This document shows positions 1 to 64,000 of a stretch of 64,000 bases of DNA, piece by piece. The notes beneath the pieces were generated by a model. That model searched no databases, was not told where the DNA came from, and saw only the letters and a list, made by a program, of their open reading frames with translations. How positions within the stretch are numbered: position 1 is the stretch's first letter; each line of letters begins with the position of its first letter. This DNA comes from Sulfurovum sp. TSL6 (lineage in GTDB: Bacteria > Campylobacterota > Campylobacteria > Campylobacterales > Sulfurovaceae). The translations under genes were made by a program, and so were the position numbers. The DNA lies in the NCBI RefSeq assembly GCF_019972115.1, contig NZ_BPFJ01000001.1, positions 310,001-374,000 of the forward strand, written 5' to 3'.

Positions 1-160
1 TAATATCGGAGATATGGTTATCAGAGAGGGAAAGTGTTTCAAGCCAAGTGAGTGCAGCTAGCTCTGAAGGCACCTCTGTGAGTCCAAGACCACTGAGATC
101 CAGGTATGTGAGTTTCTTTTTTTTACATAAAGCTATTTTTTCTAAAGCCTGCTTGTGCAT
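1..160 (-). CDS. Leucine-rich repeat protein, N-terminal fragment (runs off left edge)
   Basis: The reverse strand encodes 53 codons that start at an ATG (158-160) preceded by an AGGAT-type ribosome site, with an in-frame stop upstream. From residue 17 the peptide shows the LxxLxLSxLxLTxVPxxLxxLxxLxxLxLSxN pattern of leucine-rich repeats, in which repeated leucines form a curved beta-sheet scaffold for protein binding. The basic run of four lysines at residues 13-16 precedes the first repeat. No signal peptide is visible, so a cytoplasmic LRR protein is likely. The rest of the gene lies outside the window, so length, partner domains and function cannot be judged. The pattern is clear but the fragment is short. 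Confidence 0.7.
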   Translation of the reverse strand, partial: MHKQALEKIALCKKKKLTYLDLSGLGLTEVPSELAALTWLETLSLSDNHISDI

Positions 161-365
161 AGTGTGATCCTGTTTTATTTACTGCAGAGATAATAGCATA
201 TTTTTTAAGAGGAGTGATAGTAAAACATAAGGAAGTGACGTCGATACCTTTTAGCCAAACTAAAGCGATCCCAAAGTAGTATGAAAATCAATACAACTTT
301 ACTTCTTTGATGGTGGTATGGAGAAAAGAAATTAAAACATTTATCGTAGCACTTAGAAGGAAATA

Positions 366-572
366 ATGATGATAGATATAAACAAACCATGCATAAAACA
401 ATGTTGTCTCAATGAAGATGATGTCTGTCTAGGGTGTTTTCGTACTTTTGACGATATGTGTCAATGGAACAAAGCAAATATAGAAGAAAAAACGCAGATG
501 CTCAAAGTAGCACAGAGAAGAAAAAAAGAACATATACTTAAGCATACATCCTTACAAAAACCTTGTCCTTAA
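366..572 (+). CDS. DUF1289 family small cysteine-rich protein
   Basis: A 68-residue protein with the DUF1289 signature: cysteines at 9, 13, 14, 21, 24 and 32 in a CLGCFRTFDDMCQW-type context. The family is small, cytoplasmic and uncharacterised; its cysteines suggest metal or Fe-S binding, which is an inference. The start is the first of two adjacent ATGs, with GAAGGAAA immediately upstream. The stop overlaps by a few bases the stop of the convergent esterase gene. The 205 bases between this gene and the LRR gene on the other strand hold only A/T-rich sequence; I see no further gene there. Confidence 0.8.
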   Translation: MMIDINKPCIKQCCLNEDDVCLGCFRTFDDMCQWNKANIEEKTQMLKVAQRRKKEHILKHTSLQKPCP

Positions 573-1201
573 AGTTTGTTTTTTATCCACTCTTTTATCA
601 TCATCAATTCATCTTCGGCAATAGTATGGTCTTTATCATAACTTTTAAATGTGATGTCAAACCTGCCATTTTGTAATATTTCAATTTGTGTTTTTGAGGT
701 ATTAAATGGGAGTATACCATCATAAGTCCCATGCGTACATAACCAGTTTGAAGTATTTACATTTGGGTTCATCTCTTGTAAAAGTATGTCGACATCGTAG
801 ATATACCCACTTACTGCGATGTACCCTGCAAGCACTTTTTCATATCTGGCCCCAAATTCAAAGGTGAGCAGGGCACCTTGAGAGAATCCGAACAAAAAGC
901 TTTCCTCGGCATTGAACTCCTCTTCAAAAAGGGCATCAAAGATCTCTGTTAGTAGTGCACGTGAATGTGTAATACCTTCTAACTGGTTGGGTGGCAGATC
1001 ATACCATGAGAATCCTCCATAGTAGTTATATGGAGCATCCAGTAAAAGGTAGTTCATGTCATCAATGTTGAGGTAGGATGGTAAGAAAGTAAATCCACGG
1101 GATGAATCTCCACGACCATGCAGAATGATCATAAGCTTTTTAGAGGCTATTTTTGAGGGGATAAAGATATTGTTGAGGGGCAAATTTTTATTTCTTGGCA
1201 T
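569..1201 (-). CDS. Serine esterase of the phospholipase/carboxylesterase family
   Basis: A 210-residue cytoplasmic alpha/beta hydrolase, the usual length for the YpfH / carboxylesterase family that cleaves small acyl esters. The nucleophile elbow is GFSQG with Ser107, the acid is probably Asp161 in HGTYDGILP, and the base is His192 in DKDHT. LHGRGD near residue 28 supplies the oxyanion-hole region. There is no signal peptide. It is divergent from yaeQ, sharing a 93-base intergenic region that contains a perfect palindrome, and it meets DUF1289 tail to tail. The substrate cannot be read from the sequence. Confidence 0.85.
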   Translation of the reverse strand: MPRNKNLPLNNIFIPSKIASKKLMIILHGRGDSSRGFTFLPSYLNIDDMNYLLLDAPYNYYGGFSWYDLPPNQLEGITHSRALLTEIFDALFEEEFNAEESFLFGFSQGALLTFEFGARYEKVLAGYIAVSGYIYDVDILLQEMNPNVNTSNWLCTHGTYDGILPFNTSKTQIEILQNGRFDITFKSYDKDHTIAEDELMMIKEWIKNKL

Positions 1202-1242
1202 TTCTTGGCTTCCTGCATTGAATTGTTGATTCTTATCATGGT

Positions 1243-1254
1243 GTAGTATACTAC
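1243..1254. promoter_or_regulatory. 12-bp perfect palindrome between divergent esterase and yaeQ genes
   Basis: GTAGTATACTAC is a perfect 12-base palindrome midway between two divergent start codons (1201 on minus, 1295 on plus), with TATA-rich sequence to its right. Position and symmetry suit a dimeric regulator site, but no cognate regulator is nearby and short palindromes arise by chance in AT-rich DNA. Confidence 0.3.
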
Positions 1255-1294
1255 GTTTATATTATCATATATGTTTTAAAAGACAAGGAGTTCT

Positions 1295-1825
1295 ATGGCA
1301 GCCAAAGCAACTATCTACAAAGCGTTACTGAACATTGCAAATATGGACAGCCATTATTACGCAGAGCATAATTTGACTATGGCAAAGCATCCATCAGAGA
1401 CTGACCTGCGTCTTATGGTCAGGTTGGTTGCATTTATACTGAATGCTAATGAAGCGCTGGAATTTTGTAAAGGGATATCACAAGAGGATGAACCTGATCT
1501 ATGGCAAAAATCTTTGGGTGGTGAGATAACACTATGGATAGACTTGGGGCAACCGGATGAAAAGCGTATTAAAAAGGCATGTGGGCGTTCTGAAAAAGTG
1601 ATTATCTATACCTACCAGGAAGGTATGGCTGCTTTATGGTGGAAACAGATCGAAATCTCACTGACACGTTTTTCCAATCTTCAAGTCATACATCTCGATA
1701 TAGAGGGTGATATAGAAGACCTTACAAAACGTGCCATGTCATTACAAGCCAATATATCGGACAATGAACTCACGTTAATGGATGATGCAAATAGTGTGGT
1801 CATTAGACAAAAGAATTGGATGTGA
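1295..1825 (+). CDS. yaeQ: YaeQ family protein
   Basis: A 176-residue protein matching the YaeQ family along its length (E. coli YaeQ is about 180 residues). The family has a PD-(D/E)XK nuclease-like fold; E. coli YaeQ was reported as able to compensate for loss of the transcription factor RfaH, but its biochemical role is unsettled. Family-type features include the N-terminal AAKATIYKALLNIANMD segment, the TDLRLMVRLVAF helix and a GEITLWIDLGQPDEKRIKKA core. The start has a strong AAGGAG site (ACAAGGAGTTCTATG). It is monocistronic, with ychJ 131 bases downstream on the same strand. Confidence 0.88.
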   Translation: MAAKATIYKALLNIANMDSHYYAEHNLTMAKHPSETDLRLMVRLVAFILNANEALEFCKGISQEDEPDLWQKSLGGEITLWIDLGQPDEKRIKKACGRSEKVIIYTYQEGMAALWWKQIEISLTRFSNLQVIHLDIEGDIEDLTKRAMSLQANISDNELTLMDDANSVVIRQKNWM

Positions 1826-1956
1826 TGACATTCTAGTATTAAGGTCAGAAAGTATTGTACATTTAATGTATATATTTATTTTATGGTATGATGCTGCCTC
1901 ATAGGATTGACCCTCACTGGTAATCAATACGTACACATAGAGGATTTAAGGTTAAG

Positions 1957-2424
1957 ATGAAGAAGTGTTATTGTAAAAGTGGATTGGATTTTTCAGCATG
2001 TTGTGAACCTATTTTAAGAGTGCAGAAGCCGGCATCGACGGCTCTTAGTCTTATGCGCTCACGCTACAGTGCCTACTGTTTGGGAGATGTAAACTATCTT
2101 CAGGCGACAACGCATGATCACACATGGAGTGATGAAGAACTCAAATTCATACAGGACTGGGCAGATAACAGTTTTTGGCAGCACTTGGAGATCATCGAGT
2201 CTAGTGATGACATCGTGGAGTTTAAAGCCTATTATATTTTCGATCATGTGCAACATCTACATCATGAAAGATCCACTTTTATCAAAATAAACGATATGTA
2301 CAAATATGTCGATGGTGAGATATATGAGGATAAAGTAAAATTTACAAACAACCAAAAATGTATATGTGGAAGCGGCGTGAAATATAAACGTTGTTGTTTG
2401 CCGAAATTGAAAAAACAGAAATAA
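1957..2424 (+). CDS. ychJ: YchJ family SEC-C motif protein (UPF0225)
   Basis: A 155-residue YchJ-type protein with two small zinc-binding cysteine clusters framing an alpha/beta domain of the NTF2-like type. The N-terminal cluster is C4-x-C6 with C15-C16, and the C-terminal SEC-C motif is C135-x-C137...C146-C147 in CICGSGVKYKRCC. SEC-C motifs resemble the zinc tail of SecA, but YchJ itself has no firm function. The middle SRYSAYCLGDVNYL segment is characteristic of the family. The gene ends 120 bases before the convergent alcohol dehydrogenase, with a terminator-like hairpin between them. Confidence 0.88.
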   Translation: MKKCYCKSGLDFSACCEPILRVQKPASTALSLMRSRYSAYCLGDVNYLQATTHDHTWSDEELKFIQDWADNSFWQHLEIIESSDDIVEFKAYYIFDHVQHLHHERSTFIKINDMYKYVDGEIYEDKVKFTNNQKCICGSGVKYKRCCLPKLKKQK

Positions 2425-2494
2425 TTCGATAGTTATTATTTATAATCTACTAGAAACACTTGAATCTTATAAACAAAGAATATCAACATACTGT

Positions 2495-2522
2495 AGAAGT
2501 CTGCTAAAATTAGTAGACTTCT
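2495..2522. terminator. Bidirectional terminator-like hairpin between ychJ and the alcohol dehydrogenase
   Basis: Arms at 2495-2505 and 2512-2522 pair over 11 bp with one G-U and a six-base loop AAAATT. It lies between two convergent genes, so it can end either transcript. No strong U-run follows on either side, so termination is inferred from position and stem strength. Confidence 0.5.
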
Positions 2523-2543
2523 GTAGGTAAATCAGATCACAAC

Positions 2544-3692
2544 CTACAATGCTTTTCCAAGAATCTCTTTTAACACTTCTTTGGTATATGTTTCAGCCAA
2601 CCCGAAAGCTTCCGCATGCTCGCAAGCATTCTCCACAATCGCATCAATATCACTTTCCTTTATAGAGAGTTGTGAAAGCCTGGTCGGTGTACCGACTTTG
2701 TTGAACCATGACTCCAATGCTTCGATTCCTTCCATCGCACCGGACAGTCCAAACAGTTTTTGTGCAAAACGTTCGAACTGTCCTTCGTTCTGTGAAACAT
2801 ACCATTTCATCCAGGCTGGCATGACGACCGAAAGACCTGCACCGTGTGGTACATTGAAGAGTGCAGAAAGGGTATGCTCGATCATATGGTTTGGGAAACT
2901 GTACCCTTCTACTCCCAGATAGGTTGTACCATTTAACGCCTGGGTCGCTGCCCATGCGAACTCCCCACGTGCGTCATAGTTATCTGGGTCCGCCAGCAGT
3001 GTTTCAGTGGTTTTCATGACCGTGGCAATGTTCGCTTCGATATAAGCAGCAATGATATCTGGATGTGAGGATGCAGTAAAATACCCTTCGATAGAGTGGG
3101 CGATAATGTCTGAAGCAGAATAGACCAGGTACTCCTTCGAGACCGACTTTTGAAGTTCAGGATTGACGACAGATACCTTTGGATAGAGGTGCGGTGAAGC
3201 GATAGAGAATTTCTGTTTCGTTTCTTCATTCGTCACCACGGCGAAAGTGTTCATTTCACTCCCCGTGGCTGCAAGGGTGATAATGTCAAATACCGGCAGT
3301 GCCTTTTGAATAACACTTTTTCCGATAAAGAAATCCCACACATCACCGTCATACAGACTGCCGGCCGCTATGGCTTTTGCACTGTCCAATACAGAACCCC
3401 CACCGACACTGAGTATGGCCTCAACACTGTGCTCTTTGGCCAGATCTACAGCCTCATAGACTTTTGATAGGACCGGGTTACTAACGATTCCTCCTAACTC
3501 AACAAATTCGATACCATTTGCTTCTAGGCTGGATATAACTATGTCGAATAGACCGTCTTTTTTGATACGGTCACTCCCGTATGTCAATAAGACTTTTTTG
3601 ATATTCTCTGCAGCGAGATACTCACCGATATTTTTTTCTTTGTCTCTTCCAAACTCTATTCTTGTTGGATTTTGATAAGTGAAATTGACCAT
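2544..3692 (-). CDS. Iron-containing alcohol dehydrogenase (BdhA/YqhD type)
   Basis: A 382-residue group III alcohol dehydrogenase that interconverts aldehydes and alcohols with NAD(P)H. The nucleotide-binding GGGS is at 97-100 and the divalent metal ligands are seen as Asp195, His199, His269 and His283 (SASDIIAHS, PNHMIEH, VPHGAG). The length and the NGxxYxGVEGYSFPNHMIEH region suit the butanol-dehydrogenase/YqhD branch rather than FucO. It reads GAGATC just ahead of the ATG on the minus strand. The 172-base upstream gap holds a perfect 16-bp inverted repeat. Cofactor and substrate are not decided by sequence; detoxification of reactive aldehydes or mixed-acid style reduction are both possible. 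Confidence 0.9.
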   Translation of the reverse strand: MVNFTYQNPTRIEFGRDKEKNIGEYLAAENIKKVLLTYGSDRIKKDGLFDIVISSLEANGIEFVELGGIVSNPVLSKVYEAVDLAKEHSVEAILSVGGGSVLDSAKAIAAGSLYDGDVWDFFIGKSVIQKALPVFDIITLAATGSEMNTFAVVTNEETKQKFSIASPHLYPKVSVVNPELQKSVSKEYLVYSASDIIAHSIEGYFTASSHPDIIAAYIEANIATVMKTTETLLADPDNYDARGEFAWAATQALNGTTYLGVEGYSFPNHMIEHTLSALFNVPHGAGLSVVMPAWMKWYVSQNEGQFERFAQKLFGLSGAMEGIEALESWFNKVGTPTRLSQLSIKESDIDAIVENACEHAEAFGLAETYTKEVLKEILGKAL

Positions 3693-3746
3693 TTATGATC
3701 TCCTTGTTATTCTATGAGTTATTATAGCTGATCATCCTCAAAACTC

Positions 3747-3786
3747 TGTAGAAGGATATAATTTGTAAAGATTATATCCTTCTACA
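3747..3786. promoter_or_regulatory. Perfect 16-bp inverted repeat upstream of the alcohol dehydrogenase
   Basis: TGTAGAAGGATATAAT (3747-3762) and its exact complement (3771-3786) are separated by eight bases. It sits between the stop of the exchanger gene (3865) and the start of the alcohol dehydrogenase (3692), both on minus. No U-run follows on the minus strand, so a plain intrinsic terminator is doubtful; an operator, attenuator or transcript-end stem are alternatives. The arms include a TATAAT sequence on plus and ATTATA on the other arm. Confidence 0.5.
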
Positions 3787-3864
3787 AAAACAGCATATTA
3801 TTTATGATACCATAGAGTAGGGTGTTTAACAAATTTAATGTAGTGTTTGAATCTCACGCTACTT

Positions 3865-4902
3865 TTATCCCAGTAGAGATAGGGTTACAAGTCCTCCTAA
3901 ATATAGAATGAGTAACACTACACTTTCAAAACCAATATTTCCTGGCCCGTGACGTTCGCGATATATGAGTCCCATAAGAAGTACACTGGTCATCAACATC
4001 GAGTTGGCAAGCCAGAACTGTTCAGCACTTGAAACATCGGCATAAATTGGGCCTTCGCGGTAGGCAATATCTGATGCGGCAATAAAAAGTGTGTCAAATG
4101 CATTGCCTCCGATAATGTCTCCTACGGCTAAATTCAGTGCACCCATACGTACGGCAGTAATAGCGACCACAAGTTCGGGAATAGATGTCGACACAGCTGT
4201 AAATATACCACCGACGATCCCATCAGATAAACCAGATTTCTCTCCAAGAGGTATGGCTAGCTGCGCAAGTGACCAACCTGCCAAAGCAACGACTGTTCCG
4301 TAGAGGGTAAAGCGTATCCAAAGTTTCCAAATATGATTACCATGGCGACGACTTTTGTCTTCGGCTTCAGATGAAGTATCTCTTGTTTTTTTGGGAAGCC
4401 ACATCGGGGTTTCGTGCGTACGAGCCAGAAGATGTACACCAAATATATATATAATGATCAAAACAAATGTAGCAGGATGCACGCCGAAGATACTGATCGT
4501 AGGGACTGATAGTGCTAATGCATGTATGGCCAATAATGTAAGAAGGAAGGAGGACATAAAAAGATTTTCAGCGGATGCAGCTGCATGTTCAAGATTAGCA
4601 CGTTTATAAGTGATATCGGCCAAAGCAAGAAATGCAGTTTGAGCCGCAATACCTCCTAATCCATTACTCACTGCCAGCTCTGCATATCCTGAAGCCGCAG
4701 CGGAGACGGAGGTAGTAATACCTGACAAAGATGTAGATGCACCAATAAACACTGCGCCCATAAGTGCTTCGCCTAATCCGGTACTTTGAGCGAGATCTCG
4801 GGCAGTTTTGGTCATCTTGATACCGAACCATCCGATAATTGCAGTCACAACAGTAAAGGCTGAAATTACCCATGCCAACGGCCAAGTGCCAAAATCTGTC
4901 AA
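3865..4902 (-). CDS. Na+/Ca2+-exchanger-type membrane protein with a degenerate first alpha repeat
   Basis: A 345-residue inner-membrane protein with about ten hydrophobic segments and the two inverted alpha repeats of the CaCA cation/Ca2+ exchanger superfamily, joined by a charged loop near residues 165-190. Repeat 2 is canonical (STSIPEL and GGNAFD). In repeat 1 the matching positions read STSLSG and GGIAAQ, so the acidic and asparagine residues known to bind Ca2+ in NCX structures are absent. That argues against ordinary Ca2+ exchange and for a changed ion choice or mechanism. The cupin gene lies 67 bases upstream on the same strand. Confidence 0.8.
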   Translation of the reverse strand: MTDFGTWPLAWVISAFTVVTAIIGWFGIKMTKTARDLAQSTGLGEALMGAVFIGASTSLSGITTSVSAAASGYAELAVSNGLGGIAAQTAFLALADITYKRANLEHAAASAENLFMSSFLLTLLAIHALALSVPTISIFGVHPATFVLIIIYIFGVHLLARTHETPMWLPKKTRDTSSEAEDKSRRHGNHIWKLWIRFTLYGTVVALAGWSLAQLAIPLGEKSGLSDGIVGGIFTAVSTSIPELVVAITAVRMGALNLAVGDIIGGNAFDTLFIAASDIAYREGPIYADVSSAEQFWLANSMLMTSVLLMGLIYRERHGPGNIGFESVVLLILYLGGLVTLSLLG

Positions 4903-4969
4903 CGTATCCTCCTAGGATAATAAACGATGGTCTCTTGAGGTACGAATATGGATCAGACCAGGAGATATA

Positions 4970-5422
4970 TTATTCAGTCTCTTTGATCACTTCAAAAGCA
5001 TCGATAGGTTCTTCAAAGGCGATGAAGAGTACACACGGTTCTTCACCTTTTTCACAATAGGCTATATGCGGACGTTTGGATGGACCATAGGCATACATAC
5101 CTTTTGTGAGTAGTTCACTCTCCTGGTTGTCATACGTCACAGTCATCTTTCCTGATACCAGTATCATCCGTTCTGCTGAAGTATGCCAGTGATGCGGGAT
5201 AGCATAATCAGCTGGAACTTTAAAGAAAACATCAAGATTCTCTTTGGCAGGATCACCATGAAGTACAGCTATCTTACATGCTTCACCGAGAAATGCAGGG
5301 CAGGGCCCCCATGCAAGGGATTTGTCGTGATGTGAAAAGCTGAGTGCCGGACTATCTGCAACTGTGTCACTCACAGACAGTGACGTTAAAACAAACAAAC
5401 TTAATAGAATTTTTTTTAACAT
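4970..5422 (-). CDS. Periplasmic cupin-domain protein
   Basis: A 150-residue protein with an N-terminal signal peptide (MLKKILLSLFVLTSLSVSD, cleavage near residue 22) and a single cupin barrel. The metal-binding motif is HHWHTSAERMILVSGKM, followed by the second motif around YGPSKRPHIAYCEKG. Such exported cupins resemble DUF4437/ChrR-like sensors, but no catalytic assignment is safe. Three cysteines in the mature part (in GPCPAF, EACKIA, and AYCEKGEEPC) could pair in the periplasm. It is followed on minus by the exchanger-type gene, 67 bases away, so the two may be co-transcribed. Confidence 0.75.
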   Translation of the reverse strand: MLKKILLSLFVLTSLSVSDTVADSPALSFSHHDKSLAWGPCPAFLGEACKIAVLHGDPAKENLDVFFKVPADYAIPHHWHTSAERMILVSGKMTVTYDNQESELLTKGMYAYGPSKRPHIAYCEKGEEPCVLFIAFEEPIDAFEVIKETE

Positions 5423-5497
5423 GACCTCTCTCTTTTATTTGGTATGATTTACAGTACTCAAGCTATGTGTAATGTATGTGTAAAAGTAAAATTGAAT

Positions 5498-6898
5498 TTA
5501 TAAAACTGAAGATTTTATCACCATCAATTTCTCTTTACTCATCTCTTCCATTGAATAAGGGATACCACCCAGTCCCAAACCAGAGGCTTTAGCGCCACCA
5601 AACGGCATCCAATCCACCCTGAATGCCGTATGGTCATTGACCATCACAGTCGTGCCGTTGAGACGCTTGACCGCCAGCAAGGCTGTATCGATATTTTTGG
5701 TAAATACGGCTGCCTGAAAAGAGTATTCAAGACTATTGGCTTCTTTAAAAGCATCTTCAATATCCCTATAGGGGTAAATACAGACAAGCGGACCAAAAAT
5801 TTCTGAAGTACTTACCTTGGCATCACGTGGTGGATCTAAAAGTACTGTGGCTTCAAAACAGCTTTCAGAAATACATTTACCGCCACAAAGTACTTTTGCC
5901 CCTCCTGAGATCGCCTCATTGACCCATGACTCTATCCGTTTGACTTCATGGTGTGAAATGAGAGGTCCCACCTCTGTTTTGGGATCCAGAGGGTCACCAA
6001 CGACCAGCTTTTTCGCTGCTTCTGCTAATTTCAAACCCACTTCATCACAAATATCTTCATGGACAAAGATACGTTGCACAGAGACACAGACTTGGCCTGC
6101 ATGATAAAATCCCCCTTTGGTCAAAGCAGGGATCAATGCTTCCATATCGGCATCGGCTTCAACGATAACTGGTGCGACACCTCCATGTTCAAGGCCCACA
6201 CGGGTACCTGGAGAGACTTTTGAGTTCAGGTACCATCCAACTGTACCTGAACCAATAAAGGTCAAATAGTCTATCTTGGGGCTTGTAGCGAGATACTGAG
6301 CTACTTCTCTGTGACAGACCACTACTTGACACCACGCTTTAGGTAATCCTGCTTCATATAAAATGTTGACAAAATTAATCGCGGACATAGGGGTAGACTC
6401 TGATGGCTTAATAATAACAGGCGAACCAACGGCTATAGCCGGAACGGTTTGATGTACTGCAAGATTTAAAGGGTGGTTAAATGCTGAAATTGCGGCAACC
6501 ACGCCTATAGGCTCTTTCATAGTATAGGCAATACGATTCACAGAACTCTTCGTATGACCCATAGCTATCTCTTTCCCCTCAAAAACACCCATATGTTCAA
6601 TAGCAAGTTTTACACCATTGATGGCTCGTTCCACTTCGACCTTTGAATCCATATAAGGTTTACCGCCCTCACTGGCTGCAATACGCGTGAGCTCTTCTAT
6701 ACGACTTTTCATGATAGCGACCGTTTTCTCTAAAATAGCGATACGTTCATATTTAGGCAACCACATCTCCTGGTTTTCATACACTTTACGGGCACGATCT
6801 AAAGCCAGGTCTATATCTGCCTCATCTGAAAGGGGTATCTCATCCAATACCTTTCCGTCAAACGGTGACTCTACTTTGATGCTCTTCATACTATCCAC
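5498..6898 (-). CDS. NAD(P)+-dependent aldehyde dehydrogenase
   Basis: A 466-residue member of the ALDH superfamily oxidising an aldehyde to an acid with NAD(P)+. Catalytic residues are visible: Cys271 (HAGQVC), the general base Glu237 (GLEHGG), Asn141 (AFNHP) and the cofactor lysine Lys164 (IIKPSE). The GLEHGG base motif replaces the commoner ELGG. It begins 35 bases after the acetolactate-synthase-like gene on the same strand, so the two are probably one operon; an aldehyde arising from the TPP enzyme reaction is a reasonable but untested substrate. The start MDSMKS could alternatively be the internal Met4. Confidence 0.88.
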   Translation of the reverse strand: MDSMKSIKVESPFDGKVLDEIPLSDEADIDLALDRARKVYENQEMWLPKYERIAILEKTVAIMKSRIEELTRIAASEGGKPYMDSKVEVERAINGVKLAIEHMGVFEGKEIAMGHTKSSVNRIAYTMKEPIGVVAAISAFNHPLNLAVHQTVPAIAVGSPVIIKPSESTPMSAINFVNILYEAGLPKAWCQVVVCHREVAQYLATSPKIDYLTFIGSGTVGWYLNSKVSPGTRVGLEHGGVAPVIVEADADMEALIPALTKGGFYHAGQVCVSVQRIFVHEDICDEVGLKLAEAAKKLVVGDPLDPKTEVGPLISHHEVKRIESWVNEAISGGAKVLCGGKCISESCFEATVLLDPPRDAKVSTSEIFGPLVCIYPYRDIEDAFKEANSLEYSFQAAVFTKNIDTALLAVKRLNGTTVMVNDHTAFRVDWMPFGGAKASGLGLGGIPYSMEEMSKEKLMVIKSSVL

Positions 6899-6933
6899 TC
6901 CTAAAATTATTTATCGGTTCTATGGTGTAAAAC

Positions 6934-8574
6934 TTATACCAAACACGTTTTATTTTTGAGTAACTCATTTAAAATGGCATGATTTAAACTATAGTCGACC
7001 GCCAGATCGATCAAATGTACACCTTTACGGTCGATCACATCATTTAAAATGGAACCAAATTCTTCACAGGAAGTCGGTCTATATCCCATAGCACCATATG
7101 CTTTGGCATACTGGACAAAGTCCGGATTTTTGTAATCCAATCCAAAATTCTCAAATCCCATACCTTCCTGTTTCCATTTGATCATACCATAGGCACTGTC
7201 ATTTAAAATGATGACTATAAGGTCCAGCTCCAGACGTACCGCCGTTTCTAACTCTTGGGAATTCATCATAAAACCACCATCCCCGCATACGGCTATCACT
7301 TTTTTATCGGGGTGAACGATCTTGGCAGCCATTGCAGAAGCCAGACCTGCACCCATAGTGGCCAATGCATTATCGAGTAACAGTGTATGAGGTAAATAAC
7401 ATTTATAGTTACGGGCGAACCATATTTTATAGATACCATTGTCTAAGGTTAAAATGCCATCTTTGGGTAAAACATCTCTAATATCCTTAAGTGCTCTTTG
7501 CGGTAGAATCGGAAATCTTTCATCTTTAAAATATTTCACAATATGTGATTGTGATTCCTCTTTAACGCGCATAAAGTAGGTAAAATCCCAGTGTGCCTGT
7601 TTTTGGGCCAGTTCGGTCAAAGAGACCAAATTTCGGGCAACATCACCGGTCACATCAAGCTGAGGGAAATAGGTGTCATCTACACTGGAAGGTGAAAAAT
7701 TGATATGTATGACTTTTGTTCCTCCCTGTTTCATTATAAATGGCGGTTTTTCGATGATGTCATGTCCAACATTGATGATCAGGTCAGCTCTGTCTATCGC
7801 ACAATGGAGATAATCGTTCTCAGAGAGTGCGGCTGTTCCAAGGTATAAAGGATGGAACTCGCTCACAACGCCTTTCCCCATTTGGGTCATAAAAAAGGGT
7901 ATACCGAGTTTATCTATAAACTCTTTCATAGCAGAGCCGATACACTTGCGATTTGCGCCAGCTCCAATGAGGACCAATGGCATTTTTGCTTCGTATAACA
8001 TCTTTAAGGCATTTTGCAGACTTTCATTTCTGGCAATCGGGTAATAGGTTTTACGCACAGGAAAGAGTTGTTCCTCCACATCTTCTTTTGCGATATCTTC
8101 AGGCAGTTCAATATGTACTGCACCGGGTCTCTCCTGTGAAGCCAATTTAAAACTCTGACGTACCATCGCTGCGATGTTGTTGCCATTGACAATTTGTTTG
8201 GAACATTTTGTAATGGGTTTCATCATGTGTACAACATCTATGATCTGAAAACGCCCTTGCTTGCTTTTCTTGATCGGTTTCTGACCTGTGATCATCAACA
8301 TAGGTATACCACCCAGGTTGGCATAGGCTGCAGGTGTAACAAGATTGGTTGCACCTGGTCCTAAGGTTGACATACATACACCGACTTTCCCCGTTAAGCG
8401 TCCATAGGTTGCAGCCATAAAACCTGCACCCTGTTCATGACGTGTCAAAATAAATTGTATACTGGAGTTTCGCAAGGAATTCAAGAGATCCAAATTCTCC
8501 TCTCCGGGGATACCAAATATATATTCAACACCCTCGTTTTCTAATGCTTTTATAAATAGATCCGATGCTTTCAT
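6934..8574 (-). CDS. TPP-dependent acetolactate-synthase-type enzyme
   Basis: A 546-residue thiamine-diphosphate enzyme of the acetohydroxyacid synthase large-subunit family. Visible are the catalytic Glu47 in RHEQGAGFMA, the central domain, and the TPP/Mg2+ motif starting GDGGFMMNS near residue 430. AHAS condenses two pyruvates to acetolactate with loss of CO2. No regulatory small subunit, ilvC or acetolactate decarboxylase is adjacent; instead an aldehyde dehydrogenase follows within 35 bases. A catabolic acetolactate synthase or a related pyruvate/2-oxoacid decarboxylating carboligase is therefore as likely as branched-chain biosynthesis. Confidence 0.82.
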   Translation of the reverse strand: MKASDLFIKALENEGVEYIFGIPGEENLDLLNSLRNSSIQFILTRHEQGAGFMAATYGRLTGKVGVCMSTLGPGATNLVTPAAYANLGGIPMLMITGQKPIKKSKQGRFQIIDVVHMMKPITKCSKQIVNGNNIAAMVRQSFKLASQERPGAVHIELPEDIAKEDVEEQLFPVRKTYYPIARNESLQNALKMLYEAKMPLVLIGAGANRKCIGSAMKEFIDKLGIPFFMTQMGKGVVSEFHPLYLGTAALSENDYLHCAIDRADLIINVGHDIIEKPPFIMKQGGTKVIHINFSPSSVDDTYFPQLDVTGDVARNLVSLTELAQKQAHWDFTYFMRVKEESQSHIVKYFKDERFPILPQRALKDIRDVLPKDGILTLDNGIYKIWFARNYKCYLPHTLLLDNALATMGAGLASAMAAKIVHPDKKVIAVCGDGGFMMNSQELETAVRLELDLIVIILNDSAYGMIKWKQEGMGFENFGLDYKNPDFVQYAKAYGAMGYRPTSCEEFGSILNDVIDRKGVHLIDLAVDYSLNHAILNELLKNKTCLV

Positions 8575-8773
8575 TGAGTATTGTCCTTGTCACTTTATTA
8601 AATTTTGTACTTAGATTAGTATAAAATGTATGTGTGTATTCAGTGTGGACTATAGTTTCTTCTGTACTTGTATAAATTTTAAAATAAAATCTCTTTTAGC
8701 ATGTTATAGGTGCATTTAACAAGGTTATGTATGCTATAAATAGTATTGATCTTATGAAAGAAAGCAAGGTATC

Positions 8774-9877
8774 ATGTTTAAGAACTTTTTTTTAAAACAT
8801 ATGCAAGAAACTGCAGGAAATTCACCGGAAATGAGTCGTTTCCTAGACATACTGAAACAGCTTATACGAACACCCTCTGTTGTGGGGTCTGAACATTCAT
8901 TTTTTCTCTCTCTAAAACGAGAATTAGAAGAGATAGGTATAGAAGCAACGCTGTATGAAGGCTTACTTGTAGCAAAAGGGAGTGAGCCTGGTAGTGGTAT
9001 GATCAGTGCGCATATTGACCGTCATGGTCTTATCTGTACCGGTCCCAATGAATTTCAGTATGCAGCCTTTATTGCAGAAAATAGAGCGGATCTGACTGGT
9101 GACTCTGTTGCAGAAAAGACCTATAAAGATATCATAGGACGTTTTATGCATCAACGTGTTCAAGCCTATGAACCGTGGTCTGGTGCCTACTTAGGTTTAG
9201 GTACCATAGACAATGCATATTTATGTGAACGTAGATCAAATCTTCTTTTTAATGTGAGAGGATTGGAACATCTACATGCAGGTACTCCAGTGGCTTATGT
9301 GGATACACTGACCTATGAGGATGGTTATCTTTCTGCACAACTGGATAATGTACTCAGTGCTGCGATCATTCTTTTTTTATATGAGAGAGGATACCAGGGA
9401 CGCGCTTTTTTCACTGCACAGGAAGAGGTAGGCAAAAGTTGGCGATTTTTACTTGAATGGTTCAGAGGTCATGATGTATCAACCGATTCATTACTGGTGC
9501 TTGATACCAGTCCTTATCCTGGGAGAGTTGCTGCAGAAGCACAGCATATCGTGTTGAGGAATAAAGATGCCAATGCCAACTTTGTTTCACCATTAACAAA
9601 GCAAATCGAATCAATTTGTGATGAATTCTCGATAAAATATGGATACAAGGATGCATTTATAGAGGATCTCAATAAAGAGTTCTTAGCTCAAGGAAAGCCC
9701 GCTTATTCTCTTGGGAGTACGGAGATGGGACGCTTGGCAAAAGCAAGTGATGGCTCCATACAGGGAACCACCTTTCAGCTTCCTACGACCGGGTATCACA
9801 CGACAGCAGAAACAGTATCTCTGGATTCCATTGAGAAAGCATTAAAAGTATTAGAAACACTTTATTTAAAAGTATAA
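8774..9877 (+). CDS. M42-family metallo-aminopeptidase-like protein, first gene of the rimK cluster
   Basis: A 367-residue dizinc peptidase-fold protein. The expected metal and catalytic residues of M42/TET peptidases are all present: His80-x-Asp82 (SAHIDRHG), bridging Asp191 (QLDNVLSA), Glu217-Glu218 (AQEEVG), Asp244 (VLDTSP) and His342 (GYHTTAE). No signal peptide, so it acts in the cytoplasm. It starts the four-gene run with the RimB-like, RimK-like and AstE/AspA-like genes and is only 15 bases from the next start. M42 enzymes remove N-terminal amino acids from peptides, so here it may trim products of the ligase; that is inference. A TATAAA box sits near 8735, ahead of the start. Confidence 0.8.
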   Translation: MFKNFFLKHMQETAGNSPEMSRFLDILKQLIRTPSVVGSEHSFFLSLKRELEEIGIEATLYEGLLVAKGSEPGSGMISAHIDRHGLICTGPNEFQYAAFIAENRADLTGDSVAEKTYKDIIGRFMHQRVQAYEPWSGAYLGLGTIDNAYLCERRSNLLFNVRGLEHLHAGTPVAYVDTLTYEDGYLSAQLDNVLSAAIILFLYERGYQGRAFFTAQEEVGKSWRFLLEWFRGHDVSTDSLLVLDTSPYPGRVAAEAQHIVLRNKDANANFVSPLTKQIESICDEFSIKYGYKDAFIEDLNKEFLAQGKPAYSLGSTEMGRLAKASDGSIQGTTFQLPTTGYHTTAETVSLDSIEKALKVLETLYLKV

Positions 9878-9892
9878 AGAGAAGGAGAGAAG

Positions 9893-10303
9893 ATGGAAGT
9901 AATAGGATATATAGAAAGAGTGGATCTCCCAGGGCTGCATCTTTTTGGTTTGGATGCCAAGATAGATACAGGAGCGGACAATTGTTCTATGCACTGTGAT
10001 GACATTGAAGTAGAAGGTGAAAACGTTATTTTTACCCTACATGATGAAGTACATCCTGCGTATCATGGTAAAAGGCTTACTTTGCCCATATTCAAGATCA
10101 AAAATGTAAAAAGTTCCAACGGTAGAAGTGAAGAAAGAGTGTTCGTGAAATCCATGTTGAAATTAGGTTGTAAAACATATGAAGCAGAGATTTCATTGAC
10201 AAATCGAGAAAATATGAAGTACCCTATGCTCATAGGAAGACGTTTCCTATCACATCACTATCTGATAGATGTTTCTCATAAATATATTACAAAGGAAAAA
10301 TAA
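9893..10303 (+). CDS. RimB-type retropepsin-like protease (ATP-dependent zinc protease family)
   Basis: A 136-residue protein of the family annotated as putative ATP-dependent zinc protease, now seen as a retropepsin-like aspartic fold. The catalytic motif is DTGAD at residues 25-29 and the second conserved element is LIGRRFL at 113-119. In Pseudomonas the homologue RimB works with RimA and RimK on poly-glutamate tails of ribosomal protein S6, acting as a protease that removes or trims them. Here it overlaps the rimK-like start (TAATG), showing translational coupling. The start has AGAAGGAGAGAAG directly upstream. Confidence 0.82.
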
Positions 10304-11226
10304 TGACTGTTTATATACTTTCTAGAAATACAAATCTCTATTCCACACAAAGATTGGTAGAAGAAGCTGAGGCAAAAGGATGGGATGTACGTGTCATAGA
10401 TTATTTGATGTGTACTATTGAGATAATGAAGGGAGAGTTGTTGGTTATTTACGATGGTGAAATACTACCGGTACCTGATGCTATTATACCTCGTGTTGGA
10501 GCAAGTCGTACTTTTTATGGAACAGCAATGGTGCGTCACTTTGAAATGATGGGAGCCTTCAGTGTTGCTGGAAACCTTGCTATTGCAAGATCAAGAGACA
10601 AGTTAAGAAGCCTTCAGGTTTTATCTACCCATGATGTGGATATGCCAAAAACGGTTTTTGCATCAAACAAAGCCAATGCAAAAGATGTGATCAAACTCAT
10701 TGGAGGAACACCGTTGGTACTTAAGATCCTTGAAGGAACACAGGGTGTCGGTGTAGTACTTGCCGAGACACAAAAAGCAGCACAATCCGTGTTGGATGCT
10801 TTTTATGGAATGGACGTCAGTCTTTTGGTTCAGGAGTTCATCAAAGAGGCTAGTGGTGCCGATATACGTGCATTGGTTATCAATGGCCAAGTGGTTGGTG
10901 CAATGAGGCGTCAAGGGGCAGAAGGTGATTTCAGGTCAAACCTTCATCAAGGAGGAAGTGCTACTGCACATAAACTGAGCCGTAAAGAAAAATCTACGGC
11001 AATGGCTGCTGCAAAGGCTATGGGTCTAGGTGTTTGTGGCGTGGATATGATCCCTTCTGATCGTGGTCCACTGGTGATGGAAGTAAACTCATCTCCAGGA
11101 CTTGAAGGCATTGAGAAAGCTACCAATGCAAATATCGCAGGTAAGATCATGGATTACATTGAAGCCAATATTAAACCTACTGATAATAAAAAGCCTCGTC
11201 GTAAGAAAGACAATATTGGAGCATAA
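10303..11226 (+). CDS. rimK: RimK-type ATP-grasp glutamate ligase
   Basis: A 307-residue ATP-grasp ligase of the RimK family, close to E. coli RimK (300 residues), which adds glutamates to the C-terminus of ribosomal protein S6. Recognisable parts: the N-terminal IPRVGAS segment (63-69), the glycine-rich ATP loop [13 protein letters not shown] (about 141-153), RSNLHQGG (211-218) and the Mg2+ motif [13 protein letters not shown] (259-271). The C-terminus ends in a lysine/arginine-rich tail. It overlaps the previous stop by one base and is followed by the deacylase gene with no gap (TAA then ATG). The acceptor could be S6 or another protein or small molecule. Confidence 0.88.
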
Positions 11227-12267
11227 ATGGAAGCGAATTCTTTTGTTTTAGGTGGAGTTAAAATAGCCAAAGGAACACAAAGACGTGTAGAGATAGAACT
11301 GCCAAGTTTTTATGGTACGCCTACTTCTCTTACTGTCTATGTGATACGTGGTAAAAAAGAAGGGCCAACGGTTTTCATCAGTGCAGCGATCCATGGAGAT
11401 GAACTTAATGGCATAGAGATCATTCGTCGTCTTCGCCAGCTACATTTACTTACGAAACTCAAAGGTACATTGATACTTGTTCCTATAGTGAACATTTACG
11501 GAGCCATAAACCTTTCCAGGTATTTACCTGACAGGCGTGATCTGAACAGAAGCTTTCCAGGTCATTCTAAAGGAGCTCTTGCTTCACGTGTGGCAAAGAC
11601 ATTTTTTAATGAGATCGTATCCAAATGTGATCTGGGGATCGATTTGCATACAGCCAGTATACATAAGGACAATCTTCCCCAAGTGCGTACCAACACCGAT
11701 AATGAATATACTTTAAGACTTGCTTATGCATTTGAATCACCTGTGATACTGCATTCCGAGTTAAGGGATGGATCTTTGCGTGCTGAAGCACAAGACCGAG
11801 GTATACCGATCTTGCTTTATGAGGCAGGAGAAGCACTCAGACTTGATGAAAAATCCATTAAGATCGGTGTAAAAGGTATCATTAATGTACTTAGAGCGAA
11901 CGAGATGTTACCGGTTCGTACTAAAAAAAGCAGTCGTATCAAGCCTGTTTTGACAAAAACCAGCAAATGGATACGTGCGCACGAAAGTGGCATGATACAA
12001 ACCATTAGACAATTAGGTGATGTAGTGGAAGAAGGGGATGTCATTGCACGTATTCATTCATTGTTTGATGATCAAAGCTATGAAGTGGAAGCTCCTTTTG
12101 ATGGTATTATCATAGGAAAAACACAAATTCCTCTGATTCATGAGGGGGATGCAGCTTTTCATATCGCAGCACTGAAGGATATTCAAATTGCTGAAGAACA
12201 GATGGAACCTTTCCATCAAGATGAGAGTCTGATGGAAATCCCCATGGAAGATGTGAAGCTCATATAA
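11227..12267 (+). CDS. Succinylglutamate desuccinylase / aspartoacylase family deacylase
   Basis: A 346-residue zinc carboxypeptidase-fold hydrolase. Zinc ligands are His56 and Glu59 (AIHGDE) and His141 (DLHTAS), with catalytic Glu199 (LYEAGE) and the substrate-binding DLNRSFPG at 105-112. Family members cleave N-acyl amino acids. A C-terminal beta-sandwich from about residue 245 resembles a lipoyl-like barrel, usual in this subgroup. The gene begins at the base after the rimK stop, so it belongs to that operon. Such deacylases sit beside rimK in many marine proteobacteria (general knowledge), suggesting removal of amino-acid caps; the substrate is unknown. Confidence 0.83.
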   Translation: MEANSFVLGGVKIAKGTQRRVEIELPSFYGTPTSLTVYVIRGKKEGPTVFISAAIHGDELNGIEIIRRLRQLHLLTKLKGTLILVPIVNIYGAINLSRYLPDRRDLNRSFPGHSKGALASRVAKTFFNEIVSKCDLGIDLHTASIHKDNLPQVRTNTDNEYTLRLAYAFESPVILHSELRDGSLRAEAQDRGIPILLYEAGEALRLDEKSIKIGVKGIINVLRANEMLPVRTKKSSRIKPVLTKTSKWIRAHESGMIQTIRQLGDVVEEGDVIARIHSLFDDQSYEVEAPFDGIIIGKTQIPLIHEGDAAFHIAALKDIQIAEEQMEPFHQDESLMEIPMEDVKLI

Positions 12268-12370
12268 AAAAGAACAAGATCCCACTCTTGATTTAAAGGC
12301 AGATGACTCTGTTAAGGATGAACTATTAGGTTGATAGAATCATCTACAATTACATTTAAAAGGGAAAATC

Positions 12371-13168
12371 ATGCAACAAGTAGAACACCTGGTTGATACA
12401 CTTCATTTAGAAGATTTACAAAACGATTTACACCCCTCTATTTTTGATGAAAATGATGATTATGATATGCTGATTATACGTCTGCCTGTCATTGTTGAGA
12501 AGCTTGAAGCGATCTCATTAGGTTTTATCATTACCCATGACGGTAGTTATCTATTTAATTCTGCAAAGAATAGACTAGAAGATCTGGAGAGTCGATTTGA
12601 TGGACCCCATCATAAAATAGATACACTGCTGGATAAACTGCTCAAATCATTTCATGCATATCAGGATCAGATTTCTGACATGGAAGAGTCACTCTATGAT
12701 GACACAGTAAAAATGAACTTTATGACACAGTGGCTTACATTAAAAAGAGATATCCTGCGGATAGAACGTATCATGCATCGTACGGCAGCTGTTATGCAGG
12801 ATATGATTCATTATTATGAGACGGATGAGAGTTTTCCTATGAATCATTATATAGATATTCATGAGCATTGTGAACGGATTTTGCGTTCTGCAACACTACA
12901 GCTTTCAAAACTGGATTATTTATATAATTTTTATAATACGCGTACCAATGAAAAAATGAATCGTCTCATTTTTCTTCTTACTATTATTTCAGCTGTTTTT
13001 CTGCCGCTTAATTTGATTGTGGGTTTTTTTGGCATGAATACCAGCGGTTTACCATTTACAGAGGGAGCGAATGGAACATTAAGTGTTGTAATGGGGTTAG
13101 TTCTCTTACTTTTCACTACATCATTAGGTGTTCTTTTCTGGAGGCGTAAAATTGAGTATTCAGAATAA
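12371..13168 (+). CDS. CorA-family Mg2+/divalent cation channel protein (short form)
   Basis: A 265-residue CorA/ZntB-type protein. The long soluble helical domain is followed by two membrane segments near the C-terminus (about 200-220 and 236-256) with the pore signature FFGMN (about 218-222) between them. It is about 50 residues shorter than E. coli CorA, mainly in the N-terminal alpha/beta domain. The loop after GMN reads TSGLPF, as in many CorA proteins. It follows the rimK cluster by 103 bases with an AAAGGGAAAATC site of its own, so co-transcription is possible but not shown. Mg2+, Co2+ or Zn2+ transport cannot be told apart. Confidence 0.85.
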   Translation: MQQVEHLVDTLHLEDLQNDLHPSIFDENDDYDMLIIRLPVIVEKLEAISLGFIITHDGSYLFNSAKNRLEDLESRFDGPHHKIDTLLDKLLKSFHAYQDQISDMEESLYDDTVKMNFMTQWLTLKRDILRIERIMHRTAAVMQDMIHYYETDESFPMNHYIDIHEHCERILRSATLQLSKLDYLYNFYNTRTNEKMNRLIFLLTIISAVFLPLNLIVGFFGMNTSGLPFTEGANGTLSVVMGLVLLLFTTSLGVLFWRRKIEYSE

Positions 13169-13215
13169 GTGATAGGGTAAAAGTATCATTATTTACTGCT
13201 CTCCATGTCTAATTT

Positions 13216-14058
13216 TTATAAAACAGTTGAGTTTTTAAACTCATTGGACGTTCGTAAAGCAGTGAAATAGGGCTCATTCTGGATCTCTTCTTTGAGGCTT
13301 GGTGATTTTTCTATGGCTTTTTCAAGGTCTTTGACTGCCTCTTTGAAATTATCCAGCTTTGCCTGAGCACAGGAACGCTGCCAATAGGCATACCCATATT
13401 CATTATCGATCTCTATGGCTTTATTGCTTAAGTTCAGTGCCCACTCATACTCATCAAGGTCAAGTACTGCATCTGCTTTGTAGGCATAGACCTCTGCATC
13501 ATTGTCATTGATCTTTATTATCTCATCATAGAGATCTATTTTTGCCTGAGGATTGGTCTCCAGGTTTGATCTCATCCAATAAGAGTGGACAAGCTGTGCA
13601 TTGTAAATATTATTTTGGTTATCAAGGACTATTTGGGACTGTTCTTGCACTTTGTTTTGTAAGGTTGCCAATTCTTGTTTATACTGCTCTGTGATCACCT
13701 CAATACTTGTCTCGACTATCTCTTCTGTTTTACTGCGGATGTCTCTGAGAGAATTCCAACCGGCAAAAAAGAGAATAGATGTCGCTGCAGCGATCAAATA
13801 GAAGATATTGGCAATGGTATCTGTCATATAGCGTGCTGCACGATCGTTATTTTCGATCTTTAACTGTGCAATATGTTTCTCCATATCAACACGTGTCTGT
13901 TGGTTGTCCATGCGTACGGATTTTAATTCATCCAGAATATAACGTTCCATCAGTGGACGTTCAAGCATAGGCGTTTTGGGTACTTCTTCGGCTTCAAGGT
14001 TGCCTAAAAGAGCTAAAAGCATAAAGAGTATAAGTGTGATTTTCTTTAGTATGTTCAT
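13216..14058 (-). CDS. Membrane-anchored TPR protein with signal peptide
   Basis: A 280-residue protein: signal peptide (residues 1-22, MNILKKITLILFMLLALLG), a short helical linker, a hydrophobic segment near 83-103, a coiled-coil-like stretch (about 110-155) and about three TPR units from 170 to 260 (for example YAYKADAVLDLDEYEWALN and YWQRSCAQAKLDNFKEAVK). TPRs bind other proteins. I do not recognise a named family. It lies tail to tail with the corA-like gene and downstream of proA on the same strand, with a hairpin in between. Its job is unknown. Confidence 0.7.
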   Translation of the reverse strand: MNILKKITLILFMLLALLGNLEAEEVPKTPMLERPLMERYILDELKSVRMDNQQTRVDMEKHIAQLKIENNDRAARYMTDTIANIFYLIAAATSILFFAGWNSLRDIRSKTEEIVETSIEVITEQYKQELATLQNKVQEQSQIVLDNQNNIYNAQLVHSYWMRSNLETNPQAKIDLYDEIIKINDNDAEVYAYKADAVLDLDEYEWALNLSNKAIEIDNEYGYAYWQRSCAQAKLDNFKEAVKDLEKAIEKSPSLKEEIQNEPYFTALRTSNEFKNSTVL

Positions 14059-14107
14059 GAGAACTACTTTCCTTTGATTGTTGATATGATTGGGATTGAT
14101 TTAGGTA

Positions 14108-14132
14108 CACTATAGCTTTGAGGGCTATAGTG
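14108..14132. terminator. Hairpin downstream of proA
   Basis: CACTATAGC (14108-14116) pairs exactly with GCTATAGTG (14124-14132) across a seven-base loop. It lies between the proA stop (14154) and the start of the TPR gene (14058), both on minus, and could end the long proline transcript. No U-run follows it, so the termination role is tentative. Confidence 0.45.
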
Positions 14133-14153
14133 AAGTGCAGTGAAAGAAGTAGG

Positions 14154-15389
14154 CTAGTTACGTATTTGTCCACTACCGTAAATTTTATATTTATAGGTAG
14201 TAAGCCCCTCTATCCCCATCGGTCCTCTAGCATGGAGTTTGTTGGTACTGATCCCAACTTCTGCACCAAATCCAAATGCTCCTCCATCTGTAAAGCGTGT
14301 TGAAGCATTGACATACACTGCTGCAGCATCTATGGCATTCAGAAATAGTTCAGCAGTCGTGATATTTTCTGTGATGATGGCTTCAGAATGCCCTGAAGTA
14401 AATCTTACAATATGTTCAATAGCACCTTCAACACTATCTACAACTTTAATATTTAAAATATTAGCCAAGTATTCAGTATCATAATCTTCATCTGTTGCAT
14501 TGGCTACTTCTATAATACCTTGTGTTCTACTATCACCCTTGAGCTCAGTATGTGCTTCATCAAATGCAGCTTTGAGTTGAGGTAGGGCATCCTCTGCTAT
14601 AGCAGCATCAACCAACAGTGTTTCCATCGCATTACATACACCAGGACGTTGTACTTTTGCGTTGAGTGCGATCGCTATGGCATTGTCTAGTTTTGCATCT
14701 TTGTCAATGTAGGTATGACACTGACCTTTATCGTGTTTAACCACAGATACCGTCGCATTTTCAGAGACATGTTTGATGAGTCCTGCCCCACCTCTTGGGA
14801 TGATAAGGTCAACATATTTGTCCATCTTGATAAGTTTATCAACCCCCGCTCTTGAAGCGTCTGGTATGAGTGAGATCAATGCACGTGGAAGATTGTTTGC
14901 TTCTAATACGTCTTGAAGTATCTTTGCGATCTCTTCATTGGAATTTTGCGCTTCTTTCCCACCTTTGAGTACACAAACATTGGAGCTCTTAAAGCAAAGT
15001 GCAGCAGTGTCTGAAGTTACATTTGGACGAGACTCGTAGATGATTCCTATCACACCTATAGGAATGGAAACCTTTTGCATATTTAACCCATCTTCAGTGA
15101 TCCATCCATCCAAGATACGACCTACAGGATCTTTAAGAGCTGCTATCTCTTCTATGGCTACTGCCATTGCATCGATACGACTTTCATCTAATAAAAGCCT
15201 ATCCATCAGTGCAGAAGAGAGCTTATTTTTTTCTCCATCTTCCATATCTTTTTTGTTTTGTGCTACTAGGTTACGGCTGTTATCTCTAAGTGCTTGAGCC
15301 ATTTCATTCAGTATTCTGTTTTTTTCACGTCCACTGATGGTCGCCAGAACTCTGCTTGAACTTTTTGCTTCTTTTAAAAAATCTTCCAT
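14154..15389 (-). CDS. proA: Gamma-glutamyl phosphate reductase
   Basis: A 411-residue NADPH-dependent reductase that converts gamma-glutamyl phosphate to glutamate semialdehyde, the second step of proline synthesis. It has the ALDH fold with catalytic cysteine near residue 250 in QRPGVCNAMETLL, the SRPNVTSDTAALC segment and the RFTDGGAFGFGAEVGIST signature near the C-terminus. The length matches the family (about 415). It is the last gene of the proB-proC-ppnP-proA run; the start lies 2 bases after the ppnP-like stop, so translation is probably coupled. Confidence 0.96.
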   Translation of the reverse strand: MEDFLKEAKSSSRVLATISGREKNRILNEMAQALRDNSRNLVAQNKKDMEDGEKNKLSSALMDRLLLDESRIDAMAVAIEEIAALKDPVGRILDGWITEDGLNMQKVSIPIGVIGIIYESRPNVTSDTAALCFKSSNVCVLKGGKEAQNSNEEIAKILQDVLEANNLPRALISLIPDASRAGVDKLIKMDKYVDLIIPRGGAGLIKHVSENATVSVVKHDKGQCHTYIDKDAKLDNAIAIALNAKVQRPGVCNAMETLLVDAAIAEDALPQLKAAFDEAHTELKGDSRTQGIIEVANATDEDYDTEYLANILNIKVVDSVEGAIEHIVRFTSGHSEAIITENITTAELFLNAIDAAAVYVNASTRFTDGGAFGFGAEVGISTNKLHARGPMGIEGLTTYKYKIYGSGQIRN

Positions 15390-15391
15390 TT

Positions 15392-15709
15392 TTATGCCTC
15401 TATATAGCTACAGCAGTAATCTGTAACCGTTTTGATTTTCAGATCAAAAGATGAGTTGGCTGGGACATTGAAACTCTCAGGCGTATTTAATTTTTTAAAT
15501 TCTGTTTCTCCTGGAAGTCTGATCTCCAATTCTCCACTCATCATCTCCATGATCTCTGCTTCATTTGTGTCAAATGTATATTCACCTGGCTGCATCACAC
15601 CTAAAGTCTGTCTTTCGCCATTGGGTAAAAAAATAGTTCTGCTCACTACTTTCCCATCGAAATATACATTGGCTTCTTTAATCATCGATATGTTTTCTAG
15701 TCTTGTCAT
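15392..15709 (-). CDS. ppnP: Pyrimidine/purine nucleoside phosphorylase (PpnP/YaiE, DUF1255)
   Basis: A 105-residue small cupin of the PpnP family, which splits nucleosides with phosphate into base and ribose 1-phosphate. It matches E. coli PpnP (94 residues) in NVYFDGKVVSR, TLGVMQPGEYTFDT, EIMEMMSGELEIRLPG and the NVPANSSFDLKI segment, with an N-terminal extension of about ten residues. It sits between proC (17-base gap) and proA (2-base gap), an odd place for a nucleoside salvage enzyme. Either the linkage is incidental or the protein serves proline metabolism in some unknown way. Confidence 0.88.
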   Translation of the reverse strand: MTRLENISMIKEANVYFDGKVVSRTIFLPNGERQTLGVMQPGEYTFDTNEAEIMEMMSGELEIRLPGETEFKKLNTPESFNVPANSSFDLKIKTVTDYCCSYIEA

Positions 15710-15726
15710 TTTTTTGTCCTCGTCTG

Positions 15727-16494
15727 TTAGTTTTTACGTTTGAGCTCTTTGGCCTTTGCATAAGCATCACTTACTGCTTCCATCATCCCATGACGAACAT
15801 TACAACGCTCTAACGCTGAATATCCAGCCGCAGTTGTTCCTCCCGGACTCATCACACCATCTTTTAGAATCGCCGGGTTTTCATCTGCTATAAGGGATGC
15901 AAACCCTTCAAAAAGGCCTTGTACCAGTACCTGGGCATCAGCACGCTTAAGTCCTTGATTGACTGCACCATCAGCCAAACTCTCAGCGATAAGAGCCAAG
16001 TATGCAGGCCCACTACCTGCTACACCTGTTGCGATGTCTAATTCGTTTTCACTGTTTAGCCATAAACTTCTACCAATTTTATTAAAAATACTTAATGCAC
16101 TTTCCTTTAGATCTTCATCTCCTGTGATAGTTGTCATAGATTTAAGATGACTTGCCCCTAAATTTGGCATCGTTCTTATGTATTTTTTTGCTTGTATTTG
16201 TGACTTTAGACTCTCTATAGACGTTCCTGCTAAAACAGAATAAATGGCATCTGCTTGTCCCATTAATTTGGGAGCTAGATCTGGAAGAGAGTAGGGCTTG
16301 ACACAAAGTACTATATTTTTACTCGATATATCTTCTTTGTCTCCCATCACTTTTGTTGAAATTTGAGGAAGCTGTTCTTGAAGCGCTTGTAAAGATTTTT
16401 TATTTCTTCCAAGCACTTCTATCTCATAATTTTCGACTAAACCCTTAATAAGCGCTTGTGCCATATTTCCATTACCAATAAACGTCAACTTCAT
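15727..16494 (-). CDS. proC: Pyrroline-5-carboxylate reductase
   Basis: A 255-residue NAD(P)H-dependent reductase for the last step of proline synthesis. The Rossmann motif FIGNGNMAQAL is at residues 4-14; VAGSGPAYLALIAESL and SPGGTTAAGYSALE are the family signatures for substrate binding and dimerisation. Length is typical of Campylobacterota ProC. The ATG overlaps the proB stop (TAATG), which implies coupled translation, and the ppnP-like gene follows after 17 bases. Confidence 0.96.
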   Translation of the reverse strand: MKLTFIGNGNMAQALIKGLVENYEIEVLGRNKKSLQALQEQLPQISTKVMGDKEDISSKNIVLCVKPYSLPDLAPKLMGQADAIYSVLAGTSIESLKSQIQAKKYIRTMPNLGASHLKSMTTITGDEDLKESALSIFNKIGRSLWLNSENELDIATGVAGSGPAYLALIAESLADGAVNQGLKRADAQVLVQGLFEGFASLIADENPAILKDGVMSPGGTTAAGYSALERCNVRHGMMEAVSDAYAKAKELKRKN

Positions 16495-17276
16495 TATTTA
16501 TCTTTCTTCTTGTTTGTTTGCGTTGTAAATAGTGTACCTTTATTATGTACACCCTCGATTAAAAATTCTCTGGCAGTCGTCAGATCATAACCATTACATA
16601 AAAGCATCTCTCTGCGTTTACTCATAATATAGTCAGCTGCTTTGAGTTTAGTGACAATACCACCTGTTGCAAATTGTGAGTTTGGAGTAACTTCCTGCTC
16701 CAGCTCTTCTTTTTTTATCTCAGTGACAATTTTTCTGATCTTTGCATTTGGGTTATCTTTAGGGTTAGCGTCATAATATCCATCAATATCACTTAATATC
16801 ACAAGGAGATCAGCACCGGTATAATAGGTAATATGTGCAGAGAGTTGGTCGTTATCTCCAAAGAGTTGATCTGGAGTTGTTGAAATATCATTTTCATTGA
16901 CTATAGGCAAAATATCATTTTTCAATGTTCTGTCTATAATATCTTGAAAGATCTTTGTATGTACTCTTGAGTCAAAATCTTCTTCAGTTAAAAGTATCTG
17001 AGAAATAGGCACATCATAAATGTCAAACTTGTTTTTATAAGAACTCATTAGTATGGGCTGTCCAACAGAAGCTAAAACTTTTTTACTTGTAGGAACAGTT
17101 CTGTTTAATTTAACGGCTGTATATCCTGCAGCAACTGCTCCTGATGTGACAAGAATGACCTCATATTTTTTTCTAGCTTCAGCAATTAACGAGGCTAGGT
17201 TTAACATCCTCTCTTTTGCAATACTTGTTGTCTCTGTCAAGACACTACTCCCCACTTTTATAACGATCCTTTTCAC
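16494..17276 (-). CDS. proB: Glutamate 5-kinase, PUA-less
   Basis: A 260-residue amino-acid kinase that phosphorylates the side chain of glutamate, the first and usually proline-inhibited step of proline synthesis. The N-terminal KVGSSVL, the NENDIST and FGDNDQLSA active-site segments and the GTLF end are clear. The C-terminal PUA domain of E. coli ProB (367 residues) is absent, as in other Campylobacterota. It heads the biosynthetic run and lies 121 bases downstream of putP; the gap is T-rich and may hold its own promoter. Confidence 0.95.
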   Translation of the reverse strand: MKRIVIKVGSSVLTETTSIAKERMLNLASLIAEARKKYEVILVTSGAVAAGYTAVKLNRTVPTSKKVLASVGQPILMSSYKNKFDIYDVPISQILLTEEDFDSRVHTKIFQDIIDRTLKNDILPIVNENDISTTPDQLFGDNDQLSAHITYYTGADLLVILSDIDGYYDANPKDNPNAKIRKIVTEIKKEELEQEVTPNSQFATGGIVTKLKAADYIMSKRREMLLCNGYDLTTAREFLIEGVHNKGTLFTTQTNKKKDK

Positions 17277-17397
17277 TTTTTTATTCCTTTTTTTAATTTA
17301 TTATAATGGTTTTACTCTTATTGTACTGTAACATCTACATTTTGTAAAATATTTATTGTTTTTCTTTAAAATTCCATAGTAACTATTTTATAATTTC

Positions 17398-18870
17398 CTA
17401 TTCAACTTTTAATCGGTTTTGCACTTCATCAAACTTTTTAGCGATAGAATCCGGATTGGAAGTGCCATATTTGCTAAAGATCAAAATAGCTATCCACGAT
17501 AAAACAAATCCAGGAAGCAATTCAAATATATCAAATATCCCACCCTGCAGCTCTTTCCAGATGATGACAGTTAAAGCACCCACTATCATACCTGATATCG
17601 CACCGAACTTTGTAATGTTACGGCTATAAAGACTTAATATGATAAGTGGCCCAAATGCGGCACCAAATCCTGCCCAGGCATAGGATACCAGTTTAAGTAC
17701 ACTGGAGTTCTCATCTGCTGATATATACCATGCGATGAGGGCGATCATGATCACTGTGGCACGTCCGATCCAAACAAGTTCTTTGTCACTGGCATCTTTA
17801 TGTATGATTGCGTGGTATACATCCCTTGTTAACACAGAAGAGGATACAAGCAGTTGTGAGTCTACCGTACTCATAATAGCCGCGAGTATCGCAGCGAGTA
17901 AAAAGCCTGCGATCCAAGGGTTAAAAACAAGTTGGGAGAGTGTAATAAAGATCTTTTCACTGTCAGCCAGATCAATGCCGTTTGCTGCAACATAAGCAAA
18001 CCCGAAAAAACCGACGCTCAAAGAACCCAGAATGGATAAAATCATCCAGGTCATCCCGATGGTTTTGGCTTTATGTGTCTCGTTTTCATCTCTGATAGAC
18101 ATAAATCTAACAAGAATATGAGGCTGACCAAAATAGCCTAATCCCCATGCAAGCAATGATATCACAGAGATAAGAGAGGCACCGCTGACCATATTGAGAT
18201 GTGATGGGTCTATAGATTCTATCGCTGTCATAGCACTTGATACTCCTCCAAGTTCAGAAACAACCACAATGGGTGTGATAACAAGAGCAAGCATCATCAA
18301 AATACCCTGAATAAAATCTGTCCAACTTACAGCATTATAACCCCCTAAGAAAGTATATGAAACGATCACAAAACTCCCTACAAGCAGTGCATCTGAATAA
18401 GCAATGTTAAATGTTGCCTCAAAAAGCTTCGCTCCCCCAACAAGTCCTGATGAAGTATAAAGAGTATAAAAAATCAAAATAACCACTGCAGTGATCACTC
18501 TGAGCATATGTCCGTTGTCTTCAAAACGGTTTGCCAGATAATCCGGAATAGTAATAGAATCGTCTAGATGATGCGTATATACTCTAAGTGGCTTTGCTAC
18601 ATAGTGCCAATTCAGATAGGCTCCTAGTATAAGCCCCACTGCAATCCAACTACCGACTATCCCATCACTATACATCATACCCGGAAGCCCGAGAAGCAGC
18701 CATCCACTCATATCAGATGCTCCGGCACTTAGAGCAGTCACACTAGGGTTTAGACCGCGTCCACCTAAAACATAGTCACTCAAATCATTTGTTTTAAAGT
18801 AAAAATAAAACCCTATAGCCAGCATCACCAGCATATATCCTATAAATGATATTATAATTTCCGGTTGCAT
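17398..18870 (-). CDS. putP: Sodium/proline symporter
   Basis: A 490-residue inner-membrane transporter of the sodium:solute symporter family with about 13 membrane segments, importing proline with Na+. Family marks include the N-terminal DLSDYVLGGRGLNPSVTALS region, SAGASDMSGWLLLGLPG, SYTFLGGYNAVSWTDFIQG and the IMSTVDSQLLVSSSVLTRD segment. It starts 3 bases after the putA stop, so the two form a proline-use operon. Proline supplied here would be oxidised by PutA to glutamate, feeding the respiratory chain. Confidence 0.94.
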   Translation of the reverse strand: MQPEIIISFIGYMLVMLAIGFYFYFKTNDLSDYVLGGRGLNPSVTALSAGASDMSGWLLLGLPGMMYSDGIVGSWIAVGLILGAYLNWHYVAKPLRVYTHHLDDSITIPDYLANRFEDNGHMLRVITAVVILIFYTLYTSSGLVGGAKLFEATFNIAYSDALLVGSFVIVSYTFLGGYNAVSWTDFIQGILMMLALVITPIVVVSELGGVSSAMTAIESIDPSHLNMVSGASLISVISLLAWGLGYFGQPHILVRFMSIRDENETHKAKTIGMTWMILSILGSLSVGFFGFAYVAANGIDLADSEKIFITLSQLVFNPWIAGFLLAAILAAIMSTVDSQLLVSSSVLTRDVYHAIIHKDASDKELVWIGRATVIMIALIAWYISADENSSVLKLVSYAWAGFGAAFGPLIILSLYSRNITKFGAISGMIVGALTVIIWKELQGGIFDIFELLPGFVLSWIAILIFSKYGTSNPDSIAKKFDEVQNRLKVE

Positions 18871-18872
18871 AT

Positions 18873-21800
18873 TTAAATCTCCTCCAATCTAATGCTTTGA
18901 ATACCAAGATTTCCGTATCTGTGGTAAGAGTTTGAGATACTCTGTTCTATAAAGTAGTGCATGAGCTCAAGTCTGCCGTGAGATACAAAGTTGTCACTGG
19001 CTATATAGATAGCTTTATGGGCAATCGCATTGTAGATATTGTCGCTTACATTGTCCGGATGCAGAAACCTTACTCTTTGTACTTCCGGTATCTTCTCGAT
19101 CAATGCATCTTCATCTTCCCTGGCAAAACTGTCCTCTTTCCCGATAAAAGAGTTCTGTTTGGATTCAAGCCATATCAGTTCGGCTTTACGGGATTTTTTA
19201 GGTATAGATATATGAAGTTGCGCACCTATCATTTTGATAGCCATGATCGTTGTCAGTATCTCGTCCAGTTCATCTTGCTCTTCGATTCTAAGCAGTACAC
19301 TTTTCACAGGAAGATAACGGATAATATTGCTTTCTCCCCTTATATGTGCATAGTCATGCTCTTTTAAAAACTCAACCTCGTACCAATGGGTAAAGTGGCA
19401 CATATGTCTCAATGCCGCCTCACACTCATCATTAAATACCGTATCTCTTGTAAGGAGAACTCTCATTTGATCTAAAAACTGGCTTGAACATGATTCGTAA
19501 AGGTTTGTCTCTTGATACGTAAGGTTCATGAACTGACTAACATAGTTAAAACCACCCGCTTTTTTCCCACTTCCTATGGCAGATTTTCGCATGCCGCCGA
19601 AAGGCTGACGTGTGACAATCGCACCTGTCGTTACACGGTTGATATAGAGGTTCCCTGCAATGATCCGTTCTTTCCAGTAATCTTGTTCTCTTTTATCTAA
19701 AGATTCTATACCCGACGTCAAACCGTAGCCTGTTGCATTTACTATATCGATAGCATCATCCAGATCTTCTGCACACATTACACTTAGAACAGGACCAAAA
19801 AGCTCATTCATATGACAAAAATCATTTCTTTTTGTTCCCCATCTTACTGACGGTGTAAGCATATACGGATTACCTTTGTCCGTGAAATCTGGTTTTACCA
19901 GCCACTCTTCACCTTCATCAAGATAGGTGAGTGATTTTTTAAGTTCACCTGAGGGAAGATTTGACAATGTTCCGATCCGGTTAGAAAAATCCCAAACGGA
20001 GCCTGTTTTAAGTGATTCAACCCCTTCTTTGAGCGTCTGCTTAAATGCTTCATCATTAAATAGCTCTTTTTCAAGTACCAGCAGTGAGGTTGCTGAACAC
20101 TTTTGTCCTGAGTTATGAAAGGCCGATACGATCACATTTTTAATCGCTTGGTCACGATCGGCTAAAGCGGTCACAATGGTCGCATCTTTACCACCGGTCT
20201 CAGCACTAAGTGCTATATCCGGACGGGATTTGATGATGTTATAAGCTGTTTTTTCACCCCCTGTAAAGATAGTGAAATCGATATCTTTGCTAGGGATCAT
20301 ATGCTCTCCTACAACAGGACCGCGACCTGGGATGAACTGCAGTGTATTTTTACTGACACCGGCATCCCAAAAACATTGGCACAACCGATATCCGCAAAGG
20401 ATAGAGTCTTCCGCTGGCTTTAATATGACTGTATTTCCTGCGGCAAGTGATGCGGCGATTCCACCTACTGGAATAGCGATAGGAAAGTTCCATGGACTGA
20501 TAACCAGACCCACGCCTTTACCCGTGGCTTCAACACCTGTAAGAGCAGATATCTTTGCCACGCTGTAAGGGTAGAAGTTCGCAAAGTCTATCGCTTCACT
20601 TACTTCTACGTCTGTTTCGGTAAACACTTTACCTACTTCTGCAGCAGCCACACCTATGAGGTCCGCTCTTGCTACTTTTATCTCATGTGCTACATCCATC
20701 AGGATCTCTTGTCTCTCCGTTGCCGTGAGTTTTCTCCAGCCATCCGGGTCTTCTTTGGCTGTTGCAATAGCCCTTTTCATATCTTCAGGTGTTGCTTCAG
20801 TATAGCGTCCTGCCAGTTTATTCTCATGGTACTGGCTCTTATCTATTACATCGACATGTAGATCTCTTTGAACGATCTCCCCACCTACAACGGGATAAGC
20901 ATTAAATCCACCCACTTTACCGATGTTCTGCCACTTGTCACGGATCTTTTCTGCCCACTCTCTGTTTGCCTTGAGTACAAAGTCTGTATCTGGTTCATTC
21001 TCAAAATGGTAGCGTTTCAGATCAATCGTCTCTTTGACGATCTCTTTATTCCTATCTTGCGTTCTATAAGGCTCCTGATCAACAGTGGGCATAAGAGCAA
21101 GAGCATCATCATAACTTTTGAGCAATATATCCCATGCAGGTGTATCGACCTCAAGGCCAAAACTGTGTCGTAAAAAGTTCTGTTCTGCTGTATTTTCATC
21201 AAATCTTCTCACCAAATAAGCTATGGCATTTGTAAAGGTCTCTTTCGTTGCAGTCGGCGCATAAAGGATCACATTCAAGCCTTGATCTTTCAGTACCTGA
21301 TAGGCTGCTTCACTCATCCCCTCAAGCATCTCTGCAGTGACATATTTTTCTACTTTTCTCTCTTTTGCCAATAGCATTGCTAGTGCATGGTCAAAAAGAT
21401 TGTGTGAAGCGATACCAGTATGTACATAAGGCGCCACTTCCGGGTCAAGTAAAAAGTTCATCGCTATTTTATAGTTTGCATCAGATTCCGCTTTTGAAGA
21501 GTAGGTGACATTCGGCCAGCCTCTAAGAGATGCTTCGGTCAGTTCCATCTCCTGATTTGCACCTTTGACAATACGGATCTTGATAGGAGCACCACCACTT
21601 TGCACTCTTTTTTTAGCCCAAGCGTATAACTCTTTTATATAGATCATCGCATCGGGAATGTAAGTCTGGATCACTATTCCGGCATGAAGGTTTTTATACG
21701 CATCCATCTCTAAAACATTTTTGAATGCATCGATAGTCATCTGGATATCTTTATACTCTTCCATATCAAGATTGACAAACTTATAGTGTTCCTTGCCGTT

Positions 21801-22457
21801 TTTATCCAAATACGTGTTTTCCATTGCTGCACTATAGACTCTTTTTAACTGCTCGGAAATATGATGAATATTGTTCTCATGTGCATGTGGGATGATCTGA
21901 GAAAAGAGGTTTGATATTTTAATAGAGAGATAATCAACATCAGGATTTTGAAGCAGTTTTATATATTTTTCAACTCTTTTGTCCGCTTCTTCCTTACTTA
22001 AAACGATCTCCCCGATCACATTGATGTTGACTCTGGTACCCTCTTGTTTCCTTTTGTGCATATGCTTCGACAGAACAGGGTCTTCTCCTTGAATGACAAT
22101 AGAACTGATATCGTTTCTGAGATATTTGACAAAAAGAGGAATGGAAATGGAGGTAAGATAGATCCCAACATCGCGAAAAAGCCAGATGAGAATCTGTTCA
22201 AACTGAGAAAAGAAATCTGTGTTTTTGTATTTTGTAAATATGTATTCCAGCTGATCTGCAACCCTATCTGGGTTGCTGGAGCGGAAGCTTTGGTCCAGTA
22301 GTTCGATAAGGAAAATTTTGTTCACAGGATTTCTCAGCATTTTTAACATCATATCGTGAAAATCCTGCTCTTGGCCCTTACGAGAAACCTGTATCTTCTT
22401 TTGCCATTCATAGGCAACTAATTTCACTTCCTGTGCTATTTTTTCCGGTATAGTCAA
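18873..22457 (-). CDS. putA: Bifunctional proline dehydrogenase / P5C dehydrogenase
   Basis: A 1194-residue bifunctional enzyme that oxidises proline to glutamate. The FAD-dependent proline dehydrogenase barrel occupies roughly residues 100-440 (RIVKGANQEMEL, YAPTATKETF) and the NAD+-dependent ALDH domain about 515-1010, with catalytic Cys near 785 (NSGQKCSAT), ETGGKDA, and PFGGMRKSAIGSGKKAGG. About 180 residues beyond the ALDH domain form the C-terminal extension seen in long PutA proteins. There is no N-terminal ribbon-helix-helix domain, so unlike E. coli PutA it should not repress its own operon. Next to putP on the same strand. Confidence 0.95.
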   Translation of the reverse strand: MTIPEKIAQEVKLVAYEWQKKIQVSRKGQEQDFHDMMLKMLRNPVNKIFLIELLDQSFRSSNPDRVADQLEYIFTKYKNTDFFSQFEQILIWLFRDVGIYLTSISIPLFVKYLRNDISSIVIQGEDPVLSKHMHKRKQEGTRVNINVIGEIVLSKEEADKRVEKYIKLLQNPDVDYLSIKISNLFSQIIPHAHENNIHHISEQLKRVYSAAMENTYLDKNGKEHYKFVNLDMEEYKDIQMTIDAFKNVLEMDAYKNLHAGIVIQTYIPDAMIYIKELYAWAKKRVQSGGAPIKIRIVKGANQEMELTEASLRGWPNVTYSSKAESDANYKIAMNFLLDPEVAPYVHTGIASHNLFDHALAMLLAKERKVEKYVTAEMLEGMSEAAYQVLKDQGLNVILYAPTATKETFTNAIAYLVRRFDENTAEQNFLRHSFGLEVDTPAWDILLKSYDDALALMPTVDQEPYRTQDRNKEIVKETIDLKRYHFENEPDTDFVLKANREWAEKIRDKWQNIGKVGGFNAYPVVGGEIVQRDLHVDVIDKSQYHENKLAGRYTEATPEDMKRAIATAKEDPDGWRKLTATERQEILMDVAHEIKVARADLIGVAAAEVGKVFTETDVEVSEAIDFANFYPYSVAKISALTGVEATGKGVGLVISPWNFPIAIPVGGIAASLAAGNTVILKPAEDSILCGYRLCQCFWDAGVSKNTLQFIPGRGPVVGEHMIPSKDIDFTIFTGGEKTAYNIIKSRPDIALSAETGGKDATIVTALADRDQAIKNVIVSAFHNSGQKCSATSLLVLEKELFNDEAFKQTLKEGVESLKTGSVWDFSNRIGTLSNLPSGELKKSLTYLDEGEEWLVKPDFTDKGNPYMLTPSVRWGTKRNDFCHMNELFGPVLSVMCAEDLDDAIDIVNATGYGLTSGIESLDKREQDYWKERIIAGNLYINRVTTGAIVTRQPFGGMRKSAIGSGKKAGGFNYVSQFMNLTYQETNLYESCSSQFLDQMRVLLTRDTVFNDECEAALRHMCHFTHWYEVEFLKEHDYAHIRGESNIIRYLPVKSVLLRIEEQDELDEILTTIMAIKMIGAQLHISIPKKSRKAELIWLESKQNSFIGKEDSFAREDEDALIEKIPEVQRVRFLHPDNVSDNIYNAIAHKAIYIASDNFVSHGRLELMHYFIEQSISNSYHRYGNLGIQSIRLEEI

Positions 22458-22572
22458 GTTATTTCCCCTCCATTTTGAATGATTTTTCCCTGTAGTACGG
22501 TAACGTTCATATATCTAAGTTTTATTTTATCTATGCGCTATGTTGCTCAAAGGCCACAGGTATATTTATCTG

Positions 22573-22872
22573 CTAATGTTTAACTCTTAGTTTTTTGTTA
22601 TTAAACTCCAAGATCAAACTATCTTTATCCTCTATGATTTGATCTACCACATGTACCGATATTTCAGGAGTTTTTTTAAAAAAATGCTCTATGTTTCTCT
22701 TTGCCTCTTCTATATTTGTATCATCCTTAAAATCTAACAATAGAGCGTTTTCTCCAAAGATCACCCTTTGATTCAATATATTTAGGTTATCAGCATTGCC
22801 TAGGAACTTAAAAAAATTTAATTTCTCTTCTCTGGGTAGATCTAAATAGTTTTTTAGGTAAATAAATTTCAT
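22573..22872 (-). CDS. Small hypothetical protein upstream of putA
   Basis: A 99-residue protein from the ATG at 22870-22872, chosen because AGGAAAATTAAA precedes it; an open frame extends 16 codons further upstream without a good site. The sequence is charged, with no signal peptide or membrane segment: MKFIYLKNYLDLPREEK at the start and a C-terminal half of alternating hydrophobic and charged residues (ISVHVVDQIIEDKDSLILEF). I do not recognise a family. It ends 115 bases before putA on the same strand and could belong to the same unit, for instance as a local regulator; that is speculation. Confidence 0.55.
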   Translation of the reverse strand: MKFIYLKNYLDLPREEKLNFFKFLGNADNLNILNQRVIFGENALLLDFKDDTNIEEAKRNIEHFFKKTPEISVHVVDQIIEDKDSLILEFNNKKLRVKH

Positions 22873-23087
22873 TTTAATTTTCCTATAAATATGTAAAAAT
22901 TTACATGTAATTGCTATCATTCTAACATATTTAAATTACTCATGACTTAAATAAAATGTCAATAATATATCGAATTAAGTATGCTGTTTAATTCTATATA
23001 ATGTAATACAACATAGACAGAAAAAAGGGAAAATTGGTATAAGTAGAGTGTAAAAAAGATAAAGGTAAATGGCATAAAATATGGTCT

Positions 23088-23391
23088 TTACGGTATCTCA
23101 GGTGCAGTCATAGTCTCACCTTGCATGGCATAATTTCTACCAACACTGGCAATGCCGGAAAATTCCAAGTTCAAGTTCTCTTTATCAGAGATGATCTTAT
23201 TATTAAGATAAAGATGTTTTATCTCTACGATGACAGGGACTGTTTTCGTTCCTTGGAGATCAAACTCCTATAAGTACTCACAAAAGAAGGCTACTTTGAT
23301 GCCCGATGGCATCGGGAAAAACCCTTCTATGCGTTCTTCTGTAGGGATGTCAAAAACTTCAACTTGACTTTGCAAAGCATCTAATGGTTTC
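23088..23391 (-). pseudogene. Decayed reading frame downstream of the nitroreductase
   Basis: This is within the only stretch longer than 300 bases without an intact gene (22873-23391). On minus, one frame stays open for about 100 codons from the nitroreductase stop down to TAA at 23088-23090, broken by a single TAG (23268-23270). Its residues look protein-like: QSQVEVFDIPTEERIEGFF before the stop and GTKTVPVIVEIKHLYLNNK after it. No start codon or ribosome site is evident and no family is recognised. It is most simply a gene remnant or 3' fragment; a read-through or sequencing error is possible. The rest (22921-23087) is A/T-rich and shows nothing. Confidence 0.4.
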
Positions 23392-24021
23392 TTACTTTAT
23401 AAACTCAACTACTTCATCAAAAGGAAGTCTAACCTGTGTGGACTGTTCATTGACCCTGTAGCCAAATGGTACGACAACTGCTACCTGGTACTTACTTGTA
23501 TCAAGGCCTAGAACCTCTTCCACATTCTCTTTTTCAAACCCTTCTATAGGACAGGAATCTATGCCTACAAAGGCAGCAGCAGTCATCATGTTTCCTAATG
23601 CAATGTAGCTCTGTCTGGCTGTCCATGCATAGGTGTTTTCATCTGTACTGAGTGTCTTTTCCAAGTGTTTGGCATAGATATCCATATAAAAATCAAGTGT
23701 CTCCTGAGGCATATCACGTCGCATAAATCTCTTTTTAGGGATGCCACTCTCTACTTTGGCATTTTCTATGCCTGCAAGGATGATGACAAGATGCGAACAG
23801 GAAGTGATCTGCACCTGGTTCCAGCAGAATGGTCTGAGCTTTGCTTTGAGTTCTTCATTAGTGATCACCAAAAACTTCCATGCTTCCATACCAAAAGAAG
23901 AGGGTGATTTTCTTCCGGCTTCTAAAATGTAATGTATCTCTTCATCACTTATCTTTTTGTTTTCATCAAATAGCTTACAGGCGTGTCTGAAATCCATCGC
24001 TTTAGTAAAATCATTTTGCAT
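23392..24021 (-). CDS. Nitroreductase-family NAD(P)H-dependent oxidoreductase
   Basis: A 209-residue FMN enzyme of the nitroreductase family (NfsB-like length). FMN-contact segments are visible as FRHACKLFDENKKIS near the N-terminus, SPSSFGMEAWKFLVI around residues 38-54, and the closing DTSKYQVAVVVPFGYR region. Such enzymes reduce nitroaromatics, quinones or flavins by two-electron steps in the cytoplasm. The start ATG at 24021 faces the PEBP gene across 129 bases containing an inverted repeat. Native substrate unknown. Confidence 0.88.
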   Translation of the reverse strand: MQNDFTKAMDFRHACKLFDENKKISDEEIHYILEAGRKSPSSFGMEAWKFLVITNEELKAKLRPFCWNQVQITSCSHLVIILAGIENAKVESGIPKKRFMRRDMPQETLDFYMDIYAKHLEKTLSTDENTYAWTARQSYIALGNMMTAAAFVGIDSCPIEGFEKENVEEVLGLDTSKYQVAVVVPFGYRVNEQSTQVRLPFDEVVEFIK

Positions 24022-24042
24022 TGTTTGTCCTTTTGTTTATAT

Positions 24043-24068
24043 TGTGATAGGGTATCTCAACTATCACA
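24043..24068. promoter_or_regulatory. Inverted repeat between divergent nitroreductase and PEBP genes
   Basis: TGTGATAG (24043-24050) and CTATCACA (24061-24068) form an exact 8-bp inverted repeat with a 10-base spacer. The half-site TGTGA is the classic core for CRP/FNR-family regulators, and the position between divergent starts suits an operator. No regulator gene is nearby. Confidence 0.4.
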
Positions 24069-24150
24069 GGATGTCAAGATTTATCTTGAAAAAACTAAAT
24101 AGGATTCTAATGTAAATTATCCTATGATAAATAAAAAATAAGGAGAAAAA

Positions 24151-24681
24151 ATGCGATATATATGGATAGTGATGCTCGTAGGCTCATTTTTACAGGCTGA
24201 GAGTTTTACTTTGGCAAGTGAGACGATCAAAGGACAGATGGTTAAAGCCCAGGAGTTTGACGGTTTTGGATGCAATGGGCAAAATATATCTCCGGAGCTG
24301 CATTGGAATCATGCACCCAAAGGTACGAAAAGTTTTGCTATCACTGTGTATGATCCTGACGCCCCGACAGGCAGCGGATGGTGGCATTGGCTGATCGTGA
24401 ACATTCCTGCTGATACCCATAAAATAGGTGCAAATGCTTCAGCCAAAAAAACACTCCCAAAAGGTGCAATGGAAACAACAACTGATTATGGTCATGCAGG
24501 CTTTGGAGGCGCCTGTCCTCCACAGGGAGACAAAGCCCATCGTTATGTATTTACGGTACATGCATTGGATGTTGAAAGTTTACCTGTAAAGGCGGAGACC
24601 AAGAGTGCAGTGGTAGGCTTTATGATCAATAAACATACGATTCAAAAAGCTTCGATTATCTCTTATTATCAAAGAGATTAA
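24151..24681 (+). CDS. YbhB/YbcL-type phosphatidylethanolamine-binding (PEBP) protein, exported
   Basis: A 176-residue PEBP-fold protein with a short signal peptide (MRYIWIVMLVGSFLQA, mature from about residue 17). The family ligand-site motifs are present: YDPDAPTGSGWWHWLIVNIP (CR1) and the GGACPPQGDKAHRYVFTV (CR2) segment. Bacterial YbhB/YbcL proteins are periplasmic or cytoplasmic and of uncertain role; ligand binding by the pocket is likely. It has a strong AAGGAG site eight bases before ATG. Its stop overlaps that of convergent cutA by four bases. Confidence 0.88.
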   Translation: MRYIWIVMLVGSFLQAESFTLASETIKGQMVKAQEFDGFGCNGQNISPELHWNHAPKGTKSFAITVYDPDAPTGSGWWHWLIVNIPADTHKIGANASAKKTLPKGAMETTTDYGHAGFGGACPPQGDKAHRYVFTVHALDVESLPVKAETKSAVVGFMINKHTIQKASIISYYQRD

Positions 24682-25004
24682 GTGCTTATCGTTTCCTCTT
24701 CTATCCATTGAAGGTAGGGTGGATTGGCGCCTGCCATGGGTACCATGATGATCTCAGGTACGTCATAGGTATGCAGGTGCTCGATCTCTGTTTGAATATT
24801 TTCAAAGAGTGATCTTTTCGTTTTCATTTGAAGACGAATCTCTTCTGATTCTATGATCTTTCTTTCCCAGTGATACGCACTCTGTATGGTTGTAGACTGT
24901 ACACAGGCAACAAGTTTCTTTTCCAAGAGTCGCTGTGTGATGGCATCGGCATTTTCTTTTGAATCTGTCGAAGTAGTGATGATACAGTAATCAGAGGCTT
25001 CCAT
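24678..25004 (-). CDS. cutA: CutA1 divalent-cation tolerance protein
   Basis: A 108-residue CutA1 protein, a very stable trimer of ferredoxin-like subunits linked to copper/divalent cation tolerance. Family features run throughout: ITTSTDSKENADAITQRLLEKKLVACVQS, AYHWERKIIESEEIRLQMKT and HTYDVPEIIMVPM. The start overlaps the 3' end of the upstream phosphatase gene by 14 bases, so they are coupled. It meets the PEBP gene tail to tail. Confidence 0.93.
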   Translation of the reverse strand: MEASDYCIITTSTDSKENADAITQRLLEKKLVACVQSTTIQSAYHWERKIIESEEIRLQMKTKRSLFENIQTEIEHLHTYDVPEIIMVPMAGANPPYLQWIEEETIST

Positions 25005-25446
25005 TTTTTACCTTTTCTATAAAATCTTCCACACAAAGTGAAATCATCTGGTAGACTTTTTCAAATCCTTCAAACCCGTTAAAAAAGTAAGGATCAGGCA
25101 CATCTTCCCCTTTAAAATTCGCATAATCCCCTAAAAGGTGGATATTGGAAAAACCAAAGGCTTCCATGTCTGCTTTGTTTTGTCTGTCCATAGCTACCAC
25201 ATGGGTAAAAGAGTGGATGTCCTCTTTGCTGATAGGACGTGAATACTGTTTGCTGATATCAATAGCATATCGCTGAGCGACCTTGATAGAATTATCGCAA
25301 GGTGCTTCCCCCTTATGCCAGTCGCTTGTACCTGCAGAGTCTATGTCAAGCTCAAGTTTATTTGTTTGGGCTATATGTTCTGCCACACCGTGAGCCAGGG
25401 GACTTCGGCAGATGTTTCCCAAGCATACGAATAAAATACGATCCAT
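24991..25446 (-). CDS. Low-molecular-weight protein-tyrosine phosphatase
   Basis: A 151-residue cytoplasmic phosphatase with the CX5R active site at residues 8-14 (VCLGNICRS) right after the first strand and the general-acid loop DPYFF near residue 118. These features define the LMW-PTP family, which removes phosphate from tyrosine in proteins, often those controlling polysaccharide export; arsenate reductases share the fold but lack this exact pattern. It overlaps cutA by 14 bases. No tyrosine kinase is adjacent, so the target is not evident. Confidence 0.9.
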   Translation of the reverse strand: MDRILFVCLGNICRSPLAHGVAEHIAQTNKLELDIDSAGTSDWHKGEAPCDNSIKVAQRYAIDISKQYSRPISKEDIHSFTHVVAMDRQNKADMEAFGFSNIHLLGDYANFKGEDVPDPYFFNGFEGFEKVYQMISLCVEDFIEKVKNGSL

Positions 25447-25499
25447 AATTTACCTTTTATTTCTATAGTGTACAATACCAAAAATATGAGGATAATTTG

Positions 25500-26510
25500 A
25501 TGAAAAGAGCCATAACATTATTATTTATCATGACATTCATATTATCTGCCAAAGATTATACAAAAAACCCTATAACGATAGAATTTATGGATGCCTTGGT
25601 TCAAACCTATGATTTTAAAATAGCCGACCTTGAGAAATTATTTTCAGATGTCAAAGTCCAAAAATCTGCATTACATGTATTTCTCCCTGAAGTAGAGAAA
25701 AAAAGAACACCTGAAGAGATCGCTGCACTTGAAAAGCTTTATCCAAAATATGGTGCATGGGATCGCTATGCAAAATACAGAATCAGTGAGGCACGTGTTC
25801 AGCAAGGTGTGGATTTTATTAAACGCTACCAAAAGATATTTGATCAAGTCGAAAAAAAGTATACGGTACCTAAAGAGTATATCGCAGCTATTATAGGTAT
25901 AGAAACGGTGTATGGCAGGAATGTTGGAAAGTATCCGGTATTTGATACGTTGAGCACTTTGGCTTTTGAAAAGAACAGAAGAAACACATTTTTCCAAAAA
26001 GAGTTGATGAAGTTCCTGCACCTCTCTCAAACAGAAAAATTCAATCCTAAAAATGTGTATGGCTCTTACGCTGGTGCGATTGGCTTAGGACAGTTTATGC
26101 CAAGCAACTATGAAGCATATGGTGTGGATTTTAATAAGGATGGTAGAATTACACTGCAGAAACCTGAAGATGCCATTGCAAGTATCGCAAACTATTTGAA
26201 ACAAAATGGTTGGCGTAAGGGCGAGCCTGTTGCTACCAGAGTAGGGTATCAGGGAATGCGATTTGAAGCCTATGAAACCGGCTATAGAAAAACCTATGAT
26301 CGAGCGCAACTCAAAGGTATACGGCCCAAAAAGAAGTGGGACTACTGGGGCAAGGTACGTCTTATTAAGCTGAACAAAGAGAAATATGATGAACTTTGGT
26401 ATGGTGCCAAAAACTTTTTTGTGATCACCCGCTATAACCACAGTGCCTATTATGCAATGTCAGTACATCAGTTGGCGACAAAAATTGCAGCAAAAATGAA
26501 AGAGGAATAA
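25500..26510 (+). CDS. mltB: Lytic murein transglycosylase B
   Basis: A 336-residue periplasmic lytic transglycosylase with a signal peptide (MKRAITLLFIMTFILSA). The catalytic glutamate is in IIGIETVYGRN and the family block GAIGLGQFMPSNYEAYGVDFNKDG follows. MltB cuts glycan strands of peptidoglycan, forming 1,6-anhydro ends. The start is the ATG at 25500 with GAGGAT upstream; an in-frame TTG just before it is not needed. It is followed after one base by rlmH on the same strand. Confidence 0.93.
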   Translation: MKRAITLLFIMTFILSAKDYTKNPITIEFMDALVQTYDFKIADLEKLFSDVKVQKSALHVFLPEVEKKRTPEEIAALEKLYPKYGAWDRYAKYRISEARVQQGVDFIKRYQKIFDQVEKKYTVPKEYIAAIIGIETVYGRNVGKYPVFDTLSTLAFEKNRRNTFFQKELMKFLHLSQTEKFNPKNVYGSYAGAIGLGQFMPSNYEAYGVDFNKDGRITLQKPEDAIASIANYLKQNGWRKGEPVATRVGYQGMRFEAYETGYRKTYDRAQLKGIRPKKKWDYWGKVRLIKLNKEKYDELWYGAKNFFVITRYNHSAYYAMSVHQLATKIAAKMKEE

Positions 26511-26511
26511 T

Positions 26512-26973
26512 ATGAAGATCAATGTAATTATTATTGATAAAAAAGGGAAAGATAATTTATATGCCGGTTTGATAGAGCATTATAAAAAGATCGCTAAACC
26601 TTTTGCAAAAGTAGAAGTTATTGAAGTTTTTGACAAAGAAATAGCAAAAGCACAGGACATTTCTCCGGAAGCTGCTCAAAAATCATACAGCAAAGCATTA
26701 GAAAAGTATATGGATTCTGGTATAAATATAGCGTTAGATCCTTCTTCAAAAGAAGTAGATAGTCATGAATTCGCAAATTTGCTTAAGGATAGCGTTCAGG
26801 TAAATCTCTTTATTGGCGGTGCATACGGCTTTGAGAGGGATTTTTTAACCAAATGTAATAATTCAATATCATTTGGTAAAATTACGCTTTCACATAAACT
26901 TGTGAAAGTTGTGTTGATGGAACAGATCTTTAGAGGTTTGACCATTAACAATAATCATCCATATCATAAATAG
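26512..26973 (+). CDS. rlmH: 23S rRNA pseudouridine-1915 N3-methyltransferase
   Basis: A 153-residue SPOUT-class methyltransferase that modifies pseudouridine 1915 in helix 69 of 23S rRNA. The knot region is visible as LFIGGAYGFERDF followed by ISFGKITLSHKLVKVVLMEQIFRG and the C-terminal NNNHPYHK, the last being the near-invariant RlmH end. Length matches the family. It starts two bases after mltB and precedes the dksA-like gene by 10 bases. Confidence 0.95.
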   Translation: MKINVIIIDKKGKDNLYAGLIEHYKKIAKPFAKVEVIEVFDKEIAKAQDISPEAAQKSYSKALEKYMDSGINIALDPSSKEVDSHEFANLLKDSVQVNLFIGGAYGFERDFLTKCNNSISFGKITLSHKLVKVVLMEQIFRGLTINNNHPYHK

Positions 26974-26983
26974 GAAAACTTAA

Positions 26984-27340
26984 ATGTTAAAAGAAACAGA
27001 GTTGAATGACTTTCAAAACAAATTACTAGACAGAAGAGTACAGATAGAAAAAAACCTTAGAGGGACTAGCCTTGAGTTAGAGGGAATGAGGGAACTTGAG
27101 TTGAATGATGAAGGTGATTATGCAGCTGCTTCTGCAGAAGCTGTGATAGATAGTGCAATTTTAATACAACAGCGTAAAGAATTAACCGAAATTGAACTTG
27201 CTTTAGATAAAATAAAGGAAGGAATTTTCGGTATATGTGAAATGTGTGAAGAGCCTATAGGCAGAAAACGTCTAGAAGTGAAGAACTTTGCACGTTTTTG
27301 TATCACATGTAGAGAAATCACTGAAAAAGAAACCAAATAG
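26984..27340 (+). CDS. dksA: DksA/TraR-family zinc-finger transcription factor
   Basis: A 118-residue protein with a coiled-coil N-terminal half and a C4 zinc finger at the C-terminus: C85-x2-C88 ... C106-x2-C109 in CEMCEEPIGRKRL and FCITC. DksA binds in the secondary channel of RNA polymerase and works with ppGpp in stringent control. The NDEGDYAAAS segment at 41-50 corresponds to the acidic tip of the coiled coil. In Campylobacterota the short DksA form is typical. It is downstream of rlmH on the same strand. Confidence 0.9.
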   Translation: MLKETELNDFQNKLLDRRVQIEKNLRGTSLELEGMRELELNDEGDYAAASAEAVIDSAILIQQRKELTEIELALDKIKEGIFGICEMCEEPIGRKRLEVKNFARFCITCREITEKETK

Positions 27341-27365
27341 ATTTTCTATTTTAAAGCAATAGCTT

Positions 27366-27403
27366 ACGTAAACGCTCTGATAAAGGTAACGGGGTGTTTA
27401 CGT
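27366..27403 (+). promoter_or_regulatory. Structured, GC-richer leader upstream of the membrane protein gene
   Basis: ACGTAAAC (27366-27373) pairs exactly with GTTTACGT (27396-27403); wobble pairs can extend the stem inward around a GATAAAGGTAA loop. A perfect 10-base palindrome ATCTATAGAT follows at 27408-27417. The 114-base intergenic region is distinctly less AT-rich than its neighbours, which suggests a transcribed structure or a regulator site. I cannot match it to a known riboswitch. Confidence 0.35.
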
Positions 27404-27454
27404 GGACATCTATAGATTACTCTATTTGCGTCGCTTACACCATAAGGGGATAAA

Positions 27455-28501
27455 ATGAGACTTGCTCTGTATATTTTTGTTACTTTTGCGCTGATGGCAG
27501 TAATTGCTGCGTTTACCTATACGGTGAACCCGGATCATTATGCGATAGAGTTGATGGGGATTAATTTTAGTTTTCCTGTAGCAGTATGGATTATTCTGCC
27601 TATGGCGATTTTATTTATCTTCACATTGATACATATGTTCGTTTATGGTTTAAAAAATTATTTTATACTTAAAAAATGGCATAAAGATGCAAACACGTTA
27701 GAAGACGCTTTGTACTGGTCACTGATCAATGAGCCAAAAGAACAAAAGTATGGAATAGAGGTATTAAGAAGCTCTGCATCACTTTTAGGAAAAGCATCTC
27801 TCAATCTTTCTGACACTATAGAAGGTTTGACACCAAGACTTACACGTGTTATCAATATCATACAGAAAATAAAAAATGGTGATTATATTGACTTAAAAGA
27901 AGAAAAAATGACTAAAGTCTTTAAGGCAAATAACCCCATTTTGACACAGAACAATCTGAATCGTCTACAATCTGATGATAAATTCATTGAAGAGGTGTTG
28001 AAGTCTGCATCAGAATACTCTGAGGTCGTACAGGCAGAAGCACTTGATACTTTTGCCCGTAAAGAGAACTTTGAAAAAGCCCGTAAATATGTAAAAGTTT
28101 TTGATATTAAAAGCTTCTTTACTATGCTGGAGAGAGTGACTGAAGAAAATATGCTTGAACTTACCCCTGAGATACTTACAGATTTTGTAGATGCACTGGA
28201 TATTGGCTGTCAAGACTTCATGAAAATAGCTTCCGTGACTAAGAAATATTTTAATCCCGAAGAGAATTTGACACTTTTCAGAGGTTACCAGCTTGATAAC
28301 CCTAAGGCACAAAATGCCTATCTTTATCTTCTTTTTGAATATGAGTTATTGGATCAAGTTGCCATCTACTTGAATGAACAAGAAGAGCATGAATTTATGA
28401 AGTTCAGAGCACTTTGGGAATTGAAACAAGAACACACAAAATATAAATTAGAAGATATTATCGATATACAAACCGTTTGTAATGAAACTAGACTTTACTA
28501 A
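27455..28501 (+). CDS. Two-pass inner-membrane protein with helical cytoplasmic domain
   Basis: A 348-residue protein with two N-terminal membrane segments (about 3-22 and 42-68) separated by a short loop (VNPDHYAIELMGINFSF), followed by about 270 mostly helical, charged residues. The N-terminal layout, with a short outer loop and a second segment close behind, is like LapA/DUF1049 proteins, and the rest could be a TPR-like solenoid, but both are impressions. No catalytic motif is seen. The start has AAGGGG upstream. The end overlaps dusB by 20 bases, so it is translated with that gene. Confidence 0.7.
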   Translation: MRLALYIFVTFALMAVIAAFTYTVNPDHYAIELMGINFSFPVAVWIILPMAILFIFTLIHMFVYGLKNYFILKKWHKDANTLEDALYWSLINEPKEQKYGIEVLRSSASLLGKASLNLSDTIEGLTPRLTRVINIIQKIKNGDYIDLKEEKMTKVFKANNPILTQNNLNRLQSDDKFIEEVLKSASEYSEVVQAEALDTFARKENFEKARKYVKVFDIKSFFTMLERVTEENMLELTPEILTDFVDALDIGCQDFMKIASVTKKYFNPEENLTLFRGYQLDNPKAQNAYLYLLFEYELLDQVAIYLNEQEEHEFMKFRALWELKQEHTKYKLEDIIDIQTVCNETRLY

Positions 28502-29435
28502 ACCTCTTTACGTATTAGCCCCTCTTGCGGGCTTTACCGATCTCCCTTTTCGTTCCGTTGTTAAGAAATTTGGTGTTGACCTTACCATTTCAGAGATGAT
28601 AAGCTCTAATGCATTGGTCCATAACTCTAAGAAAACATTTCGTATGCTCGAGAAAAGTCCTATAGAAGACCCCTATGCTATCCAAATAGCGGGTTCTGAT
28701 CTGGATGTCATTAAGCGTGCAGTGGAAATCATCAATGCAATAGACGGCATTACAACGATAGATCTCAATTGTGGCTGTCCTGCACCCAAAGTCGTGAATA
28801 ACCTTCAGGGTTCATCTCTACTTACAGATCTGCCTCAAATGGCAAAAGTGATAGAAACGATTAAAAAATACTCCAACAAAGAATATACTTCGGTAAAGTT
28901 CCGTTTGGGATTTAACGAAAAAAACCATGAAGAGATAGCACGTATATGCGAAGGGTCCGGAGCAGACTATATTGCTGTACATGGAAGGACAAGAGCAGGC
29001 AGATACAAGGCAGCTGTAGATTATGATGCGATAGCACAGGTAAAACAAACCGTATCTATTCCAGTCATTGCTAACGGTGATATAGACTCTCCTGCTAAAG
29101 CGAAATGGGTACTGGAGCATACAGGGGCAGACGGCATCATGATAGGACGTGCAGCAGTAGGCAAGCCATGGATATTTAAACAAATCAAAGAGGGGATGGA
29201 AGAACCGACCTCAGAACTCATTAAAGAAGTTGTTTTAGAGCATTTTGACCAAATGATAAAACATTATGACAAGTATGGAGCGATTATTTTTAGAAAAAAC
29301 CTTCATTCCTACTCTAAAGCCGGTTATCAAGGCGCTTCTGCATTTAGAAATGATGTGAATAGAATAGAGGATCCAAAAGAAATGAGAGCAGTGATAGAAA
29401 CATTTTTTTCTCAGCCTCTTTTAGATGAAGTTTGA
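28482..29435 (+). CDS. dusB: tRNA-dihydrouridine synthase B
   Basis: A 317-residue FMN/NADPH enzyme that reduces uridines in the tRNA D-loop. The TIM-barrel family marks are LAPLAGFTDLPFR at the N-terminus, the catalytic cysteine in IDLNCGCPAPKVV, VKFRLGF, VHGRTRAGRY and the FMN phosphate site NGDIDSPAKA to GIMIGRAAVGKPW. The ATG lies inside the end of the previous gene. The length fits the DusB branch, which is the usual single Dus in Campylobacterota. Confidence 0.94.
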   Translation: MKLDFTKPLYVLAPLAGFTDLPFRSVVKKFGVDLTISEMISSNALVHNSKKTFRMLEKSPIEDPYAIQIAGSDLDVIKRAVEIINAIDGITTIDLNCGCPAPKVVNNLQGSSLLTDLPQMAKVIETIKKYSNKEYTSVKFRLGFNEKNHEEIARICEGSGADYIAVHGRTRAGRYKAAVDYDAIAQVKQTVSIPVIANGDIDSPAKAKWVLEHTGADGIMIGRAAVGKPWIFKQIKEGMEEPTSELIKEVVLEHFDQMIKHYDKYGAIIFRKNLHSYSKAGYQGASAFRNDVNRIEDPKEMRAVIETFFSQPLLDEV

Positions 29436-29523
29436 TACCTATCAAATCACTTAGAGATCTATATTACCCTTTGTCTTTAGGCTAACTAAACTTTTTTTAT
29501 CTCAGTGTATGTCTCTATAAACA

Positions 29524-30834
29524 CTAATCAGATCTACGTGAATTTTCTACAAGTATAGAGAGAACAAAACTGCTAAGAACAAAGCCTAAAAAGAGGAAAA
29601 ATCCTACCTGTAATTCAGTACCGTTAGAGGTAATGACATTGACAGGGGTACTTTGTTCTACCAGTTTTTTTAACTCATTTTCTACCATGCTGTCAAGTCC
29701 TAAATAGGCCATAAATATGGAAACAACCATCACATCTGCCATAGACCATTTTGTAGATCGCAATGCAAAGAAACGTACAATGGCATTGTTCCCTATAAAA
29801 CTTCTGCTATAAAAGTATAAATACGTAGAGAGTAGTTTTAGCGTCGGAAAAATAATACTGAACATCACCAAAAGTACCCCTACAAATATCATCTTGATCT
29901 CATCAGATTCCAATAATAGCTGTACCAGATCAGAGATACTCTTACTTTTAAAAAAAATGATCTGATCTGTAAAGGTAAGGGGTTTGTCCAATATAATGAA
30001 GTAGAGTTTATTTATTTTAGCTTCTATATCAAGCATAGGCAGAAAAAGACCAGTAATGAGCAAAGCAGTACTTGTGACAGAAAGTAAGAGCAATGAAAGT
30101 GATTTTAGGATGGTTCCTTGAAGTATAATAAGGATGATCAGGATAACTGCCATAGACAAAATAGCTATGGTGTAGAGGTTCATCTCTTCTGCTTTTTGTT
30201 TAAGTTCTGTATCTAAAAACGTACTGCATGTCTCAAAGTCTTTACATTGATAGAATTTGAGTATTTGATTGTATTCACTCATATCAACGGGGTCAAGATT
30301 CGTTTGCATGAATTGATGCAGTTTATCTTTCATTACGGCTTTGAGGATCTTTTGATTTGCAGGTTTTTCCAGTTCATTCATCACAGCATCAGTATATTGG
30401 GGTACTTTTTTTCTTAAATTCCTAATATCAACAAGCTCATCGGTGATCATTTGTTTGGTATCACCTAAGAGGCTTTTAAAAAAACCTCTTTTCCTTTCGT
30501 TATCTCTTCGTACTGTTTTGTCTGCTTCAACAATCAGTGTATCTATCACAGTTTCCACATATTTTTTGATCTCTTCACGACTTGTTGAAGTAAAATCAAA
30601 TTCATCAATTTTTTGATTGAAGACAGCTGAGATCTTCTCTGTCCAGACATTAGAGTTAAGGAGACCGTACTGCAGACTGTGCAATTCTTCATAATCGATT
30701 TTTAAAAGTTTTGACTCTTGACCTGTTTTGAGAAGATGTGGTATGGTATAAATGATTGCAGAGAGTAGAAGAATACTTAGGATCATCAACCAATATGAAA
30801 ATATTTTTTTAATACTTTGTGTCATAAATGTCAT
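29524..30834 (-). CDS. Multi-pass membrane protein with PqiA-like C-terminal part
   Basis: A 436-residue protein: one membrane segment near residues 12-32, a long hydrophilic helical region to about 225 (periplasmic by topology), then several membrane segments to the end. The C-terminal part resembles the paraquat-inducible PqiA fold: LPMLDIEAKINKL, a FPTLKLLSTYLYFY stretch and KWSMADVMVVSIFMAYLGL. PqiA proteins assist lipid transport to the outer membrane together with MCE proteins; no MCE gene is nearby. The start may be the first ATG or Met4. Convergent with dusB. Confidence 0.65.
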   Translation of the reverse strand: MTFMTQSIKKIFSYWLMILSILLLSAIIYTIPHLLKTGQESKLLKIDYEELHSLQYGLLNSNVWTEKISAVFNQKIDEFDFTSTSREEIKKYVETVIDTLIVEADKTVRRDNERKRGFFKSLLGDTKQMITDELVDIRNLRKKVPQYTDAVMNELEKPANQKILKAVMKDKLHQFMQTNLDPVDMSEYNQILKFYQCKDFETCSTFLDTELKQKAEEMNLYTIAILSMAVILIILIILQGTILKSLSLLLLSVTSTALLITGLFLPMLDIEAKINKLYFIILDKPLTFTDQIIFFKSKSISDLVQLLLESDEIKMIFVGVLLVMFSIIFPTLKLLSTYLYFYSRSFIGNNAIVRFFALRSTKWSMADVMVVSIFMAYLGLDSMVENELKKLVEQSTPVNVITSNGTELQVGFFLFLGFVLSSFVLSILVENSRRSD

Positions 30835-30919
30835 TTCCCATTCTTCCTACATTTTTTATGATTTTAGTGTTATATACCATGAGTATAGCTAAATTAGTGT
30901 AAACATTTAAGAATAATGT

Positions 30920-30925
30920 TATAAT
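30920..30925 (+). promoter_or_regulatory. TATAAT -10 box ahead of the TauE/SafE gene
   Basis: A perfect TATAAT stands 28 bases before the chosen start, in A/T-rich sequence typical of Campylobacterota promoters, which often lack a clear -35 box. Confidence 0.5.
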
Positions 30926-30952
30926 TCCAACTTAATTTTTGGAGCAGTGGAA

Positions 30953-31693
30953 ATGATGGTAGAACTTATATTGGTCGGTATTTTTATCGGTACGATGTCT
31001 GGCTTTTTTGGTATAGGTGGTGGTATGATTCTTGTACCTATACTTTTAGTGCTTGGTTTTGACACGAAAGTTGCCATCGGTATTTCAATCATGCAAATGG
31101 TATTTAGTTCTATTTATGGTTCATTTCTTAACTTCAAAAAAGGTTCTCTTATTATCGGTGAAGGGATCTTTGTGGGTTTCGGAGGTTTTGTAGGAGGATA
31201 CATCGGAGGGTATGTGACACATGCTGTCTCAGATATAGTACTACAGTTTCTCTTTCTAGGATTATTGATATTTGCACTTTTCAGACTTTTTTTCTCTCAG
31301 CATCATGAGGATGACGTGGAGACCAAAACACTGAATAAAGCATTGCTTTTCGGGATTGGACTGGGTATTGGTATCTTCTCTATTACATTAGGTATCGGAG
31401 GATCTATCATCCTTACTCCGCTTTTAGTAGGTTTATTGCATTATCCTATAAAAAAAGCGGTGAGTGCAGGATTGTTCTTTGTGGTTTTCTCTTCAGTAGC
31501 GGGAATGATAAGCCGACTGACTAGTGGAACGATAGATTTTCACAATGGTCTGATCGTTGCTATAGCTTCACTGATAGGTGTGACAATGGGTATCTGGCTT
31601 AAAGATCATGTAACCTCCAAAAATCATAAGATAGCACTTTTAGCACTTTATATGTTTGCTTTAGTTATCTTAATAAAAAAAATGTGGTTTTAA
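30953..31693 (+). CDS. TauE/SafE-family anion exporter-like membrane protein
   Basis: A 246-residue inner-membrane protein with about eight segments in two homologous halves, each carrying the family glycine motif: GFFGIGGGMILVP near the N-terminus and ITLGIGGSIILTP near the middle. The family moves sulfite, sulfoacetate or other organosulfur anions. I place the start at ATG 30953, eight bases after GGAG; an in-frame GTG at 30947 and ATG 30956 are alternatives. For a sulfur oxidiser, export of sulfite is an attractive role but not proven. It is separated from uvrA by only 16 bases. Confidence 0.85.
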   Translation: MMVELILVGIFIGTMSGFFGIGGGMILVPILLVLGFDTKVAIGISIMQMVFSSIYGSFLNFKKGSLIIGEGIFVGFGGFVGGYIGGYVTHAVSDIVLQFLFLGLLIFALFRLFFSQHHEDDVETKTLNKALLFGIGLGIGIFSITLGIGGSIILTPLLVGLLHYPIKKAVSAGLFFVVFSSVAGMISRLTSGTIDFHNGLIVAIASLIGVTMGIWLKDHVTSKNHKIALLALYMFALVILIKKMWF

Positions 31694-31709
31694 TACCTAG
31701 GATAAAAGA

Positions 31710-34538
31710 ATGAAGAATGATATGATCAAAGTATACGGTGCAAAAGAAAATAACTTAAAAAATATAAATATAGAGATCCCTAAAAACAAATTGGTCGTAG
31801 TGACCGGTATCTCTGGTAGCGGTAAGTCTACACTAGCTTTTTCGACACTTTATGCTGAGGGACAGAGACGTTATATAGAGTCACTTTCCTCTTATGCAAG
31901 ACAGTTTTTGGGACGTGTAGGCAAACCTGATGTAGATAAGATAGAAGGGTTGACGCCTGCTATCGCGATCGATCAGAAAACGACATCTAAAAATCCGCGT
32001 TCTACAGTGGGAACGATCACGGAGATTTATGATTACTTGAGGTTACTTTTTTCACGTGTGGGTGAGCAGCATTGTCATGAGTGTGGAAAGCCTATCTCTT
32101 CGATGTCCGCTTCTGACATTATAGAAGAAGTGTTGAAACTGCCTGATGGGGCAAAACTTGTGATCATGGCTCCGCTAGTCAAAGAGAAAAAAGGTAGCTT
32201 TGCAGATATGCTGGAGTCTCTTCGGCATAAAGGATATATTCGTGCGATGATCGATGGTGTGATGGTGCGTCTAGATGATGAGATAGAACTTTCCAAAACA
32301 AAAAAACATACTATTAAAGTGGTTGTGGATAGAGTTGTCGTCAAAGAAGAGAGCCGTGACCGTATTGGGCAGGATGTGGAAAAAGCACTCAAAGAGAGCT
32401 ACGGTGAGATGGAGATAGAAGTACTAAATTATGAAGAACTGGATCTAGATAGACAGCACATTCATTACTCTGAACATTTGGCCTGTTTTGACTGTAAACT
32501 GAGTTTCGAACCTTTAGAACCGGTGAGTTTCTCTTTTAACTCACCAAAGGGTGCCTGTCCAACCTGTGATGGTCTTGGAATTCGTTATGCTATAGACTTA
32601 AAGAAGGTCATTGACCAGGACCTCTCTATAGATAAGGGTGCAGTAAAAATCATGTATGGTTTTAATAAGAGTTATTACACCAAATTTCTCAATGCTTTCT
32701 GTGAACAAAATGACATTGACATCAAGATCCCTTATGGTGAACTTGAGTCACACCAACAAAAAGCCATACTCTATGGAAATGGGAGTACGATAGACTTCTT
32801 ATGGAAACGACATAAGCTCAAACGGGAGTGGCCGGGAGTGGTTAAATTTGCACACGATATGTTCAAAGAGGAAAAAGACCTTTCTGAGTATATGACCGAA
32901 AAGGTGTGTGACAAATGTAATGGACACAGACTGCGACCCCGTTCTTTAGCAGTGAAGATAGAGGGGAAAAATATCGCAGATATCATTGATATGCCTATAG
33001 ACAGATCGTATGCATATTTTGCAGATAAAGAGAGTTTTTCTCACTTGAATGAACAGCAAAAGATGATAGCAGAGTCCATACTGAAAGAGTTGTATGAAAG
33101 ACTCTATTTCTTGCATGATGTTGGGCTAGGGTACATTACCTTGAGTCGTGATGCAAGAAGTATCTCAGGTGGAGAAGCACAGCGTATACGTATCGCTTCA
33201 CAGATAGGTTCTGGACTGACTGGTGTCATGTATGTACTGGATGAACCAAGTATAGGGCTTCATGAACGTGATACGATGAAACTCATTCGTACGCTTAACT
33301 CTTTGCGAGACAAAGGAAACTCAGTCATCGTTGTAGAACACGATAAAGAGACCATTCTGGCTGCAGATTACATCATAGATATCGGTCCTGGTGCAGGAGA
33401 GTTTGGCGGTGAAGTGGTGTTTGCAGGTGATGCAAAGAAATTGGCCAAAGCCAAGACCCTGACTGCAGACTATATGTATGGTAAGAAAGATATCTCTTAC
33501 TCGCATGATAAGCCTCAAAATGAGTGGATTGAGATCAAAAATGTGACGATCAACAATATCGAAAAACTTGATGCAAAGATCCCTTTGCAAAACTTTGTAT
33601 GTATTACTGGGGTAAGTGGTAGCGGTAAGAGTTCATTGATCCTTCAAACTTTACTGCCTGTAGCAAGAGAAATACTCAACCATGCCAAAAAGGTCAATAA
33701 AGTAGATGGTGTAGAGATCACAGGATTGGAAAAACTTGATAAAGTCATCTATCTTGATCAAAGCCCAATAGGTAGAACACCTCGTTCCAACCCTGCAACC
33801 TACACAGGTATCATGGATGAGATACGCAAACTTTTTGCCCAAACCAAAGAGGCAGAACTTCGAGGGTATAAGATAGGACGTTTTTCATTTAATGTCAAAG
33901 GCGGACGCTGTGAGAAATGTCAGGGAGATGGACAGATAAAGATAGAGATGCACTTTTTACCGGATGTGTTGGTCTCTTGTGATGCCTGTGACGGTACGCG
34001 TTACAATGCACAAACACGTGAAGTGTTGTATAAAGGGAAGTCTATCTCAGATGTTCTTGGTATGAGTGTAGGCGAGGCTCTGGAATTCTTTAAAGCGATT
34101 CCAGCTATTGCAGTCAAGCTTAAGACATTGACAGATGTTGGACTTGATTATATTACGTTGGGACAAAATGCTACCACACTTTCAGGAGGAGAGGCGCAAC
34201 GTATCAAATTGAGTAAAGAATTGAGTCGTAAAGATACGGGTCAAACCCTTTATGTTTTAGATGAACCTACTACAGGGCTTCACTTTGCGGATGTGGACAG
34301 ACTTACAGGGGTGCTACACCACTTGGTGGAACTAGGCAACTCTGTCGTCGTCATAGAACACAATCTTGATATGGTCAAAAATGCAGATTACATCATTGAC
34401 ATGGGACCAGAAGGCGGAAATAAAGGTGGACTTATCATCGCTACAGGATCTCCTGAAGAGGTGGCCAGCGACTATAAAAAAACAGGGTCATATACGGGTG
34501 AATATTTGGCTAAAGAATTAGAAGGAAAAACAGTATGA
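31710..34538 (+). CDS. uvrA: Excinuclease ABC subunit A
   Basis: A 942-residue UvrA, the DNA damage sensor of nucleotide excision repair. The two ABC ATPase modules are clear: Walker A GISGSGKSTLAF near residue 35 and GVSGSGKSSLIL near 635, with ABC signatures SGGEAQRIRIASQ and LSGGEAQRIKLSKE. Zinc clusters CHECGKP, CFDCKLSFEP...CPTCDGLG and CEKCQGDG...CDACDG are present. Length is standard. It overlaps polA by four bases (ATGA), which joins two repair genes in one unit. Confidence 0.98.
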   Translation: MKNDMIKVYGAKENNLKNINIEIPKNKLVVVTGISGSGKSTLAFSTLYAEGQRRYIESLSSYARQFLGRVGKPDVDKIEGLTPAIAIDQKTTSKNPRSTVGTITEIYDYLRLLFSRVGEQHCHECGKPISSMSASDIIEEVLKLPDGAKLVIMAPLVKEKKGSFADMLESLRHKGYIRAMIDGVMVRLDDEIELSKTKKHTIKVVVDRVVVKEESRDRIGQDVEKALKESYGEMEIEVLNYEELDLDRQHIHYSEHLACFDCKLSFEPLEPVSFSFNSPKGACPTCDGLGIRYAIDLKKVIDQDLSIDKGAVKIMYGFNKSYYTKFLNAFCEQNDIDIKIPYGELESHQQKAILYGNGSTIDFLWKRHKLKREWPGVVKFAHDMFKEEKDLSEYMTEKVCDKCNGHRLRPRSLAVKIEGKNIADIIDMPIDRSYAYFADKESFSHLNEQQKMIAESILKELYERLYFLHDVGLGYITLSRDARSISGGEAQRIRIASQIGSGLTGVMYVLDEPSIGLHERDTMKLIRTLNSLRDKGNSVIVVEHDKETILAADYIIDIGPGAGEFGGEVVFAGDAKKLAKAKTLTADYMYGKKDISYSHDKPQNEWIEIKNVTINNIEKLDAKIPLQNFVCITGVSGSGKSSLILQTLLPVAREILNHAKKVNKVDGVEITGLEKLDKVIYLDQSPIGRTPRSNPATYTGIMDEIRKLFAQTKEAELRGYKIGRFSFNVKGGRCEKCQGDGQIKIEMHFLPDVLVSCDACDGTRYNAQTREVLYKGKSISDVLGMSVGEALEFFKAIPAIAVKLKTLTDVGLDYITLGQNATTLSGGEAQRIKLSKELSRKDTGQTLYVLDEPTTGLHFADVDRLTGVLHHLVELGNSVVVIEHNLDMVKNADYIIDMGPEGGNKGGLIIATGSPEEVASDYKKTGSYTGEYLAKELEGKTV

Positions 34539-37225
34539 AAACCATTACGATTATAGACACATTCGGATTTTTCTTTCGTTCCTATTTTGCACTTCCTCCT
34601 CTGCGTAATTCGGATGGATTTCCTACGGGGCTTTTAACCGGTTTTGCCAATCTTGTGGACTCTTTGCATCGTGACCATAGTACTGATTATCTGGTTTTTG
34701 CTTTGGATGCAAAAGGCAGAACATTCCGTAATGATCTCTATCCGGAATACAAAGCCCACCGTGAGGCAGCACCGGATGATCTGATTAAACAGCTTCCTGT
34801 TGCTATAGAATGGATAGAACAAATGGGTTTTGCCAATCTCTCAAGAGAAGGATTTGAAGCGGATGATGTCATCACGACGGTTACAAAATTTGCAAGAGAG
34901 AAAGGGTTAAAGGTACGTATAGTATCACATGATAAAGATCTCTATCAGATGATCGATGATGGCGTAGTGGTCATGTATGATTCTGTCAAAAAGCAAGAAG
35001 TAGATGAACAGGCATGTGTGGATAAATTCGGTGTACGCCCTAAAGACTTTATCAATTTTCAAGCCATACTGGGGGACAGTTCAGACAATATCCCCGGTGT
35101 AAAAGGGATAGGAAAAGTAGGTGCATCGAAACTTATCAATCAGTATCATACACTTGAAGCTATCTATGATGATATTGAGAATTGCGGTACACCGCGTATA
35201 CAGAAACTTCTTTTGGAAAGTAAAGATAAAGCATTCTTATCCCGTGAATTGGTTACCATGAGAACAGACGTTTTTAAAGACATCGATGTGGAAAGCTTTG
35301 TCTTTGAAGACAAGAATTACCTCTCTTGTCTACTCGAAGAGTTTGAAAAGTATGAGATGAAGCAAGCCATCAAAAAAGCGAAAGTAGGGCTGGAAGAAAC
35401 AGACTGTCCGGTAGTAGAAAAACCAAAAAGTCCAGGTCTCAGTTTTGAAGCAGTTACGTTAGACAGTAAAGAGAAGCTAAACAGTGTAATAGAAAGCATA
35501 GATAAAGATGCGATAGTGGCCTTTGATACAGAAACCACAGGACTGGATACTAAAGTAGCCAAACTGGTAGGGTTCAGCTTCTGTTTGGATGCCCAAAAAG
35601 CATACTATGTACCTGTGGGGCACAATTACCTGGGGGTAGAAGCACAGGTAAGTCTTGATGATGCGATCAGCGCACTCAAAAAGCTAATGACATTCCAGGT
35701 CGTGGGACAAAACCTTAAATTTGACTTTTCGTTACTCTATAACCAGTTTGATATGGAGCCGATCATACCCTATGCAGATACGATGATCATGGCATGGCTT
35801 TCAAACCCTGGAAGTAAAGTGGGGCTTGATACACTTGCCAAGACATTTTTCAAATATGAGATGAAGCCTTTTAAAGAGATGGTTAAGAAAGGAGAAGATT
35901 TCTCAGCAGTTTCTATAGAGGATGCTACTTTTTATGCGGCAGAAGATGCGTGGATGACCTATCTTCTCTATGGCGCGATCAAAAAGAAAATGGAACTCTC
36001 TTCACTCACTCCTCTTTTGAAAGAAGCTAAAAATGTAGAGTATCCGTTTATGAATGTTTTGATACGTATGGAACGTCTGGGTATTAAAATAGATCCTTCT
36101 AAACTGGAAGCACTTCAAAAAACACTCAGTGAAGATCTTGCTACCTTGACTTCAGAGATCTATGAACTCAGCGGATCTGAGTTTAATATCAAATCGACAC
36201 AACAGTTAGGCGTAGTACTCTTTCAACAACTGGGACTCAAAGGCGGGAAGAAAACAAAGACAGGATACAGTACCAATGAAGCGGTATTAAGTTCACTGGT
36301 CGGGGAACATCCTATTATAGAAAAGATCCTTGAGTACCGTGAATATCAGAAGATACTCTCTACCTATGTGGACCCTTTGCTTAAGCTGGCCAATAGCGAT
36401 GAGCACAGTCGCATCTATACTTCTTTTGGTCAAACGGGTACAGCGACGGGACGTTTAAGTTCACGTGATCCTAACTTACAGAATATTCCTGTGCGTTCAG
36501 CACTCGGACGCTCGGTAAGAGAAGCTTTTGTAGCTAAAGAGGGCTATAAATTGATCAGTATTGATTACTCTCAAATAGAACTTCGACTTCTTGCACACTT
36601 TTCAAAAGATGCCGCTCTTATGGATGCTTTTAATAAAGGCGTAGATATTCACCTAGCGACTGCGATTAAACTTTTTGGAGAAGATGAGGCTAAAGAAAAA
36701 CGGAACTTGGCAAAATCTGTCAACTTTGGTCTACTCTACGGTATGGGACCGAAAAAACTCTCTGAAGATGTAGGAATAGCACAAGTAGAAGCCAAAGAGA
36801 TCATCAAGAACTACTTTGCATCGTTCCCTACAGTCAAAAGTTTTCTTGAAGGTATTCAAGAGCGTGTCAAGATAGACGGTTATGTGGAAACCATACTGAA
36901 AAGAAGACGTATATTTGATTATGAGAATGCCAACGGGATGCAAAAAGCAGCCTATATGCGTGAATCAGTCAACACCGTTTTCCAAGGAAGTGCCGCAGAC
37001 CTTATAAAACTCTCTATGAATCAGATAGACACGATGATACGTGAAGAGAACCTGGATGCATTTATGCTATTACAGATACACGATGAACTTATCTTTGAAG
37101 TGAAGGAAGAAAAAGTAGAAGAGATCTCTAAACGTTTTGTACATACGATGGAGAATGTATTGGAGTTGGATGTTCCATTGGAGTGTTCCGTAAGTGTAGG
37201 CGATAGCTGGGGAGAGTTAAAGTAA
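34535..37225 (+). CDS. polA: DNA polymerase I
   Basis: An 896-residue family A polymerase. The 5'-3' exonuclease domain covers about 1-290 (IIDTFGFFFRSYFAL, DSSDNIPGVKGIGKVGASKL), the 3'-5' proofreading domain about 310-500 with an intact DTETTGLDT motif, and the polymerase domain the rest (SRDPNLQNIPVR, SIDYSQIELRLLAHFS, QIHDELIFEV). So proofreading is likely active, unlike in some species where the middle domain has lost its metal ligands. It is coupled to uvrA and is followed after one base by the FGE-like gene. Confidence 0.98.
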   Translation: MKTITIIDTFGFFFRSYFALPPLRNSDGFPTGLLTGFANLVDSLHRDHSTDYLVFALDAKGRTFRNDLYPEYKAHREAAPDDLIKQLPVAIEWIEQMGFANLSREGFEADDVITTVTKFAREKGLKVRIVSHDKDLYQMIDDGVVVMYDSVKKQEVDEQACVDKFGVRPKDFINFQAILGDSSDNIPGVKGIGKVGASKLINQYHTLEAIYDDIENCGTPRIQKLLLESKDKAFLSRELVTMRTDVFKDIDVESFVFEDKNYLSCLLEEFEKYEMKQAIKKAKVGLEETDCPVVEKPKSPGLSFEAVTLDSKEKLNSVIESIDKDAIVAFDTETTGLDTKVAKLVGFSFCLDAQKAYYVPVGHNYLGVEAQVSLDDAISALKKLMTFQVVGQNLKFDFSLLYNQFDMEPIIPYADTMIMAWLSNPGSKVGLDTLAKTFFKYEMKPFKEMVKKGEDFSAVSIEDATFYAAEDAWMTYLLYGAIKKKMELSSLTPLLKEAKNVEYPFMNVLIRMERLGIKIDPSKLEALQKTLSEDLATLTSEIYELSGSEFNIKSTQQLGVVLFQQLGLKGGKKTKTGYSTNEAVLSSLVGEHPIIEKILEYREYQKILSTYVDPLLKLANSDEHSRIYTSFGQTGTATGRLSSRDPNLQNIPVRSALGRSVREAFVAKEGYKLISIDYSQIELRLLAHFSKDAALMDAFNKGVDIHLATAIKLFGEDEAKEKRNLAKSVNFGLLYGMGPKKLSEDVGIAQVEAKEIIKNYFASFPTVKSFLEGIQERVKIDGYVETILKRRRIFDYENANGMQKAAYMRESVNTVFQGSAADLIKLSMNQIDTMIREENLDAFMLLQIHDELIFEVKEEKVEEISKRFVHTMENVLELDVPLECSVSVGDSWGELK

Positions 37226-37226
37226 T

Positions 37227-37934
37227 ATGTTGAAATCATATTTTGATGATAATTTTGTTCAGCTTCCTCGAGGGTCATTTCTTATGGGGTCTGATGACGC
37301 ACTTGCCAAAGAGAGAGAAAAACCTCTGCATGAAGTGCATATCGACTATGATGTTGCTATGGCCAAGAGGCAGGTGACGGTAGAAGAGTATATGCTCTTT
37401 GCACAGGCCACAGGAGCAGAAGTACCTGAAGAGCGACATGAACATCTTGGTTTTGATGTACCTGTAAGACGTGTTCGTTATCATGATGCGAAGGCGTATT
37501 GTGCATGGAAGACACAAAGAGATGGTGTAACCTACAGACTTCCTACAGAAGCTGAATGGGAATATGCCTGCAGGGCGGGAAGTACAGGAAATTATTGTTT
37601 TGGTGATGAGGTAACAGAATTTGGTGACTATGCCTGGTATGCAGATAACTCAGAAGGTGTGACGCATGATGTCGGTACAAAAAAGCCAAATGCATGGGGA
37701 TTGTACGATATGCACGGAAATGTATGGGAGTGGTGTGCAGACTGGTACAGTGAAAATTATGACCATACACCTACAGATGGATCAGCCTATAAAATATCCA
37801 ATGAAAAAGGCAGGGTCCTACGTGGCAGTTCCTGGAATGGAAGTGCTGAGAACAGCCGCTGTTCTTCCCGGATCAATCTGGGCTCTGGCGGACGCAACTA
37901 TTTTGTAGGGTTTCGTGTACTGATAGAACTATAG
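37227..37934 (+). CDS. Formylglycine-generating enzyme (SUMF1) family protein
   Basis: A 235-residue protein with the FGE-sulfatase fold: PRGSFLMGSDDA, YRLPTEAEWEYACRAG, GLYDMHGNVWEWCADWY and RVLRGSSWNGS. The family includes the sulfatase-activating enzyme, ergothioneine EgtB and many proteins with unknown roles. Here there is no sulfatase nearby, and the two active-site cysteines of true FGE are not both obvious, so sulfatase activation is not supported. Its ATG is one base after the polA stop, so it belongs to the uvrA-polA unit. No signal peptide. Confidence 0.83.
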   Translation: MLKSYFDDNFVQLPRGSFLMGSDDALAKEREKPLHEVHIDYDVAMAKRQVTVEEYMLFAQATGAEVPEERHEHLGFDVPVRRVRYHDAKAYCAWKTQRDGVTYRLPTEAEWEYACRAGSTGNYCFGDEVTEFGDYAWYADNSEGVTHDVGTKKPNAWGLYDMHGNVWEWCADWYSENYDHTPTDGSAYKISNEKGRVLRGSSWNGSAENSRCSSRINLGSGGRNYFVGFRVLIEL

Positions 37935-38012
37935 TTTCGGTCTCTAATGCAACACTGATCAAATAATAAGAGTAAAATTATATTAATTAACAAATGGTTA
38001 ACATAGATCCGT

Positions 38013-38018
38013 TATAAT
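38013..38018 (+). promoter_or_regulatory. TATAAT -10 box ahead of ccsBA
   Basis: A perfect TATAAT sits 32 bases before the ccsBA start. The tract TAATTAACAAATGGTTAAC lies upstream; no strong -35 is seen. Confidence 0.55.
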
Positions 38019-38050
38019 CCTTTTACTTAATTGACAAGGGGATATGAGAG

Positions 38051-41000
38051 ATGAAGTATATTTTTTCCATGAAAATGGCTGTGTTTATGTTGTTTGCGTT
38101 TGGTGCACTGGTGGGGACCGCAACGTTTATAGAAAATGACTATGGTACGCAAACAGCTAGAGCACTGATCTATAAAGCACAATGGTTTGAAGTTTTTTTG
38201 GGCTATTTTGTGGCTATTCTTGTTTACAACATCATCAAATATAAAAGCTATAAAACCAAACCTGCTGTTTTCCTCTTCCACTTTTCATTTCTAGTCATTG
38301 CATTAGGGGCACTTGTGACACGTTACATAGGATACGAAGGTGTCATGCATATACGTGAAGGAGATTCAAGTCATACGATGCTTTCAGATGCAAAGGTTTT
38401 GCAAATCCATGCTACAGAAGGTGAGAAGAGTGCAACGTTTGAAAAAGAGCTTTACTTCTCAACGATGACGGACAATGATTTAACTGAGACTCTTACAGTT
38501 GGAGATAAAAAAGTACAAGTAGAATTACTCAAGTATTTACCCACAGCACAGGAAAAAGCAGTACCGTCTGAAGAAGGAAAAAAACTTTTAGAACTGAAGA
38601 TCTCAACAGGTCAAAAAGGTGAAATATACTATATTGCAAAAGGTGAAAGAAAAGACTTCGGCGGTTTTTATCTAGGATATGAGATCGAACCTACGACCGA
38701 TAAACCTACTTTCCTTATAAAAGAAGAGGGTAGCGACTATAAAGTGCATTTTCCTTTTGTACTGAAGACACTTAATATGAACGATAGAAGCTCAGGTGAA
38801 TTGAATGCAGGTGAAAATGAGTTTAAGAACAGAATGTTATACCGATTTGGATCAAATGCTATCGTTTTGAAAGATATACATGAAAAAGCTATTGTGAAGT
38901 TGGACTCTCATGATATCAAGACCCAAAGAGGTCAGGCTGAGTATATGCAGTGGAAAGTAAGTGTAGGAGATGAGAGTAAGATCATTACGACTCGACCGTA
39001 TCAAGGTAAAAGCGGAAAAGTAAAACAAATGGAACTCAATGGCGTACACATTGATATGCATGTAGGGGCGAAGCTAATAAACTTGCCATTTTCTATCAAG
39101 CTTGAAAACTTTGAATTAGAGCGTTACCCAGGTTCTATGACACCTGCATCCTACTCCAGTGATGTAGTACTGATCGACAAAGAACAAGATATCAACATGC
39201 CGTATAAAATCTATATGAACCACATTCTTGACCATAGAAACTACCGTTTCTTCCAGTCATCCTATGACCCGGATGAAAAAGGTACAGTGCTTTCTGTGAA
39301 CCATGATCCGGGAACTCTGCCTACATACATTGGATATATATTGCTGACGATTGGGATGATCTGGTCTCTGTTCTCACCTAGCGGAAGATTTCAAAAACTT
39401 CTTAAGGGAGCAAGAAAATTACAGACATCTGCAGCAGCAGTAGCTATGGTCGCTCTTTTGGCACTCAGTCCACAAAACCTGAATGCAGCATCTCCTACTA
39501 TTGATGAAGATATGCTCAAAACAATGCAGTCCTATGATGCTGAGCATGCAAGGAACTTTGGAAAAATTGCAGTACAGGATCATCAGGGGCGTATGAAGCC
39601 TATGGATACGGTTGCCCATGATGTTATCGCTAAGATCACGGGAAGATCAGTACTTTTTGATCTAGAGCCTACACAAATGCTACTTGGAATGATCATGCAG
39701 CCTGAACTTTACCAAAATGTACCGATGATCAAAGTGGGACATAAAAAGATCGCTGTGACACTCGGATTTCCTGAAGATACAAAATATGCAAAATTTACAG
39801 ATTTCTTTTCACAGGCAGATAACAGCTATAAGATCTTTTCAGCCGTCACAGAGGCCAGTCAGAAGAAGCCGCTTGAAAAAACACAATATGACAAAGAACT
39901 CATCAAGATAGACGAAAGGGTCAATGTTGCTTTTATGGCCTATCAGGGTTCTCTTTTACGTATTTATCCAAAACCCAATGATGCCAATAACAAATGGATG
40001 GCACCTCTGGATGCGATTAAAGCATTTCCCAAAGAACAGTCTGATGCAGTAAGAATAAGTATTGCTGCATATTTCCAAATGGTAGCACAGGGATTAAAAA
40101 CAGGTAATTGGGCCAATGCAACTATTGCACTTAAAGGTATACGTCAGTACCAGGAAAAGTATGGATCCGCTGTGATACCAAGTCAAAATCATATAGATAT
40201 GGAGATCAAATACAATAAATTTGGACTCTTTGGAAAACTTGTACCTTTATACTTGATCTTAGGTCTTTTACTTTTAGTGTTTGCCTTTATCAATGTGCTT
40301 AAACCGGCATTCTCTATGAAATGGATCATGCGTATCGCATTGGCAGTGCTTATAGTAGGATTTGCTATGCATATAGTCGGATTGGGTATACGTTGGTATA
40401 TTGCAGGACATGCACCTTGGTCTAATGCCTATGAATCCATCGTGTTTATCGCTGCTTCTACAGTTCTTGCCGGAGTGATCCTGGCTAGACATTCGCCGTT
40501 TGCGTTAGCGGGTACAGCCATTTTGGCAGGTGTGACCATGGGTGTAGCACATATGAACTTCATTAACCCGGAGATCACTAACCTTGTACCTGTACTTAAG
40601 TCATATTGGCTCATGATACATGTGGCAACCATTATCTCCGGTGATGGTTTCTTCGGATTGGGTTCTATCTTATCACTTTTAGTCCTTATACTCTATATCA
40701 TCAGAGGAAAAAATGGTAGTGAAAATATTGACCGTTCCATCAAGGAGTTGACAAACCTTTCAGAAATGGGGCTTATCATAGGTCTTTTCCTTTTGACCAT
40801 AGGGAATTTCCTTGGAGGTGTTTGGGCAAATGAAAGTTGGGGACGCTACTGGGGTTGGGATGCTAAAGAGACCTGGGCTGCAGTGACCATTCTCATTTAT
40901 GCTACAGTACTTCACTTAAGATTCATTCCTGCATTGAAGTCAAACTTCATTTATAATGTATCGGCTACATGGGCATACTCAACAGTGCTTATGACATACT

Positions 41001-41140
41001 TTGGTGTAAACTATTATCTCTCAGGCTTACACTCCTATGCAGCGGGTGATCCAGTGCCTATCCCTATGTGGGTATATTATGCAGTTGCAGGATTGTTTGT
41101 ATTGACACTTTTGGCTGCTAGAAATAGAAAGTTAAACTAA
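38051..41140 (+). CDS. ccsBA: Fused cytochrome c synthase CcsBA (system II)
   Basis: A 1029-residue fusion of CcsB/ResB (N-terminal, about 1-465, with a large periplasmic domain) and CcsA/ResC (C-terminal, about 730-1029). This single protein moves heme out and attaches it to CxxCH motifs of c-type cytochromes. The heme-handling WWD motif is clear as WGRYWGWDAKETWAA, and flanking histidines occur in MHIVGLGIRW and in the LHSYAAG segment. The fusion is a hallmark of Campylobacterota such as Helicobacter and Wolinella. Two extra membrane helices and a soluble region (about 465-715) link the halves. Confidence 0.96.
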   Translation: MKYIFSMKMAVFMLFAFGALVGTATFIENDYGTQTARALIYKAQWFEVFLGYFVAILVYNIIKYKSYKTKPAVFLFHFSFLVIALGALVTRYIGYEGVMHIREGDSSHTMLSDAKVLQIHATEGEKSATFEKELYFSTMTDNDLTETLTVGDKKVQVELLKYLPTAQEKAVPSEEGKKLLELKISTGQKGEIYYIAKGERKDFGGFYLGYEIEPTTDKPTFLIKEEGSDYKVHFPFVLKTLNMNDRSSGELNAGENEFKNRMLYRFGSNAIVLKDIHEKAIVKLDSHDIKTQRGQAEYMQWKVSVGDESKIITTRPYQGKSGKVKQMELNGVHIDMHVGAKLINLPFSIKLENFELERYPGSMTPASYSSDVVLIDKEQDINMPYKIYMNHILDHRNYRFFQSSYDPDEKGTVLSVNHDPGTLPTYIGYILLTIGMIWSLFSPSGRFQKLLKGARKLQTSAAAVAMVALLALSPQNLNAASPTIDEDMLKTMQSYDAEHARNFGKIAVQDHQGRMKPMDTVAHDVIAKITGRSVLFDLEPTQMLLGMIMQPELYQNVPMIKVGHKKIAVTLGFPEDTKYAKFTDFFSQADNSYKIFSAVTEASQKKPLEKTQYDKELIKIDERVNVAFMAYQGSLLRIYPKPNDANNKWMAPLDAIKAFPKEQSDAVRISIAAYFQMVAQGLKTGNWANATIALKGIRQYQEKYGSAVIPSQNHIDMEIKYNKFGLFGKLVPLYLILGLLLLVFAFINVLKPAFSMKWIMRIALAVLIVGFAMHIVGLGIRWYIAGHAPWSNAYESIVFIAASTVLAGVILARHSPFALAGTAILAGVTMGVAHMNFINPEITNLVPVLKSYWLMIHVATIISGDGFFGLGSILSLLVLILYIIRGKNGSENIDRSIKELTNLSEMGLIIGLFLLTIGNFLGGVWANESWGRYWGWDAKETWAAVTILIYATVLHLRFIPALKSNFIYNVSATWAYSTVLMTYFGVNYYLSGLHSYAAGDPVPIPMWVYYAVAGLFVLTLLAARNRKLN

Positions 41141-41144
41141 GCCC

Positions 41145-41561
41145 TTAACCATAGTATGTCACTACAATACGGCGGTTTCCGCCGTAATCTCTGTGTTCTC
41201 CAAGATAGATCCCCTGCCAAGTACCAAGATTCATTCTACCATTGGTTATAGGAATGGTCAGTGAATTTCCAAGCATTGAAGCTTTGATGTGTGCTGGCAT
41301 ATCATCTGCCCCTTCGTAAGTGTGGATATAGTAGGGCTTGTCATCAGCAAGTTCGGTAAAAAAGTTCTCCATATCCTCACGTACAGTAGGGTCGGCATTT
41401 TCATTGATGCTAAGTGAAGCACTGGTATGTTGGATAAAAAGGTGTAAAAGTCCAGTCTCAATAGAGGGTATAGAAAGTAGCGCTTTTTCTATCTCTGAAG
41501 TAATGAGATGAAAACCTTTAGTCTTTGCTGATAGTGTGATCGTCTCTTGATATATAGCCAT
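41145..41561 (-). CDS. yjbQ: YjbQ family protein (secondary thiamine-phosphate synthase enzyme)
   Basis: A 138-residue protein of the YjbQ/UPF0047 family, a trimeric beta-sandwich with weak thiamine-phosphate synthase activity in vitro and no firmly known physiological role. The conserved core is [19 protein letters not shown], then [11 protein letters not shown] and the closing [12 protein letters not shown]. Active-site histidine and glutamate residues lie in these segments. It is convergent with ccsBA, with four bases between the stops. Confidence 0.9.
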
Positions 41562-41657
41562 ACTGAAGTATACTATATTTAACTATTTTTTTATCCTTAT
41601 ACCATAACATGAAGGTATTGACTTATGCTTTTAAGACCTATCTCTTCTCCTTTGTAT

Positions 41658-41663
41658 TATAAT
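41658..41663 (+). promoter_or_regulatory. TATAAT -10 box ahead of mscL
   Basis: A perfect TATAAT stands 32 bases before the mscL ATG, which in turn has AAAAAGGAC as ribosome site. Confidence 0.5.
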
Positions 41664-41694
41664 TTATGATCTTATACTATCAAAAAGGACAAGC

Positions 41695-42126
41695 ATGTTA
41701 GAAGAGTTTAAAAAGTTTCTGATCAAGGGAAATATGGTAGATATGGCAGTTGGTTTCATCTTTGGTGGGGCTTTCGCTACAGTAGTAAAGTCTATGGTTG
41801 CAAATGTAGTGATGCCTCCAGTTGGATTACTTATGGGAAGGGTTGACTTTTCTCAACTTTTTATAGCACTTGATGGCAACACATATGAAAGTATGGCTGC
41901 GTTAGATAAAGCAGGTGCACCGGCGATAAAATACGGTATGTTCATAAATGATGTGATCTCATTTGTGATCCTTGGTTTTGTGGTATTTATGTTTATTAAA
42001 TCGTACAATAAACTCAAGGAGCCTGAAACAGCTAAAACACCGACGACAAAGATATGTGGTGAATGTGCCGAGACTATTCCTCTTGCGGCAAAAAAATGTG
42101 GATACTGTGGCAATACGGACGTCTAA
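41695..42126 (+). CDS. mscL: Large-conductance mechanosensitive channel with C-terminal zinc ribbon
   Basis: A 143-residue MscL, a pentameric channel that opens under membrane tension to release solutes on osmotic downshock. The first helix (GNMVDMAVGFIFGGAFATVV) and second helix (NDVISFVILGFVVFMFI) are typical. Instead of the usual C-terminal cytoplasmic helix, the protein ends in a C4 zinc ribbon: C121-x2-C124-x10-C135-x2-C138. Such ribbons are known in some MscL proteins of other phyla. It is monocistronic, with a good promoter and a terminator hairpin. Confidence 0.93.
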   Translation: MLEEFKKFLIKGNMVDMAVGFIFGGAFATVVKSMVANVVMPPVGLLMGRVDFSQLFIALDGNTYESMAALDKAGAPAIKYGMFINDVISFVILGFVVFMFIKSYNKLKEPETAKTPTTKICGECAETIPLAAKKCGYCGNTDV

Positions 42127-42171
42127 GAGATAATATATTCCCGTCTCTCTGTACACATTTATTGTAGGATT

Positions 42172-42202
42172 AATTTGAGCCTAAGATAACAGTGCTCAAA
42201 TT
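42172..42202 (+). terminator. Terminator downstream of mscL
   Basis: AATTTGAGC (42172-42180) pairs over 9 bp with GCTCAAATT (42194-42202), followed directly by TT. The 13-base loop is larger than usual. It lies 45 bases after the mscL stop. Confidence 0.55.
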
Positions 42203-42210
42203 TTAATGAA

Positions 42211-42240
42211 AGCCTTATAACTATATAAATTTATAAGGTT
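42211..42240 (-). terminator. Hairpin downstream of the DUF3050 gene
   Basis: AGCCTTATAA (42211-42220) pairs with TTATAAGGTT (42231-42240), with one wobble and a ten-base loop. It starts 7 bases beyond the stop of the minus-strand gene. The tail on minus is only weakly U-rich (CTTTCATT). Confidence 0.4.
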
Positions 42241-42246
42241 TATGTT

Positions 42247-43038
42247 TTAGGCTGATTTCTTTTTACTTTCTTCAATCGCCAACAAAACACCATCCCAGAA
42301 TTTTATTCTGGCTTTGATCGCATGGAGAGCAGCTTCTTCGGCTTCTGCAATCTTTTCTTCATTTCCTTCACATAACAGGTCCAGCATACGTAAAGACATG
42401 GGTCCATGATGATCTCCATCAAGCTCTATATGGCGATCCAAATAATAATGAAATACTTCTGCTTCCTCACGTGATATTTTCATTTTATCAAGCAGTGCAC
42501 GGAACATTTCCGGAATAATATGTTCTCTACCTAAAGCAAATGCTGCAGCAATAACGTGAGGCTTATCGCTATGAACAAAGTTAAATGTCGTTTCCATAAA
42601 TTCTTTTGCCGGAGAAGGAATTTCAATCGTTTTTAGCGCAGTTTCCAAAGAGTCTGACGTCATTTTGTCTATAAAGGCGTTAATCAGCGTATCGCTCCCT
42701 TTTCTTACTTCTTCCATAGCTGATCTATAAAGATTAAAATGACTTGTGTAAGTGGGAGTTCCATCTTCTAGAGGAATACCCTCATCTGATTCTTCTTCTA
42801 GAACAATGTCATTGATAAAACGCTGTACCTGTGCATCACCATGAGGAAGCCATGGGGTGCTTGCCGGTGCAATTTTATTTTGCAAGTATTTAACCAAGGA
42901 CATAAAATCCCAAACCGAGTAAATGTGATGTTGCATAAAGATGGTTAAATCATCCATGTCTGTCACTGCTGCATAAACTGGGTGCGTAGCAAGTTCTTTT
43001 CTTAGGCGTTTTACATTTTCAAGTGGGAAAGTTGTCAT
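42247..43038 (-). CDS. DUF3050 family protein (heme-oxygenase-like fold)
   Basis: A 263-residue, mainly helical cytoplasmic protein matching DUF3050. His/Glu-rich segments fit a metal-binding heme-oxygenase-like bundle: FMQHHIYSVWDFMSL near residue 34, LEEESDEGIP near 79, ALGREHIIPEMF near 168 and HIELDGDHHGPMSLRML near 191. Heme-oxygenase-like diiron oxidases use similar residues for oxygen chemistry; whether this protein binds iron is inference. The upstream gap carries interlocking inverted repeats. No partner gene suggests a substrate. Confidence 0.8.
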   Translation of the reverse strand: MTTFPLENVKRLRKELATHPVYAAVTDMDDLTIFMQHHIYSVWDFMSLVKYLQNKIAPASTPWLPHGDAQVQRFINDIVLEEESDEGIPLEDGTPTYTSHFNLYRSAMEEVRKGSDTLINAFIDKMTSDSLETALKTIEIPSPAKEFMETTFNFVHSDKPHVIAAAFALGREHIIPEMFRALLDKMKISREEAEVFHYYLDRHIELDGDHHGPMSLRMLDLLCEGNEEKIAEAEEAALHAIKARIKFWDGVLLAIEESKKKSA

Positions 43039-43104
43039 AGGTCATACTCTTTTTTTAGAAATTAGTCTAACCAAAATATGTTAAAAGGAAATGAAAATGA
43101 ATGC

Positions 43105-43200
43105 GTATGCAATGATGAAATTGTATTTCTTCATTACGTGTGTATTTGCCACATGAAATATGCTTTTCTTAAAGGAATTGCATACACGAATCATGTGGTA
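43105..43200. promoter_or_regulatory. Interlocking inverted repeats upstream of the DUF3050 gene
   Basis: Pair A: GTATGCAAT (43105-43113) with ATTGCATAC (43177-43185), exact. Pair C: TGCCACATGA (43147-43156) with TCATGTGGTA (43191-43200), with one wobble. The arms cross (A, C, A', C'), so the transcript could form either stem or a pseudoknot. A third near-perfect hairpin, ATGATGAAA with TTTCTTCAT, lies at 43112-43133. On minus this is the leader region of the DUF3050 gene or the spacer after tcdA. Confidence 0.35.
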
Positions 43201-43216
43201 TTTTCATATTAGAAAA

Positions 43217-43858
43217 CTACTTGAGGATCCTCTTTATCGCTTCAGAGCAAACGGTCAGCCCTACAGCCCCTGTAACCGCTACACAGGAACCTTTTTCTTT
43301 ACATTTATCCTCTTCAGGTGAAAATACGACAGTAAAGTTTCTGTCAAATTTTGCTTTTTTGAGTTCGTTGCGTATTTTTCTAGCGAGTGCATCACCGTGC
43401 GTTTTCCAAATGGATGTGACTTCTATTTTATTGGTGTCATAACGTTTTGCTGAACCGAGTGCCATGATGAGTTTCTTATAACATTTTTTAGCGACTTCTA
43501 TTTTTACCTTTGTCGTATCTGCTGCATCTATGACGATGTCATAAGGTTCAAAATCAAACTCTTGTACCCAGGCCATTGTCATATGCTGATGGATAGTTTT
43601 GACACCTGGGTAAAGATCTTGCAGACGGTCCACTTTAACCATGCCTACTGCTTCTGAACCTATCTGTCTATTCTGGTTGGTCTCATCATAGACATCATAA
43701 TCCAAGATAGTAATGTCACTTACACCTGAACGGTAGAGACAGTCAAGTGCATAGGAGCCTACACCGCCTACACCCAGTATGAGTATCTTGGCTTTTTGCA
43801 ACTTTTCAAAGTTTTCATCTCCAAAGAGCATGCGACAACGCTGAAATCTCATAGCCAC
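43217..43858 (-). CDS. tcdA: tRNA threonylcarbamoyladenosine dehydratase (ThiF/HesA/MoeB family)
   Basis: A 213-residue E1-like adenylating enzyme. TcdA/CsdL closes the t6A-37 modification of tRNA into the cyclic form. Marks: GVGGVGSYALDCLYRSG nucleotide loop, DYDVYDETNQNRQIG, IDAADTTKVK and the C-terminal CVAVTGAVGL. It is about 55 residues shorter than E. coli TcdA, missing the C-terminal membrane-associated part, as in other Campylobacterota. It overlaps surE by 10 bases on the same strand. Confidence 0.87.
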   Translation of the reverse strand: MAMRFQRCRMLFGDENFEKLQKAKILILGVGGVGSYALDCLYRSGVSDITILDYDVYDETNQNRQIGSEAVGMVKVDRLQDLYPGVKTIHQHMTMAWVQEFDFEPYDIVIDAADTTKVKIEVAKKCYKKLIMALGSAKRYDTNKIEVTSIWKTHGDALARKIRNELKKAKFDRNFTVVFSPEEDKCKEKGSCVAVTGAVGLTVCSEAIKRILK

Positions 43859-44628
43859 GCATCCAAAGATTTGATATCGTCATGGCTTGTCATGTCTAGC
43901 TGTACAGGGGTGATAGAAACATAACCATCGTTAATCGCTTCAAAGTCTGTAACGTGACCGGTTGTTTCCATCCATCCTAAAGCGGGTAAACCTATCCAAT
44001 AGTACTCTTTTCCCCGTGGATTATGATGTACTTCTGCATGGTGTGCATAAAGACGGTTCCCTGCACGTGTCACTTTAAAACCCTTACACTTTGAAGATGG
44101 CATAGGCGGGATATTGATATTTAAAAATTTACGTGGAGGCAGAGGAAACTCCTTTGCAAATATTTTTTCTACCAAAGTGACGATACTTTGCGTTGCCAGA
44201 TCATATCCAAACTCTTTGATGCTCTCACCTTTGTCTTTATAGACTTGAGAAATGGCAATACCCGGAATACCTTGCAGTACGGCTTCCATTGCGGCTGATG
44301 CAGTACCGGAGTATGTGATGTCCTCACCCATATTGGCACCTATATTGATGCCTGAGATCACAATGTCCGGTCGTCTCTCTTTAGTAAAGATCTTGTTGAG
44401 CGCGAGAAAAACACAATCGGTAGGTGTACCGTCATCTAGCTTATAAAAATCCTTTTCAACTTCTACAAAATTGAGAGGTCTGGTCAATGTCAGTGAGTGT
44501 CCACATGCTGATTTCTCTGTGGTGGGTGCTACAACGCTGACATGACCTAAAGGTTTGAGTGCTTCAACCAGTGCTACAAGTCCTTCAGACTCAAAGCCAT
44601 CATCATTAGTGACTAATATTTGCTTCAT
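43849..44628 (-). CDS. surE: 5'/3'-nucleotidase SurE
   Basis: A 259-residue metal-dependent phosphatase for nucleoside 5' and 3' monophosphates. The metal site Asp-Asp is seen in VTNDDGFESEGL at the N-terminus, with further ligands in APTTEKSACGHSLTLTRPL and SGINIGANMGEDITYSGTASAAMEA. Length is normal. It heads the surE-tcdA pair and is divergent from greA, whose promoter region lies in the 126-base gap. Confidence 0.96.
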   Translation of the reverse strand: MKQILVTNDDGFESEGLVALVEALKPLGHVSVVAPTTEKSACGHSLTLTRPLNFVEVEKDFYKLDDGTPTDCVFLALNKIFTKERRPDIVISGINIGANMGEDITYSGTASAAMEAVLQGIPGIAISQVYKDKGESIKEFGYDLATQSIVTLVEKIFAKEFPLPPRKFLNINIPPMPSSKCKGFKVTRAGNRLYAHHAEVHHNPRGKEYYWIGLPALGWMETTGHVTDFEAINDGYVSITPVQLDMTSHDDIKSLDAWL

Positions 44629-44707
44629 TTACTATACTCTATCTGTAGACTTCTTTTATAAATTTTAAAAGAAGTCTATTATTTTATCGGTATTATAACC
44701 TTTTTGG

Positions 44708-44713
44708 TATAAT
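44708..44713 (+). promoter_or_regulatory. Extended -10 promoter of greA
   Basis: TGGTATAAT is an extended -10 element (TGN before TATAAT), 42 bases before the greA GTG start. Confidence 0.6.
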
Positions 44714-44754
44714 ACCTACAATTATATATAAATGAATCATTTAAAGGACCTATC

Positions 44755-45243
44755 GTGCAAAAAGAGCCGATGTTAAAAGAAACTTACAACAAACTTTCAG
44801 AAGAACTTGAACAATTAAAATCTGTGGAGAGAGGTACTATAGCTAAAATCATAGATGAAGCAAGAGAACTCGGTGACCTTAAGGAGAATGCGGAGTATCA
44901 TGCAGCCAAAGACAAACAAGGACTGATGGAAGCACGTATTGCAGAGCTTACCGATATCATAGGGCGTGCACAGGTAGTTGATCCTTCAACTTTTCCACAT
45001 ACCAGAGTAAGTTTTGGATCAACAATAGAATTGACAGATCAAAATACAGGTGAAGAGGTACATTATACGATCGTAGGTGGTACAGAATCAAATCCGTCCA
45101 AGGGATTGATCTCTATTCAGTCTCCTATGGCTCGTGTACTTATAGGTAAAGAAGAGGGAGATGAAGTATCACTTGTACTCCCTAGCGGTAAAAAAACATA
45201 TGATATTGAAGAGATCTCTTACCAAGAGATCAACCTAGATTAA
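44755..45243 (+). CDS. greA: Transcription elongation factor GreA
   Basis: A 162-residue GreA, which rescues backtracked RNA polymerase by stimulating transcript cleavage. The N-terminal coiled coil carries the tip sequence ARELGDLKENAEYHAAKDKQ, and the C-terminal FKBP-like domain ends in VLPSGKKTYDIEEISY. The start is GTG 44755 with AAGGACC ahead; the resulting QKEPM beginning matches Campylobacterota GreA, so this is preferred over ATG 44770. argC follows 12 bases after the stop. Confidence 0.95.
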   Translation: MQKEPMLKETYNKLSEELEQLKSVERGTIAKIIDEARELGDLKENAEYHAAKDKQGLMEARIAELTDIIGRAQVVDPSTFPHTRVSFGSTIELTDQNTGEEVHYTIVGGTESNPSKGLISIQSPMARVLIGKEEGDEVSLVLPSGKKTYDIEEISYQEINLD

Positions 45244-45255
45244 AAAGGCTTAGAG

Positions 45256-46263
45256 ATGGTAAAAGTAGGTGTTGTAGGAGCCAGTGGATACACAGGGCTG
45301 GAACTGGTTAAAATGTTGGTTACTCATGATGGCTTTCAGTTGACCTATCTTGCCACGACTCAGGGAGATACGATGATAGAAAAACTACATCCTTCCTTGG
45401 TAGATGTGATCAGCCACTCTGTAGAAAAAGCCGATGCAGCCTCTGTAGCTGAACGCTGTGAACTTGTTTTTCTAGCCCTTCCTCATAAAGCCTCTATGGG
45501 CTTCGCTAAAGAGCTTTTGGATAAAGGGGTAAAAGTAGTAGATCTTTCTGCAGATTATCGTTTAGAGCTTGATACGTATGAAGCACACTATTGTGCACAT
45601 GAAGATAAAGGCCATTTGGATGATGCTACATATGCACTGATCGAGTATTATAGAGAAGAGTTGAAAGGAACGAACCTTGCTGCCGGACCTGGTTGTTATC
45701 CTACTGCAACACTTCTTGGTATTTTACCGTTCATACCATATATCGATACGTCTGCACCTCTTTTTGTCGATGCAAAGTCTGGCGTGAGCGGTGCAGGTAA
45801 AACACTGAGCGAGACTGCACATTTTGTGACGATCAACGATAACATCTTTGCCTATAATCCGCTTAAACACCGTCATGCACCAGAGATAGCAGAGAAGATA
45901 GAAAAGGTACACGGTGCTAAAATGAATGTAAACTTTGTTCCACATCTTATCCCTGCGACACGCGGTGAGTTGGTTTCTGTTTATGCAACGTTAAAAGAAG
46001 ATATCGATCCGCTTGAAATATTGAAAGAACACTATGCGAACGATCCTTTCATTCGTATCAGAGAGACACCTGTTGACATTAAAAGTACAGCGGGCACACA
46101 TTTTTGTGACATCTTTGCAGCCAAAAACGGCAATGCACTTTTTGTCTCTTCTGCCATAGATAACCTCTTGCGTGGTGCAAGTTCTCAGGCACTTGTGGCC
46201 GCGAACTTGATGTGCGGATATGATGAACGCATGGGTATCCCTACGATTGCCTACATTCCATAA
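45256..46263 (+). CDS. argC: N-acetyl-gamma-glutamyl-phosphate reductase
   Basis: A 335-residue NADPH-dependent reductase, third step of arginine synthesis. The Rossmann start VGVVGASGYTGLELVK, the catalytic cysteine near residue 148 in GPGCYPTATLLGILP, the SGVSGAGKTLSE segment and HRHAPEI are family signatures of the type 1 ArgC. It closely follows greA, a co-transcription with no obvious functional link. A structured, repeat-like intergenic element follows. Confidence 0.96.
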   Translation: MVKVGVVGASGYTGLELVKMLVTHDGFQLTYLATTQGDTMIEKLHPSLVDVISHSVEKADAASVAERCELVFLALPHKASMGFAKELLDKGVKVVDLSADYRLELDTYEAHYCAHEDKGHLDDATYALIEYYREELKGTNLAAGPGCYPTATLLGILPFIPYIDTSAPLFVDAKSGVSGAGKTLSETAHFVTINDNIFAYNPLKHRHAPEIAEKIEKVHGAKMNVNFVPHLIPATRGELVSVYATLKEDIDPLEILKEHYANDPFIRIRETPVDIKSTAGTHFCDIFAAKNGNALFVSSAIDNLLRGASSQALVAANLMCGYDERMGIPTIAYIP

Positions 46264-46295
46264 AAATTATTATTTTATTATAGTTTAGATTTCTT

Positions 46296-46420
46296 TTCTT
46301 TTTTTCTAGAAAAGTAGGCAAAAGTCGTCACGGTTCTAAAACGCTAGATTTCTGGCATTAAATGCCGATACCTCCCGTCGCTGAAGCGAAAGTGGGGTGC
46401 AAGGGCGTTCACTGTGACAA
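46296..46420. repeat. Possible dispersed intergenic element with hairpins after argC
   Basis: The 166-base gap between argC and the next gene is unlike its AT-rich surroundings. It begins with a pyrimidine tract closed by AGAAAAG (a CTTTTCT/AGAAAAG stem), then AGTAGGCAAAAGTCGTCACGG, a GGCATTAAATGCC hairpin, a CGCTGAAGCG hairpin, and closes with GTGAC against GTCAC near its start. The look is that of a repeated intergenic element, but only one copy is in the window. Confidence 0.35.
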
Positions 46421-46444
46421 AAAAGAGCGATGATTGGAGAATAT

Positions 46445-47128
46445 ATGTTTGAGATCAAAGAGCAAGCACTTTTTATTGCTGACTCCCATTACCCTCATCA
46501 TGGAGATGCTTTTTGGGTTTTACTGAAAAAGCTGGAGAGTGGAGAACTACAGACCCCTCAGCTATTTTTGATGGGTGACAACTTTGATCTTCTCTTTGGA
46601 CATAATGACTACATACAGACTTTTTCAAAAGAAGCCATTGCTCTTTTACAAACGCTTTCACAAAAACTTGATATATACTACTTTGAAGGAAACCATGATT
46701 TTTGCCTCAAAGATGTTTTTCCTGATATCCATGTTTACAGCAGAGAAGAGCAGCCTGTCATGTTTCAATTGGGAGAGAAAAAAGTTGCGATCTCTCATGG
46801 TGACAGATATGCCACAGGATTTGGTTATGATCTCTATTGTAAAATTTTACGCAATAAAAAGACACTCACTATCCTTAAACCTTTTGAAAAGGCTATCATT
46901 GATCACCGTATGAAAAAGTTGTCGAAAAAGCATATCTGTTTTAACTTTCACGGCTTTGAGAAAAGAGTGGAAGAGATATTGGAAAACTATACTGAAGCTG
47001 ACCTCGTGATCGAAGGCCATTTTCATCAGTGTAAGACAATAGGTAAATACATCTCTTTACCCTCATTGGCATGTCAGGGCATGGTAGGTGTCATGGAAGA
47101 GGGTGAAATGCATTTTAAGACACTTTAA
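46445..47128 (+). CDS. lpxH: UDP-2,3-diacylglucosamine diphosphatase-like metallophosphatase (LpxH family)
   Basis: A 227-residue dimetal phosphoesterase. Motifs in order: IADSHYPHH, MGDNFDLLF, EGNHDF, ISHGDRYATG and EGHFHQC, as in LpxH, which hydrolyses UDP-2,3-diacylglucosamine to lipid X in lipid A synthesis at the inner membrane face. I take ATG 46445 with TTGGAG upstream as start; ATG 46430 gives five more residues. It overlaps the yqaA start by one base. Related calcineurin-like phosphatases cannot be fully excluded. Confidence 0.82.
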   Translation: MFEIKEQALFIADSHYPHHGDAFWVLLKKLESGELQTPQLFLMGDNFDLLFGHNDYIQTFSKEAIALLQTLSQKLDIYYFEGNHDFCLKDVFPDIHVYSREEQPVMFQLGEKKVAISHGDRYATGFGYDLYCKILRNKKTLTILKPFEKAIIDHRMKKLSKKHICFNFHGFEKRVEEILENYTEADLVIEGHFHQCKTIGKYISLPSLACQGMVGVMEEGEMHFKTL

Positions 47129-47550
47129 TGGTTTATCTTACACTCTTTACTGTTGCTTTTATCTCTGCTACACTTTTGCCTATGGGAAGTGAAGCACTAC
47201 TTCTTTACGATGTATCTCAAAATTATTCATTGCTGTTATTGTGGGGTTTTGCTACGGTGGGTAATACACTGGGCTCTATGGTTAATTACTGGCTAGGATT
47301 GAAAGGTGAAATATATCTTGAGAAAAAAGGGTATCTGTCTGCAAAGAAGATGGAAAAAGCAATAGGGTCTTTTCATCGTTTTGGAGGATGGATACTGCTT
47401 TTGTCATGGATGCCCATTATCGGAGATCCATTGACTTTTATAGCTGGAGTACTACGTTATGATTTTAAGTACTTTGCATTTATTGTAGCTATGGCTAAAG
47501 GGACACGTTATGCGATCGTCATCTTTTTAGCAAGCAGTTTGTCTGTATAG
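47128..47550 (+). CDS. yqaA: YqaA family membrane protein (DedA-like)
   Basis: A 140-residue inner-membrane protein with about four segments. GNTLGSMVNYWLG and WMPIIGDPLTFIAGVLRY match the SNARE-associated/DedA-like YqaA family; DedA proteins act in lipid flipping and membrane homeostasis, while YqaA itself is uncharacterised. It overlaps the lpxH-like stop (TAATG), so the pair is translated together; a shared role in envelope lipids is plausible. Its 3' end overlaps the convergent DUF3817 gene by 43 bases. Confidence 0.87.
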   Translation: MVYLTLFTVAFISATLLPMGSEALLLYDVSQNYSLLLLWGFATVGNTLGSMVNYWLGLKGEIYLEKKGYLSAKKMEKAIGSFHRFGGWILLLSWMPIIGDPLTFIAGVLRYDFKYFAFIVAMAKGTRYAIVIFLASSLSV

Positions 47551-47801
47551 AAAGACCCAAAAGGGATAAGTGACAAAATAGAGTAAAGAGCCGTTTCTTT
47601 CAAGTTAAAACCAGCTTCTTTCTTCGCCTCGATGATCTGATAGATGAAAGCAAAGACGAGAAGACCATGTAGCATGCCTACCACTTTAGTGGCTATAGGG
47701 TAGCCAAAACTATATTTCATTGGCATAGCGATGAAGATCAAGATGATAAATGAGATCCCTTCTATTTTATTGATCAAACGAAATTTTTGTAATTCAGACA
47801 T
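47508..47801 (-). CDS. DUF3817 small membrane protein
   Basis: A 97-residue integral membrane protein with about three hydrophobic segments. FRLINKIEGISFIILIFIAMPMKY and KVVGMLHGLLVFAFIYQI are typical of DUF3817 (YdzA-like) proteins, of unknown function. The C-terminal 14 codons overlap the end of yqaA on the opposite strand. Start preceded by AGGAGACTA. Confidence 0.85.
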   Translation of the reverse strand: MSELQKFRLINKIEGISFIILIFIAMPMKYSFGYPIATKVVGMLHGLLVFAFIYQIIEAKKEAGFNLKETALYSILSLIPFGSFYTDKLLAKKMTIA

Positions 47802-47866
47802 ATAGTCTCCTAATTATGATTTTTGTGAGTATAGCAGAAGATGTTTAATAATCAATTTTTTTAGGT

Positions 47867-47872
47867 TATAAT
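47867..47872 (+). promoter_or_regulatory. TATAAT -10 box ahead of the membrane protein gene at 47906
   Basis: A perfect TATAAT 34 bases before the chosen start; T-rich sequence precedes it. Confidence 0.45.
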
Positions 47873-47905
47873 TATTTATCTATGTTAAAAGGAAAAGGGG
47901 TAAAG

Positions 47906-48586
47906 ATGCAAAATGAAAATGTAGATGTCAAAAACATACCAGAGTATGATTTTGACATTATAGAAATGATAAAAAAAGGTTTTAATCGTATAGAAGGTGT
48001 AAAGGGGTTATTTCTGGGTGCATTTGCTGTATATATTGTTGTTGCTATTATCGTACAAATTATATTGGGCATTTTTTTCCCTTCCCCACCGCCTCCTGCA
48101 CAACCGAACCTTTTGAATCAACAGATCGTTACCATTTTAAGTTACCCGGTACTTATGCCTCTTATCGTTGGGGTTATCATGCTTGCCATACACTACTCAC
48201 GTGGAGAGCGGATAGCGTTTAACTCTATATTTAACTACTATCACCTTACGGGTAAATTGGCATTAGCAGGACTACTGATCTATATTATGACGGTCATAGG
48301 GTTTGTACTTTTGATTCTTCCGGGTATCTATTTGAGTATCGCGTATGTTTTTACTTTGCCGCTTATAGCCGATAAAGGAATGGGTGTTTGGGATGCGATG
48401 GAGCTGTCAAGAAAAGCTGTGACTAAACATTGGTTCAAGGTCTTTGGTCTGTTTTTCCTGCTCAGTCTCATTATGACACTGGGTGCACTGGTACTGGGGA
48501 TAGGTCTCATCTGGGCAGTACCTTTGCTCTTTGTCACGCTTTACGGGTTACTTTATCCACTGATCTTTGATGGGGTAAGTGTTTAA
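47906..48586 (+). CDS. Polytopic membrane protein of unknown function
   Basis: A 226-residue protein with about five membrane segments and a hydrophilic, acidic N-terminus. I prefer ATG 47906, after AAAGGGGTAAAG, to ATG 47882, which has no ribosome site. A proline-rich loop SPPPPAQP follows the first membrane segment. The second half has LPGIYLSIAYVFTLPLIADKG and MELSRKAVTKHWFKVFGLFFL, a layout shared by glycerophosphoryl-diester-phosphodiesterase-associated and DUF975-like membrane proteins. That resemblance is loose; I assign no function. Confidence 0.7.
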   Translation: MQNENVDVKNIPEYDFDIIEMIKKGFNRIEGVKGLFLGAFAVYIVVAIIVQIILGIFFPSPPPPAQPNLLNQQIVTILSYPVLMPLIVGVIMLAIHYSRGERIAFNSIFNYYHLTGKLALAGLLIYIMTVIGFVLLILPGIYLSIAYVFTLPLIADKGMGVWDAMELSRKAVTKHWFKVFGLFFLLSLIMTLGALVLGIGLIWAVPLLFVTLYGLLYPLIFDGVSV

Positions 48587-48634
48587 ATGAAAGAAGGCAG
48601 TCCTTGTATAATGAACGAGGACCTTGAAGTTATT

Positions 48635-49552
48635 TTATCCGATCAAATCCGAACACAGATCAAAACGGTTATGTGTCATCAAATGCACTTTCCCATGTAC
48701 ACCCATCATCTCATCAAAGATACGTTTTGAAAGAGCAAATCCTACTTCCTGTTCTCTATCTTCTCCATCCATTGCTGCAAGGTTCATTTCATCTATGATG
48801 GGCTTTGGTACAGAGATTCCGGGAACTTTGTCATCTATAAAGTTGGCTGTTTTAGCTCTTACGATAGGGAACTGACCCAAGACAAGTTGGGCTTCTTTTG
48901 CAGTGTCTCTGATGCTTGACTCTTTGGCTTCCTCAAAAAGTGCCAAGAGCTCTTTGGCATTTTCCAGGTCATAGACCGGCTGGGTGATGATGGCACGAGC
49001 ACCATAGTTGAGTTTTTTGATCATGCGTTTTTTAAGACTGTTCATATCTTTTGCGGTAGCATTGCTTACAGCAAACGGATAGATGGGTTTAGGTGCGGGA
49101 TTTAACTGCTTATTACTGTAGTCCACTCCTTTGTTAAGGTGGTAGATGATACTTAGAAGCAGGGTAGAGTCACGCTCCAAGACACCTTTAACCTCCGGCT
49201 GGTCTGAATACTTTGCAGGATCACCTGTAAGTGCCAGTATACAGCGCAGGTCAAAGTCATTGGCGCCAAGCAGGGTAGACTGCAATGAAAGCTTATTTTT
49301 ATCTCTCATACTCATCGTTGCAATAACAGGTTTCCCAAATGTCTGCTGTACTTTTATGGCAGAGAGTACCCCTGACATTTTGAGTTTTGCCAAAGGATTG
49401 TCTGTACATGAAAAACCTGTGACCTTGTCTTGTAGATTGTGTTTTTTAATGTCAGCGATAATACCATTAATGGATGCTCCATGAGGAGGGTTTATCTCTA
49501 CGGTAATGAATTTCCTATCGTTACAAAGAACGTCGCAAAATTTTTCAAACAT
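48635..49552 (-). CDS. metF: Methylenetetrahydrofolate reductase family protein
   Basis: A 305-residue TIM-barrel flavoprotein of the MTHFR family, which reduces 5,10-methylene-THF to 5-methyl-THF for methionine synthesis. Visible are VEINPPHGAS at the N-terminus, MRDKNKLSLQSTLLGA, ILALTGDPAKYSDQP and GARAIITQPVYD. The start region VEINPPHG replaces the commoner FEFFPP, so it is a divergent member and could serve another C1 reaction. Convergent with the membrane protein gene upstream, divergent from serB. Confidence 0.8.
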   Translation of the reverse strand: MFEKFCDVLCNDRKFITVEINPPHGASINGIIADIKKHNLQDKVTGFSCTDNPLAKLKMSGVLSAIKVQQTFGKPVIATMSMRDKNKLSLQSTLLGANDFDLRCILALTGDPAKYSDQPEVKGVLERDSTLLLSIIYHLNKGVDYSNKQLNPAPKPIYPFAVSNATAKDMNSLKKRMIKKLNYGARAIITQPVYDLENAKELLALFEEAKESSIRDTAKEAQLVLGQFPIVRAKTANFIDDKVPGISVPKPIIDEMNLAAMDGEDREQEVGFALSKRIFDEMMGVHGKVHLMTHNRFDLCSDLIG

Positions 49553-49662
49553 GTAATATACTCTTTATAGTTTAATTAGTTATAATTCTACCTAAATAAT
49601 GCATAGAGGGTTATTACAGCATATCCAATGCATAACATATTAACAAATATTAATTAGGAACT

Positions 49663-50298
49663 ATGATGACTAAACTAGCCGTATTTGACTTTGACTCAAC
49701 ACTGATGGATGGCGAGACCATCGACTTTTTGGCTGAACCACTTGGACTTGAAAAGTCTGTAGCAGAGATCACAGAAAGAGCCATGGCAGGGGAGTTGGAT
49801 TTTTTCAAGTCTCTTGTAGCCAGAGTATCGCTTATAGAAGGTTTGGAAGAAGAAAGAGTAAATGCTATCTGTTCAGAACTCCCTATGATGCCTGGTGCAT
49901 TTGAAGTGGTGGCTGGCCTTAAAGAGCGTGGTTATACGGTGGTTTGTTTTTCTGGTGGGTTTAGAAATGCTACAAAGCCTGCTTGTGAAAAACTAGGTAT
50001 TGATGCAGACTTCTCAAACTTCTTACATGCTGAAAGAGGCATACTTACAGGACAAGTCGGTGGAGAGATGATGCATTCTGATGCAAAAGGCGAAATGATC
50101 ATACGACTACAAAGTCTCCTGGGTGTAAACAGAGAAGATACACTTGTGGTAGGTGACGGAGCCAATGATCTCAGTATGTTCGCGCATGCAGATACACGTG
50201 TGGCATTTTGTGCAAAACCTGTACTGAAAGAGGCTGCAACACACTGTGTAGATGAGAAAGACCTCACTCAGATACTTCAGATAGTAGACGCGCTGTAA
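49663..50298 (+). CDS. serB: Phosphoserine phosphatase
   Basis: A 211-residue HAD phosphatase for the last step of serine synthesis. The nucleophile motif is DFDSTLMDGE near residue 8, motif II lies in VVCFSGGFRNATK, and the closing acidic motif is VVGDGANDLSMF. E. coli SerB has an additional N-terminal ACT-like domain that is absent here, as in Campylobacterota. The start is probably the first of two ATGs (GGAACT before). Its stop overlaps the ABC transporter start (TAATG). Confidence 0.93.
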   Translation: MMTKLAVFDFDSTLMDGETIDFLAEPLGLEKSVAEITERAMAGELDFFKSLVARVSLIEGLEEERVNAICSELPMMPGAFEVVAGLKERGYTVVCFSGGFRNATKPACEKLGIDADFSNFLHAERGILTGQVGGEMMHSDAKGEMIIRLQSLLGVNREDTLVVGDGANDLSMFAHADTRVAFCAKPVLKEAATHCVDEKDLTQILQIVDAL

Positions 50299-52064
50299 TG
50301 CAAAACAACAGTTGTAGTATCAAAGGCATTGTACGACAACTGTTCACTTATAAAAAAGCTGTCCTTTTAGGCAATGTACTTGCACTGCTCTCTACACTGC
50401 TTGTCGTCATTATCCCGCTTTTTATTCCACTACTTGTAGATGAACTTTTATTGGGACAGGATCATGGATTCATCGCTTGGATATCTGAAAACCTTTTCAC
50501 TTCAGACACCAAAGGGTATGTACTCTTTGTTTTGGTCCTTATAATCTTTTTTCGCGTTTCCAGTGTGCTTTTAAGTATCATGCAAAGTAAAATATTTACG
50601 ATCATTTCAAAAAATATCACTTATAAAATGAGAGAGTCTTTACTGAGACATCTTAAACATGTTTCACTCAAAGAGTATGAGACCATGCGTGTAGGAGCGG
50701 TGACTTCCAAACTGGTTACAGATGTAGAGACGATAGACGGATTTGTAAGCAGTACCATCTCTAAATTTATCATTGCTTCTTTTGTATTGCTTTTTTCCGC
50801 GGTGGTGCTTTTGTGGATCCATTGGCAGCTCGCCCTATTCATTTTGGTCACCAACCCCATCGTTGTATTCTTTACTGCCAAACTGTCACGGAATATCGGT
50901 AAACTCAAAAAAGAGGAAAACAAAGCGGTAGAGATCTTTCAGTCTGCATTGAATGAAACGTTGGAGCTCTTTCACCAGATCCGTGCGGCAAATAAAGAAG
51001 AGTACTTCTTTGACAAGAGTGAAGTAAAGGCCAGAGAACTGAAAGACCATGCTATCGCATACGGGTATAAAAGCGAAGCTGCCATGAAGTACTCCTATTT
51101 GGTATTTTTGAGCGGGTATGAAGTCTTTAGGGCAGTGAGTATCTTGGCTGTAGCATACTCTGATCTCTCTGTGGGGTTGATGCTCGCTATTTTTTCATAC
51201 CTGTGGGTAATGGTAACACCTACACAAGATATTATTAATTTTCAGTATGCACTCTCTACAGCTAAAGCGGCCTGTGCACGTATAAACAGTATCTATACGA
51301 TGGAACAAGAACCACAAAGAGAAGAACGGAACAATCCTTTTGATGCTCAACATGCCATTGACATAAAAGTGAAAGATCTTTCATTTTCCTATCAGAAAAA
51401 CAAAAAGATATTAACTAATATTAATATGTATATTAAAAAAGGTTCAAAGGTCGCCATTGTCGGTGCCAGCGGTTCTGGAAAAACAACACTCGCTAACATA
51501 CTTGTAGGTTTCTATCCTTTGGAGGAGGGGGAGGTTGTGTATGGGAATGTGTCCAACAAAGCACTGAAACTTTCCACGATAAGAGAAAATATTCATCTTA
51601 TCTTGCAACATCCTAAACTCTTTAATGATACAATGCTGTTCAATCTAACTCTAGGCAAAAAGTACAGTGTGGAAGCAGTGCAAAAAGCACTCGAGATCGC
51701 ACAGCTTACCAATGTCATAGAGCGTTTAGATCTGGGACTTGATACACTGGTTGGAAAAGACGGTATCAAGCTCAGCGGAGGGCAACGGCAAAGAGTAGCA
51801 ATAGCTAGGATGATCTTATCTGATCCCAAAGTGGTGATCTTTGATGAATCAACCTCGGCTCTAGATGTACATACAGAAATGAAACTGTTTGATGCACTGC
51901 ATGACTTTTTGTCTCAAAAGACGGTGATCACTATCGCACACAGACTCAGTACCATAAAAAGTGCAGAGTTCATTTATGTGTTAGAAGATGGTGAAGTGGT
52001 GGATAGTGGTACCCCAAACGCACTCTTGGAAAAAGACGAGAGTTATTTTTCTAGCATGGTTTAA
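50298..52064 (+). CDS. ABC exporter with fused membrane and ATPase domains
   Basis: A 588-residue half-transporter of the MsbA/LmrA type. About six membrane segments occupy residues 15-300 and the ATPase 350-588: Walker A VGASGSGKTTLANILVG, signature LSGGQRQRVAIARMIL, Walker B KVVIFDESTSALD and the switch histidine in TIAHRLS. It should act as a homodimer exporting lipid, peptide or drug. Its neighbours serB and uppP (12 bases downstream) do not define the substrate; the uppP link makes an envelope lipid or glycan worth considering. Confidence 0.92.
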   Translation: MQNNSCSIKGIVRQLFTYKKAVLLGNVLALLSTLLVVIIPLFIPLLVDELLLGQDHGFIAWISENLFTSDTKGYVLFVLVLIIFFRVSSVLLSIMQSKIFTIISKNITYKMRESLLRHLKHVSLKEYETMRVGAVTSKLVTDVETIDGFVSSTISKFIIASFVLLFSAVVLLWIHWQLALFILVTNPIVVFFTAKLSRNIGKLKKEENKAVEIFQSALNETLELFHQIRAANKEEYFFDKSEVKARELKDHAIAYGYKSEAAMKYSYLVFLSGYEVFRAVSILAVAYSDLSVGLMLAIFSYLWVMVTPTQDIINFQYALSTAKAACARINSIYTMEQEPQREERNNPFDAQHAIDIKVKDLSFSYQKNKKILTNINMYIKKGSKVAIVGASGSGKTTLANILVGFYPLEEGEVVYGNVSNKALKLSTIRENIHLILQHPKLFNDTMLFNLTLGKKYSVEAVQKALEIAQLTNVIERLDLGLDTLVGKDGIKLSGGQRQRVAIARMILSDPKVVIFDESTSALDVHTEMKLFDALHDFLSQKTVITIAHRLSTIKSAEFIYVLEDGEVVDSGTPNALLEKDESYFSSMV

Positions 52065-52076
52065 AAAAGGCATACA

Positions 52077-52841
52077 TTGGATATTTTTCAAGCGATAATC
52101 ATAGGTATTATCGAAGGGTTTACAGAGTTTTTACCCATTTCATCTACCGGGCATATGATCGTTGCCAGTAAGTTCTTGGGTGTTTCTCAGGATGCGCTGA
52201 CAAAAGCGTATGAAGTCATCATACAATTTGCTGCAATTATGGCTGTGATGCTTATCTATAGAGAAAAGATCACTTTCAAGAAAATAGCACTTTGGCAAAA
52301 ACTTTTTGTTGCTTTTTTACCTTTGGCCATCGTAGGCTACCTCTTCAAAGATCAGATCAAAACACTTTTTACTGTTGAAGTGGTTGCATGGATGTTTATT
52401 ATAGGTGGGCTTATTTTTCTTATACTTGAGTATTTTTACAAAGAAAAAGAGTGGCATATCTCAGACGTGGAAGCAGTCAGTTATACACAGGCGCTATGGG
52501 TCGGTATCGCCCAGATATTTTCACTCATTCCGGGTACAAGCAGAGCAGGGGCTACCATTGTTGGCGGGTTACTGGTAGGTATGGATAGAAAAGCATCTGC
52601 AGAGTTTTCTTTTTTACTTGCGATCCCGGTTATGGCAGCAGTGACAGGTTATGACTTACTCAAACACTATCAGGATTTTGCAGATGCCAACTGGGGAGCT
52701 TTCGTTGCAGGCTTTATTGCGGCATTTATCGTAGCCTATCTGACGATTAAACTTTTTCTGGCATTTATTCAACGTTTTACCTTTGTAGCATTTGGTATCT
52801 ATAGAATACTTTTTGGAGTGATTTTATTGACATTACTTTAA
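52077..52841 (+). CDS. uppP: Undecaprenyl-diphosphatase
   Basis: A 254-residue inner-membrane enzyme (BacA/UppP) that recycles undecaprenyl diphosphate for cell wall synthesis; also linked to bacitracin resistance. Signature segments are [19 protein letters not shown] at the N-terminus and the [13 protein letters not shown] loop in the middle, with Glu and Ser/Arg catalytic residues. The start is TTG 52077 with AAAAAGG six bases before; it keeps the conserved [13 protein letters not shown] beginning, and no ATG serves as well. Confidence 0.94.
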
Positions 52842-52917
52842 CGCAACAATGCAGCTGAATTTATAGAACCTCTTGCGGGAGTTTCTCTTAAGTTCAAAAA
52901 AGATCTTTTGGACATGA

Positions 52918-52933
52918 ATGAGGTGTACCTCAT
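52918..52933 (+). promoter_or_regulatory. Hairpin just upstream of the DEAD-box helicase ribosome site
   Basis: ATGAGG (52918-52923) pairs with CCTCAT (52928-52933) around TGTA and is followed by ATTTT. It may be the uppP terminator, or a 5' leader stem, as it stands only 16 bases before the helicase start. Confidence 0.4.
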
Positions 52934-52949
52934 ATTTTAAAGGTAAATA

Positions 52950-54332
52950 ATGAAATTTAATGAATTCGATTTTCATGCTGATCTAGCAAAAGGTGTGAAA
53001 ATAGCAGGCTTTAAAGAGCCCAGCCCTATCCAGGAGATGGCTATCCCCATCATTGCAAATGGCAGTGATATGGTAGGTCAAGCTCATACGGGTACAGGAA
53101 AGACAGCAGCGTTTGGTCTTCCTATGATGGATAAACTTGCCAAAGGTGAGATAGAAAGAGCATTGGTCATCACACCCACAAGAGAGTTGGCAACGCAGGT
53201 AGCTGATGAACTCTATCATTTAGGACGTTTTGCAGGTATCAGAACGTTAACTGTGTATGGCGGTGTAGGGTATGGACGTCAGATAGCACTGATTCACAAA
53301 GGTGTACAGATCGTCGTAGCAACACCTGGAAGACTTAAAGATCTCTACAAAAAAGGCAAGATCGATGTGTTTAATCCGGAGATCGTTGTACTTGATGAAG
53401 CAGATGAAATGCTTGATATGGGTTTCCTTGAAGAGATCAAAGAGATATTTGAGTACATTCCTCAAAACAGACAAACATTACTCTTCTCTGCAACGATGCC
53501 TGAACCGATCAAAGAGTTGGCAAGTAACATTCTCTATCAGCCAGAGTATATTTCTGTGGTAGGAGATGAGGAAACAACCAATAACATCATAGATCAACGT
53601 TACTATATGATACATGAGCACCAAAGAGATGAAGCAATTGTGAAACTTCTTGAAACAGAAAAGACCAATAAATGTATTATCTTTTGCCGTATGAAAAGGG
53701 AAGTGGACAGACTGACCGAACATTTGCAGGCATTAGGATTTAATGCCAGCGGTTTACACGGTGACTTGGAACAGATGGACAGAGAAGTGGTCATTAAAGC
53801 TTATAGAAGAGGCGAAACGAAGATCATGGTGGCTACAGATGTCGCTGCACGTGGTCTTGACGTAAAAGATGTTACACATGTTTTCAATTACCATATTCCT
53901 TTTGATCCGCAATCTTATGTACACCGTATCGGCCGTACAGGACGTGCAGGAAGAAGTGGTCAGGCCATCACTTTGGTGACAACTGAAGAGTTTAAAGAAC
54001 TTCAACGTATCCAAAAAGAAGTAGGTGCAGATATGCGTTTAGCTACGATTCAAGGTGGTGCGGGACTTGATGATGCAAGCTGTGAATATTTGACTGAACA
54101 GATCAGAAATATCCATGTACATAACGATGCAGCAGCGTTGTTGGACTACATGGGAGACATGGATAAAGAGATGCTTTTAACAAAACTGATCTCACGTCTG
54201 ATAGAAGATGAACAGCATAACATTGGAACCCAAATAGGTTTTGATCAAAATACCGTAGATGAGATGATGCAAGGGTATGTAAAGGAACAAAAAGCAACAC
54301 GTAGTAGCAATCGTAGAAAAAAGAGAAGATAA
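52950..54332 (+). CDS. DEAD-box ATP-dependent RNA helicase
   Basis: A 460-residue RNA helicase with all core motifs: Q motif FKEPSPIQEMAIP, Walker A AHTGTGKTAA, PTRELATQ, VLDEADEML, FSATMP, ATDVAARGLDVKDV and HRIGRTGRAGRSG. The C-terminal part (370-460) ends in a basic tail (RSSNRRKKRR) suited to RNA contact. It resembles CsdA/RhlE-type helicases that assist ribosome assembly and mRNA decay at low temperature. A hairpin lies just ahead of its ribosome site AAAGGTAA. Confidence 0.93.
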   Translation: MKFNEFDFHADLAKGVKIAGFKEPSPIQEMAIPIIANGSDMVGQAHTGTGKTAAFGLPMMDKLAKGEIERALVITPTRELATQVADELYHLGRFAGIRTLTVYGGVGYGRQIALIHKGVQIVVATPGRLKDLYKKGKIDVFNPEIVVLDEADEMLDMGFLEEIKEIFEYIPQNRQTLLFSATMPEPIKELASNILYQPEYISVVGDEETTNNIIDQRYYMIHEHQRDEAIVKLLETEKTNKCIIFCRMKREVDRLTEHLQALGFNASGLHGDLEQMDREVVIKAYRRGETKIMVATDVAARGLDVKDVTHVFNYHIPFDPQSYVHRIGRTGRAGRSGQAITLVTTEEFKELQRIQKEVGADMRLATIQGGAGLDDASCEYLTEQIRNIHVHNDAAALLDYMGDMDKEMLLTKLISRLIEDEQHNIGTQIGFDQNTVDEMMQGYVKEQKATRSSNRRKKRR

Positions 54333-54403
54333 TTCTTTTTTTTTACCTAATAACAAGCAAAACTATTTTAAAATTTGTAAACTTATAAAGTGAGGTTAAT
54401 CAC

Positions 54404-54634
54404 ATGGAAATAGATTTAGTAAGCGAAGGCTTAAAATTTATGGTACTGGGAATGATGGTCGTATTTGTCTTCCTGGTAATATTGGTTCAGGTAATGAAGC
54501 TACAAGCTAAAATTATCAATAAATTCTTCCCAGAAAAAGCACCTGAAGTAGTTCCTGCTACAAAGAATGTGACTGAGGAAGGTCATCATGTTGCGGCTAT
54601 TATTGCAGCTGTCACAGAATTTCGTAAAAAATGA
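54404..54634 (+). CDS. oadG: Oxaloacetate decarboxylase gamma subunit
   Basis: A 76-residue protein with one N-terminal membrane helix (VSEGLKFMVLGMMVVFVFLVILVQVM) and a short hydrophilic tail, the OadG layout. OadG anchors the alpha subunit to the membrane beta subunit and may bind zinc through its C-terminus; the tail histidines (GHHVAA) fit. It begins the oadG-oadA-oadB run, 17 bases before oadA. A GTGAGG site precedes the start. Confidence 0.85.
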   Translation: MEIDLVSEGLKFMVLGMMVVFVFLVILVQVMKLQAKIINKFFPEKAPEVVPATKNVTEEGHHVAAIIAAVTEFRKK

Positions 54635-54651
54635 TAAACAAGGTATAGTAA

Positions 54652-56454
54652 ATGGCTAAAAAATATATTGATGTAATGGACACAACCTTTAGAGACGGAT
54701 TTCAGTCTGTCTTTGGCGGTCGTGTACTTATGGATGATTTTTTCCCTGCAGTAGAAGCAGCGAAGAATGCAGGTATTAATCACTTCGAATTTGGTGGAGG
54801 AGCAAGATTCCAATCACTGTTCTTTTACTTACAGGAAAATGCATTTGAGATGATGGACGGTTTTAGAGAGATCGTAGGACCGGATGCTAACCTTCAAGTA
54901 CTTTCACGTGGTATCAACACAGTAATGCTTGATACAGGTAGCCGTGAAATGATCGAACTTTTTGCAAAAATGTTTAAAAAACATGGTACAACAACCGTAC
55001 GTAACTTTGATGCACTGAACGATGTGAATAACCTTGCATTCTCTGCAGAAATGATCAAAAAACATGGTCTTGACCATGAAGTTGTGGTCACAATGATGGA
55101 CCTTCCTCCAGGATGTAAAGGTGCACATGATGTTGCTTTTTACGAAAAAACACTGAGAAATATTTTAGACTCGGGTATCTCTTATGACAGCGTATGTTTT
55201 AAAGATGCATCAGGAACTGCAAATCCTCATAAAGTATATGAGACTATCGCAATGGCAAGAAAGCTTCTTGGTGACAGTGTACACTTAAGACTTCACACAC
55301 ATGAAACAGCAGGTGTTTCAGTCGCATCTTACCTTGCAGCACTAGATGCAGGGGCAAATGGTATCGATATGGCAGCATCACCGGTAAGTGGTGGTACAAG
55401 TCAACCGGATATCCTTACAATGCTTCATGCAACAAAAGGAACAGATTATAATCTTGGTGACCTACAGCTTGATAAAATTCTGAAGTATGAAGAGAGACTT
55501 AAAGAGTGTCTTTCTGACTACATGATACCGCCTGAAGCAACACAAGTATCACCTCTTATCCCATTCTCACCTATGCCTGGTGGTGCATTGACAGCAAACA
55601 CGCAGATGATGAGAGACTCTGGTGATCTTGAAAAGTTCGACGAAGTGATCGGTGCGATGAAAGAAGTCGTAGAGCGTGGCGGTTATGGTACATCTGTAAC
55701 ACCAGTGAGTCAATTTTACTGGCAGCAGGCTTATGCCAACGTGATGTTCGGACCATGGAAGCAGATAGCTCCAGGATATGGACGTATGGTACTTGGTTAC
55801 TTTGGTAAAACACCAGTACAAGCAGATGAGGAGATCATCGAACTTGCATCTAAAAAATTGGACTTAGAGCCTACCACAGAAAATCCTTTAGATATTGCTG
55901 ATAGAGATGAAACAAAATCTATCGCACACTGGACAAAAGTACTTGAAGATGAAGGGTTGGAAACTTCAGATGAAAACATCTTCATCGCAGGTGCATGTGC
56001 TGAAAAAGGTATTGCGTTCTTGAAGGGTGAAAGTCCTCTCATGGTAAGAAAAAATGATGAAAATATAAGTAATGGAGAAGCAGATATGGCAGGGAATTAT
56101 ACAGTAGTAGTAGATGGTAAACAATATAGTGTACAAGTAGCAGAGGGTGAGGGAGATATCCAAATAGCACCTGCAACACCGGCACAAGTAAATGCAGTAG
56201 CAGAATCAGCAACACCAGCATTGGTACCGGGTGCAGCGGGAAGTGTGGAAGTACACTCACAGACACCAGGTAATGTATGGAAGATCGTTAAAAACCCGGG
56301 TGATACTGTTGCTGAAGGTGATGTTATTATGATTCTTGAAGCGATGAAGATGGAAATTGATATCGCTGCACCAAAAGCGGGTAAAATTGCCTCAATCAAT
56401 GTCAACGTCAACGATTCAGTCGCAGACGGACAACTTCTAGCCACAATGGAGTAA
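54652..56454 (+). CDS. oadA: Oxaloacetate decarboxylase alpha subunit (biotin-carrying carboxyltransferase)
   Basis: A 600-residue protein: carboxyltransferase TIM barrel (about 1-290), PYC/OADA conserved domain (290-465), a flexible linker rich in Ala/Val/Glu (about 485-540) and a biotinyl domain with the biotin lysine near 566 (EAMKME). It moves CO2 from oxaloacetate to biotin, giving pyruvate. Metal ligands are visible as Asp in [10 protein letters not shown], Lys in CFKDASG and the HTH pair. The DGFQS and EFGGGARF segments differ from the family DAHQS and EMWGGATF, marking a divergent branch. Operon with oadG and oadB. Confidence 0.88.
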
Positions 56455-56456
56455 GC

Positions 56457-57782
56457 ATGAAGCTCAAACATCTTTTACTCTCGATGATGTTTGCTTTTAC
56501 AGCACTCACATCAACAGTGCAAGCCAGTGTGCATGAAGCACCTGCTGCCCCAGCGCAAGAAGAACAAGTCTATGAACCTAAATCTATCACTCAACTTCTT
56601 GTAAGCTTTTTTGAAACGACAGGTCTCAATGCCATGGTAAACCCGGAAGAGGGTGTCAAAAATGGTCATGGTGATGAGATGAGTCTATTTGCCCAAAGTT
56701 GGGGTAAACTTATTATGTTTACTATCATCTTTATACTTTTCTATTTAGCTATTGCTAAAGGATTTGAACCACTTCTTCTTTTACCTATTGCTTTTGGTGG
56801 ACTTCTGGCCAATATACCTATCGCTAATATGACAAGTGATCATGGAATGCTAGGTATTATCTACAATATGGGTATTGCTAACGAATTCTTTCCTCTACTG
56901 ATCTTTATGGGTGTTGGAGCAATGACAGACTTCGGACCACTTCTTTCTAATCCTAAAACAGCACTTCTTGGTGGGGCTGCTCAGTTTGGAATCTTTGGCT
57001 CATTGGTTGGTGCCGCTGCACTTTCTCAGTATACTGGAATGGTAGACTTTACACTTAAGCAGTCTGCAGCGATCAGTATCATTGGTGGAGCGGATGGTCC
57101 TACATCTATATTTATCGCGTCAGCATTGGCACCGGAACTTCTTGGAGCTATCGCAGTTGCTGCGTATTCATATATGGCATTGGTTCCAGTGATCCAACCT
57201 CCGATAATGAGAGCCTTAACGAATAAAGAAGAGCGTCAGATCGTAATGAAGACAACAAGAAAAGTGAATAGACTTGAAAAGCTTATTTTCCCTCTAATCG
57301 TTATTATGATGATCGCATTGATCTTACCGGACGCAGCACCACTTATGGGTTCTTTTGCACTGGGTAACTTTGCAAAAGAGTCAGGCGTTGTTGATAGACT
57401 TTCAAATGAGATGCAAAACTCACTCATTAACATTGTAACTATCTTCCTTGGTCTTGGTGTGGGTTCTAAATTGGCTTCAGATTCGTTCTTGGTAGCTGAG
57501 ACAATGGGTATTATGATCATTGGTCTTCTTGCATTCGCTGCAGGTACAGCGGCAGGTGTGCTCATGGGTAAAATTATGAACAAATTTTCTAAAGAACCTA
57601 TCAATCCACTTATCGGTGCAGCAGGGGTTTCTGCAGTACCGATGGCAGCAAGGGTTGTAAGTAAAGTTGGTTCTGAAGAAAAACCGGGTAATATTCTGCT
57701 TATGCATGCCATGGGTCCAAACGTGGCTGGTGTTATCGGTTCAGCCGTAGCAGCAGGTGTACTACTTTCTATCTTTAAATAA
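56457..57782 (+). CDS. oadB: Oxaloacetate decarboxylase beta subunit (sodium pump)
   Basis: A 441-residue membrane protein that couples carboxybiotin decarboxylation to Na+ export. After a signal-like N-terminus ([23 protein letters not shown]) come about nine to eleven membrane segments with the family blocks [35 protein letters not shown] (Asp of the Na+ site) and the closing [15 protein letters not shown]. The N-terminal extension of about 75 residues is longer than in Klebsiella OadB. It starts two bases after oadA and is followed by paired hairpins, then pckA. Confidence 0.94.
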
Positions 57783-57797
57783 AGTAGTTTCACATAT

Positions 57798-57823
57798 TAT
57801 GCTTCCTCTAGTGAGGAAGCATA
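57798..57823 (+). promoter_or_regulatory. First hairpin of the oadB-pckA spacer
   Basis: TATGCTTCCTC (57798-57808) pairs perfectly over 11 bp with GAGGAAGCATA (57813-57823) around a TAGT loop. It starts 16 bases after the oadB stop. Its right arm shares bases 57817-57823 with the next hairpin, so both cannot form at once. Confidence 0.7.
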
Positions 57824-57859
57824 AGTTAGAAAATAATAGATATTTTCTAACTTATGCTT
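57817..57859 (+). promoter_or_regulatory. Second, longer hairpin of the oadB-pckA spacer, overlapping the first
   Basis: A perfect 19-bp inverted repeat (57817-57835 with 57841-57859) around a five-base ATAGA loop. It ends 38 bases before the pckA start. A further small stem ATGC-TTTA-GCAT (57854-57865) overlaps its right arm. No U-run follows, so it may act as attenuator, RNA processing or stability element rather than simple terminator. Confidence 0.7.
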
Positions 57860-57896
57860 TAGCATGATAAAAATAAAAGAAAGAAATAGGATACTT

Positions 57897-59486
57897 ATGA
57901 GTACTAAAACGCCCAACGGACTTGATAAACTAGGATTGAAAGATATCGGAGATGTCTATTACAATTTAAGTTATGACGAGTTGCAAGCGCACGAAGTAAA
58001 CAGCGGAGAGTGTAAGATCTCAACATCAGGTACAGCAATGTGTGATACAGGAATCTTCACAGGACGTAGTCCTAAAGATAAATATTTTGTTGATCAAGCA
58101 CCTTCAAATGAACATATTGCTTGGGGTGATATCAATGCTAAGATAGATAAAGAGATCTATGATGAACTCCTTGATCTTATATTAACTCAACTTTCTGGTA
58201 AGAACATTTATGTGACAGATGTTTATGCAGGAGCAAGTGCTGCAAGTAAACGTTCTGTACGTTTTGTCACTGAAGTGGCATGGCAGGCACACTTTGTTAA
58301 AAATATGTTCATCCGTCCTACCGAGTCTGAACTCGAAAGATTTGAACCAGACTTCACTGTCTATAATGCATGTAAAGCAGTAGATGAAAAGTATAAAGAA
58401 CATGGATTGAATTCTGATGTTTTTGTAGTGTTTAATGTAGAAGAAAACGTGGGTATCATTGGTGGAACATGGTATGGCGGTGAGATGAAAAAAGGTATCT
58501 TCTCTATGATGAACTACTGGTTGCCACTTGAGGGTAAACTTTCTATGCACTGTTCTGCCAATGTAGGTAAAGAGGGTGATGTATGTCTATTCTTTGGACT
58601 TTCAGGTACAGGTAAAACAACGCTTTCCACAGATCCTCAAAGGGCACTTATCGGTGATGATGAACATGGTTGGGACAATCATGGTGTCTTTAACTTTGAA
58701 GGCGGATGTTACGCGAAAGTGATCAATCTTGATGAAAAATCCGAACCAGAGATCTATGGTGCGATTGTGAAAGATGCACTTTTGGAAAATGTTGTCGCGG
58801 ATGATAATGGTGAGGTTGATTATACGGATGGTTCTAAAACAGAGAATACACGTGTTTCATATCCTATAGAACATATTGAAAATCATAAAAAAGACTTACA
58901 GGCAGGTCATCCAAATAACATTATCTTCCTTTCAGCGGATGCATTTGGTGTATTGCCTCCGGTAAGTAAACTGACCAAAGAACAGGCAATGTATTATTTC
59001 CTTAGCGGATATACAGCTAAAGTGGCTGGAACAGAGAGAGGTATTACTGAGCCAGTAGCAACATTCTCTGCATGTTTTGGTGAAGCATTCTTGCCATTGC
59101 ACCCAACTGTCTATGCTAAACTTCTTGGTGAGAAGATAGATGAACATGGAGTAAATGTATACCTTGTAAATACGGGATGGACAGGTGGTCCTTACGGTAC
59201 AGGTAAGCGTATGAGTATCAAAAATACGAGAGCATGTATCGATGGTATCTTGAGTGGTGCTATCTTAGATACTGAGTTTGAAACCCTTGATACCTTTAAT
59301 CTTGCAATCCCTAAAACATTGGATGGTGTAGATACGGCTGTACTTAATCCGAGAAATACATGGGAAGACAAAGATGAGTATGACGCAATGTTAGCGAAGC
59401 TTGCTGGTATGTTCCAAGAGAATTTCCATCGTTATGATGGAAATGGTGACGAGTTTGACTTCGCATCTGCAGGTCCTCAACTATAA
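57897..59486 (+). CDS. pckA: ATP-dependent phosphoenolpyruvate carboxykinase
   Basis: A 529-residue PEPCK that converts oxaloacetate and ATP to PEP, CO2 and ADP (or the reverse). Signatures: [12 protein letters not shown], the metal/oxaloacetate site around [20 protein letters not shown], the kinase-1 P-loop [14 protein letters not shown] and [15 protein letters not shown], and [18 protein letters not shown] take ATG 57897, after ATAGGATACTT, rather than the upstream in-frame ATG. Downstream of oadGAB, the enzymes would partition oxaloacetate between pyruvate and PEP. Confidence 0.97.
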
Positions 59487-59494
59487 AAATAGAT

Positions 59495-59520
59495 ACTCGC
59501 ACAAATAATTTTGTGTGAGT
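59495..59520 (+). terminator. Terminator-like hairpin after pckA
   Basis: ACTCGCACAAA (59495-59505) pairs with TTTGTGTGAGT (59510-59520) over 11 bp with one G-U and a four-base loop, 8 bases after the pckA stop. A T-run comes 14 bases later rather than immediately. Confidence 0.55.
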
Positions 59521-59599
59521 CATTACAAACCCCTTTTTTTAATAAATCACTTTTTCAACCCAGCAATTCGACTCATTCATTATAAATTTCCGATATAGT

Positions 59600-60505
59600 T
59601 TATTTTATAAGGTTTTGATTAGTCTCCATGGTTTGTTTCAGGTCATCAAGTACTTTATTCAGATGTACAAGCACCCACAAATGTCCTGCACCTGGTACAA
59701 GCGTCATTTCACTGTTTGGTACTTTACTGCTAAGGTACTTTCCCATGGCAGGAGAAGCACTGCGATCAAGTTCACCGTACCAAAAATGCACTCTTGCTTT
59801 GATCTGTCCTAAAGGGAATCCCCATGGATGGCCATGGTTGGCTGACATGTCATCTACCATTCCCTGGGAACCATTACCTAGAGCCTCTGTAAAATCCTTA
59901 ATGAGAATTTCTCGGATTTCCGGACGTTTGAGTAGGGTTTGATCAACTTCATGTACTTTGTATTTCATGGATTGTATATAATGGGCAGGATTATGCCGTA
60001 TGGCAATGCCAAGCAAGCGGATATTTAAATTTGACAGCCAGGGAACATACCACGCTAGCTTCATAAAAAAATGGTTCGTTTTACTCATACCTTCGAAAAT
60101 GCCGGGTGCATTTGTCGGTGCGGGAGAGGCCACAATACTTACGGCATGAATGCGTTCTTGCAATTTCCAGGCAGAGGCAAGTGCACCAGGGCCACCGCCA
60201 GACACACCTACTACTGCAAAACTTTGGATGTTCAATGCATCTGCTAATATTGCGATGTCATCGGACAGATCCGTTAGCGTCCGACCCGGTTTGGCATGTG
60301 ATCGGCCGTAGCCTGGCCTGTCAGGTGCAATAATACGCAATCCATCCGGAAAAGGATTATCAGGCAGCATCCCCCAGGATAGTCGAGATCCGGGAAGACC
60401 ATGAAGAAGAAACACTGGCATGCCCAGTTCATCACCGTACTCTGTATACGCTAGACAACGCTTATCGGGTAACTTAATAAAAGTATCTACTCTCACATTC
60501 TTCAT
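59600..60505 (-). CDS. Alpha/beta hydrolase
   Basis: A 301-residue alpha/beta-hydrolase-fold protein. The oxyanion region is LLHGLPGSRLSW, then APDRPGYGRS; the nucleophile elbow is VGVSGGGPGA with Ser near residue 102, the acid is probably in YGELDRSASP and the base His in GAGHLW. No signal peptide. The reaction could be hydrolysis of an ester, epoxide or other small molecule; sequence does not decide. It is convergent with pckA and divergent from the transglutaminase-like gene, with a 245-base gap showing no further gene. Confidence 0.85.
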   Translation of the reverse strand: MKNVRVDTFIKLPDKRCLAYTEYGDELGMPVFLLHGLPGSRLSWGMLPDNPFPDGLRIIAPDRPGYGRSHAKPGRTLTDLSDDIAILADALNIQSFAVVGVSGGGPGALASAWKLQERIHAVSIVASPAPTNAPGIFEGMSKTNHFFMKLAWYVPWLSNLNIRLLGIAIRHNPAHYIQSMKYKVHEVDQTLLKRPEIREILIKDFTEALGNGSQGMVDDMSANHGHPWGFPLGQIKARVHFWYGELDRSASPAMGKYLSSKVPNSEMTLVPGAGHLWVLVHLNKVLDDLKQTMETNQNLIK

Positions 60506-60750
60506 AATCCATTTTTCCTTATGGGTCAGTATCTCTCTTAGATCTTATAGTATAACAAAATACAATGTTATCAAGGAGTTTTATACTTTGATCTTGTTAA
60601 ATTTTTTAGCTAAATTTCATTAAGCAGGATTTGTCTATAAAACACTTAAGCTGCTTATGCAAAGCGTTAAATAAACCACACCGGTTAGAGGTAGTGAAGA
60701 TTGGTTACTATAGAATAATTACATTTATTTCATCTTTTGAGGTTGTTAAC

Positions 60751-61446
60751 ATGAAAACAGAGATCAAAAATCTAGCTGATTACAACAATTTAATCGTTAA
60801 AAATAAGGCTATTCGATTAACGAAATTTTACGAGACAGTGGAGGATAAAATAGTTGCGCTTTTTTATTATGTGCGGGATGATATTAAATTTCAGTTTCCC
60901 GTCGAGCTTGACTTCGTTCCAGCATCTAGGACAATCAAATACGGCTATGGGGTATGCAACAATAAAACAATCCTCTTTCTGGCACTGTGTAAAGCTATTG
61001 ATATTGAATCACGGATACATTTTTCCTTAATAGACAAGAGTATACAGCGAGGTTTGATCCGCGGTTTTTTCTACTGGATTATCCCTCAGAAAATTTCTCA
61101 TAGTTGGTTAGAGGTTAAGCTTAACAATACATGGTTTCTCATTGATTCCTATATTAATGATGCCGAATACTACACAGCCGCAAAGAAGAAATTGCATCAA
61201 AACGGTTGGAAGATAGGCTACTCAGTAGCATGTTCGAAAAATGCCTCTAGTATCGAGCTTGATTTTAAAAAAGAGCAGTTCGTTCAGATGGATGCAGTAA
61301 GTGATGACCATGGTGTTTTTGACAACCCCGAGGATTATTTTACCTCACCTCATTACAAAAACAGACCGAATGCATTATCACTTTTTTTCTACAGAATATT
61401 GATCGGAAGTGTAAATGAGAGGATTAAAAAAATGCGTTACTCCTAG
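60751..61446 (+). CDS. Transglutaminase-like cysteine-protease-fold protein
   Basis: A 231-residue cytoplasmic protein with the transglutaminase-like triad: Cys in YGVCNNKTILFLALC, His in SHSWLEVKLNN and Asp in WFLIDSY. The family includes peptidases, amidases and crosslinking enzymes. I place the start at ATG 60751 with GAGG eight bases upstream; the open frame extends 40 codons further without a site. C-terminal residues (YFTSPHYKNRPNALSLFFYRIL) are not recognised. It lies beside the adenylating enzyme gene, separated by 227 bases with no gene. Confidence 0.75.
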   Translation: MKTEIKNLADYNNLIVKNKAIRLTKFYETVEDKIVALFYYVRDDIKFQFPVELDFVPASRTIKYGYGVCNNKTILFLALCKAIDIESRIHFSLIDKSIQRGLIRGFFYWIIPQKISHSWLEVKLNNTWFLIDSYINDAEYYTAAKKKLHQNGWKIGYSVACSKNASSIELDFKKEQFVQMDAVSDDHGVFDNPEDYFTSPHYKNRPNALSLFFYRILIGSVNERIKKMRYS

Positions 61447-61550
61447 TCTGTTATACCATACATAAAAATATGGAAGATTAAAATACTTCTTGAAATAGTG
61501 GGACTTTTTTTGTATACTAGTAATACTTCAATAAAGGAGATTGAGGATAT

Positions 61551-61571
61551 TTTGTTATTTTAATAAATAGT
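61551..61571 (+). repeat. 21-base leader motif, copy 1
   Basis: TTTGTTATTTTAATAAATAGT, 123 bases before the adenylating enzyme start. It matches copy 2 (63165-63185) at 20 of 21 positions. Low complexity limits significance. Confidence 0.4.
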
Positions 61572-61673
61572 AATGTATTCAATTTGGATCATTAATTCAA
61601 ACGAAACTATATTGTTAGTATTGATAGGACTTATGATGCTGATATCAACTACTGCTACTGAGGAGTCACTAAT

Positions 61674-63032
61674 ATGAATTTCAGCTTTATTAGAACACTT
61701 GGATACTGGATTGGAGGTATTTGGACGGCTTGGGGAGGTCGTAAAAGAATAGAAGCCAAACAGCTTAAAAATCTTCGAAATCTTATAAAAAAGGTCCGTA
61801 AAAAATCGCCATATTTTAATAAACTTTATGCTCATTTGCCTGATACAGATCTTATTACACTAAACGATCTTCCAGTAACATCTAAGATTGACCTTATGGG
61901 TGATTTTGACAATTGGCTCACTGATCGATCTTTAACGCTTGCTCAAGCGAGAGAACATATGGACAGTATGGATAACCTTGGCGTTCCGATGGGTCAATAT
62001 GCTGTCTTTCGAACGTCCGGAACTTCGGGTGAACCTGCCGTTATCGTTATTCCGTCATCAGTCATTGAGTTTATCTTTGGTATTAATTTGGCCCGCTTTT
62101 CTAAGAGGCAATTACAAGTGGAATTGAAACTTCAAAAAGCGGGTACTAATATTGTTATTTCGGGTGGGAATGGGCATTTTGCCGGTGCCGGTTTTGATAA
62201 ACTTAGGCAAAACTTGACTCCACCAATTCCAAGAAAATTTACATTTATTCCAGCAGAACAAGCGATTGGAGAAACGGTTAAACAGCTCAATGAGACAGGA
62301 CAAATAGCAGAAATACTTACTTATCCAAGCATGCTGGCAATTTTGACTAAAGAACAAGAAGTTGGCCGTTTAGAAATAGAACCTAAACGTATCAAAGTTG
62401 CCGGTGAAACATTCACACCTGAGTTTCGTAAACGCGTTGAAAAGGCATTCCCTTCACTTGAGTTTGGTATTATGAATAGTTATGCTTGTACAGAGTGTCT
62501 TTTTATGGCTTTTGAGTGCGATTGTGGCCGTCAACATGTACCTGAAGATTGGGTCATATTAGAAGCAGTCGATGAAAATCATCAACCTGTTCCTGATGGG
62601 GAATTATCGACAACGGCACTGTTAACAGTACTTGCCAATGATCTTCAGCCCTTTATTCGCTATGATATCGGTGATCGCTTGCGATTTTATCGCGACCCTT
62701 GTCCATGCGGCTCACCATTTAAAAGTTTTCAAATTGAGGGAAGACAAGCAACAGTAGTTCGAGTGGGAAATGTCACACTGTCACCTTTGGCTTTTGATTT
62801 AGAACATGGAAGTGCACAACGAATACAATTGGTTCAAACTTCAGAATCTGTTTTTGAAGTTCGGGCTGAGCTTTTAAATCATGCGAAACCTGACCAGGTT
62901 TTTGAGCAAATAATTCAATCAGTAAATGCAGTATTTTCAAAAAATGGACTGGTAGATGTAAAGGTTGTAAAGAGTGATGCTCCTCCTCATCTAACTGCAA
63001 GTGGTAAGTTTCATGAAGTGATCCCCCTTTAA
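61674..63032 (+). CDS. PaaK/CapK-like adenylate-forming enzyme (CoA-ligase family)
   Basis: A 452-residue ANL-type enzyme related to phenylacetate-CoA ligase and CapK. The ATP loop is FRTSGTSGEPAVIV, with NSYACTECLFMAFECDCG in the middle and the RYDIGDRL motif before a cysteine pair (DPCPCGSPF) that may bind zinc. The C-terminal lid domain is present (LNHAKPDQVFEQ). It would activate an acid as an acyl-adenylate and perhaps transfer it to CoA. GAGGAG stands 8 bases before the start. The enoyl-CoA hydratase follows 239 bases later. Confidence 0.8.
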   Translation: MNFSFIRTLGYWIGGIWTAWGGRKRIEAKQLKNLRNLIKKVRKKSPYFNKLYAHLPDTDLITLNDLPVTSKIDLMGDFDNWLTDRSLTLAQAREHMDSMDNLGVPMGQYAVFRTSGTSGEPAVIVIPSSVIEFIFGINLARFSKRQLQVELKLQKAGTNIVISGGNGHFAGAGFDKLRQNLTPPIPRKFTFIPAEQAIGETVKQLNETGQIAEILTYPSMLAILTKEQEVGRLEIEPKRIKVAGETFTPEFRKRVEKAFPSLEFGIMNSYACTECLFMAFECDCGRQHVPEDWVILEAVDENHQPVPDGELSTTALLTVLANDLQPFIRYDIGDRLRFYRDPCPCGSPFKSFQIEGRQATVVRVGNVTLSPLAFDLEHGSAQRIQLVQTSESVFEVRAELLNHAKPDQVFEQIIQSVNAVFSKNGLVDVKVVKSDAPPHLTASGKFHEVIPL

Positions 63033-63164
63033 GTGATATGCTTGAGTATTTACTGCTGTATGTAATGAAAATGAACAATAGACGACAGAACACGAATACT
63101 TCACTAGTTTATTGCAGACACTTTTGATATACTCTTAATATTGATATACACAATCGATGGGCAC

Positions 63165-63185
63165 TTTGTTCTTTTAATAAATAGT
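63165..63185 (+). repeat. 21-base leader motif, copy 2
   Basis: TTTGTTCTTTTAATAAATAGT, 107 bases before the enoyl-CoA hydratase start; differs from copy 1 at one base. The 239-base gap otherwise shows no gene. Confidence 0.4.
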
Positions 63186-63271
63186 TGGTCGGGTGTATTT
63201 CTTGTTACTATTCAGTATCACTGTTAAGTATTGAAGTTATATTTATCACAAATCTAATTTTGGAGTTAAGC

Positions 63272-64000
63272 ATGTACGAACAGATCAAGATAAAAAAAGA
63301 AGGCTCTGTACGGATTATTGAGTTCTACAATCCACCGTATAACTATATAACCCTTACTATGCTGCGTGAGTTATATACTCAGCTTTTGAAAGACCGCAAT
63401 GATGATTCGATACGGGTTTTGGTACTCTGCGGCGGCCTTGAAGATACCTTTCTCACTCATTATGATGTTGATGACCTCATCGACTTTCATAACGCAATTG
63501 CTAAAAAAAGGTCCCCCGCCACTAACCGTATAACAGCTTATATTCTTTGCTGGTTGTTTGACAAAATGGATCGATGGCCCTGGCTTGAACGTATTGCCCT
63601 AAAAAACACAAAAAAGCGTTCCAATGGAGAACAGAGCATTTTTTATTGGACCCGTTGCCTGCAGCTCCTCGAGAACTTCCCACAACCTGTAATTGCAGCG
63701 ATCAATGGCTTGGCTCTTGGCGGTGGTTGTGAGATTTCTCTTTGCTGTGATTTTCGATATATGGCCGATGGTGATAACTACCGTATAGGACTACCAGAAG
63801 TATTGCTGGGTATTACTCCTGGAGGAACAGGCACACCGCTACGGCTCCCACGTATCATTGGAGAAGGTAGAGCAATGGAAATGCTCATGACCGGTGGGAT
63901 CTATCCTCCATCTAGAGCAGAAGCCATGGGTCTTATCAACCAGGTTCTTGCCCCTGATGAATTAATGCCCGTTGTCATGAAACTGGCCAAAAAACTCTCA
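63272..64000 (+). CDS. Enoyl-CoA hydratase/isomerase family protein (runs off right edge)
   Basis: 243 codons from ATG 63272 (TGGAG ahead) to the window end without a stop. The crotonase core is clear: PQPVIAAINGLALGGG (137-152, oxyanion hole), the CEISLCCDFR segment, and LPEVLLGITPGGTG with Glu near 175. An unusual stretch of about 65 residues (about 70-135, charged and aromatic) stands between the first half-motif HYDVDDL and the core, where most crotonases have about 30. It would act on an acyl-CoA, fitting the upstream adenylating enzyme. The C-terminus is not seen. Confidence 0.88.
   Translation, partial: MYEQIKIKKEGSVRIIEFYNPPYNYITLTMLRELYTQLLKDRNDDSIRVLVLCGGLEDTFLTHYDVDDLIDFHNAIAKKRSPATNRITAYILCWLFDKMDRWPWLERIALKNTKKRSNGEQSIFYWTRCLQLLENFPQPVIAAINGLALGGGCEISLCCDFRYMADGDNYRIGLPEVLLGITPGGTGTPLRLPRIIGEGRAMEMLMTGGIYPPSRAEAMGLINQVLAPDELMPVVMKLAKKLS

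Follow-up and report, generated by a model that had tools for sequence, protein, structure and literature searches.

Structured leaders and attenuators of mRNA, which can form alternative hairpins, constitute a general class of systems, and the hairpins that act in processing and stability between the cistrons of operons constitute another. Three stem-loops located between oadB and pckA in Sulfurovum sp. TSL6, within a window of 64,000 nucleotides (the whole stretch of DNA that was analysed), are compared here with both classes. An element with these structures, this conservation and strand, a single copy per genome and a fixed place before pckA is probably a lineage-specific, cis-acting structured RNA of the oadAB-pckA intercistronic region, i.e., a pckA leader. 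A literature search at the level of listings and the beginnings of abstracts returned nothing on it.

In the window, an oadA-like gene of the decarboxylase alpha or pyruvate carboxylase B type (54652..56454, + strand, called as an open reading frame), whose top NCBIfam model is TIGR01108 oadA at 300 bits, under the curated cut-off of 756.5, is followed on the same strand by oadB (56457..57782), coding for the beta subunit of a sodium ion-translocating decarboxylase, and by pckA (57897..59486), coding for an ATP-type PEP carboxykinase. The initial annotation had placed the hairpins between oadB and pckA, which the open reading frames and the NCBIfam models TIGR01109 (521.8 bits, cut-off 190.6) and TIGR00224 (768.9 bits, cut-off 590) bear out. 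Both oadAB and pckA, the genes flanking the element, code for oxaloacetate-consuming enzymes. The pckA start at 57897 is backed by relatives, and a Shine-Dalgarno-like AGGAT can be read upstream of it (57888..57892, + strand), at the place where many relatives have AAGAGGATAC. A longer pckA open reading frame is also found, with an in-frame ATG at 57864 that lies within hairpin C (window 57864-57899).

The gap between the oadB stop (57782) and the pckA ATG is filled by stem-loops A, B, and C on the + strand. Hairpin A (57797-57808/57813-57824), directly 3′ of oadB, is a perfect stem of 12 bp with a loop of 4; hairpin B (57817-57835/57841-57859) is a perfect stem of 19 bp with a loop of 5; and hairpin C (57854-57857/57862-57865), read from the sequence, is a 4-bp stem AUGC/GCAU with the loop UUUA. 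Perfect stems of 11 and 19 bp sharing 57817-57823 had been described earlier: both are present and the 19 bp are right, but A has 12 bp, and the stretch that its 3′ arm shares with the 5′ arm of B is 8 nt long (57817-57824). The third small stem, said to overlap the 3′ arm of the second, is C, whose 5′ arm sits within the 3′ arm of B. Two short arms thus lie in B, namely arm 2 (57817-57824) and arm 3 (57852-57859), the latter being common to B and C. A pairing absent from the initial annotation appears in the minimum-energy fold, which is a three-way junction (57795..57869, + strand) formed by pairing between the 5′ side of A and the 3′ side of C: the helix that closes it (57795-57803/57861-57869) joins arm 1 to arm 4 and surrounds the top of A and the full B. 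The region 57780-57900 folds at -37.1 kcal/mol (z -6.6), and none of 200 dinucleotide shuffles is as low. Since the reverse strand folds too (z -7.0), the strand is not decidable from the window sequence alone. The scan of 57500-58100 calls no terminator-like site, in agreement with the earlier remark that no U-run follows and that a plain terminator does not explain the hairpins; a Rho-independent terminator in the window was accordingly rejected.

Known families and repeats were also considered. Rfam release 15 gives no match in the window at the gathering threshold, on which a known Rfam family was rejected, and nothing close under relaxed limits, the top weak match being idnO on the opposite strand (29.1 bits vs. 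100). By DNA comparison, the TSL6 genome (G000) holds no second copy, the other matches having E-values of 0.1 or worse apart from self-matches of the palindrome, and model R1 finds only the element's own place there. Many identical copies genome-wide, which the initial annotation had named as a sign of a simple repetitive element, were therefore not found. A dispersed or mobile repeat (REP- or MITE-like) was rejected on this single place and on the one same-strand site per genome seen across Sulfurovum; G083 has two same-strand sites and two pckA contigs.

pckA is present in 76 of the 78 Sulfurovum genomes searched, and 73 upstream loci from 72 genomes were read. A, B, and C occur together in 52 of these loci; a variant with a longer C occurs in four (L030, L035, L047, and L156); A and B are kept with a decayed C in L034; another sequence precedes pckA in L042 and L183; and the spacer is 12-25 nt long, with no element, in the other 14 (16 nt in L182, by eye). 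These short-spacer loci, together with L247 of genus g32, a locus of the same family whose short spacer holds neither B nor C, show that the element is dispensable. Among the unread genomes, G062 and G068 have an R1 match to the element ahead of pckA, and G001 and G022 have a pckA match without gene start. R1 yields 55 same-strand matches directly before pckA in 54 of the 78 genomes, with two in G083 and a weak one in G025 (E 4e-4), and five weak matches elsewhere (two in G022, two in G011, and one in G006; E 0.005-0.04), under the stricter filters of this genus-wide search, by which weak matches can be lost. Over 398 genomes drawn from the order, R1 matches (E up to 1e-4) are confined to genus g1, in 14 genomes; when the family is searched (175 genomes), one more genome is gained, G134 of genus g27, where the match directly precedes pckA and is the only one of three marginal matches outside g1 to lie at pckA (those of G139 and G181 do not). 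pckA was also searched in the 175 family genomes for the flanks of other genera, where the loci read have an oadB-pckA gap of 10-50 nt in many cases and oadA or another gene upstream in the rest. As R1 is blind to the g32 form, the distribution given by this model is a lower bound. Going by its recurrence in these genomes, the element is maintained in dozens of related species.

Helix B carries the clearest record of covariation. In alignment A1, made of 47 distinct sequences from the 52 loci chosen for carrying AUGC-n-GCAU (L064 and L068 were left out as repeats of L165 and L178, and L162 and L179 were added manually once they had been checked against the loci), 727 of 752 cells of the helix are paired (96.7%), and double-sided changes occur in 9 of 16 pairs. 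Its covariation score is 0.406 vs. 0.159 in shuffles (0/500 reach it), while slid partners score 0.04-0.11 and pair in 40-55%; no measure for B is matched by any of the 500 shuffles, and RNAalifold recovers the helix unprompted. G.U cells number 82 and A.C cells 4, an excess that neither an opposite-strand helix nor a DNA palindrome would give, so that B is a + strand RNA. The 45 reverse-strand mirror matches of R1 all lie 16-38 bits below their forward match. Covarying secondary structure on the strand of the gene, the mark of a cis-regulatory leader RNA, is therefore found here. The bottom pairs of B scarcely covary in Sulfurovum; a weak U.G pair stands at the base in 39 of the 47 sequences from Sulfurovum and 27 of the 31 from g32, and where it does, arm 3 holds the letter that fits C.

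Hairpin C is invariant in all 47 distinct Sulfurovum sequences, which were themselves picked by the AUGC-n-GCAU motif; because it never varies in the main form of this genus, covariation is uninformative for C there. In g32, 31 of 32 loci have B then C in quite different letters, and L247 was left out of the counts of pairing, promoter boxes, and folding (n = 31). The g32 hairpin C is UUUGCUAU/AUAGCAAA, with 233 of 243 cells paired; for B, 557 of 589 cells are paired. These counts retain L240 and L248, in which the script paired a poor distant arm though UUUGC/GCAAA adjoins arm 3. Within C, a G-C pair has become A-U in L231 and L241, although a B pair breaks, and a C-G pair has become U-A in L273. 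G.U and A.C cells amount to 20 and 0 in C, and to 65 and 6 in B, while the length of the C loop varies widely. The covariation in relatives that the initial annotation had suggested looking for is thus found, as double changes in B and as compensatory changes in the C of g32. A DNA operator or palindromic protein site was rejected on the Sulfurovum G.U to A.C counts in B and on the variable C loop of g32. In the predicted folds of variant Sulfurovum loci such as L047, the foot of B runs into the foot of a longer C′ (four sequences compared by eye, a weak observation). Judging from these alignments, B and C are both kept by selection, and the conserved mutually exclusive pair is B vs. C, in which the base of B and C share arm 3.

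Hairpin A is universal in place and free in sequence among the 52 element-bearing Sulfurovum loci, all of which have a best hairpin directly after the oad stop. As such a search yields a best hairpin anywhere, a shuffle test was used as control: the region from the stop to B, plus 9 nt of B, beats its shuffles in 50 of 52 loci, compared with 8 of 52 for the 45 nt that follow C. At least 5 T within the 8 nt after A are seen in 13 of 52 loci. The overlap of A with B, 3-9 nt long, is found in 13 of 52 loci and is absent from 39; on an oadB tree of 450 columns with poor resolution (22 of its 91 inner branches are open), which covers 12 of the 13 overlap loci, its state changes at least eight times, with six changes forced by starred branches, and the overlap hence comes and goes. 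Consequently, the two-state architecture proposed at the outset holds in part: the helices are exclusive and conserved, and they are neither a terminator in this genome nor a repeat, but the conserved pair is B/C rather than the A/B pair.

In the window and 12 other Sulfurovum loci, A stands in register with the other helices, giving four short arms. A first state, 1:2 + 3:4, would consist of A, the top of B, and C in a row, and a second, 1:4 + 2:3, of a three-way junction with the full B. These two four-arm folds compete in the overlap class, for which pC is predicted to lie between 0.1 and 0.9 in 7 of 13 loci. For the window, the three-way state is ahead by about 3 kcal/mol (-36.1 vs. -33.0; pC 0.01), bearing in mind that the forced "A+C" energies require the full A arm and may exceed the best fold of that type, e.g., in L023. 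Non-overlap Sulfurovum loci have a median pB of 1.0 and a pC above 0.1 in 7 of 39, as do 4 of 31 g32 loci for pC. Arms 1 and 3 resemble each other, as do arms 2 and 4; given three of the pairings, the fourth must follow, and it therefore adds no independent support. That B is predicted to be ahead at equilibrium in most loci argues against a balanced thermodynamic switch; a kinetic or factor-driven switch could still have room to operate.

The link with pckA is indicated by position. The element stays with pckA where the preceding stop codon belongs to an oadA-like gene and not to oadB (L034 and L148). Of the 51 loci that could be placed (all but L179), 40 have a distance of 25-34 nt from the end of C to the ATG, and 11 a distance of 55-123 nt. 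An insert of about 90 nt in L023 (1400-1500), L028, and L144-L146 gives a C-pckA distance of 120-123 nt in these five loci; a core common to the L023 insert, L028, and L042 can be made out by eye, L042 being without the B/C element, and a 101-nt probe from L023 matches only at its source in G026 and weakly at one site in G012 that is not the L028 place, with no match in G000 or G032. At a single temperature, the predicted mean unpaired probability of the Shine-Dalgarno bases has a median of 0.55 over 51 loci, is below 0.3 in three, and is 0.51 in the window; sequestration of the Shine-Dalgarno sequence was rejected, as its bases are without strong pairing. A leader peptide was dropped as well, the window ATG frame over A-B-C meeting an early stop in one relative, L023. 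Upstream, a TCAATAGTATAAT-like (TATAAT-like) box stands 66-107 nt before arm 3 in 26 of 31 g32 loci, a position that would make B and C part of a pckA leader in this genus. In Sulfurovum, only 4 of 52 loci have TATAAT anywhere from the oad stop to the ATG, so that read-through from oadB is the likelier source of the RNA in that genus. In L225, L231, L234, L241, and L248 of g32, a promoter-like TTCAATAGTATAAT precedes arm 3, and in several species its inverted complement comes next; this -10 region could form a hairpin or an operator. Four loci of genus g23 (L226, L233, L235, and L238) have a hairpin and a long T-run between oadA and pckA, in the classical shape of a terminator.

Several explanations can be set beside a cis-acting leader. 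The element could mark an ordinary transcript boundary, with A as the intrinsic, possibly leaky, terminator or 3′-end hairpin of oadAB, and with B and C protecting mRNA ends without any switching. The hairpin that follows every oad stop, the T-rich stretch after it in a quarter of the loci, the g23 hairpins with T-runs, and the one fold favoured at equilibrium all speak for such a boundary; nevertheless, the window and 38 other loci of the 52 have no such T-run, the B/C overlap persists in both genera, and in L231 and L241 C covaries to the detriment of B, which passive protection would not need. This reading is consequently possible but doubtful. It is quite unlikely, in turn, that the conserved letters belong to a promoter for pckA, whose -10 box would be arm 3 (TATGCT in Sulfurovum and TTTGCTATA in g32) downstream of the T-rich B arm, and that arm 4 pairs with it only incidentally. 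Promoters of Campylobacterota often lack a -35 box, the ATGC of arm 3 is invariant in A1 behind T-rich DNA, and the usual distance from the end of C to the ATG would suit a promoter. On the other hand, the G.U bias in B and C is explained by RNA transcribed through the element, g32 mostly has another promoter-like box upstream of B, arm 4 compensates for changes in arm 3 in that genus, and no consensus promoter is called at the site in the window. As for a metabolite riboswitch, mutually exclusive helices before a gene of central metabolism are what one would look for, but the loops vary in length and letters and show no conserved unpaired core, arms 2-4 are spelled differently in the two genera, and the weak Rfam matches fall far under the gathering scores; the columns invariant in Sulfurovum are the B stems and AUGC-UUU-GCAU instead of conserved unpaired nucleotides. 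Such a sensor is thus very improbable.

For the leader RNA that we favour, we infer that the element acts in cis on pckA. Its output, with less certainty, would be post-transcriptional, through processing or stability of the oadAB-pckA message or through ribosome access, since neither a terminator nor a conserved ligand core is seen and the Shine-Dalgarno bases are not strongly paired. The competing hairpins may tune the amount of PEP carboxykinase made, and the RNA may switch between two states, the base of B and C excluding each other through their common arm 3. The working order would likely be co-transcriptional: an upstream hairpin or a bound factor capturing arm 2 would let C form, and arm 2 left free would let B form. 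A bolder proposal, which we regard as unlikely, is a ligand-free four-arm exchange switch (1:2 + 3:4 vs. 1:4 + 2:3), resembling a Holliday junction within one RNA, that would set sodium-coupled oxaloacetate decarboxylation against PEP formation by the order in which the arms are transcribed; the A/B overlap would then have evolved repeatedly atop an older B/C competition.

With this locus, the oxaloacetate node of Sulfurovum and of a related genus gains a well-supported RNA element that has no match in Rfam. About 50 Sulfurovum loci and 31 loci of the second genus form a natural series in which the degree of helix overlap varies, and they offer a good system in which to ask whether the order of folding can by itself give regulation when helices compete and no ligand pocket is present. 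Compared with Rho-independent terminators, the element has a hairpin A that is followed by a T-run in 13 of 52 relatives, but the window scan calls no terminator. Like structured leaders and attenuators, it has helices that share a strand, exclude each other, and lie upstream of a metabolic gene on the same strand; unlike them, it has no terminator called in the window, and no conserved leader peptide or ligand core is seen. It also resembles the intercistronic hairpins of processing and stability, being made of stem-loops between co-directional genes, fixed in place and variable in sequence. Unlike those hairpins, however, it keeps the overlap of two helices, and it is kept before pckA even after the stop of an oadA-like gene.
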